A stretch of DNA of 39,735 nt from a virus. The notes below the pieces were generated by a model. That model saw nothing but the letters and a program-made list of their open reading frames with translations, was not told where the DNA came from and searched no databases. Where the stretch lies: the IMG/VR virus record IMGVR_UViG_3300021594_000242, positions 1 through 39,735 of that record; one strand, given 5' to 3'. Positions 1-39,735 of this stretch are shown piece after piece. The position numbers and the translations under genes were made by a program. Positions within the stretch are counted from its first letter, which is position 1. Every line of letters starts with the position of its first letter.

Positions 1-1
1 T

Positions 2-457
2 CTTATTTCTCAGTCTCGTAACAATATCAATGCTATGTATACTAGCCAGCAGCCTTCTGGTGGTCAGGCTACTAAGTTTTATTCCTCATGTGTTATTAAA
101 CTATTTTCTTCAGAGTCGGACAATCAAGCGCTCAAGGGAAAGATTAAAGTCGGAGATAAGTTGATAGAAGAAAAGATTGGAAGAAAAATTAGATGGGAAC
201 TTCAATTTTCTAAAACCTCTCCAGGATTTCAATCAGGAGAATACGATTTCTATTTTAGAGGAGACGTATTAGGAGTAGACGCAATTGCTGATCTTGTTGA
301 CACAGCAGAGTCTATGGGTTTTGTAGAGCGTACAGGAGCATGGTATATTCTTCCAGACGGAACTAAGATTCAGGGAAGAGAAGGATTTATTAATAGGGTA
401 AGAGAGGATCTTGATCTACAAGATATGATTAAGAATAAAATTAGTGGACAAGTATAG
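2..457 (+). CDS. recA: RecA-type recombinase, C-terminal part (5' truncated by window edge)
   Basis: The reading frame is open from base 2, so the gene begins upstream of the window; the ATG at 35 is internal. The 151 visible residues match the end of RecA: the 'GGQATKFYSS' stretch corresponds to the RecA 'GGNALKFYAS' segment, followed by a basic strand, the 'GEYDFYFRGD' segment (RecA 'EFDIMYGEG') and a C-terminal domain with 'GAWYILPDGTKIQGRE' (RecA 'GAWYSYNGEKIGQGRE'). RecA polymerises on single-stranded DNA and drives strand exchange. It heads a run of recombination genes (PDDEXK, Cas4-like, RuvC-like) and overlaps the next gene by 14 bp. The ATPase core with the Walker motifs is outside the window. 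Confidence 0.85.
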   Translation, partial: LISQSRNNINAMYTSQQPSGGQATKFYSSCVIKLFSSESDNQALKGKIKVGDKLIEEKIGRKIRWELQFSKTSPGFQSGEYDFYFRGDVLGVDAIADLVDTAESMGFVERTGAWYILPDGTKIQGREGFINRVREDLDLQDMIKNKISGQV

Positions 458-629
458 CGTTTACGAAGGAAAGTTTCCTTGTAAGGTTTGTAAAAAAGAA
501 GTAAAAACTATTAGAGTATATCTTGCAACTGGTATGGCGTCTTGGATGTGTTCTGATAAACACTTGTCTGAAGTTCAGTTGTTTAAGGTTGGTTATAAGA
601 AAAGGAAGGTCAATGAGCGAGAAGAGTGA
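444..629 (+). CDS. small cysteine-containing protein, probable zinc binder
   Basis: A 61-residue protein with a CxxC pair near residue 14 ('FPCKVCKKEV') and a later Cys and His ('MCSDKHLS'), which together could hold one zinc ion. The C-terminus is very basic. The start lies inside the end of recA and the stop lies inside the next gene, so it is part of a translationally coupled operon. I do not recognise a named family. The company of recombination genes suggests a nucleic-acid-binding accessory protein, but this is inference. Confidence 0.6.
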   Translation: MDKYSVYEGKFPCKVCKKEVKTIRVYLATGMASWMCSDKHLSEVQLFKVGYKKRKVNEREE

Positions 630-894
630 AAGTAAAAGAATAGGTGCCAAGCAGCACAAAAACTCTGGTCGCAATACTAAAAAGGGTGACGCTTCCTGGA
701 AAAATTTTGTTGTAGACTTTAAAGAGGTTGGAAAATCTTTTACATTAAATAAAGAGGTGTGGGCAAAGGCTACCACCGATGCTATAAAGAATGGAAAAGA
801 CCCAGCCATAGTTGTGGTTATTGGCGAGGGTAACGCCAAGGTCAGACTTGCTATAATTGAAATGAGTATTTTAGAACAACTAACGGAGGAATAA
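613..894 (+). CDS. PD-(D/E)XK-like phage nuclease, Holliday-junction-resolvase-like
   Basis: The start is the ATG at 613; the frame is open upstream to 523, but that part overlaps the preceding gene. The 93-residue product has a 'KRIGAKQHKNSGR..KKGDA' segment followed by 'FVVDFKEV', which resembles the GSG-KGD...(D/E)xK arrangement of small PD-(D/E)XK resolvase-like phage nucleases: Asp26 in KGDA, Asp35 and Lys37 in VDFK, then 'VWAKATTDAIKNGKDPAIVVV', typical of the helix and strand after the active site. It would cut branched recombination or replication DNA. The stop and the next ATG overlap (TAATG). Family assignment is by motif only. Confidence 0.5.
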   Translation: MSEKSESKRIGAKQHKNSGRNTKKGDASWKNFVVDFKEVGKSFTLNKEVWAKATTDAIKNGKDPAIVVVIGEGNAKVRLAIIEMSILEQLTEE

Positions 895-1199
895 TGGAGC
901 AACAACAAACAACAATAGATATGGTAAATGGTTTGGCAGAGATTGCAGACTATATGGATGATCAGGAGTTGACAACGGCTCTTACTTTCATTGCTAAGAT
1001 TATTATAAAGCCAGACATACCACTTAATGTAGCAACGGTAGAGATAGTTAGGCTACAGGCAATTGCAGCAAAGATGTCTCTCAAGGCCACTTGGATGGCA
1101 AATGTAGACAAGTCTGATAGAGGGAAAAAGAATCTTTACTACACTGCAGCAGAGTCAATCAACAATCTTGTTTCTGCTTTAAAGTACATAATCCGATAA
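894..1199 (+). CDS. hypothetical protein, mostly helical
   Basis: A 101-residue protein starting at an ATG that overlaps the previous stop by one base. The sequence is predicted mostly alpha-helical with no Cys cluster, signal peptide or membrane span. I do not recognise the family. Its place between a PDDEXK nuclease and a Cas4-like nuclease suggests a role in DNA recombination or replication, perhaps as a partner subunit. A -10-like box follows its stop, so it probably ends this part of the operon. Confidence 0.6.
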   Translation: MEQQQTTIDMVNGLAEIADYMDDQELTTALTFIAKIIIKPDIPLNVATVEIVRLQAIAAKMSLKATWMANVDKSDRGKKNLYYTAAESINNLVSALKYIIR

Positions 1200-1204
1200 T
1201 CTGC

Positions 1205-1216
1205 TATACTTATACT
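1205..1216 (+). promoter_or_regulatory. probable promoter -10 box before the Cas4-like gene
   Basis: Two adjacent TATACT hexamers (1205-1210 and 1211-1216) lie in the 34-bp gap between the stop at 1199 and the ATG at 1234. No clear TTGACA is seen 17 bp upstream, so this is a weak or -35-independent call. Confidence 0.4.
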
Positions 1217-1233
1217 AACAGAAACGAGTTAAA

Positions 1234-2049
1234 ATGACAAAAAATTTACTACATACAGTTATGATAAAACAAGAAGAAAAGCCAGTTCACTCTATGGATA
1301 TTGCTGCCCTAGAAGCAAAGATTAAAGAAGGATATACGATTAATCGTGTAGATAAGCACACTGTCAAAAAGACTTTTGCCCCTTCAACCATTGCATATGG
1401 GCACGGAGAGTGTGCAAGATATTGGTATCTTGCTTTTGATGGTCAAATGTTTGAAGATAATGCAGATGCATATGCAGCAGCAAATATGACTGCTGGAACA
1501 CTATCACACGCCAGAATTCAGGCAGCAATGATGAATTCGGGGGTAGCAAAAATATATCGCAATGATGATAACGAATCAACCACTGAGTTTAAGATCACCC
1601 ACAGCGATCCTCCTATCTTTGGATACGGAGATGTTATGCTTGATTGGCAAGGTGAAGAACTCATTGGTGAAATTAAAACAATGATGAATGAAGGTTTTGA
1701 ATATAGAAAGGCATCTGGTAAAGCCAAGACTGGACACCTTATGCAACTACTTATCTATATGAAGATTTTAAAACGGCCAAAGGGTGTTATGATTTATGAA
1801 AATAAAAACAATCATGAACTTCTTTTGATTCCCGTAGAAGTAAACGATCATTACCGTCGGTGGGTAGACCAGGCATTTGATTGGATGAGGACAGTTCGAA
1901 AGGCATGGGAAGATAAAACTTTACCAGTCAAGAACTATAGATCTAATTCCAAGATATGCAAGTCATGCCCAATCAAAAAGGCATGCGAGTCTGCAGGGAC
2001 AGGCGTAATTAAAATAGCGCCCCTGGAGATTCTTGGTGAGACATTGTAA
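1234..2049 (+). CDS. Cas4/RecB-like PD-(D/E)XK exonuclease with Fe-S cysteines
   Basis: The 271-residue protein carries the full RecB/Cas4 nuclease signature in order: His92, Asp133 ('GYGDVML'), Glu146-x-Lys148 ('GEIKTM') and Gln171 in a helix ('HLMQLLIYMK'). Four cysteines, Cys60 ('GECARYW') and Cys242, Cys245, Cys251 ('CKSCPIKKAC'), match the split 4Fe-4S cluster of Cas4 and AddB. Phage Cas4-like proteins are usually DNA end-resection exonucleases working with RecA-type recombination. There is no CRISPR array or cas1/cas2 in the window, so an adaptation role is unlikely. The start is the ATG at 1234; ATG 1261 is an alternative. Confidence 0.85.
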   Translation: MTKNLLHTVMIKQEEKPVHSMDIAALEAKIKEGYTINRVDKHTVKKTFAPSTIAYGHGECARYWYLAFDGQMFEDNADAYAAANMTAGTLSHARIQAAMMNSGVAKIYRNDDNESTTEFKITHSDPPIFGYGDVMLDWQGEELIGEIKTMMNEGFEYRKASGKAKTGHLMQLLIYMKILKRPKGVMIYENKNNHELLLIPVEVNDHYRRWVDQAFDWMRTVRKAWEDKTLPVKNYRSNSKICKSCPIKKACESAGTGVIKIAPLEILGETL

Positions 2050-2320
2050 CTTTTGCGATAAACAATTTGATCAATCAGTATCGTATCAGATATATTGTTC
2101 AGTAGAATGCAGAGACCTTGCAACAAAAGAAAAAATTGCTGCAAGGTATTTGCAATCAAAAAGAGCAAAAAGAAAAGGAAAGGTAAGGCCTTGCAAATCT
2201 TGTTCAATGCCATTATCAATATACAATGACCATCAAATTTGCAATACATGCTCTGTCAACCCAGATGCAGTTGCTAAAGCACTAAAAAAGATTAAGGATA
2301 GGACTAATGGTAAAAAATAA
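2036..2320 (+). CDS. small double zinc-finger protein
   Basis: The frame offers TTG 2033 or GTG 2036; GTG is preferred because GGAG at 2025-2028 is then 7 nt away. The 94-residue product has two cysteine clusters: 'CNFCDKQF...YCSVEC' near the N-terminus and 'CKSC...CNTC' near the C-terminus, joined by a very basic linker rich in Lys and Arg. This looks like two treble-clef or zinc-ribbon units binding nucleic acid. It sits between the Cas4-like nuclease and the RuvC-like resolvase, overlapping both (14 bp each), so it is likely made with them. Confidence 0.7.
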   Translation: MRHCNFCDKQFDQSVSYQIYCSVECRDLATKEKIAARYLQSKRAKRKGKVRPCKSCSMPLSIYNDHQICNTCSVNPDAVAKALKKIKDRTNGKK

Positions 2321-2897
2321 ATGGGGCATCGAAGTTAGGCCAGAGAGAATCTGCGCTATTGATGCCAGCACTAATAGTCTTGCATATGCTACATTTCATA
2401 ATGATAAGTTAAAAGAAGTTGGAAAAATAACTTTTGAGGGTAAAGACATATACGAAAAGGTTATTGATGCTGGAAAAAAATCAAAGGCATTGTTTGATCA
2501 TATTATAAATGTTGATGCAATTGTTATTGAGCATACGGTATTTATGAACAGCCCTAAAACTGCTGCAGACTTGGCTTTAGTTCAGGGTGCTCTTCTTGGT
2601 GCTGCTGGACAGTCTGGTATCCAAACCATAGGCAAGGTTGCTCCCATTACATGGCAAAATTATATAGGAAACAAAAAAATTTCTAAAGATGAACAACTAT
2701 ATATTAGGTCACAAAACCCAGGTAAATCTGAGTCTTGGTACAAAACATATGAACGTAATTTAAGAAAAGAAAGAACAATTAGATTTATTAATACTATATA
2801 TGATAGAAATATTGAAGATAATGATGCTGCAGATGCCTGCGGTATAGGTCATTGGGCAATAAATAATTGGGGTAAGGCTTTGGGGGTTGACAAATAA
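2307..2897 (+). CDS. RuvC-like Holliday junction resolvase
   Basis: A 196-residue protein with the RNase H-fold acidic residues of RuvC: Asp19 in 'ICAIDAST', Glu75 in 'AIVIEHTV', and Asp173/Asp176 in 'DNDAADACGIGHWA'. The last motif is the common form in actinophage RuvC-like proteins. The enzyme would resolve four-way junctions in recombining or branched phage DNA before packaging, which fits its place just upstream of the terminase genes. Length is close to cellular RuvC (about 170-190 residues). The start overlaps the preceding zinc-finger gene. Confidence 0.8.
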   Translation: MVKNKWGIEVRPERICAIDASTNSLAYATFHNDKLKEVGKITFEGKDIYEKVIDAGKKSKALFDHIINVDAIVIEHTVFMNSPKTAADLALVQGALLGAAGQSGIQTIGKVAPITWQNYIGNKKISKDEQLYIRSQNPGKSESWYKTYERNLRKERTIRFINTIYDRNIEDNDAADACGIGHWAINNWGKALGVDK

Positions 2898-2901
2898 CAT
2901 C

Positions 2902-3057
2902 ATGGCTGCTAAACTATATACAAGCGAGACTTATATGCGTAAGAGGTATCTTATGGATAAAAAGACTCCAGAAGAAATAGCAAAAGAATGTGGGGTTAGC
3001 GTGGAGACAATCTATGTATATCTTGCTAAATTTAAATTAAGGAAGTCTAGACGATGA
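2902..3057 (+). CDS. small helix-turn-helix DNA-binding protein
   Basis: A 51-residue protein with 'KTPEEIAKECGVSVETIYVYLAKFKL', a textbook helix-turn-helix (first helix, Gly turn, recognition helix), and basic ends. It could be a small regulator or a DNA-bridging factor. The stop overlaps the next start (ATGA at 3054-3057). The separation from the RuvC-like gene is 4 bp. Confidence 0.7.
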   Translation: MAAKLYTSETYMRKRYLMDKKTPEEIAKECGVSVETIYVYLAKFKLRKSRR

Positions 3058-3188
3058 AAAAAGTATTGCTACCTATTGTTGTATTTATTGGAGTTTTTTC
3101 TGCTTTAGCGGGAATAACACTAATTAGGCTATCTAAGAGTATGGAAGATTGGGAAGCATCGTGGGAAGAGGATGAAGATGAGTTCTGA
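3054..3188 (+). CDS. small single-span membrane protein
   Basis: A 44-residue protein with a Lys-Lys start, one hydrophobic span at about residues 4-24 ('VLLPIVVFIGVFSALAGITLI') and an acidic tail rich in Glu, Asp and Trp. It overlaps the HTH gene by ATGA and the next gene by 11 bp. The function is unknown; a type I or tail-in orientation cannot be decided from sequence alone. Confidence 0.6.
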   Translation: MKKVLLPIVVFIGVFSALAGITLIRLSKSMEDWEASWEEDEDEF

Positions 3189-3450
3189 GACACAATTCAC
3201 AATCGCTCAGGTTTGTGATGAAATTAAGGAAATGCTTATTGCTAAGAATAAGTCCTATGGAGACTCTGCTTTAAATCCAGTTAGAATTTTTGCTACCTCT
3301 GATAGTGTAGAGCAGTTGCATGTTCGTATTGATGACAAGTTATCTAGAATAACTAGGGGTGGATCTTATGTCGGAGACAATGATATAGACGACCTTATTG
3401 GATATTTGATATTGCTAAAAATAGCAAGGGAGTTAAATGGTGTCAACTGA
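3178..3450 (+). CDS. DUF1599 (Nmad1)-like protein
   Basis: The better start is the ATG at 3178, preceded by a GGAAGAGGATGAAG purine tract; ATG 3172 is the longer alternative. The 90-residue product has the 'KNKSYGDSALNP...VRIDDKLSRITRG......DDLIGYLILLKIA' pattern of the DUF1599 family, also called nucleotide-modification-associated domain 1, an all-helical group found in many phages. Members are suspected to act on modified nucleotides, but the activity is not established. It lies directly before the terminase genes and overlaps the small subunit by 14 bp. Confidence 0.6.
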   Translation: MSSETQFTIAQVCDEIKEMLIAKNKSYGDSALNPVRIFATSDSVEQLHVRIDDKLSRITRGGSYVGDNDIDDLIGYLILLKIARELNGVN

Positions 3451-3973
3451 AGATGATTTAGTTAAGCACCTTGATCAGGTTAATCAGGTAGTAGAAGAAT
3501 ATCTGAAGGGTAACGATCCAACTGCAATTTCAAAACAACTTGCAATACCAAGACAAAAAGTTGTTACACTTATTAATGAGTGGAAGGTAATGGCTTCTGC
3601 TAATGACGCTATTCGTGCTCGTGCTAAAGAGGCACTTGCTGCAGCAGACACACATTATAGTAAACTAGTATCTCGTACATACGAAGTTATTGATGAAGCA
3701 TCAATGACAAATAACCTTAGTGCAAAAACTGCTGCTATTAAACTTGTAATGGACATTGAGTCTAAAAGAATTGACATGCTACAAAAGGCTGGTCTTCTTG
3801 AGAACAAAGAACTAGCAGAAGAAATGATTCAGATAGAAAGACGGCAAGAAGTTTTGATGGGAATTCTTCGTGACATAGCGTCTGAGTATCCGCAGATACG
3901 AGATGAGATTATGCGTAGGCTTTCTGATATTGCTAAAAAGGATGAAGTGATTACAATTGTCCACGATGTTTGA
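3437..3973 (+). CDS. terS: terminase small subunit (probable)
   Basis: A 178-residue protein with an N-terminal helix-turn-helix ('DPTAISKQLAIPRQKVVTLINEW', about residues 27-50) followed by long helices, the usual build of terminase small subunits that recognise the packaging site. The strongest evidence is position: it overlaps the start of the large subunit. The small subunit would bind phage DNA and hand it to the large-subunit motor. Sequence similarity to a specific TerS family was not recognised. Confidence 0.65.
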   Translation: MVSTEDDLVKHLDQVNQVVEEYLKGNDPTAISKQLAIPRQKVVTLINEWKVMASANDAIRARAKEALAAADTHYSKLVSRTYEVIDEASMTNNLSAKTAAIKLVMDIESKRIDMLQKAGLLENKELAEEMIQIERRQEVLMGILRDIASEYPQIRDEIMRRLSDIAKKDEVITIVHDV

Positions 3974-5741
3974 TGATTTCTTAGAAGCACTTAAAGATAA
4001 TCATTTTGAAGAAACTCCAGTTGACGCAAAGACATTTGTTGAGTCACCAGACTACCTTGGTCAGCCAGGCCTATCTGATATTCAGTATGACATTGTCGAG
4101 GCAATGAGTCAAATATATCGTAAAGAAGATTTAGAAAATTTAATGGGGCATGAAGAAGGTGCAAGATATTATGAAAAATATACCAAGAATGAAATTATCC
4201 TCCAACTTGGAAAGGGTAGTGGTAAAGATTTTACTTCTACTGTTGCTTGTGCTTACATCGTGTATAAGTTACTATGCCTTAAGGATCCAGCCAGATATTT
4301 CGGCAAACCCACTGGGGATGCTATAGACCTAATCAATGTTGCTATTAACGCTCAACAGGCCAAGAATGTTTTCTTTAAAGGTTTTAAAACAAAGATTGAA
4401 AAGTCTCCTTGGTTTGCAGGCAAGTATAACCCCAAAGCAGATTCAATTGAATTTGATAAATCAATTACTGTTTATTCTGGACACTCAGAGCGTGAATCAC
4501 ATGAGGGACTAAACCTTTTGCTTGCAGTTCTGGATGAGATTTCTGGTTTTGCATCAGAGGTTGGCACAGGAAATGAACAAGGAAAGACTGCAGAAAACAT
4601 ATACAAAGCATTCCGTGGATCTGTAGACTCTCGTTTTCCAGACCTAGGTAAAGTTGTTTTGCTTTCGTTCCCAAGATATCCAGGAGACTTTATTTCAGAA
4701 AGATATGAGTCTGTTATTGCAGATAAAGAAGTAATAGAAAAGAAGCATGAGTTTATAATTAATCCACTATTGCCAGAAGACGATAAAGATAATAGGTTTG
4801 AAATATCGTGGGATGAAGACCAAATACTTTCATATAAGTATCCTGGAGTCTTTGCACTTAAAAGACCTACATGGGAAGTAAACCCTACAAGAAAAATTGA
4901 CGATTTCAAGATTGCATTTATGACAGACCTTGGAGATGCAATGATGCGCTTTGCCTGTGTACCAACATTTGCTTCTGACGCATTTTTTAAGCAGGCAGAA
5001 AAGTTAAGATCCTGCATGACAACTAGAAACCCAATAGATGATTTTAAAAGGTTTGATGAATCATTTAAACCAGACCCAAATAAAAAATATTATGTACACG
5101 CAGACCTTGCACAAAAGCATGACAAGTGTGCAGTTGCAATTGCCCATGTAGAAAAATGGGTAAACATACAGGTAATCAATAATTATGAACAGGTCGCCCC
5201 AATAGTTGTAGTAGATGCCGTTGCTTGGTGGGAACCAAAGGTAGAGGGTCCAGTAAATCTATCTGAGGTTAAGCAGTGGATACAAAACCTAAGAAGAATA
5301 GGGTTTGATATTGGCATGGTTTCTTTTGACCGTTGGCAGTCATTTGATATTCAGAATGAGTTAAATCAGGTAGGAATGAAAACTGATACTGTTTCTGTTG
5401 CTAAAAAACATTATGAGGATATGGCTATGTTGGTATATGAAGAAAGACTTGTTATGCCAGCAATAGAGTTATTGTTTGAAGAATTAACCCAGTTAAAAAT
5501 TATGAAAAATGATAAAGTTGATCACCCCAGGAAAAAATCTAAAGACTTGGCCGATGCTGTGTGTGGTGCTATTTTTGGTGCTATATCTCACACTCCTAAG
5601 AATATAGACTCTGAAGTAGAGGTTCATACTTTTAGGGATAGGCCACGCCAGGTTGACGAACTACCTGCAAACGTGATACAATATAAACCTAGTCAAATAG
5701 AAGAGATTAAAGACTATTTGGATAGACTAAAAACAATATAA
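3966..5741 (+). CDS. terL: terminase large subunit
   Basis: The motor and nuclease that packages DNA into the prohead. The ATPase half has a Walker A 'LGKGSGKDFTS' near residues 80-92 and a Walker B 'LLLAVLDEIS' near 180-190. The nuclease half has the acidic positions 'YYVHADLAQKHD', 'VSFDRW' and the C-terminal 'KDLADAVCGA'. The 591-residue length is normal for this family. ATG 3966, overlapping the small-subunit stop, is preferred; TTG 3957 is possible. Unusually, no portal gene follows; the next gene encodes a secreted protein, so the head genes lie elsewhere. Confidence 0.9.
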   Translation: MFDDFLEALKDNHFEETPVDAKTFVESPDYLGQPGLSDIQYDIVEAMSQIYRKEDLENLMGHEEGARYYEKYTKNEIILQLGKGSGKDFTSTVACAYIVYKLLCLKDPARYFGKPTGDAIDLINVAINAQQAKNVFFKGFKTKIEKSPWFAGKYNPKADSIEFDKSITVYSGHSERESHEGLNLLLAVLDEISGFASEVGTGNEQGKTAENIYKAFRGSVDSRFPDLGKVVLLSFPRYPGDFISERYESVIADKEVIEKKHEFIINPLLPEDDKDNRFEISWDEDQILSYKYPGVFALKRPTWEVNPTRKIDDFKIAFMTDLGDAMMRFACVPTFASDAFFKQAEKLRSCMTTRNPIDDFKRFDESFKPDPNKKYYVHADLAQKHDKCAVAIAHVEKWVNIQVINNYEQVAPIVVVDAVAWWEPKVEGPVNLSEVKQWIQNLRRIGFDIGMVSFDRWQSFDIQNELNQVGMKTDTVSVAKKHYEDMAMLVYEERLVMPAIELLFEELTQLKIMKNDKVDHPRKKSKDLADAVCGAIFGAISHTPKNIDSEVEVHTFRDRPRQVDELPANVIQYKPSQIEEIKDYLDRLKTI

Positions 5742-5767
5742 ACCAAATGAATAATAAAAGGAGAAAA

Positions 5768-6895
5768 ATGAATTCATTTAAGAAGATCGCTCTTGCCGTG
5801 GTTGCAGCCATGACTATGAGCACACTAGTAATGACACCTGCAAGTGCCAATACCGTTTCTGTGGACGTAACAACAGAAATTTCTGGCGCAGGTACTGCAG
5901 CCTCACCATTTACAGTTAAGGTTCCATCTGATAACGTCGTAAGCGTTGCAGATACTTCAACTGTTACAAACAACGAAGCACTTCTTATCACCGCTACAGT
6001 TGTTGCTGGAACACCAGTAACATTTACTGCAGTTGGTGCTGGAACACGCCTCGTCTCTGCAATTGGTTCAACAGTTAATGCATCTGCTGGATCATCATCA
6101 ATCACAGTCACACCTGCTTCAACAACAGCGACTGTATATGCATATACAACAACTACTGCTGCATCTGCGGTTACAGTTTCTGTAACTGGTGCAAGCACAA
6201 CAATTTATCTTAAGGGTGTTGCAGGTCCTGCATATGAACTTAAGATGTCAATCCCTGCTTCAGGAAATATTTCTGGCAAGGTAACTGCAACTCTTGATGT
6301 AGCAGATATTTTCGGCAATGCTGTTGCTGATACAGTAACTGTTACTACTCTTGGTGGCGCAACTGCTGGAACAGTAACTGCTGATGCTCTTGTAACAGGT
6401 CGTTACACATCAGAGATCTCACTTCCTGCTGCTGCTGGAACCGTTGCTGTCGGTGCATCTATTGCTGCTCCAACATCTGTTCCAACAATTAAGTTGGCAA
6501 CAACTTCACAGACTGCAATCGTAACAGTGTCTGATCTTGCTACTGCTCTTGCTGCTGCTAACGCTGCACTTGCTGCAGAAAAGGCTGGTCGTGTTGCTGA
6601 TGCAACTGCTGCTGCTACTGCTCTTGCTGCTGCTGTAAAAGCAGAACAAGACAAGGCTGCTGCTGCTGCAATTACTGCTGCTGCAGAATTGGCTAAGGCT
6701 AAGGCTGATGCTGTAACCGCTAAGGTTGCTGCAGACAAGGCACTTGCTGATGCAACTGCTGCACATGCTGCAGAACTTGCAAAGGTTAAGGCAGACAATG
6801 CTGCTGCAATCGCTGCAATGAAGAAGGCATTCAATGATCTTGCCAAGAAGTGGAACGCAAAGAATCCAAAGGCAAAGGTTACACTTGTTAAGTAA
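5768..6895 (+). CDS. secreted Ala-rich surface protein with beta-domain and C-terminal coiled coil
   Basis: The start is ATG 5768, 5 nt after AAAGGAG; ATG 5747 is too far from it. The 375-residue product has a clear signal peptide ending 'TPASA' at residue 27, a Thr/Val/Ser-rich beta region to about residue 250, then about 100 residues made largely of Ala and Lys with heptad-like repeats, predicted as a long coiled coil, and a basic tail. Codon use is richer in GCT and GCA and more even than in neighbouring genes, consistent with high expression or recent origin from a host surface-protein gene. It resembles S-layer-like wall proteins in composition only. It ends in a strong terminator. Confidence 0.7.
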   Translation: MNSFKKIALAVVAAMTMSTLVMTPASANTVSVDVTTEISGAGTAASPFTVKVPSDNVVSVADTSTVTNNEALLITATVVAGTPVTFTAVGAGTRLVSAIGSTVNASAGSSSITVTPASTTATVYAYTTTTAASAVTVSVTGASTTIYLKGVAGPAYELKMSIPASGNISGKVTATLDVADIFGNAVADTVTVTTLGGATAGTVTADALVTGRYTSEISLPAAAGTVAVGASIAAPTSVPTIKLATTSQTAIVTVSDLATALAAANAALAAEKAGRVADATAAATALAAAVKAEQDKAAAAAITAAAELAKAKADAVTAKVAADKALADATAAHAAELAKVKADNAAAIAAMKKAFNDLAKKWNAKNPKAKVTLVK

Positions 6896-6915
6896 TTAAC
6901 AAACTTAAAGATTTA

Positions 6916-6945
6916 GGGGTCAGGAAACTGGCCCCTTTTTCTTTT
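6916..6945 (+). terminator. intrinsic terminator after the secreted Ala-rich gene
   Basis: GGGGTCAG and CTGGCCCC (6916-6923 and 6928-6935) form an 8-bp stem (one G-T pair) closed by a GAAA tetraloop, followed by TTTTTCTTTT. This is a near-ideal Rho-independent terminator 20 bp after the stop codon. Confidence 0.92.
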
Positions 6946-6958
6946 ATTCTAAATTAAA

Positions 6959-6990
6959 TGTTATAATAACCCTATTAGACATTGTCTAAT
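6959..6990 (+). promoter_or_regulatory. extended -10 promoter with a 5'-end hairpin
   Basis: TGtTATAAT (-10 at 6962-6967) lies upstream of the gene at 7005. The expected transcription start, near 6974, coincides with the first base of a perfect inverted repeat, ATTAGAC-att-GTCTAAT (6974-6990). The mRNA would therefore begin with a hairpin, either as a 5' stabiliser or, in DNA, as an operator. Confidence 0.6.
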
Positions 6991-7004
6991 CGGAGGTTAA
7001 GGAG

Positions 7005-8642
7005 ATTAAAAAACTAGTAAGAGTATTGTCAGCAGCACTTTTGGCTTTTGGATTCAACCTATGGATTCCTGAAAATGCCTATGCAAACTGTGTAAACTTT
7101 ATACAATCACAAACCATAGCAGCAGCATACGAAGGCGATGCTGAACCTACAGTGCATCATATGGACACTTGCTCAGGTGACGACATATCTTATCAAATAC
7201 CAATAGCAACTACCGTGACTTTTGACGGGGTACAGTATGAAAACATTTATGCAACAACTAACTCAGTAATTACATTTGGACAACCTGACGGTACATTTCA
7301 TACCTATCCATCTACACCATCTATCTCTTTATATTCAATGGACTGGTTTCCAGGAGTGAGCGGAACATCTGGTTTGGACATATATTATTCTGAAGGTGGG
7401 TTTCAAATGAACCTCAATATGGTCCCATTCGGTAACTATGGGGCACAGCCAAGTACAGTAAATATATTGGTGGCTATCACTAATACTGGCGGTTTGGCGG
7501 TGTCTTACAGTTATCAAGGCCCTGAATATCAAAATCTTAGAACAGGTGTTCGTTTGCATGATGGGTCAGTAGTTTCTTTGGAGGCTTGGGGTGCAACACA
7601 GGTTTCGGCCTCTGATCCAGCCCCTACACTGCAAGCAGAGCCTATTCCAGAGCCATCTCCTACGCCTACCCAGCAGCCCTCTCCAGAACCCTCTCAAACG
7701 CCCACAGAAGCCCCTATAACGCCCGAAGAGCAGCAAGAGCAGGTGGCAGAGGCAGCACAGTTGGCTGGAGAAATATCAGACTTAAATAATCTTATTGCTT
7801 CTATTAATGGTGACACATTAAGTGAGCCAGATCCAGAACTACCTTTGGATATTGAGCCAACTCCAGACCCAAGTCCTGAGTCTACAAATGAACTAGATTT
7901 GCCTGACCCTGATGTTGAGGTTGATCCAGAGATAATTACTCCAGAGGATCCAAGGTTTCCTGACGATGAGGAGAATGATCCAGACAATGTAGAGCCTTCT
8001 CCAACTCCAGAATCCTCGCCTTCAGAGGACGAAGCATCAACCGAACCAGAACCCAGTCCAGAGCCAATCCCAGACACAGACCAAACAGAAACCACAGAAC
8101 CTGATCAAACACCTGAAGACACCCCTTCCGAAAATACTGAAACAGGTAATGATACCACAAACGATAGCAGTCCTATCTCTGATGAAGAACTTAATAAGTT
8201 AAATAAACTAATCGGACAAAATGATGCTAAATTGGCTGCAGAACTATCAAATATGTTGACAGAACTATCTTTATCTGAAGAAAAAGCATTGGCCAACGAG
8301 TTAGGCATTAAATCAGAAGATGTAGAAGCACTTGTTGAATTAATTAAAGATGATCCTAAAATAGCAGTAGCCTTTGTAGAGTTTTCAAGTAGAGCAGAAG
8401 AAAACGCAGATGCCCCAATGCCATATACATTAGCAGATGCCGTTACTGAAGTACAAACAGAAGCATTCTTATCAGATCCACTTGGAGCAGTGTTCAATGT
8501 GGATGTTACAGAACTCCTATCTAATTTCTCTGAGTTAGGTATGGATATGACAGATGATCAGAGAGAAAAAGCACAGGAAGTAATTATCCCAGTAGTACTT
8601 GTTTCTAACATAGTATCTGCGGTAATTGGAATGAGGAGGTAA
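7005..8642 (+). CDS. secreted, membrane-anchored surface protein with Pro/Glu-rich stalk; ATT start
   Basis: The frame closes at TAA 6987, and no ATG, GTG or TTG occurs before TTG 7026. ATT 7005 sits 8 nt after GGAGG and gives a perfect signal peptide, 'IKKLVRVLSAALLAFG...ENAYA'; TTG 7026 would remove the basic N-terminus. The 545-residue product then has a beta-rich domain (about 30-195), a long Pro/Glu/Ser/Thr stalk with repeated E-P-S-P-T-like units (about 200-385), a helical acidic domain and a hydrophobic end ('VIIPVVLVSNIVSAVIG') before Arg-Arg, like a wall or membrane anchor. A role in altering the host surface is inference. Confidence 0.75.
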   Translation: MKKLVRVLSAALLAFGFNLWIPENAYANCVNFIQSQTIAAAYEGDAEPTVHHMDTCSGDDISYQIPIATTVTFDGVQYENIYATTNSVITFGQPDGTFHTYPSTPSISLYSMDWFPGVSGTSGLDIYYSEGGFQMNLNMVPFGNYGAQPSTVNILVAITNTGGLAVSYSYQGPEYQNLRTGVRLHDGSVVSLEAWGATQVSASDPAPTLQAEPIPEPSPTPTQQPSPEPSQTPTEAPITPEEQQEQVAEAAQLAGEISDLNNLIASINGDTLSEPDPELPLDIEPTPDPSPESTNELDLPDPDVEVDPEIITPEDPRFPDDEENDPDNVEPSPTPESSPSEDEASTEPEPSPEPIPDTDQTETTEPDQTPEDTPSENTETGNDTTNDSSPISDEELNKLNKLIGQNDAKLAAELSNMLTELSLSEEKALANELGIKSEDVEALVELIKDDPKIAVAFVEFSSRAEENADAPMPYTLADAVTEVQTEAFLSDPLGAVFNVDVTELLSNFSELGMDMTDDQREKAQEVIIPVVLVSNIVSAVIGMRR

Positions 8643-8643
8643 C

Positions 8644-8850
8644 ATGAAAATAATTAAGAAGGTTGTAAAGGGATTTTTTACATGGCTTAAGGATGCTGGT
8701 GTAGAAATAATTGCTCAGGCATTTACTCTCCTTGGATTCTTTATCGCTTGGTTAACCCTAACAGGATCAGCAAGAGATATTGTTGGTCTTGCAGTATTAA
8801 TTACAACAGTGGTCTGGTTAATATCAATACCGCTTAGAAAGGAGGACTAA
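8644..8850 (+). CDS. small two-span membrane protein, holin candidate
   Basis: A 68-residue protein with a basic start, two hydrophobic spans at about residues 22-42 and 45-62, and a charged tail 'LRKED'. It begins 1 bp after the surface protein gene and ends 1 bp before the next membrane protein gene. The pair of small membrane proteins a little upstream of the endolysin fits a holin/antiholin role, but no named family is recognised. Confidence 0.6.
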   Translation: MKIIKKVVKGFFTWLKDAGVEIIAQAFTLLGFFIAWLTLTGSARDIVGLAVLITTVVWLISIPLRKED

Positions 8851-8851
8851 C

Positions 8852-9136
8852 ATGGCAACTAAAAAAATAGTAGAGGCTCCTAAGAAAGAGCATCCACAGA
8901 AAGCATTGACAAATGTGTTGATGAGAATTGTAGCAGTATTTGCAGCGTCTGGTCTATCGGTACTTGGTGCTGGGGCAGTAGTTGGAATTGACACAATTCA
9001 GGCAGTAATGCTTGCTGGTTTGCTTGGTGTTGCTTCTGTTGTTGAAAGGCTTGCAAGGGCTTTTTTGGACGATGGAAAACTCACAATATCAGAAATAAAT
9101 GAAGCGTTCAAAACGGTAGATAAAAAGGCTAATTAG
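8852..9136 (+). CDS. small membrane protein, holin-like
   Basis: A 94-residue protein preceded by a strong AAAGGAGG site. It has a charged N-terminus, two hydrophobic helices at about residues 23-45 and 48-63, and a charged C-terminal helix ('ERLARAFLDDGKLTISEINEAF') of the type seen in actinophage holins. It is the last gene before a hairpin-nested promoter. The similarity is in layout, so holin is a likely but unproven call. Confidence 0.6.
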   Translation: MATKKIVEAPKKEHPQKALTNVLMRIVAVFAASGLSVLGAGAVVGIDTIQAVMLAGLLGVASVVERLARAFLDDGKLTISEINEAFKTVDKKAN

Positions 9137-9152
9137 TCATTTTTGAGCCTAC

Positions 9153-9208
9153 TTGACGGCCCCTTCAGGGAATGGTATACTTAACTATACCTATCTGAAG
9201 GGGCTTTT
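9153..9208 (+). promoter_or_regulatory. consensus promoter nested in a terminator-like hairpin that hides the next SD
   Basis: TTGACG (9153-9158), a 17-bp spacer and TATACT (9176-9181) form a strong promoter. The same DNA holds a perfect 10-bp inverted repeat, GCCCCTTCAG (9159-9168) and CTGAAGGGGC (9195-9204), with an inner repeat GGTATA/TATACC in the loop, then TTTT. The right arm contains the Shine-Dalgarno GAAGGGG of the gene at 9212. Read-through RNA would pair the arms and hide it; RNA from the nested promoter starts near 9188 and lacks the left arm. Confidence 0.8.
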
Positions 9209-9211
9209 GGC

Positions 9212-9736
9212 ATGACCTGTATTGCTGTATTAAAACACGAAGGCAAAGTTTACATGGCGGGAGATCGTGGTGCGTCTGATGACGGAACGATCCTTGCTCT
9301 TGAAGCACCCAAGGTTTGGAAAATAGGTCCATACCTTATTGGATATGCTGGGGCATTAGACGGAGAAAGAATTCGTTACAATTTTAAACCAACTGCTCCT
9401 AATATTAAAGACACAGATAAGTTTATGCAGACTAAATTTATTAAAGAACTAAGAGAATTCTACAATGAGTTTTGGGTTGATACAACAAAGGATGGAGATC
9501 TCGGTTTGATTATTGCAATTCGTGGAGAGATATATGAACACAGTGCTGTAGATATGTCTTTATCTAAATATTCTACCCCATACATAGCAATGGGTTCTGG
9601 GGCAGAATATGCATACGGTGTTTTATATGCAACAGATAAACAAAAAAATGCAAGAAACAGAGTCCTTCAGGCTGTAAATGCAGCAATTAAGTTTAGCCCA
9701 TCTTGCATGGGTCCAGTAGACATTGTTACTGCTTAA
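9212..9736 (+). CDS. proteasome/HslV-like Ntn hydrolase
   Basis: A 174-residue protein beginning 'MTCIAVLKHEGKVYMAGDRGAS'. After removal of Met the N-terminal Thr would be the nucleophile, and Asp18 and Lys34 fall at exactly the +1 positions of the proteasome beta/HslV triad Thr1, Asp17, Lys33. The later 'IGYAG' and 'GSGAEYAYGVLYA' match the family's glycine loop and 'GSG...A' helix. Compact phage Ntn hydrolases of this type are known but their substrates are not. It would be a self-assembling peptidase or amidase. No ATPase partner or HslU is seen nearby. Confidence 0.75.
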   Translation: MTCIAVLKHEGKVYMAGDRGASDDGTILALEAPKVWKIGPYLIGYAGALDGERIRYNFKPTAPNIKDTDKFMQTKFIKELREFYNEFWVDTTKDGDLGLIIAIRGEIYEHSAVDMSLSKYSTPYIAMGSGAEYAYGVLYATDKQKNARNRVLQAVNAAIKFSPSCMGPVDIVTA

Positions 9737-9753
9737 AGTTTTAGGAGAAAAAA

Positions 9754-10254
9754 ATTAAAGTTTTAGATAACTTTTTAAATAAAAATGATTTTAAAACTAT
9801 TCACGATACTGTTCTGGGGGGTAGTTTCCCTTGGTTTTATAGTCCAATTGTAGTGTCTTCAGATGAAGAGTATGGAATAGATAAGTTTCAATTTTTTAAT
9901 ACACTATGTCTAAAAAATGAAATTAAATCAGATTTTTATAATGTATTAGATCCGTTAATAAAAAAAATAAATCCTTCATACATATATAGAGTAAAGGTAA
10001 ATCTTGGCACAAGGACAAGCGTCCCAGTAGTTGGTGGCATGCATTCAGATACTGAGTTTAATAATACAACAGCAATATTTTATTTAAATAATAATAATGG
10101 ATATACCATTTTTGAAGACGGATCAAAAGTAGACAGTGTAGAAAATAGGCTTGTTGTGTTTAATTCAAATGTAATGCATTCTGGAGTATCACAAACAGAC
10201 TCTAAGGTTAGATGTGTTATTAATTTAAATTATATTAGCGAATTGACAAATTAG
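9754..10254 (+). CDS. 2-oxoglutarate/Fe(II) dioxygenase; ATT start
   Basis: The only upstream in-frame codons after the TAG at 9742 are GAG AAA AAA ATT; ATT 9754 is 6 nt after AGGAG. GTG 9853 would remove 33 residues, including the conserved 'FPWFY' region of this phage oxygenase family. The 166-residue product has the iron facial triad His97-x-Asp99 ('GMHSDTEF') and His142 ('VMHSG'), with Arg153 placed to bind 2-oxoglutarate. It probably hydroxylates a protein or small molecule. The start of this gene uses the same ATTAAA string as the gene at 7005. Confidence 0.8.
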   Translation: MKVLDNFLNKNDFKTIHDTVLGGSFPWFYSPIVVSSDEEYGIDKFQFFNTLCLKNEIKSDFYNVLDPLIKKINPSYIYRVKVNLGTRTSVPVVGGMHSDTEFNNTTAIFYLNNNNGYTIFEDGSKVDSVENRLVVFNSNVMHSGVSQTDSKVRCVINLNYISELTN

Positions 10255-10277
10255 GGATTGTTGGGTATACTTATAAT
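10243..10277 (+). promoter_or_regulatory. perfect promoter giving a leaderless mRNA
   Basis: TTGACA (10243-10248), 17-bp spacer and TATACT (10266-10271) overlap the end of the oxygenase gene. Exactly six bases separate the -10 box from ATG 10278, so transcription should begin at or next to the start codon; there is no Shine-Dalgarno sequence. Confidence 0.8.
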
Positions 10278-10460
10278 ATGATAGAAGATGAAGATCTAGA
10301 CGAGTTCGGTATCTGGCTTTCAAATGGTATTGAGCGAGGATGGATAACAGAGCCATTCTGTAACACTCATGATGGAGATCCCTACATGAGTGAAGAAGAG
10401 CAAGAAGAGTGGGAAGCAGGAGGCGACCCATGTCAATTAGTTGTAAGAATAAAAGAATAA
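10278..10460 (+). CDS. small acidic hypothetical protein
   Basis: A 60-residue, strongly acidic protein ('MIEDEDLDEF...SEEEQEEWEAGGDPCQLVV') with two Cys. It has no signal peptide, membrane span or known motif. Its own consensus promoter, ending 6 nt before the ATG, shows it is a separately controlled gene. Small acidic phage proteins often mimic DNA or bind host enzymes, but nothing in the sequence proves that here. Confidence 0.6.
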   Translation: MIEDEDLDEFGIWLSNGIERGWITEPFCNTHDGDPYMSEEEQEEWEAGGDPCQLVVRIKE

Positions 10461-10485
10461 ACAAATAAAAATAATAAGGAGAAAA

Positions 10486-11358
10486 ATGAAAAAGGCACTA
10501 CTAGCAATACTATCAGCACTATTTGTAATTAGCACAGTTCAGCCAGTACGGGCAAACGATGAGAGGGTTTTAGCAATTATTGATACTGCTATTAATTCTA
10601 ACAACTTCCCTCAAATTATTCATGAGGTTTGCTTTACAACTGTAAAGTCAAAGATTGTTTCTCAAAACATGTCTTGCCCTAACGGAGAATTGTTTATGGA
10701 GGGCAAGGGTGCAGCGTCTGCCCCATGGCCAACATCAGTCAACAATGCTACATATCACGGCGATGCAATGGTAAAGTCTGCTCTGACTGTTAATCCAAAT
10801 CTAAAGATTGTTTTTATTAGATTTAATGATGTTACATCCCTTGGAAATTCAAGGGGAGATGCAAGAGCCTTGGCATTAGCATTTGACTGGGTATCAAAGA
10901 ATGCTGCTAAGTACAGTATCGATGCTCTTTCAGTCAGTCAATCTTCGGTAAGTACAGGAAACCTTGCACTGTGCACAAGAGACACAGTTACCATCAATGC
11001 CGTGTCATCTCTAAATGCAAACAATATTCCAGTTTTTGTTGCGGTAGGAAATGACAGACGACGAGATGTTGTTGGTTTTCCATCATGCGTTAGTGGAGTG
11101 ACAGGTGTTGGTGCACTTGGTAGCGCAACTCAACTAGAGGCAGCAACAAATACAGGCCCTGGTCTTGATATGGTTGCTCCTGGTTCGGTTCAAATTACTA
11201 AATATAATGGATCTCCAACATCAACTGCTGGAAGTTCAGTAGCAACTGCAGTGTCTGCTGCTTCATATGTAAGCCGTAATACATTTAAAACTTTTACAGA
11301 GTATTTTTCATCTTTGTCAAAGATTTTAATTGGCAATACATCATATATTCGTAATTAA
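10486..11358 (+). CDS. secreted subtilisin-like serine protease (S8 family)
   Basis: A 290-residue protein with an N-terminal signal peptide (cleavage after about residue 23, 'PVRA') and the subtilase residues in order: Asp33 ('AIIDTAI'), His91 ('YHGDAM'), oxyanion Asn189 ('VAVGND') and Ser251 ('AGSSVATA', in place of GTSMA). There is almost no propeptide: the catalytic domain starts directly after the signal. An AAGGAG site lies 5 nt before the ATG. A phage-encoded exported protease could trim the host surface, act on the two surface proteins encoded upstream, or aid lysis; these targets are inference. A hairpin and tRNA-Asn follow. Confidence 0.85.
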   Translation: MKKALLAILSALFVISTVQPVRANDERVLAIIDTAINSNNFPQIIHEVCFTTVKSKIVSQNMSCPNGELFMEGKGAASAPWPTSVNNATYHGDAMVKSALTVNPNLKIVFIRFNDVTSLGNSRGDARALALAFDWVSKNAAKYSIDALSVSQSSVSTGNLALCTRDTVTINAVSSLNANNIPVFVAVGNDRRRDVVGFPSCVSGVTGVGALGSATQLEAATNTGPGLDMVAPGSVQITKYNGSPTSTAGSSVATAVSAASYVSRNTFKTFTEYFSSLSKILIGNTSYIRN

Positions 11359-11366
11359 TTAATTGT

Positions 11367-11391
11367 CCTGGGCATGACTAAAAACTGCCCA
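11367..11391 (+). repeat. TGRGCA-N11-TGCYCA hairpin, copy 1
   Basis: TGGGCA (11369-11374), an 11-nt loop ending AAAAC, and TGCCCA (11386-11391), preceded by CC. It lies between the subtilase stop and tRNA-Asn and has no T-run. It belongs to a six-copy hairpin family in this window (see findings). Confidence 0.7.
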
Positions 11392-11394
11392 CAT

Positions 11395-11467
11395 TGCCCT
11401 ATAACTCAGATGGTAGAGTGCCGAACTGTTAATTCGGATGTCCCTGGATCGAGACCAGGTGGGGCAG
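11395..11467 (+). tRNA. tRNA-Asn (GTT)
   Basis: A full cloverleaf: acceptor TGCCCTA/TGGGGCA, D-arm, anticodon stem CCGAA/TTCGG with loop CTGTTAA (anticodon GTT), T-arm with CTGG/CCAG-type pairing, discriminator G, and no encoded CCA. AAU/AAC codons are frequent in these AT-rich genes, so a phage copy would help translation. Confidence 0.92.
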
Positions 11468-11469
11468 CG

Positions 11470-11478
11470 TGATATAAT
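11470..11478 (+). promoter_or_regulatory. extended -10 promoter abutting tRNA-Asn
   Basis: TGaTATAAT begins 3 bp after the tRNA end. The expected start near 11485 gives the endolysin mRNA a short leader containing AAGGAGG. Confidence 0.65.
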
Positions 11479-11508
11479 TATATTGTCATATCAACAAGGA
11501 GGAATATT

Positions 11509-12150
11509 ATGGCAGTTAAAGGTAGTTTAGAAGCAATCATTGAGGTTGCAAAAAAGGAACTCGGAACTATTGAGGGTCCAAAAGATAATGAGACAAAGTA
11601 TGGCAAGTGGACAGGTGCAAACTTTTTGCCATGGTGTCAATCATTTGTTTCTTGGTGTGCATTTACTGCAGGACTAGATCCAAAGAAATATCCAAAGACT
11701 GCAGCAACTATTGCAGCGTCTGACTGGTTTAAGAAGAATGATCGTTGGGCAGATGCTCGTAATGACGATCCAACTCCAGGTGATTGGATTTATTTTGATT
11801 TCCCAGAAGATGGCGTAAATCGTATTTCGCATGTTGGTCTTTGTATTAAGAATAATGGTGATGGAACTATTCAAGTCATCGAAGGTAATACCTCTGGAAC
11901 TGCAAAAGGAGACCAGCGCAATGGTGGAATGTGTGTAGAGAAGACTCGTGCATATGTTAAGAACAACAAGAAGAAGTTGGTTAATGCTGTTGTTGGATGG
12001 GGAAGACCAGTATACGCTGGAGAAGAAAGCCTTCCGCTATTGAGTAAGGTTGGTTCATCTGATACTGCAACATCTGCAGAGCCTGCTGCAAAGAAAAAGA
12101 AGAAGAAGGCTGCTGGTGGCGGTGGAGGAAAGGCACAGGTAGCGCTATAA
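11509..12150 (+). CDS. CHAP-domain endolysin
   Basis: A 213-residue protein with a cysteine-peptidase/amidase domain of the CHAP type: Cys43 in 'FLPWCQSFVSWC', His108 in 'ISHVGLC' and Glu125-Gly-Asn in 'VIEGNTSG'. It would cut peptidoglycan cross-bridges or the amide bond at lysis. There is no signal peptide, so a holin must release it. The C-terminal 30 residues are a Lys/Ala run and Gly run ending 'GGGGGKAQVAL'; a near-identical tail ends the small membrane-type protein at 17429-17728, hinting that the tail marks a shared target. An AAGGAGG site precedes the ATG; the stop overlaps the next gene. Confidence 0.88.
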   Translation: MAVKGSLEAIIEVAKKELGTIEGPKDNETKYGKWTGANFLPWCQSFVSWCAFTAGLDPKKYPKTAATIAASDWFKKNDRWADARNDDPTPGDWIYFDFPEDGVNRISHVGLCIKNNGDGTIQVIEGNTSGTAKGDQRNGGMCVEKTRAYVKNNKKKLVNAVVGWGRPVYAGEESLPLLSKVGSSDTATSAEPAAKKKKKKAAGGGGGKAQVAL

Positions 12151-12368
12151 TGGAATCAAAAAAGAAGTCTTTGTTGAAGACTATTAGTTGGCCGTTTGTA
12201 CATTTTACTTTTGTTTCTGGAATAATTTATTTTGTACTTAAATATTATACTGGAGAAGCAGAGTGGGAATATGTTGGTTTTTATGGACTATCATATCTAA
12301 CACTAGAAATGACATTCTTTTATTTACATGAAAGAGCATGGGCCAAGTTTGGCAGAAAGGTTAAATAA
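12150..12368 (+). CDS. DUF2061-like small membrane protein
   Basis: A 72-residue protein with a basic N-terminus, two hydrophobic spans (about 14-32 and 40-58) and the conserved ending 'LHERAWAKFG', close to the '(Y)HERxW' signature of DUF2061. Together with its overlap with the endolysin gene (TAATGG), this makes a lysis-associated membrane role possible, for example holin or pinholin. A second DUF2061 protein lies at 24043-24255. Confidence 0.6.
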   Translation: MESKKKSLLKTISWPFVHFTFVSGIIYFVLKYYTGEAEWEYVGFYGLSYLTLEMTFFYLHERAWAKFGRKVK

Positions 12369-12481
12369 TGCGTATTAAAATTATTAAGTTTGTAGTTAAA
12401 CTACTTGGTTATGAGTGGTCTGGTGATGAACTTAAACTTCCTGTTTGGCAAGTAAAGGCTAAATCAAAGAAAAAGAGTTAA
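12368..12481 (+). CDS. tiny basic hypothetical protein
   Basis: A 37-residue protein running from an ATG that overlaps the previous stop (TAATG) to a TAA that overlaps the next ATG. It starts with an amphipathic basic helix ('MRIKIIKFVVKLLG') and ends in Lys-Ser repeats. The exact packing between two genes supports it being real. Peptides of this build may insert in membranes. Confidence 0.55.
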   Translation: MRIKIIKFVVKLLGYEWSGDELKLPVWQVKAKSKKKS

Positions 12482-13101
12482 TGGTCGCAAACCTTACACC
12501 TATTAAACCTACACATATTTATGCAGGTGCTGTTGCTGTATATGAGAATGTGTGGAAAGACTATGAACAAACAATCAAAGACTTATTGTCTATTGACGAT
12601 GATCAGTCAATTCCTGTTAGTTTTCGTCCATCCCAAACAACGGAAGATTACGAGAGTGGGGATCCTTTGCGCCAATCAGTAAGAACAAGTTATGGTCTTT
12701 CTATTGGAAAGGCTGCTGCTGTAAGTAAAATTGGAAAAGACATATACGAAGCCTGCAATAATCTGGTTAGGTCTGCAATTTCTCAATATACCAAAACATT
12801 TAATATAAATGAAGAAATTAAAGACGCAGAAAGTTATGGACTTTTAAGGTATAATCCTGGTCAAAAGTATAATCTTCATTACGATAATGGAACAGAAACA
12901 TCAAGATCAGTTTCTGTCTTGATTTATTTAAATGATAATTATGAGGGCGGAGAGTTAGAGTTTGCTAATTTTAATTTAAAGATAAAGCCAAAAGCAGGGA
13001 CATTAGTGCTTTTTCCTTCAAATTATGCATATGCTCATCTTGCTCATCCAGTAGTGACTGGAACAAAATATGTAATAGCAACATGGTTAAAGGATAAATA
13101 A
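12481..13101 (+). CDS. 2-oxoglutarate/Fe(II) dioxygenase, prolyl-hydroxylase-like
   Basis: A 206-residue double-stranded beta-helix protein with His133-x-Asp135 ('NLHYDNG'), the typical 'SVLIYLNDNYEGGELEF' strand pair, 'KPKAGTLVLFPS' and the distal His189 ('LAHPV'); Lys196 takes the usual 2-oxoglutarate-binding Arg/Lys place. It belongs to the prolyl 4-hydroxylase-like group common in aquatic phages, substrate unknown. It is one of eight such oxygenases in the window and the only one inside the + strand late-type operon next to the endolysin. Confidence 0.82.
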   Translation: MVANLTPIKPTHIYAGAVAVYENVWKDYEQTIKDLLSIDDDQSIPVSFRPSQTTEDYESGDPLRQSVRTSYGLSIGKAAAVSKIGKDIYEACNNLVRSAISQYTKTFNINEEIKDAESYGLLRYNPGQKYNLHYDNGTETSRSVSVLIYLNDNYEGGELEFANFNLKIKPKAGTLVLFPSNYAYAHLAHPVVTGTKYVIATWLKDK

Positions 13102-13102
13102 G

Positions 13103-13288
13103 ATGGCAATATATGAGTATCGATGTGGAGAATGTAAAGAAAACTTTATTAAACAAAGACCAATGGCGTCTGAGGATCCAGGGTATAAATGTGATGCTTG
13201 CAATTCAGATCTAATTCGTGTATACTCTAATGTAGGAGCAGTATTCAACGGCAGTGGATTTTATTCTACTGACAATCGGAAGGTATAA
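13103..13288 (+). CDS. FmdB-like zinc-ribbon protein
   Basis: A 61-residue protein beginning 'MAIYEYRCGECKENF' with a second pair 'CDACNSDLIRVYS', the standard two-CxxC ribbon of the FmdB/CxxC_CxxC_SSSS family. The end 'FNGSGFYSTD' is also typical. These proteins are common in Actinobacteria and their phages, and probably act as small regulators or scaffold proteins. It starts 1 bp after the oxygenase stop. Confidence 0.85.
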   Translation: MAIYEYRCGECKENFIKQRPMASEDPGYKCDACNSDLIRVYSNVGAVFNGSGFYSTDNRKV

Positions 13289-13289
13289 T

Positions 13290-13541
13290 ATGTTTACAAT
13301 GGTTAAAGATGAGGCTAAGACAGAGTGGCAACTATCCCCAATTGACAGGTGTGATAGATGTGGTGCTGAGGCCCTAGTGAGAGTAACTGGCTTAAACGGA
13401 GAACTGTTGTTTTGTGGTCATCACTATAACAAGGTTATGGACAATGCTGTTGGTTACGATAAAATGATGAAGTTTGCAATTACCGTTCTTGATGAAAGAA
13501 ATAAACTAATTGAAAATAAAGCAAAGGGGAAAGATTACTAA
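13290..13541 (+). CDS. DUF7455-like zinc-binding protein
   Basis: The start is ATG 13290, just after the previous stop; an open frame to 13254 overlaps that gene. The 83-residue product has 'DRCDRCGAEALVRV' and 'LLFCGHHYNKV', giving a C-x2-C...C-x-H-H site typical of an actinobacterial family (DUF7455) of unknown function. The rest is helical and charged. This family is a good pointer to an actinobacterial host. Confidence 0.7.
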   Translation: MFTMVKDEAKTEWQLSPIDRCDRCGAEALVRVTGLNGELLFCGHHYNKVMDNAVGYDKMMKFAITVLDERNKLIENKAKGKDY

Positions 13542-13948
13542 TGTATACATATTATGTAAGAAAAGTAGAGGGCGTAGTAGATGGAGACACTATTGACGTT
13601 CTAATTGATTTGGGTTTTGATATTTTATTTGCGTCTCGTGTTAGACTCGCTGGTATTGATACTCCAGAGTCTCGTACTAAAGATCTTAAAGAAAAGGCTC
13701 TGGGGCTAGAATCTAAAGAGTACCTAAAGAAGTTTTTGAAGGATGCAAAGTCTGTAGTAATTAAGACAGAAAAGATGGACTCTTCTGAAAAGTATGGTCG
13801 AATTCTTGGTTGGCTTTATGTAGACGGAGACACCGTTTCTGTAAACGACCATATGATTAATGATGGTTATGCTTGGGGCTACCTTGGAGATACTAAGGTA
13901 AAAGATTTTGATGCTTTGGCAAAGGCTAGAAAGAAATCTGGAAAATGA
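13541..13948 (+). CDS. thermonuclease-like (SNase) nuclease
   Basis: A 135-residue staphylococcal-nuclease fold protein: 'VVDGDTIDV' with Asp14/Asp16, 'RVRLAGIDTPES' with Arg35, Asp40 and Glu43, and 'KYGRILG' with Arg87, which are the catalytic residues of the family. It would cleave DNA or RNA in a calcium-dependent way. No signal peptide is seen, so it acts in the cytoplasm, for example in host nucleic-acid breakdown. Start and stop both overlap neighbours. Confidence 0.88.
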   Translation: MYTYYVRKVEGVVDGDTIDVLIDLGFDILFASRVRLAGIDTPESRTKDLKEKALGLESKEYLKKFLKDAKSVVIKTEKMDSSEKYGRILGWLYVDGDTVSVNDHMINDGYAWGYLGDTKVKDFDALAKARKKSGK

Positions 13949-14277
13949 ATGAATCGAATGAAATATTCAACAAATTAGTTTTAACTGGTGGGCTAAGGTT
14001 TGCTGGTAAGGATCCAGAAACAGGAGAAAACATGTATGTTAAAACAGAAATGTTGAAAGACATAGATCCAAAACTTGATGTAGCATTGGGAAAATATTTT
14101 TCAGAAATGTCAATGAAGTTGTGGGAAAAAGGTTTTATCGATATGGATGTGACAGATGCTAACCCTATTGTTAGCCTTAATAAAAAATCTCTTGATCCAG
14201 AACAGGTAAAAAAATTGGATGCAAATGAAAGGTCAGCCCTAAAACAGTTAATCAAACTTCTTTTTAACAAAAAGTGA
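13945..14277 (+). CDS. hypothetical protein
   Basis: A 110-residue, charged, soluble protein whose ATG overlaps the nuclease stop (ATGA). No motif is recognised. A segment 'GGLRFAGKDPETGENMYVKTEML' suggests a small beta-hairpin, and the second half is helical. It has no Cys and no membrane span. It ends 23 bp before the next gene. Confidence 0.55.
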   Translation: MNESNEIFNKLVLTGGLRFAGKDPETGENMYVKTEMLKDIDPKLDVALGKYFSEMSMKLWEKGFIDMDVTDANPIVSLNKKSLDPEQVKKLDANERSALKQLIKLLFNKK

Positions 14278-14300
14278 TAAAATAAGTTTAGGGGGCATTA

Positions 14301-14717
14301 ATGAACGATATTTTTGGAGCAATCCTTTTGACGGCAGCAATGCTGCTCTCTATTTTCTTTTATCTATTCAAGTCTCGTAGGCATACAAAAAATGTGCAGA
14401 TTGTAAGTCAGGCTAGACTGCACCACAGATACTCAGGATCTAAAAAGCACAAAAGAAGGCTTAAGCCAAAAACTCAGTCTAGTAGACATCAGGATGAATC
14501 TACAACCAAGGTAATAGTTGTAGATGATGTAGCGTATTGGATTAAAAATAATACATTTTATAAAGCCCCTCTAGTAAATGAAAAAATTGATAAAGATTCT
14601 GCAGAAAAAGTTGACACAACCAATATGGATAAGGTACAATTAGATAAGATGTTGTTCATAGTAGACAAACTAACAGAAGGGACAAGTGATGATAGTAGGG
14701 GTTCAGGGAACGCCTAA
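14301..14717 (+). CDS. membrane-anchored hypothetical protein
   Basis: A 138-residue protein with one N-terminal membrane span ('IFGAILLTAAMLLSIFFYLF', about residues 4-23), a very basic stretch rich in His, Arg and Lys (25-60), then 'KVIVVDDVAYWIKNNTFYKAP', and an acidic tail. The layout suggests a cytoplasmic domain tethered to the membrane, with the basic part able to touch lipids or nucleic acid. The family is not recognised. It overlaps the next gene by 29 bp. Confidence 0.6.
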   Translation: MNDIFGAILLTAAMLLSIFFYLFKSRRHTKNVQIVSQARLHHRYSGSKKHKRRLKPKTQSSRHQDESTTKVIVVDDVAYWIKNNTFYKAPLVNEKIDKDSAEKVDTTNMDKVQLDKMLFIVDKLTEGTSDDSRGSGNA

Positions 14718-15039
14718 TTTCAACAACTATAATATTTTCCTTAGAGCAATGGCTGTTGCTTTGTCTGAATTAAAAGATAATGAAAAAGAGTTTTACTTAT
14801 ACTCTGTTGGTCCAGGAAATGTTAATGATATGGCGATGGAGTTTGTAAATCTTTCTGAAAGAGGTATGAAGTCTAGAGGAAAGTCTATCAAACTATTTAG
14901 GGTTACTCCTCAATGGCTTGAAGAAAATATTGATAGTTTTGATCACTTTGCTTTTGTTGCAAATCCAAAAGAAAGAGTGTCGAACCTAGTTAGTTTGTCA
15001 AAGTCAAAAAATATTAATACAAACGTATACAACTTTTAA
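14689..15039 (+). CDS. Rossmann/SLOG-like hypothetical protein
   Basis: ATG 14689 is favoured over GTG 14686 because AGAAGGG lies 7 nt before it. The 116-residue product opens with 'MIVGVQGTPNFNNYNIFLRAMAVAL', a beta-strand/Gly-loop/helix like the start of SLOG or DUF2493-type nucleotide-binding folds, followed by alternating strands and helices. Such folds bind nucleotides or nucleotide-derived signals. The assignment rests on the first 25 residues and the predicted alternation only. Confidence 0.5.
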   Translation: MIVGVQGTPNFNNYNIFLRAMAVALSELKDNEKEFYLYSVGPGNVNDMAMEFVNLSERGMKSRGKSIKLFRVTPQWLEENIDSFDHFAFVANPKERVSNLVSLSKSKNINTNVYNF

Positions 15040-15050
15040 GGAGTATAAAA

Positions 15051-15263
15051 ATGAAAACAATAGATTCTCTTGAACAAATGGAGACAATTGTTTCCAAGAA
15101 CAAAAACTTGTCTTGGGATGGTTGGAATGTTGTTGAAATGTCAAGGTCAGATAAGGCAATGACATCAAAATACGGAGCACTTAAAAACGGTGCTTGGTAC
15201 CTAAAAAAGATTTTTGTCGTCTCTAGAAATGGATGGGAAATACCTGACAAGTATGTAGCATAA
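15051..15263 (+). CDS. hypothetical protein
   Basis: A 70-residue soluble protein with an AAGGAG site upstream. 'LSWDGWNVVEM...YGALKNGAWYLKKIF' gives regularly placed Trp and aromatic residues. No Cys, no membrane span and no known motif. It sits 2 bp before the WhiB gene, so the two are probably made together. Confidence 0.6.
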   Translation: MKTIDSLEQMETIVSKNKNLSWDGWNVVEMSRSDKAMTSKYGALKNGAWYLKKIFVVSRNGWEIPDKYVA

Positions 15264-15265
15264 TT

Positions 15266-15547
15266 ATGAATAGGTATGAATGGAAAGATAATGCTGCATG
15301 CCTAGATTATGATACTAATGTTTTTTTTGATAAATACGAAGAAGATGAGTTGTTAAGGCCTGCTGTAGACCTGCTATGTTCTGAATGTCCAGTAAGAAAA
15401 GAGTGTTTTTCTGTTGGTATTTCTGGCAAAGAGTGGGGCGTTTGGGGCGGGGTATACTTAGAAAACGGCGAAATATCAAAAGAATTTTCTAGCCATAAAA
15501 CAAAATCTGATTGGGGTGTAACATGGCAGTCTTTAACAATGGACTAA
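15266..15547 (+). CDS. whiB-like: WhiB-family Fe-S transcription regulator
   Basis: A 93-residue protein with the four WhiB cysteines, Cys12 ('AACLDY'), Cys38, Cys41 and Cys47 ('LCSECPVRKEC'), and the turn 'GVWGG' at 58-62. WhiB proteins bind a 4Fe-4S cluster sensitive to oxygen and nitric oxide and act with the main sigma factor. They are found only in Actinobacteria and their phages, which supports the host call. A phage WhiB could redirect host RNA polymerase; given the oxidative-stress genes at 20-23 kb, redox sensing is a plausible input. The basic C-terminal DNA-binding tail is short. Confidence 0.9.
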   Translation: MNRYEWKDNAACLDYDTNVFFDKYEEDELLRPAVDLLCSECPVRKECFSVGISGKEWGVWGGVYLENGEISKEFSSHKTKSDWGVTWQSLTMD

Positions 15548-15792
15548 TATATACAGATGCAATGAGAAGAGCCTTTAGGTCTCTTGATCATCTTGCACCA
15601 AAAGGTTTTTCTTTACAAATAATTGAACACGAAGAGGGATTTTTAACTGTTCGTGCTTCTGAAAAATCTTTTATGCTTTTAAGTCATGATGACAAGATTC
15701 GTGCTGCAAACTATATGATTAAAACAAAGAAGGCTCTTGAGCAGAACGGGGCAATTGTTCAGTTGGTTAGAGAGGGAGGGAAAGAATTATGA
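15523..15792 (+). CDS. hypothetical protein
   Basis: ATG 15523 is chosen inside the end of whiB (25-bp overlap); ATG 15511 is a longer alternative. The 89-residue product is mixed alpha/beta with 'TDAMRRAFRSLDHLAPKGFSLQI' and 'LSHDDKIRAANYMIKTKKALEQ'. No motif is recognised. Gene order suggests co-expression with whiB. Confidence 0.6.
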   Translation: MAVFNNGLIYTDAMRRAFRSLDHLAPKGFSLQIIEHEEGFLTVRASEKSFMLLSHDDKIRAANYMIKTKKALEQNGAIVQLVREGGKEL

Positions 15793-16199
15793 TAGAAATA
15801 TTTGCTATAGTTGCTTTGTCTATCACTTCGTTATTATTTATTTATTTGTATATTGTACAAAAAAGAATAAACATTTCAATTCTTGCAAATACTTTAAAAA
15901 CTTTGTTACAGCAAGAAATCCAGCATAAAGAAAATAAAACAGATAAAGAAAAAGCAAATGAAGATTTTTTAAAATTTGTTTCAGATTCTCGTGATTTAGC
16001 ATATGAGTATATAGAGTCTGTTCAGGCTGGACTACAAAAATTTATTGATGAGGTTGAGCCACAGATTGACTATTATGACAAGTATGGGGCTGCTATTGAG
16101 GGAATGGTTTCTCCCCATGATTTTGCTTTGAAGAAAATATCTTCAGAATTTAAAGAATTAAAAAAATTACTTCCCGAAGATTATGGTAAAATGTTATAA
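15789..16199 (+). CDS. membrane-anchored coiled-coil protein
   Basis: A 136-residue protein with one N-terminal membrane span (residues 3-23) and a long charged helical part ('LQQEIQHKENKTDKEKANEDFLKF...') likely to form a coiled coil facing the cytoplasm. Both ends overlap neighbours by 1-4 bp. It resembles small spanin-like or scaffold proteins in shape only. Function unknown. Confidence 0.6.
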   Translation: MIEIFAIVALSITSLLFIYLYIVQKRINISILANTLKTLLQQEIQHKENKTDKEKANEDFLKFVSDSRDLAYEYIESVQAGLQKFIDEVEPQIDYYDKYGAAIEGMVSPHDFALKKISSEFKELKKLLPEDYGKML

Positions 16200-17074
16200 T
16201 GAATTTTTATTATTTTGGTGGTGTGTTTCATGAAAATAGTATGGAGACAGCCCCTATTCTTGAAAAAAATAATTTTTCTGGGGTAATGTATACATATGAT
16301 CCGACAGAAGGAGACATGTTTACAAGAGTTGCAAGAGAAATCAAAACAGACGGCAAGATTAAATATCTTGTTGCAATTAGGCCATATACTATATCTCCAC
16401 AATATTTATACACAATAAGTCAATCAATAAGCGAAATTGCTCCGAATAGACTTCAAATCAATGTTGTTCCTGGATATATCAAAGATCATGAAAAAAATAT
16501 TGGTGGTATTTTAGGCGAGGTAAATGATCTATCAGAATCTTTAGAAAGATCAAAATACACAATTGAATTTATTAAAAAACTTGATGAAATAAATAATGGC
16601 ATAATGGCTACTCAAACTGCAGAAGGAAAGCAACTAGAGAACACTTTAGATGTTTATATATCAACTACAAACAGTTATGTTTTTGAAACTGTTAAAAAAT
16701 ACAAAAATAAAATAATTTTGCCTTACCATATTTATAAACGTGGATTTTGGTCAGATGTTTTAAAAGATCCATCAATGATGATTAATCTTGATATTAAAGA
16801 TACAGAGGTTATGCTGGCAATGACACCAATTATTAGAAAAACAAAAGAAGAGTTAGAGCCACTGGCAAAACATGCAATGAGACCAGTCTGGAAAAAAGGC
16901 GAAGTCCCAGTGGTAGTAGGAGATGTAGAATATTTTACATACGATAGTTTCCACGAATTTGTTCAAACTCTTAAAGAAGACAATATTAATCATCTTTTAA
17001 TTAATGCTGTTCCAAGATCTGAATCAGAAATTATTATATCTTTTATCAATCAGTATGTGGAGTCACAAAAATGA
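16199..17074 (+). CDS. luciferase-like (LLM) flavin/F420-dependent oxidoreductase
   Basis: A 291-residue protein with the LLM-type TIM-barrel signature: 'LVAIRPYTISPQYLYTISQSISEIAPNRLQINVVPG' corresponds to the family's 'xALRPG...SP...A...A.LD..S.GR...NVV.G'. Further alternating strands and helices fill a short barrel, a little smaller than cellular members (about 320-350). Such enzymes use FMNH2 or F420H2 to oxidise small organic substrates. The gene is buried in a chain of small phage genes with 1-4-bp overlaps, so it is not a passing host fragment. Cofactor and substrate cannot be read from the sequence. Confidence 0.7.
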   Translation: MNFYYFGGVFHENSMETAPILEKNNFSGVMYTYDPTEGDMFTRVAREIKTDGKIKYLVAIRPYTISPQYLYTISQSISEIAPNRLQINVVPGYIKDHEKNIGGILGEVNDLSESLERSKYTIEFIKKLDEINNGIMATQTAEGKQLENTLDVYISTTNSYVFETVKKYKNKIILPYHIYKRGFWSDVLKDPSMMINLDIKDTEVMLAMTPIIRKTKEELEPLAKHAMRPVWKKGEVPVVVGDVEYFTYDSFHEFVQTLKEDNINHLLINAVPRSESEIIISFINQYVESQK

Positions 17075-17232
17075 TAGAGTTAAAAACCTATGATCAGATA
17101 TTTTTGGATCCAGTTGGATACTGTAATGTTCTTTATTGTAAAGAAGACGGAGAAAAATTGTTTAGCACAGAAACAAGGGTTTTAGATGTTTGTTTAAACC
17201 ATTACACACAACTACAAAATGCGAGGGAATAA
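17071..17232 (+). CDS. small hypothetical protein with three cysteines
   Basis: A 53-residue protein whose ATG overlaps the LLM stop (ATGA). It has Cys18, Cys23 and Cys42 ('GYCNVLYCKEDG...VCLNHY'), a possible small metal site with a nearby His. No known family. It ends directly against the next ATG. Confidence 0.55.
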   Translation: MIELKTYDQIFLDPVGYCNVLYCKEDGEKLFSTETRVLDVCLNHYTQLQNARE

Positions 17233-17418
17233 ATGAAAGAAATCTTGTTATCATTATCAGTAGGCCTTACTTTAGGCTTAATAATCTTATCAATAAGCGC
17301 AATATCCCCAGTTAAGATTCCAATTCCAGCCCCTCCAGTATTCGCTGGCGTTGCTGGTATAATTGGATTATGGCTTGCTCAACCAGTTTGGGTGGCCATA
17401 TCGAAGTTCATATCCTAG
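17233..17418 (+). CDS. XapX/DUF1427 small membrane protein
   Basis: A 61-residue protein with two membrane spans around 'SPVKIPIPAPPVFAGVAGIIGLWLA', which is the diagnostic PxPAPP...AGxxGIxG core of the XapX (DUF1427) family. These bacterial proteins have no known biochemical role. Finding one in a phage next to another small membrane-type protein suggests an effect on the host membrane or a holin-like function. Confidence 0.75.
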   Translation: MKEILLSLSVGLTLGLIILSISAISPVKIPIPAPPVFAGVAGIIGLWLAQPVWVAISKFIS

Positions 17419-17428
17419 GAGGAAAAAA

Positions 17429-17728
17429 ATGAATGAACAAATTAAGGCAGCACTAGCGTCTTATGGTCGATCAGTTCTTGGAGCAGCAACAGCAATGTAT
17501 GCTTCTGGAGTAACTGATCCACAGACACTAGCATACTCATTGCTTGGTGCAATTGTGCCAGTAGTATTGAGAGCAGCAAATCCAAACGACACAGCGTTTG
17601 GTCGCCTACCATCTGTAGAAGATGTAGACGCTGCAGTTAAGTCTGCAAAGGTTGTAAAGAAGCCTGCAAAGAAGGCTCCAGCAAAGAAGAAGTCTGGCGG
17701 TGGCGGAAAGCCACAGCAAATGCTTTAA
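17429..17728 (+). CDS. holin-like protein with endolysin-type tail
   Basis: ATG 17429 follows AGGAGG; the frame extends upstream to 17363 but overlaps the XapX gene. The 99-residue product has two weakly hydrophobic helices ('SVLGAATAMYASGV' and 'LAYSLLGAIVPVVLRAA') and then a Lys/Ala/Pro-rich tail ending 'KKKSGGGGKPQQML'. The tail matches that of the endolysin at 11509-12150. Holin is the likely class. A combined terminator/promoter follows. Confidence 0.6.
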   Translation: MNEQIKAALASYGRSVLGAATAMYASGVTDPQTLAYSLLGAIVPVVLRAANPNDTAFGRLPSVEDVDAAVKSAKVVKKPAKKAPAKKKSGGGGKPQQML

Positions 17729-17745
17729 TAGTATTTGTTTATAGG

Positions 17746-17788
17746 ACAGGGATGGGCACTTGACATCCCTGTTTTATTATGCTATAAT
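17746..17788 (+). promoter_or_regulatory. terminator hairpin overlapping a perfect promoter for hsp20
   Basis: ACAGGGATG (17746-17754) and CATCCCTGT (17764-17772) form a 9-bp stem with a 9-nt loop, followed by TTTATT. The same bases carry TTGACA (17760-17765), a 17-bp spacer and TATAAT (17783-17788), a perfect sigma-70 promoter. One element ends the upstream operon and starts hsp20 transcription. The -35 lies in the loop and right arm. Confidence 0.85.
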
Positions 17789-17846
17789 TTAGTTGTGCCT
17801 GCCCAAAGGGGGGTACAAATTGAACTCGCTTAACAAGGAGGAAATA

Positions 17847-18266
17847 ATGGTAAGTTCATGGTCATTGGATCTTTTTAAGGATCCATTTTTTATTGGTTTC
17901 AACAGAGAGTTGGACCGCTTCTATAATATCCATCGTGAGGCAACTCGTCAATCATATCCACCATATGATGTGGTAAAGATTGATGAAGATACTTACAAAC
18001 TATCTTTGGCTATTGCTGGCTTCAGCAAAGATGAGGTAGAGGTTTCTGTGGATAATGGAAGTCTTATTGTAAAGGGTGAGAAAACCGAAGAGGACGCAAA
18101 TAATGTCCTGCATAAGGGTATCGCAACCAGAAAGTTCACACGCACCTTTGCTCTCGGAGAGTATATGGAGGTTGATCGTGCTGAAATGGCAGACGGTATT
18201 CTTAGCGTCTTTGTGGAAAGAAACATCCCCGAAGAAAAGAAGCCCAAAACTATCAAAATCAAGTAA
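17847..18266 (+). CDS. hsp20: small heat-shock protein (Hsp20 / alpha-crystallin)
   Basis: ATG 17847 is set by AAGGAGG 6-7 nt upstream; the frame is open to 17793 without a ribosome site. The 139-residue product has the alpha-crystallin domain from 'PPYDVVKIDEDTYKLSLAIAGFSKDEVEVSVDNGSLIVKG' to the closing 'AEMADGILSVFVERN' (the A-x-x-x-GIL motif) and a C-terminal 'TIKIK' (an I-x-I tail). It holds unfolding proteins in an ATP-independent way. Phage Hsp20 genes are thought to support virion assembly or stressed hosts. It has its own perfect promoter. Confidence 0.9.
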   Translation: MVSSWSLDLFKDPFFIGFNRELDRFYNIHREATRQSYPPYDVVKIDEDTYKLSLAIAGFSKDEVEVSVDNGSLIVKGEKTEEDANNVLHKGIATRKFTRTFALGEYMEVDRAEMADGILSVFVERNIPEEKKPKTIKIK

Positions 18267-18267
18267 A

Positions 18268-18343
18268 TGATATAATAGATATATAGCGTATGGTATCGCT
18301 GCCAACGCCCACCTGAGCATGTGGAGAAACTGCTCATTTTTTT
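18268..18343 (+). ncRNA. candidate short RNA or attenuator between hsp20 and the next gene
   Basis: TGaTATAAT (-10 at 18271-18276) predicts a start near 18284, and a hairpin of the repeat family, TGAGCA-N11-TGCTCA (18314-18336), followed by seven T ends it at about 18343. This gives a RNA of about 60 nt with no room for a normal gene. It contains an 8-codon frame (ATG 18290) whose TGA stop is the first three bases of the terminator stem (18314-18316), a leader-peptide-like layout, and an AGCG/CGCT stem at the 5' end. Confidence 0.5.
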
Positions 18344-18344
18344 A

Positions 18345-18359
18345 TGCTATAATAGTTTT
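18345..18359 (+). promoter_or_regulatory. leaderless-type promoter
   Basis: TGcTATAAT (-10 at 18348-18353) is followed by exactly six bases and then ATG 18360. No Shine-Dalgarno sequence is possible in the transcript. Confidence 0.7.
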
Positions 18360-19424
18360 ATGCCGTATCGTATAGGTGCTAAGGGTTCTAATGGTTGTTC
18401 TGGATACCCCGCTTTAAAGGACACAGGAGAGGTTATGGGATGCCATAAGACTCGTTCTGAGGCTGCAGCACAGATCTACGCTATAAACCGTTCTGAGGGC
18501 AATATAGGCAAGGCAATGGTCAAAGAGGGCGACATGGTTATGGCCCCACACGAAGAAGAAATGTATGTTGGTCGTGTTGTTCATGTTATGAATGAGGGTA
18601 TGCTTGGAACTCCAGGATCTGAGTACGCACTCGAGGCAAGTCCAGAAGACCCTGCGATATTAATACAATTATTTGAAATGGAAGATGGTGGTCTTGAAGA
18701 GACTGAGTATTTTGTTGGAGCAAAAGCATCGGAAGTAATGGCTATGCCATCACTAGAGTCAAATGTGGGAATGGATAAAGCATACGAAGGATGCGGATGT
18801 CCAATGTGCAAAGAATTAAATGTAACATGTGAGCAATGTCCTCAATGTCAATCTGGAGAAATGAAATCAGATTGCTGTGCTAATGTAAACAAACAAGCAC
18901 CGTGTTGGGATGGATATGTCCAGCGTGGCATGAAGCCAGGCGCAAATGGTAAGCCAGTTCCTAACTGTGTTCCTGCTGCAAAGGCTGATGATCTTTGGGA
19001 AGATGACGACACAGTTGAGTATGATACAGACTCTGTATCTAAAGCAGAAGGTTATTCTCCACCTGCAGGGGCAAGGGCTGCTGCTCGTAAAGCAATTAAA
19101 TTTAAAGAAGATGGTAAGGCAAAAGGTGCAGGAACTTCAGTTGGCTGGACTCGTGCAGGGCAGTTAGCAAGAGGAGAAACTTTGTCTCTTAGTACTGTTA
19201 AAAGAATGTATTCATATTTCTCACGCCATGAAATAGACAAAAAGGGCAAGGACTGGGGCAACTCAGCAAACCCATCTAATGGTTATATTATGTGGCTTGC
19301 ATGGGGTGGAGATGCAGGATTCTCTTGGTCAAGAGGAATTGTTAATCGTGAAAAAGATAAGGCATTGTTTGCTGACTTTGGAAAAGATTATACAAGAGTG
19401 CAAACAGAAAAGCATACACTTTAA
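18360..19424 (+). CDS. phage protein with conserved C-terminal domain, possible virion component
   Basis: A 354-residue protein. The N-terminus ('MPYRIGAKGSNGCSGYPALKDTGEVMGCHKTRSEAAAQIYAIN') matches a short module common in phage head-gene polyproteins. A middle Cys-rich segment ('CGCPMCKELNVTCEQCPQCQ...CC') may bind metal. The C-terminal third ('PPAGARAAARKAIKFKEDGK...MYSYFSRHEIDKKGK...NGYIMWLAWGGDAGFSW') is a domain widespread in phages, often attached to capsid or protease proteins, with no proven activity. The start is set by the leaderless promoter. The role in this phage is inference. Confidence 0.6.
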   Translation: MPYRIGAKGSNGCSGYPALKDTGEVMGCHKTRSEAAAQIYAINRSEGNIGKAMVKEGDMVMAPHEEEMYVGRVVHVMNEGMLGTPGSEYALEASPEDPAILIQLFEMEDGGLEETEYFVGAKASEVMAMPSLESNVGMDKAYEGCGCPMCKELNVTCEQCPQCQSGEMKSDCCANVNKQAPCWDGYVQRGMKPGANGKPVPNCVPAAKADDLWEDDDTVEYDTDSVSKAEGYSPPAGARAAARKAIKFKEDGKAKGAGTSVGWTRAGQLARGETLSLSTVKRMYSYFSRHEIDKKGKDWGNSANPSNGYIMWLAWGGDAGFSWSRGIVNREKDKALFADFGKDYTRVQTEKHTL

Positions 19425-19576
19425 TGTCAAAAAGAAAATCATCTGGCAAGTACAGATCAAAGCATCCATTTAATCCAGTTCAGATTAAAGACGGAATGAT
19501 TGTTCGTTTAAGAAAAGACGGTACTGTTAAGGCAGTTCTTGGTAAATACGGCGAGTATAACAAGAAAGATAAGTAA
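19424..19576 (+). CDS. small basic hypothetical protein
   Basis: A 50-residue, Lys/Arg-rich protein ('MSKRKSSGKYRSKHPFNPVQIKDGMIVRLRKDGTVKAVLGKYG'), with a beta-hairpin-like 'GMIVRLRKDGTVKAVLG'. Both ends overlap neighbours by one base (TAATG), so it is translated with them. It could bind nucleic acid. No family recognised. Confidence 0.6.
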   Translation: MSKRKSSGKYRSKHPFNPVQIKDGMIVRLRKDGTVKAVLGKYGEYNKKDK

Positions 19577-19827
19577 TGAAAGAACTAATACATTTTACAG
19601 CGGAATGGTGTAATCCATGCAAAAGAATGGCACCAGTTATAGATGAGTTTTTAAAAAATAATACAGATATTCACTATGATAAGGTTGATGTTGATACAGA
19701 ATTTTATAAAGCCGAGCAATACAATGTTCAATCAGTTCCAACTTTAATATCAAAAATTGACGGCAAAATTTATGATCGTGTTTCTGGCGTTGTATCTGAA
19801 TTTAAATTAAAATCAATGTTTGGTTAA
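19576..19827 (+). CDS. thioredoxin
   Basis: A short thioredoxin (83 residues) with the active site Cys12-Asn-Pro-Cys15 ('AEWCNPCKRMAP') and the cis-proline 'VQSVPTLI'. It lacks the N-terminal strand of cellular thioredoxins, as is common in phage versions. It would reduce disulfides, and is a natural electron donor for the AhpC and GPx-like peroxidases encoded on the other strand at 20.5-22.6 kb. The CNPC active site is unlike the common CGPC. Its end overlaps, tail to tail, a small gene on the - strand. Confidence 0.85.
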   Translation: MKELIHFTAEWCNPCKRMAPVIDEFLKNNTDIHYDKVDVDTEFYKAEQYNVQSVPTLISKIDGKIYDRVSGVVSEFKLKSMFG

Positions 19828-19971
19828 ATAATCTTTTATTAATTCCATAATTTGGATCGTGTACTTATCATAATCTATTTCAATAATAAGATTGCCATCT
19901 ATCAATTTATGTACCTTTATTTCTTTTCCGATTTCAAACAGTATATCTTTTATATCATTTTCTAAACTCAT
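19813..19971 (-). CDS. small hypothetical protein translated from tRNA-Thr 3' end
   Basis: A 52-residue charged protein ('MSLENDIKDILFEIGKEIKVHKLIDGNLIIEIDYDKYT...'), likely mixed helix and strand. Its only Shine-Dalgarno sequence, AGGAGG, is the 3' acceptor strand of tRNA-Thr, 5 nt before the ATG. Processing of the tRNA would remove the ribosome site, so translation and tRNA maturation compete. It ends convergent with thioredoxin, overlapping 15 bp. Confidence 0.55.
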   Translation of the reverse strand: MSLENDIKDILFEIGKEIKVHKLIDGNLIIEIDYDKYTIQIMELIKDYLTKH

Positions 19972-19974
19972 TTG

Positions 19975-20046
19975 AGCCTCCTGTAGGATTTGAACCTACG
20001 ACAACCCGCTTACAAGGCGGGTACTCTACCCCTGAGTTAAGGAGGC
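19975..20046 (-). tRNA. tRNA-Thr (TGT)
   Basis: Acceptor GCCTCCT/AGGAGGC, D-arm, anticodon stem CCCGC/GCGGG with loop CTTGTAA (anticodon TGT), T-arm with GTAGG/CCTAC; no encoded CCA; discriminator T. It follows ahpD by 6 bp and probably lies on the ahpCD transcript. Confidence 0.92.
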
Positions 20047-20052
20047 AATCCA

Positions 20053-20565
20053 CTATGCTACAACAACCTTTGCAATAGCATTAATAGTTGCAGCAATTCG
20101 TCCAATATCACGAAGTTGTTCAACTGTATATCCTTCTTGTTTTAAGGTTTCATAGTGAGCCTTAACACAAAAATGACATTTACCAATGATTGATGCAATT
20201 AATGCATAAGACTCAAACTTAGCCTTTGTTGTACCTCCATGAGATGTAATAGCATTCATTCTAAGTTGTGCAGGTAATCCAGTTAAGTTAGGATCGTCTG
20301 CCATTTCAGTATATGGATACCAAACATTGTTTTGTGCCATCAATGCTGCTGCTGTAAATGCTGCATTTTTTTCTACCTCATCTGTAACGCCAGCAGAAAT
20401 CATAGCAACAATATCTTGATTACCTGTTGCTAATGCTGCTGCAAGTGCGAGGGATGAAGCATAATCATAATCTACAGTACTTCTATTAATGACAGCATCA
20501 AGATTTAACTTAATGTCTTTAGCATATTCAGGAACAAGTTCCTTGACTTCATCTACCCAAGTCAT
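20053..20565 (-). CDS. ahpD: alkylhydroperoxidase AhpD
   Basis: A 170-residue AhpD-family protein with Glu118, Cys130, Cys133 and His137 ('FESY...GKCHFCVKAH'), the same positions as the proton-relay residues of Mycobacterium AhpD. It passes electrons to AhpC and has weak peroxidase activity of its own. It overlaps ahpC by 4 bp (ATGA), the usual actinobacterial operon order. The sequence is intact and full length, so it should be functional. In cells lacking AhpF this protein is the AhpC reductase. Confidence 0.93.
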   Translation of the reverse strand: MTWVDEVKELVPEYAKDIKLNLDAVINRSTVDYDYASSLALAAALATGNQDIVAMISAGVTDEVEKNAAFTAAALMAQNNVWYPYTEMADDPNLTGLPAQLRMNAITSHGGTTKAKFESYALIASIIGKCHFCVKAHYETLKQEGYTVEQLRDIGRIAATINAIAKVVVA

Positions 20566-21131
20566 AGTGTTTCTCCACCAAGGCTTCTATTGCATGCACA
20601 AAGTTCTCCTGTTTGAAGAGCATCAAGAATACGTAATGTTTCTTCTGGACTTCTTCCGACATTAAGATTATTTACAGTTACATGTTGAATAACATTATCT
20701 GGATCAATGATAAATGTTGCACGAAGAGCAACACCATCCTCATTTAGAACACCAAGTTGAGTTGCTAAACCAGTGTAGCCTTCTTTATCATCCCATTGAA
20801 ATTCACGAACCTGATCTGCAAAAGACCAAGAATTGGTTTTCTTTAGATCTTCATGTGCATTACGCCATGCAATCTTGCAAAACTCATTGTCTGTTGATCC
20901 TGTTAATAATACTGCATCACGATCATTGAAATCATTAACTAACTTATCGTATGCCACAATTTCTGTTGGACAAACAAAGGTAAAATCCTTTGGATAGTAT
21001 ACAAGGACCTTCCATTTTCCTGGAAACCATTGTTCATTTAATACTTCAAAAACATCATCAGCGCCATCCAGTCTTCCTGGTTTTACTCCGACAATACGAA
21101 ATGGATTTAATTTATATCCAATTGTTTTCAT
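20562..21131 (-). CDS. ahpC: alkyl hydroperoxide reductase AhpC (2-Cys peroxiredoxin)
   Basis: A 189-residue peroxiredoxin: peroxidatic Cys54 in 'DFTFVCPTE' and C-terminal resolving cysteines 178 and 180 ('GELCACNRS'), the mycobacterial three-cysteine type rather than the enteric one. It reduces hydrogen peroxide and organic peroxides. ahpC is the first gene of the ahpC-ahpD-tRNA-Thr unit. A hairpin with direct repeats upstream (21167-21227) is a probable control region. A purine-rich ribosome site precedes the ATG. Confidence 0.93.
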   Translation of the reverse strand: MKTIGYKLNPFRIVGVKPGRLDGADDVFEVLNEQWFPGKWKVLVYYPKDFTFVCPTEIVAYDKLVNDFNDRDAVLLTGSTDNEFCKIAWRNAHEDLKKTNSWSFADQVREFQWDDKEGYTGLATQLGVLNEDGVALRATFIIDPDNVIQHVTVNNLNVGRSPEETLRILDALQTGELCACNRSLGGETL

Positions 21132-21166
21132 TATATCTCTTTCTTCTATGTTTGATCAAAAATAGG

Positions 21167-21227
21167 GGGTGTAGTGTTGCAACATAGGCTATAAGTGTTT
21201 CCCGACAAATATAGGCTAACTACACCC
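21167..21227 (-). promoter_or_regulatory. hairpin and direct repeats upstream of ahpC
   Basis: GGGTGTAGT (21167-21175) and ACTACACCC (21219-21227) form a 9-bp stem, with a run of A/T-rich TTTTT after it in the - direction, so it can end transcription from the GPx gene. In the loop, two copies of ATAGGCTA (21184-21191, 21211-21218) lie 27 bp apart, about 2.6 helical turns. A possible promoter in the loop, - strand TTGTCG-N16-TATGTT, drives ahpC. The repeats are good candidates for a regulator site. Confidence 0.5.
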
Positions 21228-21253
21228 TTACTACTATTATAGCATTATAGGGG

Positions 21254-21688
21254 CTATACTGCAATATCGGATACCTTATATGAACTAGGATAATGCTTTA
21301 TAGATCCATCTGTAGACACTAAAAATTTTTCAAAATTCCAACCAATATCTCTTCCCCCAGTAGCCTTCTCCTTGCAATATTTATATATTGGGTGGGCATT
21401 TGGACCATTAACCTCTATTTTTTCAGAGATGGCAAATGTTACTCCGAAGTTAGTTGTACAAAATTGCTTAATTGCTTCATTGGAGTCTGGCTCTTGGTTG
21501 CCAAATTGATTACAGGGAAATCCAATAACGACTAACGAATCACTTTGTGCCTTTTGTAAGTCTGCATATTGTGAGGTGTACCCACATTTGCTTGCTGTGT
21601 TTACAATAAGAATATTTTTATCCTTAAAGTTTTTTAGTTCTACAACATTTTTGTTGTTGTCTATAAATGATAAATCATATATGCTCAT
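21254..21688 (-). CDS. glutathione peroxidase family, thioredoxin-dependent type
   Basis: A 144-residue GPx: 'NTASKCGYTSQY' with peroxidatic Cys35, 'GFPCNQFGNQEP' and 'GWNFEKFLV' with Trp117-Asn118 complete the catalytic tetrad. Cys77 ('IKQFCTTNFGV') is at the resolving position of Cys-type, thioredoxin-using GPx proteins. Reduction by the nearby phage or host thioredoxin is likely. The ATG follows a hairpin that carries its Shine-Dalgarno sequence (21693-21735). The protein is slightly shorter than usual (about 160). Confidence 0.9.
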   Translation of the reverse strand: MSIYDLSFIDNNKNVVELKNFKDKNILIVNTASKCGYTSQYADLQKAQSDSLVVIGFPCNQFGNQEPDSNEAIKQFCTTNFGVTFAISEKIEVNGPNAHPIYKYCKEKATGGRDIGWNFEKFLVSTDGSIKHYPSSYKVSDIAV

Positions 21689-21692
21689 AAAA

Positions 21693-21735
21693 ATTCTCTC
21701 CTATGTTCTATACTAAGTATATCATAGGAGAGAAT
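21693..21735 (-). promoter_or_regulatory. hairpin hiding the GPx Shine-Dalgarno, with a promoter in the loop
   Basis: A perfect 13-bp inverted repeat, ATTCTCTCCTATG (21693-21705) and CATAGGAGAGAAT (21723-21735) on the + strand. On the - strand the 3' arm carries AGGAGAG, the ribosome site of the GPx gene, and is followed by TTTTT then ATG. The loop carries - strand TGaTATACT, an extended -10. Read-through RNA would fold and hide the site; RNA from the internal promoter lacks the first arm. Confidence 0.75.
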
Positions 21736-21758
21736 GGTTTTTATTAATAACTAATTTA

Positions 21759-22562
21759 TTAAACAGCAACTAGTTCGTCTGCATTGACATATGCTGGATT
21801 AATGATTGATTTTTCTCCAGCCATCAATCTTTCGATATGGTCACGGATAACAGCATTTTCCTCATTGAAAATGTATTCAGATCTATCTGGACCCATTTTT
21901 GGATCTTGTCCTTTTGCTATTAGATCTTCTTTGAGTGTACGCTCAACATCCCAGTTCAATGTTGTAGCAGGATAATGCTTAACCACATATCCATCTTTAT
22001 CAATTAAATATTTTTCAAAGTTAGCATTCATCATGAATCCGCCATTATGTTCATTTAAATATCTTGATTCATAATCTGTTTTTTCAACTATACCAAGTTC
22101 TTTTTTCTTATTCATTATTTCCAAAATTTGTCTTGAAACTTCTAGATATAGTTCATGTCTTTCTCCAAAAGGCTGTCCATTTCCGTTAAGTCCTGGTCCT
22201 TTTCCTAGCCATGGTGCTTCTAGTGGGATTTCTGCGGGATTTGATGTAATCATTTCTGAAAATGGGAACGTAACACCATAAACATCTATTCCGTAATTCT
22301 TTGAGTCTAAACCACAAGTGATACCTTTTGACCACTTTCCTTTTGTAATGCTAGGACCACAGAAGTCATTTGTTGGAATTGCAACAACAGTAAAGTCATC
22401 TCCAGCAAGATCTTCCTGAATCCACTGAATAGACTCCATTTGACCAGCGTTTCCACAACCAACTGTTGTGTTGATAAGCAATACTACTTTGCCTTTAAAT
22501 TGCTGCAAGAAGTGTGATTCTCCTTCAGCAGACTCCAATTCGATATCATATATAGATTTCAT
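21759..22562 (-). CDS. divergent, extended glutathione-peroxidase-like protein
   Basis: A 267-residue protein with a GPx-like core: 'INTTVGCGNAGQM' (Cys36 at the peroxidatic place), 'AIPTNDFCGPSIT' and 'ANFEKYLIDKDGYVVKHYP'. The Trp of the tetrad is replaced ('NANFEKY'), Cys68 and Cys83 are extra, and a 70-residue C-terminal extension ends in charged helices. Activity may differ from true GPx, for example a thiol-disulfide or reductase-like role. It is the first of the two tandem GPx genes and has its own SD (AGGAGG). Confidence 0.75.
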   Translation of the reverse strand: MKSIYDIELESAEGESHFLQQFKGKVVLLINTTVGCGNAGQMESIQWIQEDLAGDDFTVVAIPTNDFCGPSITKGKWSKGITCGLDSKNYGIDVYGVTFPFSEMITSNPAEIPLEAPWLGKGPGLNGNGQPFGERHELYLEVSRQILEIMNKKKELGIVEKTDYESRYLNEHNGGFMMNANFEKYLIDKDGYVVKHYPATTLNWDVERTLKEDLIAKGQDPKMGPDRSEYIFNEENAVIRDHIERLMAGEKSIINPAYVNADELVAV

Positions 22563-22589
22563 CGATTACCTCCTATAGGTTATGAGATT

Positions 22590-22598
22590 ATTATAGCA
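22590..22598 (-). promoter_or_regulatory. extended -10 promoter for the GPx-like gene
   Basis: TGcTATAAT on the - strand (-10 at 22590-22595), about 28 nt before the ATG at 22562, with AGGAGG in the leader. Confidence 0.6.
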
Positions 22599-22603
22599 CC
22601 CTT

Positions 22604-23311
22604 TTAGCAATCGTCTTTTGTACTAAGTACTATATTATTATCAGACCAGCACTGACCATATAGCGTGTGCCTTGAGTTTGGTCCAAGAACTTTTGTTACT
22701 CTGTGGGTAAATTCTTTGCCAATCGGAATATTTATTAACATGCCAGCCTTTGGCTTTACTATATAGCCTTTTTTAAATTCTATGTAGCCACCTTCAAAGT
22801 CATCATTCAGGTATATTGAGTGTGATGCAATCCTACTACCAGTAGCACCTGTATCTTCCCAGTGCCAATCCATAGCATAGTCAATATCTTCTGCGCTATC
22901 GGGGTTAGATCTAACTGCAAACATTTCTGCATTGCCAAGAGACATACTTTCGTCTCTATCTCTTTTTATTTCTTCGTCTGTACAATATTTGAATGTTTGA
23001 ATCCCGCTGTTTGGTGCGTATCCTTCTGGAAGTACAGATCTCAGTCTTTCAAATATCCCCTCTGGGCCGCTAAAAATATCAAAAACTTCTTCTATAACTG
23101 GATCATCTTGGTTTGGAATTGCAAGTGTGCCATCTTCATCATATCTAGGCTCACTCATAGGCCATTTGTTTAATATGTTTTTATATGGAGAACGCATAGT
23201 TGTGTACCAATGGTTTGGATCATCACAATATTTTTTTAATAAAGACAATTCATTTTCTTTTAGAAAGTTTTCTATGTACCATAATCCTTCATCTAAATAT
23301 ACTTTTTCCAT
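22604..23311 (-). CDS. 2-oxoglutarate/Fe(II) dioxygenase with HxE motif
   Basis: A 235-residue protein paralogous to the next gene upstream: same start ('MEKVYLDEG.WYIENFL'), same 'MRSPYKNILNKW' and the same end ('VTKVLGPNSRHTLYGQ', 'STKDDC'). The iron motif is His150-Trp-Glu152 with one residue inserted compared with the His-Glu-Asp of its paralogue; His202 and Arg213 complete the site. A His-x-Glu triad still binds iron in some members. The pair probably arose by duplication. Substrate unknown. The gene ends 41 bp before the GPx-like gene begins. Confidence 0.8.
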   Translation of the reverse strand: MEKVYLDEGLWYIENFLKENELSLLKKYCDDPNHWYTTMRSPYKNILNKWPMSEPRYDEDGTLAIPNQDDPVIEEVFDIFSGPEGIFERLRSVLPEGYAPNSGIQTFKYCTDEEIKRDRDESMSLGNAEMFAVRSNPDSAEDIDYAMDWHWEDTGATGSRIASHSIYLNDDFEGGYIEFKKGYIVKPKAGMLINIPIGKEFTHRVTKVLGPNSRHTLYGQCWSDNNIVLSTKDDC

Positions 23312-23314
23312 AAT

Positions 23315-23998
23315 TTAACAATCATCCTTTGTGCTTGCTATAACTATTGAAGGGTCTATGTAGGAGTTTCCGTAAAGAGTATGTCTTGAGTTTGGACCCA
23401 AAACCTTATTAACTCTGTGTCTATATTTGTGGCCTCCAGGAATTACAGCAAGCGTTCCAGCCTTTGGCTTTAACTTAATAGGAACTTCAGCAAACTCTAA
23501 TTCTCCACCCTCGTAATCATCATTAAGATATAAACTGAAGGAGCATACAATGTTTTGTTCATGACCTGGATCTTCATGCCAATACATAGCAAAATCTATA
23601 TTTTTATCATCTATATTATATGAATTTATTATGTCCATATTTAAGTTTTCTTTTATCTGATCATCTGTCATATATTTAAAACTTTGGAGTGTGGCATGTC
23701 TGCGGTATGATGGAGGAAGAACAGACTCAAGCCTTTGCCATACGCCATTTGGTCTTGTAAATACTGGAAGATCTATAACTTCAGATGTTTCGTTTGGAAA
23801 TTCTATATTTCCATTTTCGTCATATTTAGGAACAATATTTAAAAATTTATTTAGTATATTTTTATAAGGCGACCTCATTGTTGGATACCAGCCAAGTTCG
23901 TCGTCTGTCTGTGTTTTGAACCACTCAAGTTCTTCTTTTGTTAAGAAATCTTCAATGATCCAAACCTTTTTGTCTTCATCTAGATATATTTTTTCCAT
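23315..23998 (-). CDS. 2-oxoglutarate/Fe(II) dioxygenase (paralogue)
   Basis: A 227-residue oxygenase with His141-x-Asp143 ('YWHEDPG'), 'SLYLNDDYEGGELEF', 'KPKAGTLAVIPGG', distal His194 and Arg205. N- and C-termini match the downstream gene at 22604-23311, from which it is separated by 3 bp. The mRNA is probably leaderless: TATCAT (24005-24010) lies exactly 6 nt before the ATG. Likely prolyl- or small-molecule hydroxylase. Confidence 0.82.
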   Translation of the reverse strand: MEKIYLDEDKKVWIIEDFLTKEELEWFKTQTDDELGWYPTMRSPYKNILNKFLNIVPKYDENGNIEFPNETSEVIDLPVFTRPNGVWQRLESVLPPSYRRHATLQSFKYMTDDQIKENLNMDIINSYNIDDKNIDFAMYWHEDPGHEQNIVCSFSLYLNDDYEGGELEFAEVPIKLKPKAGTLAVIPGGHKYRHRVNKVLGPNSRHTLYGNSYIDPSIVIASTKDDC

Positions 23999-24004
23999 AT
24001 GGAT

Positions 24005-24010
24005 ATGATA
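24005..24010 (-). promoter_or_regulatory. leaderless-type -10 box
   Basis: - strand TGgTATCAT, then six bases and the ATG of the gene at 23998. No ribosome site is present. Confidence 0.5.
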
Positions 24011-24021
24011 CCATAGTTTTG

Positions 24022-24040
24022 TTTCTGATTAGATCAGAAA
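24022..24040. repeat. inverted repeat between the DUF2061 gene and the oxygenase gene
   Basis: TTTCTGAT-tag-ATCAGAAA, a perfect 8-bp inverted repeat with a 3-bp loop just after the DUF2061 stop (- strand). It may be a weak terminator or an operator for the oxygenase promoter that follows. Confidence 0.5.
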
Positions 24041-24042
24041 AA

Positions 24043-24255
24043 CTACCTTCTCCCCCACTGTATATAGTTCCATCCACGCTCATGGGCATAGTAGATAAAT
24101 ACTTTAATTACTGTTTCCCAAAAAGCGATTGCTCCTGATATTGTAGCATTTTTTGTAATCACAAAGGCAACAACAAATGAAGAAAGAGTTCCCCATATGC
24201 GGTAACTTAGTGCCTTAACAAATGATCTTGCCCTAGTTACTTTCACGAAGGCCAC
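24043..24255 (-). CDS. DUF2061 membrane protein
   Basis: A 70-residue protein starting with GTG, with two membrane spans and the core 'RSFVKALSYRIWGTLSSFVVAFVITKN...WETVIKVFIYYAHERGWN', a textbook DUF2061. It shares the family of the gene beside the endolysin (12150). Members are found in many bacteria without known activity. It follows the kinase/nucleotidyltransferase fusion. Confidence 0.8.
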   Translation of the reverse strand: MAFVKVTRARSFVKALSYRIWGTLSSFVVAFVITKNATISGAIAFWETVIKVFIYYAHERGWNYIQWGRR

Positions 24256-24288
24256 TCAATTTTATCATTGCCTATTTTATCTAATATT

Positions 24289-25047
24289 TTAGATGCCCAT
24301 TTCTTTACGCTTTTGCGTAGCCGATATAGCATGAATATTTGCTCCCAAATCTACTTGTTCAATCTTATAGCCTACATCACGACCATAAACAATATTTGTA
24401 ATATTTGGCAGTCGTAATACTAATGTATCCTTAAATGGATTATCTTGCTGAATATATGTTGCAACCTCATCATACTTCAATGGATCCTTTTCTGATGTCT
24501 TGTATGTATTGCGAACACCTACTAATACCTGCTTAGTTCTTTTGTGAGCCTCTTCTTTGAGAGCCTGATGCCCTTCATGCCAAGGCTGATATCTTCCTAA
24601 CTGAAGAGTTGTTGGGGCAGACCAATCAAACAAGGCGCCCGCCTGTATTACAGTGTCTACTTCCTGCTCTAATGTGTATCCGTCTAGAATTCTGATATCA
24701 AATCTTTCTGGATCTTGCCACATTTTATTTGTATCTTCAAATCTACCTTGCTTAATTCTGTCTACCCAAACAACAACATCTGCTGGGCCAAATGCCTCTC
24801 TGGTTTCTTTAGTAGGACAAACAAAGTCAACAATGACAGGAGCAACGCCCTGATTTGCAATTAGCCTTGCCATCTCTCCCATGCGACGAGCATGCTCAAT
24901 CCTATCTTCGGCGGTAAATCCAAGATCAGAATTAACTGTAGATCTTACCTCATCAGCATTAAGATGTATAGCATTAATTCTTTCTTTAAGTGCCGTTGCA
25001 AGTGCAGTCTTACCAGATCCAGGCAAGCCTATAATTTGTATGATCAT
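24289..25047 (-). CDS. fusion of an APS-kinase-like domain and a nucleotidyltransferase
   Basis: A 252-residue two-domain protein. Residues 1-140 form a P-loop kinase like adenylylsulfate kinase: 'GLPGSGKT' at 7-14, 'LNADEVRSTVNSDLGFTAEDRIEHARRMGEMARL' and 'VIVDFVCP'. Residues 147-252 form a HxGH nucleotidyltransferase ('LGRYQPWHEGHQ', HEGH at 157-160, and 'ISATQKR' near the end). The second half resembles NMN/cytidylyl-transferase-like enzymes rather than ATP sulfurylase. It may make a modified nucleotide or cofactor; the sulfur link is inference. Promoter and AGGAG precede the ATG. Confidence 0.8.
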   Translation of the reverse strand: MIIQIIGLPGSGKTALATALKERINAIHLNADEVRSTVNSDLGFTAEDRIEHARRMGEMARLIANQGVAPVIVDFVCPTKETREAFGPADVVVWVDRIKQGRFEDTNKMWQDPERFDIRILDGYTLEQEVDTVIQAGALFDWSAPTTLQLGRYQPWHEGHQALKEEAHKRTKQVLVGVRNTYKTSEKDPLKYDEVATYIQQDNPFKDTLVLRLPNITNIVYGRDVGYKIEQVDLGANIHAISATQKRKEMGI

Positions 25048-25062
25048 TTTGTTCCTCCAAAA

Positions 25063-25071
25063 CCATTATAG
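25063..25071 (-). promoter_or_regulatory. promoter abutting tRNA-Arg 3' end
   Basis: - strand TATAAT at 25063-25068 directly follows the tRNA-Arg end, 15 nt before the ATG at 25047 with GGAGG between. It resembles the layout at tRNA-Asn/endolysin. Confidence 0.55.
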
Positions 25072-25143
25072 CACCCCTGGCAGGAATCGAACCTGCGACA
25101 AACGGATTAGAAGTCCGCTACTCTTCCGCTGAGTTACAGAGGT
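25072..25143 (-). tRNA. tRNA-Arg (TCT)
   Basis: Acceptor ACCTCTG/CAGGGGT (one G-U pair), D-arm, anticodon stem GCGGA/TCCGT with loop CTTCTAA (anticodon TCT), T-arm GCAGG/CCTGC, discriminator G, no CCA. AGA codons are common in the genes of this window, and a phage tRNA for AGA fits an AT-rich genome in a host of higher GC. Confidence 0.92.
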
Positions 25144-25187
25144 ATTGTATCTCCAACGGAGGCCTTAACCAACTTGGCTACTGCTCC
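25144..25187 (-). pseudogene. tRNA 5'-half fused ahead of tRNA-Arg
   Basis: On the - strand, 'GGAGCAG TA GCC AAGTTGGTTAA GGC' is a normal tRNA start through the D-arm; the following bases cannot form an anticodon stem, and tRNA-Arg begins directly after. No T-arm exists. It is transcribed from a perfect promoter. RNase P cleavage of tRNA-Arg would release it as a roughly 45-nt RNA. Confidence 0.6.
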
Positions 25188-25195
25188 ATTATTTA

Positions 25196-25224
25196 ATTAT
25201 AGTTTGTATCGTACTGCTTGTCAA
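25196..25224 (-). promoter_or_regulatory. perfect promoter for the half-tRNA/tRNA-Arg transcript
   Basis: - strand TTGACA (25219-25224), 17-bp spacer, TATAAT (25196-25201). The -35 overlaps the stop codon of the upstream oxygenase gene. Transcription should start near 25189, at the 5' end of the half-tRNA. Confidence 0.85.
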
Positions 25225-26165
25225 ATACCGTTGTCTTCAAGTCTTCGTAATATTTCTGCGGTATCTGGATCATTAATCATTTCTTCTATAGCAGCATTAA
25301 CTGATGGTCTTGTTTCTGGCAGGGTATATAAACGATTTTTAGTAATCTTATACAACAACTTTCTAATTCTTTCACAATCGTCATGTCTCCACCATGTATA
25401 ACAAAATAGCCTATCTTCTGATTGAACTATGTTTAAACAAGTTTTATATTCTTCAATAATTTTATCTATAATATTTTTTTGTGCTTTTTTACAGTCATCA
25501 CAAAAACAGTCACAGTCTTCTAGGTTATGACACAAACTCATTCTATATTTAAGAACTTCGCTAAAAATTTCGTCGTCCTGACTTAACATTAGGTGACTAT
25601 TGTCTGTTTTATAATCTGTAAATCTAAAAAAAATCATCTTGACAAACTCTTGATCTTTAAATTTTTTAAAAGGCCTCCAATGAATTATTTCATTAGGATT
25701 AAAAATTAATGCTGAGTTGTCTTCAAGTTTGTAAACTTCTAAATTTAATCCCAACTCCCATTCAGTATTAGATTGCAACTGAAAGTTTATAATTAAATCT
25801 GTTTCGCAAGAATCAAAATGCGGTGGTAAATTTGGTTCGCCATGTTTATTACTATATTCAACACAACTTATACCACTTAGTTTTAAATTTTTATTTGTTT
25901 TATCTTTTAATAAGTCGTTGAGTTTTTTTAAAACTTCTTCTGTTATTTCTATTCTTCCAATTCTAAACCTGCCAAGATCTGGATCTGGGCCTATTCCGCT
26001 TACATCTTCTAGGCTGGAGTCTCCATGAAAAACAAAATTTTCATCAAATTCGTTTCTTTTTTGATTAACTTTTTCATAAATGTTTTTTAATTCTGTATCT
26101 GAAAAAACATTTTCTATTTTCCAAACATTTTTATTTTTTACGCATTCGTTGTAAAAAATAGTCAA
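25221..26165 (-). CDS. 2-oxoglutarate/Fe(II) dioxygenase with Cys-rich C-terminal extension
   Basis: TTG 26165 is preferred: it directly follows the stop of the gene before, with AAAGG upstream; TTG 26198 and GTG 26174 are longer options. The 314-residue product has His116-x-Asp118 ('LPPHFDSCETDLIINFQL') and His162-Trp-Arg ('IIHWRPFK'), and closely resembles the gene at 27429. It carries an extra 110-residue C-terminal part with a 'CHNLEDCDCFCDDCKKA' cluster, probably a zinc or Fe-S site, and helices. The extra domain sets it apart from all other oxygenases here. Confidence 0.78.
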   Translation of the reverse strand: MTIFYNECVKNKNVWKIENVFSDTELKNIYEKVNQKRNEFDENFVFHGDSSLEDVSGIGPDPDLGRFRIGRIEITEEVLKKLNDLLKDKTNKNLKLSGISCVEYSNKHGEPNLPPHFDSCETDLIINFQLQSNTEWELGLNLEVYKLEDNSALIFNPNEIIHWRPFKKFKDQEFVKMIFFRFTDYKTDNSHLMLSQDDEIFSEVLKYRMSLCHNLEDCDCFCDDCKKAQKNIIDKIIEEYKTCLNIVQSEDRLFCYTWWRHDDCERIRKLLYKITKNRLYTLPETRPSVNAAIEEMINDPDTAEILRRLEDNGI

Positions 26166-26166
26166 G

Positions 26167-26352
26167 TCATACACCCTTTGCCTTTTTAATTGCTTCAATC
26201 ACAAGCATTTTCATGCCCAAGCCATTTAACTTTCCATCAGATATATCGATTGCCTCAATGTCAGCAATAATTTTATCTTTTACAGCCTTTACAACTTTAT
26301 GAGTTCCGTTACAGACTGGGTACTCAGTTGAAAATCCACATCCACATGCCAT
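26167..26352 (-). CDS. CDGSH-type iron-sulfur protein (CNGTH variant)
   Basis: A 61-residue protein starting 'MACGCGFSTEYPVCNGTHK': Cys3, Cys5, Cys14 and His18 fit the 2Fe-2S C-x-C-x2-S-x3-P-x-C-(D/N)-G-T-H motif of CDGSH proteins, with Asn for Asp. CDGSH proteins sense redox state or transfer clusters. The rest is a helical tail. AGGAGAT precedes the ATG. It sits between an oxygenase and unknown genes in a redox-heavy region. Confidence 0.75.
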   Translation of the reverse strand: MACGCGFSTEYPVCNGTHKVVKAVKDKIIADIEAIDISDGKLNGLGMKMLVIEAIKKAKGV

Positions 26353-26364
26353 AATGCATCTCCT

Positions 26365-26628
26365 TTAGTATACTATTTCTTGATCTATTATTATATCAAA
26401 TATATCACTAAGGTGTTTTTCTGGCACATCATGAAAATAGTATGACCCATCTTCTTTAATGCTCCAGCCACGCCAACCATCTTCTTCACACCAAAAAGCA
26501 GAAGCAGTTTTCATAGATTCTGGATCATTTAGTGTTCTAGTAATTGAATTATGCCAATCTACTTCAGCAAAAACTGCAAGCCTAAGTTTTTCCCAAGAAA
26601 ATATAAATTTAATTATGTTATCTAGCAT
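26365..26628 (-). CDS. hypothetical protein
   Basis: An 87-residue soluble protein rich in aromatic residues ('WCEEDGWRGWSIKEDGSYYFHD'). No motif recognised. Its ATG overlaps the end of the upstream basic protein gene by 11 bp (- strand), so translation is coupled. Confidence 0.6.
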   Translation of the reverse strand: MLDNIIKFIFSWEKLRLAVFAEVDWHNSITRTLNDPESMKTASAFWCEEDGWRGWSIKEDGSYYFHDVPEKHLSDIFDIIIDQEIVY

Positions 26629-26788
26629 GGCTGGTCATGCTTTGCAACGATGCGCTTAAAATTTCTGCTCTTTTTGCAATTTGTTGGCGCTCAAACTTAG
26701 AAAGATGTGGTTTATCTTTAAGCCTCTTTTTATTTTTAGCGTAACGCTTTGCCTTATGTTGTGATACTTTGTTGTTAGTTTTTTTCAT
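26618..26788 (-). CDS. small very basic protein
   Basis: A 56-residue protein ('MKKTNNKVSQHKAKRYAKNKKRLKDKPHLSKFERQQIAKRAEIL...') with many Lys and Arg in the first half and a helix in the second; probably binds nucleic acid. The start is fixed by a promoter ending 6 nt before the ATG. It is too short for many gene finders. It overlaps the next gene. Confidence 0.65.
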   Translation of the reverse strand: MKKTNNKVSQHKAKRYAKNKKRLKDKPHLSKFERQQIAKRAEILSASLQSMTSHAR

Positions 26789-26794
26789 ATACTA

Positions 26795-26823
26795 ATCATA
26801 CCATAGCCAACCAATAAGGTCAA
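26795..26823 (-). promoter_or_regulatory. consensus promoter for a leaderless mRNA
   Basis: - strand TTGACC (26818-26823), 17-bp spacer and TATGAT (26795-26800), then exactly six bases to the ATG at 26788. The -35 overlaps the stop of the HAD gene. Confidence 0.8.
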
Positions 26824-27269
26824 CTACGATCTCCGTCCCATGTGCCTATTTTTGTGGTAGGGATATTATTTTCTTCCCATAGTTTTATTACATGTGGGTT
26901 GTCATCAACTGCATGTGTTACGTTCCATAGTTCATTTATTTTATCTAGTATGTCTTTTTTAACTTCATAGTCTGGTCTGTTGTCATTGTTTGCTCTCATA
27001 AACAGGGCATGGCTTCTTACATTGTTTTTTTGCAACCATAGAGATGTGATTCCACGATACTTTTCTTTTCTTGATGTAACAATGATGACTGAATATTTAT
27101 CATTATAAGAATTGTTTAACATTTCAATTACATCAAAATTTGGCAGGGCATCAATGGAAGAATAGTGAAAAGCATCGTAATCTTTATTGCCACCACGAAC
27201 ATGGTGTAAAAATGGATCTACATTCGCAAGAGTTCCATCAACATCGTATATGTGTGCTAGTGGTTTCAC
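26820..27269 (-). CDS. HAD-family polynucleotide 3'-phosphatase-like protein
   Basis: A 149-residue HAD phosphatase starting at GTG 27269 (overlapping the TGA of the gene before). 'IYDVDGTLA' with Asp9 and Asp11 is motif I, 'IIVTSRKEKYRGITSLWLQKNN' is motif II with its Thr-Ser, and 'AVDDNPHVI' is motif III. It resembles the phosphatase half of T4 polynucleotide kinase. Role: repair of 3' ends in RNA or DNA, often against host RNA damage. No kinase half is in the same gene. Confidence 0.82.
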   Translation of the reverse strand: MKPLAHIYDVDGTLANVDPFLHHVRGGNKDYDAFHYSSIDALPNFDVIEMLNNSYNDKYSVIIVTSRKEKYRGITSLWLQKNNVRSHALFMRANNDNRPDYEVKKDILDKINELWNVTHAVDDNPHVIKLWEENNIPTTKIGTWDGDRS

Positions 27270-27370
27270 TTATGTTCTTTCATATGTCTAGATAAAGACT
27301 CATTTGCCATAATTCCCCATCTCAGTTCCCACTCTTTTTTGCAAATTGGGCATGTTATGTGTCTACTCAT
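27266..27370 (-). CDS. tiny C2H2 zinc-finger protein
   Basis: A 34-residue protein with Cys7-x2-Cys10 ('CPICKKEW') and 'SLSRHMKEHK', giving a complete C2H2 finger and little else. Its TGA overlaps the GTG of the HAD gene. The -10 box TAAAAT (27377-27382) lies exactly 6 nt before the ATG. C2H2 fingers are uncommon in phages; a regulatory or RNA-binding role is inferred. Confidence 0.7.
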   Translation of the reverse strand: MSRHITCPICKKEWELRWGIMANESLSRHMKEHK

Positions 27371-27376
27371 AATACA

Positions 27377-27422
27377 ATTTTATCGCAAAATAGTAGTTTT
27401 GTCAAATTCTGCATGATATAAT
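27377..27422. promoter_or_regulatory. divergent pair of leaderless-type promoters
   Basis: - strand TAAAAT (27377-27382) is 6 nt before the zinc-finger ATG at 27370. + strand TGaTATAAT (-10 at 27417-27422) is 6 nt before ATG 27429. No ribosome sites occur. Confidence 0.65.
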
Positions 27423-27428
27423 TACAGG

Positions 27429-28070
27429 ATGGATGCAGAAATTATTGATGATTTACTTTCTGAAAAAGAAATTTCAATATTTAATAATATAACAAAAGAT
27501 CTTGAAGCACCAAAAGACGAATATGGAAATTTTATATTTGATGATCAAGATTCATATATTTCTGTTTCAAAATATCTTGGAAGAATACAATTTAATATCA
27601 ATAATATTGGAGATTTATTTCCTGTTAAAAACTTAGAACTTGCGGACAAATTACTGACTATAAGATTGACAAAACTTGCAAACTCTATCTCTGGTCTTGA
27701 TCTGACGCTCTCTTCTATCACATATGTAGAATATAGTTCTAGGTATGGAACACCAAGTCTGCCTCCGCATTATGATGGGGACAATAACGACTTAATAATT
27801 AACTATCAATTTGACTCAAACACAAGATGGGATCTTGGTGTAAATTTTGAAACTTATGAAATTAAAAACAATTCTGCCTTAGTTTTTAATCCAAATAAAA
27901 CTGCACACTGGCGACCTAACAAAATATTTAATGATGGAGATTTTGTAAAAATGATTTTTTTTAGATTTGCAAAAAAAGAAAATCCTACTGACTATTCTGA
28001 TTTACAAAAATTCTGGCCAAACGATGAAGTTTTTAAAAATATTTGTGAATTTAGAAATAGTCTTTCATAA
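27429..28070 (+). CDS. 2-oxoglutarate/Fe(II) dioxygenase
   Basis: A 213-residue protein with His114-x-Asp116 ('LPPHYDGDNNDLIINYQ') and His160-Trp-Arg ('TAHWRPNK'), close to the oxygenase at 25221-26165 (same 'YVEYS..YG.P.LPPH' and 'FVKMIFFRF') but without its C-terminal extension. The single-gene + strand unit between - strand genes suggests it was inserted separately or inverted. It starts at ATG 27429 because the promoter ends 6 nt upstream. Confidence 0.8.
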   Translation: MDAEIIDDLLSEKEISIFNNITKDLEAPKDEYGNFIFDDQDSYISVSKYLGRIQFNINNIGDLFPVKNLELADKLLTIRLTKLANSISGLDLTLSSITYVEYSSRYGTPSLPPHYDGDNNDLIINYQFDSNTRWDLGVNFETYEIKNNSALVFNPNKTAHWRPNKIFNDGDFVKMIFFRFAKKENPTDYSDLQKFWPNDEVFKNICEFRNSLS

Positions 28071-28074
28071 AAAC

Positions 28075-28164
28075 TTAGTTTTGATCAACTCCCCAAGTCA
28101 TAACTAGGTAACAAACTATGTATCCAGCAACAAATGCTGGAATTAAGAAAAATAAACTAATCAT
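28075..28164 (-). CDS. tiny single-span membrane peptide
   Basis: A 29-residue peptide ('MISLFFLIPAFVAGYIVCYLVMTWGVDQN') that is almost entirely one membrane span. It lies 2 bp after the next membrane protein gene and ends tail-to-tail with the oxygenase at 28070. Small membrane peptides of phages often affect host membrane proteins. Confidence 0.5.
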   Translation of the reverse strand: MISLFFLIPAFVAGYIVCYLVMTWGVDQN

Positions 28165-28166
28165 AA

Positions 28167-28418
28167 TTAATGCATTAACCTTTCTGTTTTATCTTTTTCT
28201 TTCCAATGAATAAAAGACTTAACTCCCACTACCCCATACAGGATAGCACCAAGTATAAACCCATATTGCTTTGTAATTAGGGCATATGCAGTCCACATAA
28301 ATTCATTAAATATGAACCAAAGCCAACCAAATCTTTTTTTTCTGCCAATTACAAACATGGCAGCAGCACCACTTAAAACAAGCACCCATGATGCGTAGTT
28401 ATTGACCCATTGCTCCAT
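28167..28418 (-). CDS. small three-span membrane protein, PnuC-like shape
   Basis: An 83-residue protein with three hydrophobic segments (about 10-24, 29-48, 51-68) and the order 'RKKRFGWLWFIFNEFMWTAYALITKQYGFILGAILYG', resembling one repeat of the nicotinamide-riboside transporter PnuC or a SWEET-like half-transporter. A partial transporter could oligomerise. PnuC would fit the nucleotidyltransferase fusion, but similarity is limited. The promoter ends 6 nt before the ATG. Confidence 0.5.
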   Translation of the reverse strand: MEQWVNNYASWVLVLSGAAAMFVIGRKKRFGWLWFIFNEFMWTAYALITKQYGFILGAILYGVVGVKSFIHWKEKDKTERLMH

Positions 28419-28424
28419 ATTTCA

Positions 28425-28453
28425 AGTATACCTTACTGTGATTGGTTTGTCAA
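28425..28453 (-). promoter_or_regulatory. perfect promoter for a leaderless mRNA
   Basis: - strand TTGACA (28448-28453), 17-bp spacer, TATACT (28425-28430), then six bases to the ATG at 28418. The -35 overlaps the stop codon of the gene before. Confidence 0.85.
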
Positions 28454-28680
28454 ACATCTCTACCCTTGGTTTTGAACCAAGAGCCGATAGTACCATTTAA
28501 AACTTTGTTTCTTAAAACTTCCGCAAATGTGCCATGAGGTATTTCAGAGCCAAGGTATTCTTGTCCTGTTTCAAGGTCTATTAGTTTCCATTTAGCAGGA
28601 GCCTTGGTGTGTATAATTAAATCAATAGGCTTATCGTATGAATCAACTTGCGATCCATCTTTCAGTATTCTTTTATTCAT
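28450..28680 (-). CDS. hypothetical protein
   Basis: A 76-residue beta-rich soluble protein ('DLIIHTKAPAKWKLIDLETGQEYLGSEIPHGTFAEVL...GTIGSWFKTKGRD'). The 'KWKLIDLETGQEYLG' pattern looks like an SH3-like or OB strand pair. AAGGAAG precedes the ATG. No family recognised. Confidence 0.6.
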   Translation of the reverse strand: MNKRILKDGSQVDSYDKPIDLIIHTKAPAKWKLIDLETGQEYLGSEIPHGTFAEVLRNKVLNGTIGSWFKTKGRDV

Positions 28681-28692
28681 TTTCTTCCTTTG

Positions 28693-28818
28693 TTAGGATA
28701 CAAATTCTACGGAAAGATGATCGGCGCAGACATCGCCCACAATGTATTCGGCGTTTTTTAGCACAACATCGTAATACTGTGCTTCTTTATCGCAAAAATG
28801 GCACTTTGATTTTTCCAT
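28693..28818 (-). CDS. tiny zinc-binding protein
   Basis: A 41-residue protein ('MEKSKCHFCDKEAQYYDVVLKNAEYIVGDVCADHLSVEFVS') with Cys-x2-Cys and a later Cys-x2-His, a likely zinc-ribbon site. TATAAT (28825-28830) lies exactly 6 nt before the ATG. It is read together with the gene at 28450 after a 12-bp gap. Confidence 0.6.
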   Translation of the reverse strand: MEKSKCHFCDKEAQYYDVVLKNAEYIVGDVCADHLSVEFVS

Positions 28819-28824
28819 ATCTAG

Positions 28825-28833
28825 ATTATATCA
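28825..28833 (-). promoter_or_regulatory. leaderless-type extended -10 promoter
   Basis: - strand TGaTATAAT (-10 at 28825-28830), then six bases to the ATG at 28818. Confidence 0.7.
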
Positions 28834-28851
28834 TGCTTTAGGTTTTAAAAA

Positions 28852-29370
28852 TTATTTATTTACTACAAAATTACTGTCCAATACTTTTTCATGTGTTGGC
28901 CAATAATATTTGCATGGCAACTTACGCTCAGGACAGCAGGGGGAGTTAAAAAAACTACTAACATATGGCTGAAACCTTGCATAATAGAGAGGATCTTTGT
29001 TAAACAAACTAACTCTGTGCGTAGTAGTAACTCTAGAAAGTTTCTCATCGTCAAACCAAAATGCTGGAGCATCGCTACCCCAATCATCCCAAGACTGGTC
29101 TTTGAGTCTGTTAAGGTTTGCCTCGTTGTTCTCTGTCTTGATACCACGAGACTTGGCTTCTACAATCATAGCCTGGACATACGCCCATAGACCACGCTCA
29201 AAGCCACGCCACATCAATACTGCTGGATGATTACGCCATCCACCTGTGGGTGATTTGCCAGACAAGACATTAAGAATCTGGTAGCACTCTAGGATTTGCT
29301 TGTTAAGGCGCTTTGAGTCTAGTATTTGGGCAGACTGGGTAAAGTCTTGAGATGGTAGAAATGTTTGCAT
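28852..29370 (-). CDS. pyrimidine-dimer DNA glycosylase-like protein
   Basis: A 172-residue protein opening 'MQTFLPSQDFTQSAQILDSKRLNKQILECYQIL' and 'GGWRNHPAVLMWRGFERGL', the signature of the Pyr_excise family (relatives of T4 endonuclease V). It would remove UV photoproducts in DNA, useful for a phage of sunlit water. The C-terminal part with 'FNSPCCPERKLPCKYYWP' adds a Cys-rich end. The promoter ends 6 nt before the ATG. The family name is from motif memory. Confidence 0.78.
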   Translation of the reverse strand: MQTFLPSQDFTQSAQILDSKRLNKQILECYQILNVLSGKSPTGGWRNHPAVLMWRGFERGLWAYVQAMIVEAKSRGIKTENNEANLNRLKDQSWDDWGSDAPAFWFDDEKLSRVTTTHRVSLFNKDPLYYARFQPYVSSFFNSPCCPERKLPCKYYWPTHEKVLDSNFVVNK

Positions 29371-29376
29371 ACTACT

Positions 29377-29405
29377 AGTATGACAGGTTTGTGACTATAT
29401 GTCAA
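29377..29405 (-). promoter_or_regulatory. consensus promoter for a leaderless mRNA
   Basis: - strand TTGACA (29400-29405), 17-bp spacer, CATACT (29377-29382), six bases to the ATG at 29370. The -35 overlaps the stop codon of the small gene before. Confidence 0.8.
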
Positions 29406-29497
29406 GCAAATATGGCTGCAATTATAGTTACGGCAATAAATATTCCAAATAGGACTGTTAAAGCCCTTATGCTTTGTTTTATTTTTTGTTCATTCAT
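29402..29497 (-). CDS. tiny single-span membrane protein
   Basis: A 31-residue protein ('MNEQKIKQSIRALTVLFGIFIAVTIIAAIFA'): a basic amphipathic start and one membrane span to the end. TATAAT (29504-29509) is exactly 6 nt before the ATG. It is divergent from the oxygenase at 29530 with the two -10 boxes only 8 bp apart. Confidence 0.6.
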   Translation of the reverse strand: MNEQKIKQSIRALTVLFGIFIAVTIIAAIFA

Positions 29498-29503
29498 ATA
29501 TTA

Positions 29504-29523
29504 ATTATACCCTATGATACAAT
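29504..29523. promoter_or_regulatory. back-to-back divergent leaderless promoters
   Basis: - strand TATAAT (29504-29509) serves ATG 29497; + strand TGaTACAAT (-10 at 29518-29523) serves ATG 29530; each -10 is six bases from its start codon. The two polymerases would compete for overlapping DNA. Confidence 0.65.
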
Positions 29524-29529
29524 AGATAA

Positions 29530-30156
29530 ATGACAGTATTTCAAGATCCAGTAGAAAAAGTAAAAATCATTGAAAATTTTATAAACACGGAAGAATCAAA
29601 TAAAATAATTAATTATATGAATCGTAATATTGTCAATGCCGAACCATGGATGAGCGACGGATCAAGTCCAAACTTTGTTTATCTTGAAAATAGATTTTAT
29701 AAAAGAAGGTTTGGACAAGATGATGAAATGAGATCATATAAACCAGAGAAAGCCATAACAAGGCTTGAGGATATAGAGAACTTGGTTAAAGATATAGTCG
29801 AAAAGGCAAAATTAAAAATACAAGAACTATACAATGAAGAAACACAATACCTGACATCACTATGGCTTACAAAGCATTTAAAAGGTGATTGGATCAACAT
29901 TCATTCTGATGTAGGCAGTGGATATCAGCAGCATTTTGCTTATAGTTGTATTTTATATCTTAATACAGTAATTGATGGAGGAGACTTATATTTTCCAACT
30001 TTTAATTTTTCTGTTAAACCAATTGTAGGCAACTTAGTTATTTTCCCATCGCAGAATGTAGATATGGTTCATCAAGTAAACGCTACACAGGAAGAAAGGT
30101 ATACTATTCCTATGTGGTTTACCAAAGACTCAACAAGAGAAGTTTTTTTTAAATAG
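29530..30156 (+). CDS. 2-oxoglutarate/Fe(II) dioxygenase
   Basis: A 208-residue protein with His125-x-Asp127 ('INIHSDVGSGYQQHFAYSCILYLN'), 'GGDLYFPTFNFSVKPIVGNLVIFPS', His181 ('MVHQV') and Arg190. It resembles the prolyl 4-hydroxylase-like group. The start is set by the promoter 6 nt upstream. It is followed by the GIY-YIG gene after a 27-bp gap with its own promoter. Confidence 0.82.
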   Translation: MTVFQDPVEKVKIIENFINTEESNKIINYMNRNIVNAEPWMSDGSSPNFVYLENRFYKRRFGQDDEMRSYKPEKAITRLEDIENLVKDIVEKAKLKIQELYNEETQYLTSLWLTKHLKGDWINIHSDVGSGYQQHFAYSCILYLNTVIDGGDLYFPTFNFSVKPIVGNLVIFPSQNVDMVHQVNATQEERYTIPMWFTKDSTREVFFK

Positions 30157-30171
30157 AAGATTTTGGCGGGG

Positions 30172-30177
30172 TATAAT
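30172..30177 (+). promoter_or_regulatory. leaderless-type -10 box for the GIY-YIG gene
   Basis: TATAAT, then six bases (AAAGAC) and ATG 30184. No -35 or ribosome site is clear. Confidence 0.65.
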
Positions 30178-30183
30178 AAAGAC

Positions 30184-30495
30184 ATGACCCTACTCTACAT
30201 ACTCTATAGTCCCATACATAAGGCCGTTAAGGTGGGTATATCAGATGTTTCAGGTAGAAGGTTTGCAAGCCATAGGACCAAGGGCTGGATATTAATTAAG
30301 TATTGGGCCTTTTCTCGGCGGGATCAAGCAAGAGCCGTAGAAACCTTAGTACTAAACACACTAAGAGATAGGTATGGACATTTCTTGGATAAAGACGATA
30401 TGCCACAAGGTGGTTATACAGAAACATTTGATGCTAGTAAGATAACTAGACGAGGTTTGATAAGGATAGTCAACAATGCTATTAAAAGTCAGTAA
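30184..30495 (+). CDS. GIY-YIG-like nuclease (T5orf172/Mug113 type)
   Basis: ATG 30184 is chosen because of the promoter 6 nt upstream; an in-frame ATG at 30163 lies before the -10 box. The 103-residue product opens 'LLYILYSPIHKAVKVGISDVSGRRFASHRTKGW', matching the GIY...(K/V)GIS...R...H pattern of T5orf172/Mug113 GIY-YIG domains. Such domains nick DNA. The catalytic Glu is probably in 'RAVETLVLNTLRDRY'. It could be a free-standing homing-type nuclease or a repair enzyme. Confidence 0.65.
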   Translation: MTLLYILYSPIHKAVKVGISDVSGRRFASHRTKGWILIKYWAFSRRDQARAVETLVLNTLRDRYGHFLDKDDMPQGGYTETFDASKITRRGLIRIVNNAIKSQ

Positions 30496-31063
30496 ACCCT
30501 GCTCTATTTAATATGTCCCAATATTGTTTAGCATACACGAATGCAGAATATACAATACGATCCTTACCTGTGACCTGTTTTACAGCATGACTATATTCTT
30601 CACTTGCTGGAAACACTATTAATGTTCCCTTTTTAGGTGCAAACTCAATAGGTTTGTGTTCAAATATTAACTCTCCACCTGTGTATCCATCATTTAAATA
30701 TAGCACAACACCAAGGGTAATCCATCTAGATTCGTAATCACATTCTGGGTGGTTTTCGTAGTGATACCCCAAAGCCAATGGAGATGAATCCGTAGGGCTA
30801 TACTTTTGCAACATAGATATCTTTCTTAGTTTTTGATCTTTATTGTTGGTTACAATAGAAACCTTGTCCTCAACGAGTTTTTTAAATTTATTGATCGCCT
30901 CTTCTGACTCAAATATAGAAAATGATATCTTTTCATGATGATCTTGTCTTCTGAGAGTCCAAGATCCGACATTAGCAAGAACCTCTTCTATGTCAGGATC
31001 TGATATAAAATTTTCTATGTAAAAGATATTTTCTTCTAGGTAGACTTTGTTGAAATTTTCCAT
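30482..31063 (-). CDS. 2-oxoglutarate/Fe(II) dioxygenase with HxE motif
   Basis: A 193-residue protein with His101-Tyr-Glu103 ('GYHYENHPECD') in place of His-x-Asp, 'GVVLYLNDGYTGGELIF', 'APKKGTLIVFPAS', His159 ('YSHAV') and Arg169. Like the gene at 22604 it uses Glu as an iron ligand, or is an altered enzyme. TATAAT lies 9 nt before the ATG, so the leader is at most a few bases. It converges with the GIY-YIG gene, overlapping 14 bp. Confidence 0.8.
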   Translation of the reverse strand: MENFNKVYLEENIFYIENFISDPDIEEVLANVGSWTLRRQDHHEKISFSIFESEEAINKFKKLVEDKVSIVTNNKDQKLRKISMLQKYSPTDSSPLALGYHYENHPECDYESRWITLGVVLYLNDGYTGGELIFEHKPIEFAPKKGTLIVFPASEEYSHAVKQVTGKDRIVYSAFVYAKQYWDILNRAGFTDF

Positions 31064-31104
31064 GTTGATTTAATTATACCATCATTTGGTCTGTATGGTA
31101 GACT

Positions 31105-31443
31105 ATGATTATGAAACGAAATAAACACCCCAACCAGCAATATAGCAAAGATGTTAGAACATGTTCTGGAAGTGCTAATGTTGGTGATGATGGTCAGGTA
31201 GTTCAGGTTGGTGGTGGTGGGCACACAGGACAATGGGGTAAAATAGGATTTTGTCCATGTGGTAAATATGTTGCACATCAATCAAATAAGCCTTGTAATG
31301 TTATTGAGACTGCTAACGACAAGCAGTATTTGCCTAGGCCAGAAGATTGCACATGCAAAACAGAGCCATGCCCTTGCGGTCATTTTGTATCACATGGAGT
31401 TTTTGAGGCTTGTACTGCCCTTGTATCTGGGAGCAACAATTAA
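31105..31443 (+). CDS. Cys-rich protein with two CPCG repeats
   Basis: A 112-residue protein (ATG 31105 or 31111). Two similar halves, 'GFCPCGKYVAHQSNKPCNVI' and 'PCPCGHFVSHGVFEACTAL', share a C-P-C-G-x-x-V-x-H-x5-C pattern that could bind zinc or an Fe-S centre; a glycine-rich stretch ('VGDDGQVVQVGGGGHTGQWG') precedes them. No known family. Its 3' end overlaps the cupin gene on the other strand by 54 bp. Confidence 0.55.
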   Translation: MIMKRNKHPNQQYSKDVRTCSGSANVGDDGQVVQVGGGGHTGQWGKIGFCPCGKYVAHQSNKPCNVIETANDKQYLPRPEDCTCKTEPCPCGHFVSHGVFEACTALVSGSNN

Positions 31444-31944
31444 AGCACCAAATCTTGGTCCTTCACCTTTTACTGCGTGAGTTATTTTTTTAGATACATA
31501 TAGAAGATCGCCTGGATTTAGTGTTACTTCTATTTCTCCTCCAAGTGTCCAAAAAGAATTGCCTAAAATTTGAATATATGCAGTATCGAATACATCTTTG
31601 TGAGCCTGCATGCCCTGATAATCTAAAGATAAAACAGGACCATCTAGATGCCATAAGCCAGAGCAGTTACAAAATCCTGAATACCAATCGTCGTTAAACG
31701 AACAATTTTCAAAAAACTCTGAGTTGGAGTCTTTATTTATATTTTCACAAAAAGTTTTGAGGTCTGGTATTTCTTTAAATATTTTACGGTTTTTAATCTT
31801 AAACCACAGAACGCCAGGGCTATGCTGAGATTTGTCAGAATTTTTATACAAAAGAGTAAGTGCTGTCTCCCAATCTGTATTTATCTTAAAATAGTTTTTT
31901 ACAAGTTTGTACGGAGATTCATTGAAAATTTCTAGTGTTGTCAT
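31390..31944 (-). CDS. JmjC/cupin-type Fe(II) oxygenase-like protein
   Basis: A 184-residue protein whose second half matches the ROXA/cupin-4 pattern: 'AHKDVFDTAYIQILGNSFWTL' (His115-x-Asp117) then 'LNPGDLLYVSKKITHAVKG' (His156). It is a cousin of the 2OG oxygenases with a JmjC-like fold; relatives hydroxylate ribosomal proteins. The first half is unrelated helical sequence. It is likely cotranscribed with the small genes upstream at 31919-32209. Confidence 0.7.
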   Translation of the reverse strand: MTTLEIFNESPYKLVKNYFKINTDWETALTLLYKNSDKSQHSPGVLWFKIKNRKIFKEIPDLKTFCENINKDSNSEFFENCSFNDDWYSGFCNCSGLWHLDGPVLSLDYQGMQAHKDVFDTAYIQILGNSFWTLGGEIEVTLNPGDLLYVSKKITHAVKGEGPRFGALIVAPRYKGSTSLKNSM

Positions 31945-32065
31945 AATCTTTTTTCAACTCCTCAAGTATTTGTTTTGCCAAGATATGTGACTCTTTTTCT
32001 TTGTGCTTGGTCTTAAGATAGGGAGATATGATCTTGGCTATCCTGTCTAGCATTTCTTGATCCAT
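31919..32065 (-). CDS. small helical hypothetical protein
   Basis: A 48-residue charged helical protein ('MDQEMLDRIAKIISPYLKTKHKEKESHILAKQILEELKKDYD...'). It overlaps the cupin gene by 26 bp. TATAAT is 10 nt before the ATG, so its leader would be only a few bases. No known family; a toxin/antitoxin or protein-binding role cannot be judged. Confidence 0.55.
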   Translation of the reverse strand: MDQEMLDRIAKIISPYLKTKHKEKESHILAKQILEELKKDYDNTRNFQ

Positions 32066-32089
32066 ATACAAAAATATTATAGCACTGTA

Positions 32090-32209
32090 TTATTCTTCAA
32101 AAGAGGACTGTTGCTCGAACAGTTTGTCTTCGCAGTTCGGGCATAAAGTCTTGGTATCGTAATCTTTTTCAAATACGACTCCGCACTTGTAGCATAGTAT
32201 TCTAATCAT
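32090..32209 (-). CDS. small zinc-ribbon protein
   Basis: A 39-residue protein ('MIRILCYKCGVVFEKDYDTKTLCPNCEDKLFEQQSSFEE') with two CxxC pairs forming a zinc ribbon. Such ribbons bind nucleic acid or RNA polymerase. It is the first gene left of the candidate origin. A TACAAT box is 9 nt before the ATG. Confidence 0.65.
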   Translation of the reverse strand: MIRILCYKCGVVFEKDYDTKTLCPNCEDKLFEQQSSFEE

Positions 32210-32230
32210 AATATAACCATTGTATCATAG

Positions 32231-32251
32231 TTATCCACAGGTTTATCCACA
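32231..32251 (+). repeat. DnaA-box doublet 1
   Basis: Two perfect TTATCCACA boxes at 32231 and 32243, 12 bp apart. Same spacing as the doublets at 32889 and 37942. Confidence 0.75.
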
Positions 32252-32350
32252 GGTTTAAATTTCGGCGGTATGTAAAGTTCGGCGGAAAATAGAATAACAA
32301 ACCTTCATATGCTCTATAAGAGCACTATCGGTTAGTATCGTCTATAGTGC

Positions 32351-32794
32351 CTATATCAGGGATAGGGGTTTGTTAAGGTCTAGGAGATGGCAGTTATCTA
32401 TGGCCACCTCTATAAACCTTTCATTTCTGGTATAGATGGTGTCCTTTATTACTATAGGGCATTTGGCCAATACACTGCCTTTTACCCAATAGGCATGAGT
32501 TCTCTCATGGTTTAGAATAAAGAATACGGTTTGGTCGGAATCTTTGACAAATTTAAGTTTACGGCCAGGAAAGTGTAAGGTTTTATATTGGAACATAGGG
32601 CCTTTCCAGTTATGCTTAACCTCAACTTCAAGTTCATAGTCTTTGTTGGTTTGAAGATGTTTGGCCAATAGGTCTATCCCGTAGTCATCTGAATTGATCC
32701 CCGCCGAAAATCCATTAGCCTCTAGATAATCTATTACAAGTATCTTGGCATCATCGTTATCGGCGTATAGTTTAGGACTGAATGGTTTGTTCAT
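32351..32794 (-). CDS. PD-(D/E)XK restriction-nuclease-like protein
   Basis: A 147-residue protein with 'DDYGIDLLAK' (Asp41) and 'YELEVEVKHNW' (Glu58-x-Lys60), the active-site layout of PD-(D/E)XK nucleases; surrounding strands fit the fold. It may cut host DNA or act in phage DNA metabolism. It is isolated between DnaA boxes on both sides. The family is not further identified. Confidence 0.6.
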   Translation of the reverse strand: MNKPFSPKLYADNDDAKILVIDYLEANGFSAGINSDDYGIDLLAKHLQTNKDYELEVEVKHNWKGPMFQYKTLHFPGRKLKFVKDSDQTVFFILNHERTHAYWVKGSVLAKCPIVIKDTIYTRNERFIEVAIDNCHLLDLNKPLSLI

Positions 32795-32833
32795 CTATCA
32801 ATTATATCTGGTTTGGATGGTTTGTCAAGTATG

Positions 32834-32909
32834 TTATCCACAGGTTACTATACCATTAGTGCATAGATACAGTATCCCATTAGTGCAGTTATCCACAGGT
32901 TTATCCACA
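32834..32909 (+). repeat. DnaA boxes, single and doublet 2
   Basis: Perfect TTATCCACA at 32834-32842, then a doublet at 32889-32897 and 32901-32909 (12-bp spacing), all on the + strand in non-coding DNA. Confidence 0.8.
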
Positions 32910-33663
32910 GAAAAATGTTACTGATGATATTATTAGATAGGGTTAAAGTGGAGGATTGTGGAGGATAGTGGAGTAGGGAGCCCTTTACCACAAGGCGTTC
33001 GTAATGTCAAATCGAAAAACCTCCATATCCAAAAACCTTCAAACCTTTGTACCACATATGCCCGATATTGTCAAACCATCATATCCAGATATAAGGTTTG
33101 GGCATTATACATGCAAAATAGTGGTTTGTCAAGTGTCTTATATGCATGAAATTGCCCATAAAAATGTAGCCAAAATAGGGGAAAATTTGCCAGAATCGTA
33201 ATGTTTTTTAACAAAACTTTATAAAATATATAGGAAACCAGGAGAAATGGTTTGTTATTCTATAGGGGGTAGGATTGCTACTCTTTATCCCCCGCTTTTT
33301 CGAGCGGGATCGGATAAGGTGCGGGGCTGCCCGCTTGATCGGCGTTTTTGGCGGGGGATCTAAAGAAAGGAAAGAAACCCTTAAGAGTAACAATAGAATA
33401 CAACATACCTGTTATAGTATTCATGTCTTCAGTGAATTGATCGTAATCTCTTTTAGAGTCATGCCTATGAGATCTCTGGCTATAAAGGTTTGCAAAGTGT
33501 CTTGGCATATATAAATTATACACCTTGTTTGACAAACCTGGATATCTGTGATACAAGGTTTGGTGATATAAAGGTTTGGATCGTAATGTTCAGCAGGGGG
33601 AAAGTTTTAGGGGTTCGTAATGTCTTTTCGTAATAAGGTTTGATGGTTTGACAAACAGATAAA
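32910..33663. other. candidate replication origin: non-coding, repeat-bearing region
   Basis: About 750 bp without a credible gene, flanked by DnaA boxes. TCGTAATGT occurs four times (32999, 33196, 33581, 33615); AAGGTTTG occurs five times on + (33093, 33485, 33555, 33571, 33635) and once on - (33040), with a further - copy at 32298. A GC-rich hairpin, CCCGCT-ttttcg-AGCGGG (33291-33308), and a longer GC island to about 33360 break the AT-rich sequence. This is the pattern of a replication origin with iterons; no initiator gene is seen, and host DnaA would bind the boxes. Confidence 0.6.
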
Positions 33664-33681
33664 AGTATGGCACGGGCGGTT

Positions 33682-33945
33682 TTACGCCTCTTCCTCCAGA
33701 AGATCGGTGATGTCTTCAAACCCTATATCCTCAATGCCTAGTCCCTCTAGCAATAAGAACCAGGACTCGTTGATATACTGCTCTAGTGTAGGAGTACTAT
33801 TAATTATCCCCTCGGCAAATGCAAAAGCAAGCGGCAGCCCCAAGTCATTGTACTCAAAGAAATCTGATAACTCATCATCTGTTTTATAGTTTAACCAGAG
33901 TTGTCCCAATATAAGGGCCTTGTTCTCAAAAGTTGTTTCTGGCAT
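33682..33945 (-). CDS. acidic hypothetical protein
   Basis: An 87-residue, helical, strongly acidic protein ('LGLPLAFAFAEGI...NESWFLLLEGLGIEDIGFEDITDLLEEE'). This type is common in actinophages without known function. It overlaps the next gene upstream by 20 bp. No membrane span. Confidence 0.65.
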   Translation of the reverse strand: MPETTFENKALILGQLWLNYKTDDELSDFFEYNDLGLPLAFAFAEGIINSTPTLEQYINESWFLLLEGLGIEDIGFEDITDLLEEEA

Positions 33946-34132
33946 AGTTGGTGCCCTCCTTGGTTTCCTTGGCTGCTTCTGCTATTACCTGTAAACGATT
34001 ATACACTACATAAGGCTGTGACTGTGCTAAGTATTGTCCCACTAGTTCTAAATCTACTCTGAGGTCAGAAATCTCATTGCCAAGTTTGTTAGCAATTTTT
34101 TCCTCCGCTGTTAGTATTCGTCTGATACGCAT
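33926..34132 (-). CDS. hypothetical helical protein
   Basis: A 68-residue helical protein ('MRIRRILTAEEKIANKLGNEISDLRVDLELVGQYLAQSQP...'). A strong GGAGGAGG ribosome site, 3-4 nt before the ATG, and TACAAT upstream. Probably first gene of a short operon with 33682. Confidence 0.6.
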   Translation of the reverse strand: MRIRRILTAEEKIANKLGNEISDLRVDLELVGQYLAQSQPYVVYNRLQVIAEAAKETKEGTNYARNNF

Positions 34133-34219
34133 AGTCCTCCTCCATTATCATTGTACCAAAAGTTGGTGGAAAGGGCAACCCCACGCTGCCCCCTCCACCC
34201 AAGATCCAGGTGACCCAAC

Positions 34220-34579
34220 CTAGACCTTCGCAATTAAACCTGTGTGGTAGTGAATGAAGTCCTCAATATTGTGCCAGTCTTCACCGCTGCCTACTGTCAT
34301 GTCAGTTAAATCAATTGTGATTGGGTGGTCCAGAAAGGCCTGGTCGCTAGGGTCCATTGCATAGATTCCGTAGCCAGTCTCTTCCAGGATTGAGTCTTGG
34401 ATGATGTAACTGATTGCCATTCTTGTGGCATATGGGATATCTCCCATTTGCAGCCTAGGACGAGCATGCTGCAGCGCATGGGCCAGGACAGTGTACATGT
34501 TGTCCTCATCCCAGTGGCTGTACAACGCAACTGCCAGGTCCTCTGATTGTTTAAAAACAAAGTTACAGCGGGCTCCCAT
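34220..34579 (-). CDS. hypothetical protein
   Basis: ATG 34579 is favoured because it overlaps the stop of the tiny gene upstream (TAATG); the frame is open to 34636. The 119-residue product ('MGARCNFVFKQSEDLAVALYSHWDEDNMYTVLAHALQHARPR...') is mixed alpha/beta with 'HW.ED' and several His, and is known as a conserved actinophage/plasmid protein of unknown function. Confidence 0.6.
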   Translation of the reverse strand: MGARCNFVFKQSEDLAVALYSHWDEDNMYTVLAHALQHARPRLQMGDIPYATRMAISYIIQDSILEETGYGIYAMDPSDQAFLDHPITIDLTDMTVGSGEDWHNIEDFIHYHTGLIAKV

Positions 34580-34671
34580 TATTTCTTTACCTCTCCTGTG
34601 TATCCAGTTAAGCCACCTGATAGTGCACCTAGGCACCAGATTACAAATAATACTCCTAGAATGATTTCCAT
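34579..34671 (-). CDS. tiny membrane peptide
   Basis: A 30-residue peptide ('MEIILGVLFVIWCLGALSGGLTGYTGEVKK') with one membrane span. Its stop overlaps the next start (TAATG), which supports it. Carries AGGAGAGG near its end, usable as the ribosome site of the next gene. Confidence 0.5.
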   Translation of the reverse strand: MEIILGVLFVIWCLGALSGGLTGYTGEVKK

Positions 34672-34674
34672 TAA

Positions 34675-35001
34675 TTATTCCTCGTCACTAACAAACTCAA
34701 TAACAATACGAGCAACTCTGCCGTCGTCATTGAATTCAGCATAAACAGGGTAGACGCCGTCGCCATAGCCTGTGTTGAATACTACTGACCTACCGTTGCC
34801 TAATACTCCAGCAGAACTATCGATAGTGGTGGCACTAGCACCTTGATAGGAGTATTGGCCTATCTTGCCTGCCAAGTCCCACTCCTCATCACGATTAGTT
34901 TTCCACTCATCAAGATAGCAGGGGTCACCTACCATTGCTTGTCCGCTGTCGACACCGAAACTGCCGATTAGTTCTAGTTTATCCATATCTATTTTTGCCA
35001 T
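34675..35001 (-). CDS. DUF4241-like beta protein
   Basis: ATG 35001 is preceded by AAGGAGAT; the frame is open to 35085, inside the next gene. The 108-residue product has 'IGSFGVDSGQAMVGDPCYL', 'YSYQGASATTI', 'VFNTGYGDGVYPVYAEFNDDGRVARIVIEF', the pattern of the DUF4241 family of compact beta proteins. Function unknown; likely conserved in actinophages. Confidence 0.7.
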   Translation of the reverse strand: MAKIDMDKLELIGSFGVDSGQAMVGDPCYLDEWKTNRDEEWDLAGKIGQYSYQGASATTIDSSAGVLGNGRSVVFNTGYGDGVYPVYAEFNDDGRVARIVIEFVSDEE

Positions 35002-35035
35002 ATTATCTCCTTGGGTCGTTTGTTCAATTATCTCA

Positions 35036-35770
35036 TTATGCGTTGGCTTTGTCAAGTCTGCGGTATTCAGGCACATGTTCCTCATCTAGGTATGCCTTGT
35101 GAATCTCACATTCTGATACTGCATCAAGGTCAGCCTCACCTAGATAGTTACACTCATTACAAATCTCACCACAGTCGTTATCGCAATACTCCATGCAGTC
35201 AGTTGCATCACAATCTCTACACTGTGACTCATAGTGTTGTTCTCTGATTGTGGCACCACCCATAATCTGCATATCCCCACCCCACCCTGTTTCTTCTTGG
35301 TAGAACAGATGAAAGACTAAATCAGGATACTGCTCTGATAGGGCAAGCACCGCAGGAATCGGAGGGGACCAAGCAGTATTGAAACCATAAATAACTGACT
35401 TATTACCCTGCTCCATAGTAGTTTCAGGATACTGCTCTTTATCATGAACAGCAACATCCCATTTGGTTCCCCAGTTACGAACATTCCAGTCATACCAGTT
35501 GTTACCTTGAAAATCTATAATAGAATCATCATGGTTAGGGTCTTTCTGTAAAGCATAGGTTTCTAGGTCTGTAGGTTTGACAATGTTCCAGAATGCAAAG
35601 ACAGGATTGGAATACTCAACATCTAACAATTCCATTTGCTGTGTATCAGAGTTCCATTGGTCATGCTGTCGTTGAAATGGTTGATTGACTTGAGAAACTA
35701 GTTTAGTAATCTGACTAGGGTCAGTCTCTACTGCTTCTATTGCTAACGAGTTATATACCCAGTTTGGCAT
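35036..35770 (-). CDS. Api92/DUF1281-like phage protein with Cys-rich C-terminus
   Basis: A 244-residue protein starting 'MPNWVYNSLAIEA' with 'NWYDWNVRNWGTKWD' and 'GFNTAWSPPIPAVLALSEQYPDLVFHLFYQEE', the signature of the ferredoxin-like Api92/DUF1281 phage family. The last 60 residues add a Cys cluster ('CRDCDATDCMEYCDNDCGEICNEC'), likely metal binding. Function unknown. An AAAGGA site precedes the ATG. These proteins are frequent near replication genes in phages and plasmids. Confidence 0.75.
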   Translation of the reverse strand: MPNWVYNSLAIEAVETDPSQITKLVSQVNQPFQRQHDQWNSDTQQMELLDVEYSNPVFAFWNIVKPTDLETYALQKDPNHDDSIIDFQGNNWYDWNVRNWGTKWDVAVHDKEQYPETTMEQGNKSVIYGFNTAWSPPIPAVLALSEQYPDLVFHLFYQEETGWGGDMQIMGGATIREQHYESQCRDCDATDCMEYCDNDCGEICNECNYLGEADLDAVSECEIHKAYLDEEHVPEYRRLDKANA

Positions 35771-35869
35771 GTGGGGTCCTTTCTAGTGGTCGTAATCCAA
35801 TTCTAGCAGAATCGGGAAAATAAATCAAACCTTCTTAATGTGATTTCGGTCACACTTTTAGATCTAGGC

Positions 35870-36148
35870 CTATGGCTGTTTGCTTCTTCGGTCAGAGATT
35901 GCAAAGGCCAGGGCATATGTTAAACCATATACATGAGACAGGGCGTCACACTGTCCCTCCCAGTACTTGCGCTCCATAGATTCCATGGCGTCGCTATAGT
36001 CATTCTCTTCTTCAATGCGTTGGGCCTCAATCAGTTCCTGTTCAGCCTCATACATAAGGTTCTTCAGTTCACCATGCAGGATGTCAGTGCCTGATTCCCC
36101 TAGGTCGATTAGTTTCTGCAGTCTTGGTTCTAGTTGTGTTGTATTCAT
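35870..36148 (-). CDS. conserved helical phage/plasmid protein
   Basis: A 92-residue helical protein with 'MERKYWEGQCDALSHVYGLTYALAFAI', a motif shared by many small actinobacterial phage and plasmid proteins of unknown function. It overlaps the next gene by one base (TAATG). Confidence 0.65.
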   Translation of the reverse strand: MNTTQLEPRLQKLIDLGESGTDILHGELKNLMYEAEQELIEAQRIEEENDYSDAMESMERKYWEGQCDALSHVYGLTYALAFAISDRRSKQP

Positions 36149-36369
36149 TATCCCAGTATATCCTCTACCACTGACAAAATATGGCGGGCAGAAAGAAGTT
36201 GTCCACTCATATGATTATACTCAAAGTCCAACTCATTAAAATCCTTAGAGGCAGGGTCAAGTGCTTCCATTTCAGTAGAGATTTGTTCTAAGTCCTGCTC
36301 TAGACTGATGATATGTATCTTTATATATTCTTTTATATGATTAGTTCTATTGATATATTCTGATTCCAT
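36148..36369 (-). CDS. coiled-coil hypothetical protein
   Basis: A 73-residue protein with a heptad-like helix ('IISLEQDLEQISTEMEALDPASKDFNELDFEYNHMSGQLLSARHIL'). Both ends overlap neighbours by one base. No known family. Probably forms a dimer or a hetero-oligomer with the gene products around it. Confidence 0.6.
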   Translation of the reverse strand: MESEYINRTNHIKEYIKIHIISLEQDLEQISTEMEALDPASKDFNELDFEYNHMSGQLLSARHILSVVEDILG

Positions 36370-36530
36370 TATTCCCCCCAGTATTTCATGATAGTATTCA
36401 TAGTGTTGTGTAGATAGCAGTCACAGGGCTCTCCACCCATGTTTTCCTCAAATTCAAAGTGTGATAGGTTGTCCTCATAAATAGCCATTACGAGTTCGTT
36501 TATGGTGTATGGTTTGTATGTTTGGGTCAT
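36369..36530 (-). CDS. small hypothetical protein
   Basis: A 53-residue protein ('MTQTYKPYTINELVMAIYEDNLSHFEFEENMGGEPCDCYLHNTMNTIMKYW...') with 'CDCYLH', a possible metal site. It is the first gene of a three-gene operon and is preceded by a perfect promoter that ends 6 nt before the ATG. Confidence 0.65.
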   Translation of the reverse strand: MTQTYKPYTINELVMAIYEDNLSHFEFEENMGGEPCDCYLHNTMNTIMKYWGE

Positions 36531-36536
36531 GTATTA

Positions 36537-36565
36537 ATTATGGCAGACAATCAGGGAAATGTCAA
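36537..36565 (-). promoter_or_regulatory. perfect promoter for a leaderless mRNA
   Basis: - strand TTGACA (36560-36565), 17-bp spacer, CATAAT (36537-36542), six bases, ATG at 36530. It drives the 36369-36148-35870 operon. Confidence 0.85.
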
Positions 36566-36687
36566 CTCTATCGTAATTGTTTTTGGTTTTGATATTTTTG
36601 GGGATCTATTTCGTTCTTCGTAATTTAATTTAAGATTGATATTTTTATGTCCGAAATGTCCGAATCCCCACGTCCCGATTTTCTTTG

Positions 36688-36763
36688 CGATTCCGATGGG
36701 ATTTGAACCCACGATCTCTACAGTGACAGTGTAGCGATTTAAACCAGACTAATCTACGGAACC
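36688..36763 (-). tRNA. tRNA-Asp (GTC)
   Basis: Acceptor GGTTCCG/CGGAATC, D-arm GATT/AATC, anticodon stem CTACA/TGTAG with loop CTGTCAC (anticodon GTC), T-arm GTGGG/CCCAT, discriminator G, no encoded CCA. It lies between the DUF932 gene and the 36.5-kb promoter. Confidence 0.92.
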
Positions 36764-36767
36764 AATT

Positions 36768-36794
36768 GGTGAGCAGTTTTTATTCTTGCTCAGG
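36768..36794 (-). repeat. TGRGCA-N11-TGCYCA hairpin, copy 3
   Basis: On the - strand, CC-TGAGCA, an 11-nt loop (agaataaaaac) and TGCTCA, 11 bp after the DUF932 stop and just before tRNA-Asp. Six-copy family. Confidence 0.75.
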
Positions 36795-36804
36795 AATTTT
36801 TTAT

Positions 36805-37821
36805 TTATGCAATCTGCATTACATTTTGCACAACTTTTAGCAAACGATTTTTTTCTGCATTGATAGCAGGGTCAAATCCGCTTGCTGCTGCAAAGATAGA
36901 TTCGTTAGAACCACCTCTTGCGGAGCGATACCAATCAAGGCGTTCAGTAAGCGCATTGAAAGCACCCCAAGCATTACCAGCAATCATACCATTGAATTCG
37001 CCAGTATAGATGTCATTGATAACATCAACCTTGTTTTCCCACTTCTTGAAAGCACCCTTAGAATCTTTTTCAGGCTTAGGGTAAGCAGCGAGAATAATAT
37101 CATTGAAAGATTTGGCATTGACTTCTTTCTCAATCATAGCCTTAGCCATCAAATCAAATTCGTCCATATAAGCATTAGCAAGACCAAGAGTTTCACGAGC
37201 AATCTGCACTTTACCATTGGCAGTTTGTGTATGACGAATCTTGAAAGATTGCTTGATACCATTCTTTTTCTTGCGACCACCTAGTGCAAGATTGAGAGTG
37301 TTAGCGCATACAACACGAACAGGTGTTATGCTTGCTTGAATAGCGATTGAGCCATCGTGTGATGTGTTGATAAGCAAATAAGTTTTTACCTTATCTGCAA
37401 CACCGCTAGGGTCTAGAACAGTTTCACGCTCTAGTGCAAGTGAGCCGAATACAACACGACCACCCTTGATTGAGCCAGCAGTTTCCCAACGACCTCCGCC
37501 ATCAAGAATATTATCACCGAATGAAAATAGGTCTTCATTCTGTAATGGGTGATAGCGTTCGCCAACAATACCGAGAATATCGGTTTGTGAGTTATCGGTA
37601 GGATTGGTACGAATAACATATTGATAAGATTTATCGCTTGTAAGATGTGATGGGGTTTCCAAATCTTCTAAACGAACATTCCAGTTATTTAGATTTGCAG
37701 CCTCTAACATTTCTGCAGTTGTTTTTTCTTCTGTAAATACAGTTCCTAAATTGTGCCAAGCAGGTTCTCTGAATGACGCAAAAGAAACTTTGCCATTTTG
37801 TGATTCTAAATCGTGAGCCAC
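36805..37821 (-). CDS. DUF932 protein (phage/plasmid-like TIGR03299)
   Basis: A 338-residue protein starting with GTG (AAGGAG upstream) with 'FREPAWHNLGTVF', 'YQYVIRTNPTDNSQTDILGIVGERYHPLQN', 'LLINTSHDGSIAIQASITPVRVVCANTLNLAL' and 'LDWYRSARGGSNESIFAAASGFDPA', the standard DUF932 landmarks. The family is frequent in phages and plasmids; proposals include an anti-restriction-like role, without proof. The gene is one of the longest and best supported in this region. A hairpin of the repeat family follows. Confidence 0.9.
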   Translation of the reverse strand: MAHDLESQNGKVSFASFREPAWHNLGTVFTEEKTTAEMLEAANLNNWNVRLEDLETPSHLTSDKSYQYVIRTNPTDNSQTDILGIVGERYHPLQNEDLFSFGDNILDGGGRWETAGSIKGGRVVFGSLALERETVLDPSGVADKVKTYLLINTSHDGSIAIQASITPVRVVCANTLNLALGGRKKKNGIKQSFKIRHTQTANGKVQIARETLGLANAYMDEFDLMAKAMIEKEVNAKSFNDIILAAYPKPEKDSKGAFKKWENKVDVINDIYTGEFNGMIAGNAWGAFNALTERLDWYRSARGGSNESIFAAASGFDPAINAEKNRLLKVVQNVMQIA

Positions 37822-37941
37822 AGTTTTCTCCTTTTTGTTTGTTGATATTTCAAGTATAGCAGTCTAGTCTGACAAATGCAAATCTGGATAATTAGATAAG
37901 GGATAAATCGGACATCTCGTAAATGTGAGCAAATTCACACC

Positions 37942-37962
37942 TGTGGATAACCCTGTGGATAA
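37942..37962 (-). repeat. DnaA-box doublet 3
   Basis: TGTGGATAA at 37942-37950 and 37954-37962 (TTATCCACA on the - strand), again 12 bp apart, upstream of DUF932. A second cluster 5 kb from the main one. Confidence 0.75.
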
Positions 37963-37981
37963 CGGCACGGGGGGTTGAGGT

Positions 37982-38019
37982 GGAGCAGTTTAGACACTAA
38001 AGGATTTCCTCCATACTCA
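37982..38019 (-). repeat. GAGCA hairpin family, long-loop copy 6
   Basis: - strand CC-TGAGTA (38014-38019), a 26-nt loop ending TAAAC, and TGCTCC (37982-37987). The loop contains a small GGA/TCC stem. Sequence around the stem matches the other copies. Confidence 0.65.
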
Positions 38020-38112
38020 GGTGTTAGGGAGTGCCAGGGGACTTTCGCAACAAGATCAATGCAATCTCGGGCTTTGCATCGCAGGTTGCCTTGAACGCAG
38101 GCTTCCACCCAA
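38020..38112. other. GC-rich island of unknown role
   Basis: About 90 bp of much higher GC than its surroundings, between hairpin copies 6 and 4. A + strand frame from 38031 and a - strand frame ending at about 38030 are both open, but neither has a clear ribosome site. It may be a structured RNA, a small unannotated gene or a foreign insert. Confidence 0.4.
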
Positions 38113-38129
38113 TTCTATTTAGTTTTATT

Positions 38130-38156
38130 GGTGAGCAGTTTTATTTCTTGCTCAGG
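38130..38156 (-). repeat. TGRGCA-N11-TGCYCA hairpin, copy 4
   Basis: - strand TGAGCA, loop agaaataaaac (11 nt), TGCTCA (38132-38154), 11 bp after the stop of the gene at 38166. Confidence 0.75.
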
Positions 38157-38165
38157 AAAGTTTTA

Positions 38166-38585
38166 TTACAAGTATCTAGCGATAGCGTTGTAAGTAGAAG
38201 TAGAAACTACTTCCTCATCTGTCATCTTGAGAATACGAATTGCGTTCTCAATTTCCTCTACCATTTCCTTATACTGCCAATCGTGGTAAGTATCAAAATC
38301 CTTTTCAGGTTCTTGTGGTAGTTCAATACTTCCAGCAGGTAGAGTGAAAGATACTGAGATTTCTCCGTTGTATCTCTTATGAGAAGACAAGTCTGTTGCT
38401 TTAGCAATCTTGTCAAGTGCTAACTTAGCAATTTCCTTGTTGTATTTTTCTTGTGCCTTTGAGAACTTCTCCTCATTGACTTTTTGGTTAGCCTTATCCT
38501 TTTGGAGTTGGGCTAGTTTTGTTTCAAGTGCCTTGATTACCTTAGTGGTGGCAATCTTGACATTTATGGCTTTGCCTCTTGACAT
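38166..38585 (-). CDS. hypothetical coiled-coil protein
   Basis: A 139-residue protein with a Lys/Glu-rich N-terminal helix ('LETKLAQLQKDKANQKVNEEKFSKAQEKYNKEIAKLALDK') likely to form a coiled coil, then a beta part ('YNGEISVSFTLPAGSIELPQEPE') and a final helix. AAAGGA precedes the ATG. No known family. Confidence 0.65.
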   Translation of the reverse strand: MSRGKAINVKIATTKVIKALETKLAQLQKDKANQKVNEEKFSKAQEKYNKEIAKLALDKIAKATDLSSHKRYNGEISVSFTLPAGSIELPQEPEKDFDTYHDWQYKEMVEEIENAIRILKMTDEEVVSTSTYNAIARYL

Positions 38586-38648
38586 TGGGTCTGTCCTTTC
38601 ATTAGTGGGGTGTATCTAGTCTAGCATTTCTATGCTAGAAAATCAAGT

Positions 38649-38674
38649 TGAGCAGTTTATCCTTCTCATACTCA
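38649..38674 (-). repeat. GAGCA hairpin family, copy 5
   Basis: - strand TGAGTA, 14-nt loop ending TAAAC, TGCTCA (38649-38674), just after the stop of the gene at 38700. Confidence 0.7.
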
Positions 38675-38699
38675 GGAGAGGTTAGCGTTATTGCTAAGA

Positions 38700-38864
38700 T
38701 TACTTTGCTGTCCAAGTGGTATAGCGTGACTTACCATTGACATCAAGTTTCACACGAACATTACCATTGGCTTGTGGTGTAATCTCTGTGATTACTCCTG
38801 TGACCTTTGACTTCTGTGTGGTGTAGGTGTCGCCTACCTTGTAAGTTGCGGTTGCTACTGACAT
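38700..38864 (-). CDS. small SH3-like beta protein A
   Basis: A 54-residue protein ('MSVATATYKVGDTYTTQKSKVTGVITEITPQANGNVRVKLDVNGKSRYTTWTAK'-like, five short strands) resembling a KOW/SH3-type barrel. It is paralogous to the gene at 38962 ('Y-x-x-G-D-x-(Y/F)-T-T...VTG-x-I'). AAAGG precedes the ATG. Probably binds nucleic acid or ribosomes. Confidence 0.65.
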   Translation of the reverse strand: MSVATATYKVGDTYTTQKSKVTGVITEITPQANGNVRVKLDVNGKSRYTTWTAK

Positions 38865-38961
38865 TGTGTTGCCTTTCTGTTAGTGGGTTATTTACTATCT
38901 AAGTATGACATTATTGGAGAAAAATGTCAAATCTAGGTCTGACATTTCTCACATTTTGAGA

Positions 38962-39132
38962 TTACTTGCTGGTCTTTACCATAGCCAAACGGCGAGAGCC
39001 ATTTGCCAAGACAAGACTAACTCTAGTAACACTGTTAGACATTGGTGCGAAACTTGCGATACGACCTGTAACGCCTGTCTTGCTGGTGGTGAATAGGTCA
39101 CCAATCTGATAAGTGTATCCTCCGAGGGTCAT
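38962..39132 (-). CDS. small SH3-like beta protein B
   Basis: A 56-residue paralogue of the previous gene, with 'YTYQIGDLFTTSKTGVTGRIASF' and 'VTRVSLVLANGSRRLAMVKTSK'. The two probably arose by tandem duplication. AAAGGAAA precedes the ATG. No catalytic residues are seen; a small nucleic-acid-binding barrel is the simplest reading. Confidence 0.65.
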   Translation of the reverse strand: MTLGGYTYQIGDLFTTSKTGVTGRIASFAPMSNSVTRVSLVLANGSRRLAMVKTSK

Positions 39133-39360
39133 TGTGTTTCCTTTCGTTGTGGGGTTATTGCTTATAGTATAAGTCTAGCAGAAAAATGTCAAAAATACAA
39201 TTCAGCGGGGATCTGCGGGGGGATTTATAAAGTGTTTATAATCACATTATAATGACTTGACAAACCAAAGATTTTGCCCCCGTGCCGCCCTTTCACTGAT
39301 ATAAAAAGAAAATAAAAAGAAATAACAATAACAATACAATTTGTTTGGTATCCATTTATC
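39133..39360. other. short intergenic stretch without a recognised element
   Basis: About 230 bp between the Gp88-like gene and the SH3-like gene. It holds AT-rich sequence, a G-run, and TTGACA with TATAAT-like boxes in both orientations that do not have correct spacing. I see no gene here. Confidence 0.5.
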
Positions 39361-39735
39361 TCATTTCTTACTCGCAGAGAAAATTATGTCGCTCTTAGAG
39401 TATACACAAAGTGAGCACGAAACGCAAGCCGAGCCCTTAGTTGAGATTAGTGGAATTTGTTTTGCATTTTCAGGACACTTAGCAGCAGGTCTTCCAATCA
39501 TTTCTTTTACATCTGCTTTACCAGTTGCAAAGTTTTGTGCAAGGTATGCCATGCGTACACCATGATTTAGTTTTAGGTCTACAGCGGTTTTGACATTCTC
39601 GCTATCTGCAGAATAGTATAGAGACAAATTATCCATACCCTTGAGAATTAGGGCAGCAGATTTCACTCTAGTGTATACCCAGAATTGAACATCAGGATTA
39701 TTTAGGATGACATGCTTCCAGGCCCTTGCGTATTC
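39361..39735 (-). CDS. Gp88-like phage protein, C-terminal part (5' truncated by window edge)
   Basis: The - strand frame is open to the last base of the window, so the gene starts outside it; GTG 39666 is internal. The 124 visible residues include 'WKHVILNNPDVQFWVYTRVKSA', 'NLSLYYSADSENV', 'RMAYLAQNF', and a Cys end ('RPAAKCPENAKQ...KGSACVSCSLCVYS'), which fit the mycobacteriophage Gp88-like family (W-x-YTR, then four Cys). Fe-S or zinc binding is likely. Function in replication is suspected from context only. Confidence 0.6.
   Translation of the reverse strand, partial: EYARAWKHVILNNPDVQFWVYTRVKSAALILKGMDNLSLYYSADSENVKTAVDLKLNHGVRMAYLAQNFATGKADVKEMIGRPAAKCPENAKQIPLISTKGSACVSCSLCVYSKSDIIFSASKK

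Follow-up and report, generated by a model that had tools for sequence, protein, structure and literature searches.

By their sequence contexts, the thiol peroxidase genes ahpC and ahpD (ahpCD) and the catalase-peroxidase gene katG are interchangeable alleles of one tRNA-flanked slot in phages of aquatic Actinobacteria. We consider it probable that these alternating accessory genes remove peroxide in the infected actinobacterial cell. The strongest indication of this function comes from the exchange itself, in which a pair of thiol peroxidase genes is swapped for a haem catalase-peroxidase gene.

The window, i.e., the whole stretch of DNA analyzed, is a linear fragment of 39,735 nt in an IMG/VR record and belongs to a tailed phage of aquatic Actinobacteria of about 115 kb (Table 1). 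One near-complete relative (G050, 3300044612_001159, 115,665 bp) is collinear with 96% of the window in the same gene order, mostly at 93-95% identity. The two ends of this relative are identical over 126 bp, which indicates a complete genome, and it encodes portal, head protease, tape measure, DNA polymerase, primase and DnaB helicase. Together with the terminase gene (TerL) of the window, these genes bear out the phage location given in an earlier note on this DNA. On the minus strand, the gene order is 2OG oxygenase, 2OG oxygenase, GPx2, GPx1, a structured RNA, AhpC, AhpD and tRNA-Thr. The ORFs of AhpD, AhpC, GPx1, GPx2 and thioredoxin are all open and complete, and profile matches assign the proteins to CMD/AhpD, AhpC-TSA, GSHPx, GSHPx and thioredoxin, respectively. 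The AhpCD-GPx1-GPx2 order recurs in contigs of several samples (L003-L005), and with one of the contigs sharing it being 115 kb long, there is no sign of chimerism. Homology in TerL (55%), DUF932 (55%) and WhiB (42-46%) makes the Streptomyces phages Gilson, LukeCage and Riptide (127-133 kb) the nearest isolates. They differ from the window in that its AhpD has no match in any of the 50,697 phage records of the isolate set. AhpC and KatG have distant matches only in the same records, either in other phages or looking host-derived, and many of these matches look like short or host-derived contigs.

Table 1. Positions of the features discussed, numbered from the first nucleotide of the window.
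Feature	Coordinates	Strand	Remarks
TerL (terminase large subunit)	3957..5741	+	by homology; nearest isolates are ~130-kb Streptomyces phages, 55%
WhiB-like regulator	15266..15547	+	by homology; marker of an actinobacterial host
Thioredoxin	19576..19827	+	CNPC (Cys12/Cys15); opposite strand to the ahpCD and GPx genes
tRNA-Thr(TGT)	19974..20046	-	starts 6 nt beyond ahpD; bounds the slot downstream
ahpD, AhpD alkylhydroperoxidase	20053..20565	-	Glu118/Cys130/Cys133/His137 intact; TIGR00777 E 5e-32; 1gu9
ahpC, 2-Cys peroxiredoxin	20562..21131	-	Cys54/178/180 intact; 2bmx; betaproteobacterial-like
Structured RNA element, 61 nt	21167..21227	-	precedes ahpC; compensatory changes in its two helices, then a U-rich stretch
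TATAAT, candidate -10	21236..21241	-	directly before the RNA element; inferred by inspection
GPx1, thioredoxin-type Cys glutathione peroxidase	21254..21688	-	Cys35, Cys77, Gln, Trp117, Asn; 3cmi
Hairpin between gpx2 and gpx1	21693..21735	.	3' arm (minus strand) holds the gpx1 ribosome-binding site
GPx2, divergent GPx-fold protein	21759..22562	-	Cys36/68/83 present; catalytic Gln and Trp lost
2OG oxygenase	23311..22604	-	between the other 2OG oxygenase and GPx2
2OG oxygenase	23998..23315	-	first in minus-strand order

In the window, the ahpD start overlaps the ahpC stop (ATGA). The closest solved structures are M. tuberculosis AhpC (2bmx) and M. tuberculosis AhpD (1gu9/1knc). AhpC has the peroxidatic Cys54 within DFTFVCPTE and the C-terminal resolving pair Cys178 and Cys180 of the three-cysteine type, and AhpD has the complete relay of Glu118, Cys130-x-x-Cys133 and His137. 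These residues are exactly those listed in the earlier note and are invariant across 66-68 distinct phage proteins, with the exception of one phage AhpC that has a gap at 178 and 180. AhpC scores below the cut-off of the enterobacterial-type equivalog NCBIfam TIGR03137 (95.6 vs 272 bits), which we read as a model of a different AhpC subfamily. AhpD matches NCBIfam TIGR00777 over its full length at a score below the curated cut-off (111 vs 192 bits), and by its sequence it is a divergent member of the AhpD family. Scans of IMG/VR recovered at least 599 AhpC and at least 598 AhpD relatives. Among 48 large AhpCD records, 38 have WhiB and 32 have this TerL, so most AhpCD records are actinophages of one broad group. 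Median dN/dS values of 0.056 for ahpC and 0.055 for ahpD point to strong purifying selection on both genes.

The best AhpC relatives in a scan of 84,980 species belong to Burkholderiales and other Pseudomonadota (59-65% identity), and ahpD adjoins ahpC in 71 of 80 of them. The Burkholderiales operon (Ralstonia, Cupriavidus) shares gene order and catalytic residues with the window, at 64-68% identity in AhpC and 43-58% in AhpD, as against 49-52% between the window AhpC and actinobacterial (plasmid) AhpC. In Burkholderiales, ahpC and ahpD are 56-194 nt apart, as opposed to an overlap of 1-4 nt in 137 of 144 viral loci, and the phage genes usually lie within a tRNA array. No oxyR gene was noticed beside phage ahpCD, in contrast to some plasmids of Alphaproteobacteria and Actinobacteria, where oxyR is next to ahpC. 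The three-cysteine AhpC and the Glu/Cys/Cys/His AhpD are common to the window and M. tuberculosis, from which the window differs by an AhpC that is about 49% identical and has an 11-residue insertion relative to 2bmx. In the AhpC tree, the 68 phage sequences form one clade (support 0.87) that groups with Betaproteobacteria (0.998), apart from the actinobacterial plasmid copies. On this tree, from which Nanopelagicales (acI) AhpC was left out, the phage ahpCD genes were likely acquired by transfer from a betaproteobacterium, and a mycobacterial or host-actinobacterial origin of AhpC finds no support. The label of mycobacterial-type AhpC in the earlier note thus gives way to closest relationship with the betaproteobacterial operon.

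The ahpCD genes are closely associated with tRNA genes. Of 96 testable contigs, 76 have a tRNA gene on the same strand no more than 150 nt from ahpC, ahpD or both, and 44 have one on both sides, whereas control ORFs of the same loci have a tRNA flank in 10% (upstream) and 7% (downstream) of cases. The RNA element upstream of ahpC shows covariation, with 8 of its 16 pairs changed on both sides somewhere among 9 sequences, and with 17 double-changed cells as compared with 4.6 in shuffles and far fewer in slid controls. It has no Rfam match, tRNA being the only family above the cut-off in the Rfam search. Tracing this conserved element into relatives led to katG: in locus L290 the next gene encodes a 686-residue KatG. 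The element sits in the slot before ahpC, and in relatives before katG or before other genes. Given these other neighbors, it lacks specificity for peroxidases, and a role as a peroxide-type control element was rejected. Since scanning for consensus promoters gave fewer sites in the real than in shuffled sequences, the promoter assignment comes from inspection only.

Full-length phage KatG proteins score above the NCBIfam cut-offs, and the distal Arg-Trp-His, the Met-Tyr-Trp adduct residues and the proximal His are invariant in 63 of them (median dN/dS for katG, 0.105). Among the best 80 of the 150 viral KatG relatives found by scan, most loci share gene neighborhoods and tRNA arrays with ahpCD loci, and 59 have an upstream tRNA. 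Both flanks are common to 45 KatG loci and 86 AhpCD loci. Between L473 (katG) and L054 (ahpCD), identity is 98.4% in the 1.5 kb upstream and 92% downstream; a second such pair, L462 and L045, reaches 94.7% and 97.3%. Furthermore, katG in L464 and ahpCD in L022 have the same two neighbors, tRNA-Glu and the tRNA-Thr that stands behind ahpD in the window. KatG was absent from all 50 AhpCD records examined and AhpC from all 36 KatG records examined. Since both genes have low base rates, this lack of co-occurrence is suggestive and not significant by itself; it was dropped as a statistical argument, and the case for a swap rests on the matched flanks.

The two GPx genes form a separate module. GPx1, whose closest solved relative is yeast Hyr1 (3cmi), aligns with it at the complete tetrad of Cys35, the Gln of CNQF and Trp117-Asn, as well as at the resolving Cys77. 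The assignment to the thioredoxin-dependent type, together with the listed residues Cys35, Cys77 and Trp117 and the CNPC motif of the neighboring thioredoxin, stands. GPx2 is at variance with the claim of intact catalytic residues in all of the proteins: it keeps Cys36 and Asn and lacks two of the four tetrad residues, with Gln replaced by Asp (TNDF for CNQF) and Trp by Ala/Gly. Both losses are common to every GPx2 family member seen, and the family has cysteines of its own, of which Cys68 is conserved and Cys83 mostly so. The AlphaFold model of GPx2 (pLDDT 82) has a GPx fold that matches GPX8, GPX4 and Hyr1 (E to 2e-8). By sequence relationship, GPx2 belongs to a GPx-derived phage family, and with such divergent residues its activity is not readable from known GPx enzymes. 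Median dN/dS is 0.079 for gpx1 and 0.075 for gpx2. The GPx2-GPx1 tandem occurs in tens of contigs. Of 18 large records with GPx, 2 have AhpC, and of 48 large AhpCD records, 20 have a protein of the GPx family; only the window and its near relatives combine all of the genes. GPx2-GPx1 and ahpC-ahpD are two modules that usually occur apart, and the earlier description of a complete, self-consistent cassette does not hold, as most phages with the GPx pair lack ahpCD and most phages with ahpCD lack the GPx pair.

AhpC is reduced by AhpD, which draws electrons from the dihydrolipoamide of dehydrogenase complexes, and GPx of the thioredoxin type uses thioredoxin. If the phage genes are expressed during infection, Cys54 of AhpC would reduce H2O2 and organic peroxides, and the AhpC disulfide (Cys54 with Cys178/180) would be reduced by Cys130-x-x-Cys133 of AhpD. 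As in mycobacteria, AhpD would in turn probably be recharged by host lipoamide (dihydrolipoamide acyltransferase and Lpd). Since the phage was not found to encode a reductase for AhpD, the electrons would have to come from the host. GPx1 would act as a second peroxidase fed by thioredoxin from the phage or the host, and a haem catalase-peroxidase would do the same job in the slot of katG phages. That an unrelated peroxidase takes the place of ahpCD in this slot indicates that the selected property is peroxide removal, and it lends support, as the likely role, to the earlier proposal that the phage keeps peroxide low during infection.

The suggestion that the hosts lack catalase fits the literature on freshwater acI Actinobacteria, whose axenic cultures are maintained by added catalase and in which KatG is patchy or weak and haem synthesis unrecorded (PMC7527133, PMC8353197). 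If acI are the hosts, a phage-borne scavenger would be valuable to such cells, and in a host without haem synthesis the phage KatG would need scavenged haem. These considerations can be joined in a tenable though tentative model: a dedicated, rapidly exchanged peroxidase slot in the tRNA array of aquatic actinophages, filled by ahpCD or katG and in one lineage lying beside the GPx pair and a new structured RNA, would supply the peroxide removal missing in catalase-poor hosts such as acI, so that infection success would depend on the scavenger brought.

A serious contender, which we nonetheless rather doubt, is that the genes mainly shield the host from oxidants of outside or grazer origin (sunlit water, protist phagosomes) and do not meet a need of replication. 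Exactly this has been proposed for phage GPx, SOD, Trx and ferritin (Kavagutti et al. 2019, PMC6802176), and the abundance of viral katG peaks at low salinity (PMC13390420). The present data fit either source of peroxide: uncharged H2O2 crosses membranes, and outside and inside origins predict the same enzymes.

Alternatively, the slot may be a hot spot of recombination within the tRNA array, open to any gene, with ahpCD and katG as weakly selected passengers of little role in infection. The tRNA flanks are compatible with this, as is the rapid alternation of the two alleles: parsimony on a 44-tip TerL tree requires at least 11 changes between ahpCD and katG. This number is not lower than after random relabeling of the tips (mean 12.1), and some of it may stem from TerL recombining with the slot or from short branches that are poorly resolved. 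Furthermore, of 12 related genomes retrieved via GPx or TerL with a length of 95 kb or more, 8 have neither ahpCD nor katG, so the function is dispensable. We regard weak selection as unlikely, given the strong purifying selection, the invariant active sites and the sharing of one slot by two unrelated genes with the same activity. In addition, locus L448 has katG followed by an AhpD homolog in which Cys133 is changed to Ser; the loss of one CxxC cysteine beside katG is expected if ahpD is kept only for ahpC.

Yeast Hyr1/Orp1 is a known peroxide sensor. Its position as the nearest solved relative of GPx1, and the absence of two catalytic residues from GPx2, would suit proteins (AhpC, AhpD or GPx) that act in redox signaling or as chaperones, for example by tuning WhiB or another host redox switch. 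The replacement of ahpCD by a catalase-peroxidase fits removal of peroxide and not a thiol relay, which makes signaling improbable, although this argument leaves GPx2 uncovered. Finally, chimeric assembly or host contamination, to which the metagenomic source of IMG/VR records and the likeness of AhpCD to Burkholderiales genes might point, is effectively ruled out by the identical gene order in contigs of different samples, the collinearity with a 115-kb genome having identical ends, the monophyly of phage AhpC and the phage tRNAs at the junctions.

Phage-mediated defense against reactive oxygen species (ROS) has been published for freshwater phages, many of them actinophages, and includes GPx and thioredoxin as in the window (Kavagutti et al. 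2019, PMC6802176); the main text of that study mentions neither AhpCD nor KatG nor a shared slot. Catalase-peroxidase genes like those found here have been reported on freshwater viruses (PMC13390420; Zhou et al., Lake Mendota, as cited in PMC12713726); none was found that describes katG as an alternative to ahpCD in a tRNA slot. An ahpC gene has been reported on Microcystis viruses (PMC12542629). The literature searched, which excluded most subscription papers and all supplements, gives no account of phage ahpCD, the tRNA slot or the exchange with katG. The novelty claimed for phage-borne ahpCD is accordingly kept within that literature, and does not extend to phage ROS defense including GPx or to viral katG, which were already known.

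Abundant freshwater Actinobacteria seem to depend on other organisms for peroxide removal. If their phages bring scavengers of their own and swap two unrelated ones at a single site, peroxide would be a real constraint on infection in lakes, a question that becomes directly testable in cultured hosts and metatranscriptomes. The alternation of ahpCD and katG suggests that peroxide removal during infection matters to these phages, and it shows that such genes are exchanged within their tRNA arrays. It also provides natural matched pairs of phages, which differ in their peroxidase and hardly at all in the sequence surrounding it.

The tRNA-flanked slot for the peroxide-removal genes ahpC and ahpD (ahpCD) can also carry a catalase-peroxidase gene, katG: in the related virus loci L290, L473, L462 and others, it encodes a full-length KatG with every active-site residue present. 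Immediately 3′ of katG, a short ORF of ~40 codons accompanies it in L462, L466 and L473; this ORF, which in L462 reads MRSAMFYLLHSTAIIGLMIGSYAYGFKQAA..., looks like a small membrane peptide. Past katG in a further relative, L448, an AhpD homologue (~7220) has CxxS in place of CxxC and is either a degenerate ahpCD remnant or a gene put to new use.

The covarying RNA element upstream of ahpC has a conserved internal loop (TGTCGGGAAACA ... GTTGCAACAC) and no match in Rfam. Its neighbours in relatives are gpx1, ahpC, katG or other genes. The strand opposite tRNA-Thr, at the downstream border of the slot (window 19974-20046), weakly matches Plastid-ycf2 in Rfam (30 bits versus a cut-off of 66), presumably an antisense-tRNA artefact. 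Within the GPx gene pair, the gpx1 ribosome-binding site lies inside the intergenic hairpin, and translational control by this hairpin is possible.

Features in the window and in relative L290
Feature	Location	Strand
Strong hairpin, gpx2/gpx1 intergenic	window 21693-21735	
Phage-borne KatG catalase-peroxidase, full-length, in ahpCD slot	L290:4419-6476	
Covarying RNA element	window 21167-21227	-
2OG-Fe(II) oxygenase-like genes	window 9853-10254, 12481-13101, 22604-23311, 23315-23998, 29530-30156, 30482-31063 and others	
APS-kinase-like P-loop domain fused with nucleotidyltransferase domain	window 24289-25047	-

Numerous 2OG-Fe(II) oxygenase-like genes are found within this one phage fragment, and in relatives the surroundings of ahpCD and of katG repeatedly hold kindred copies. 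The APS-kinase-like/nucleotidyltransferase fusion gene, perhaps NadR-like, is likewise frequently close to the slot in relatives.
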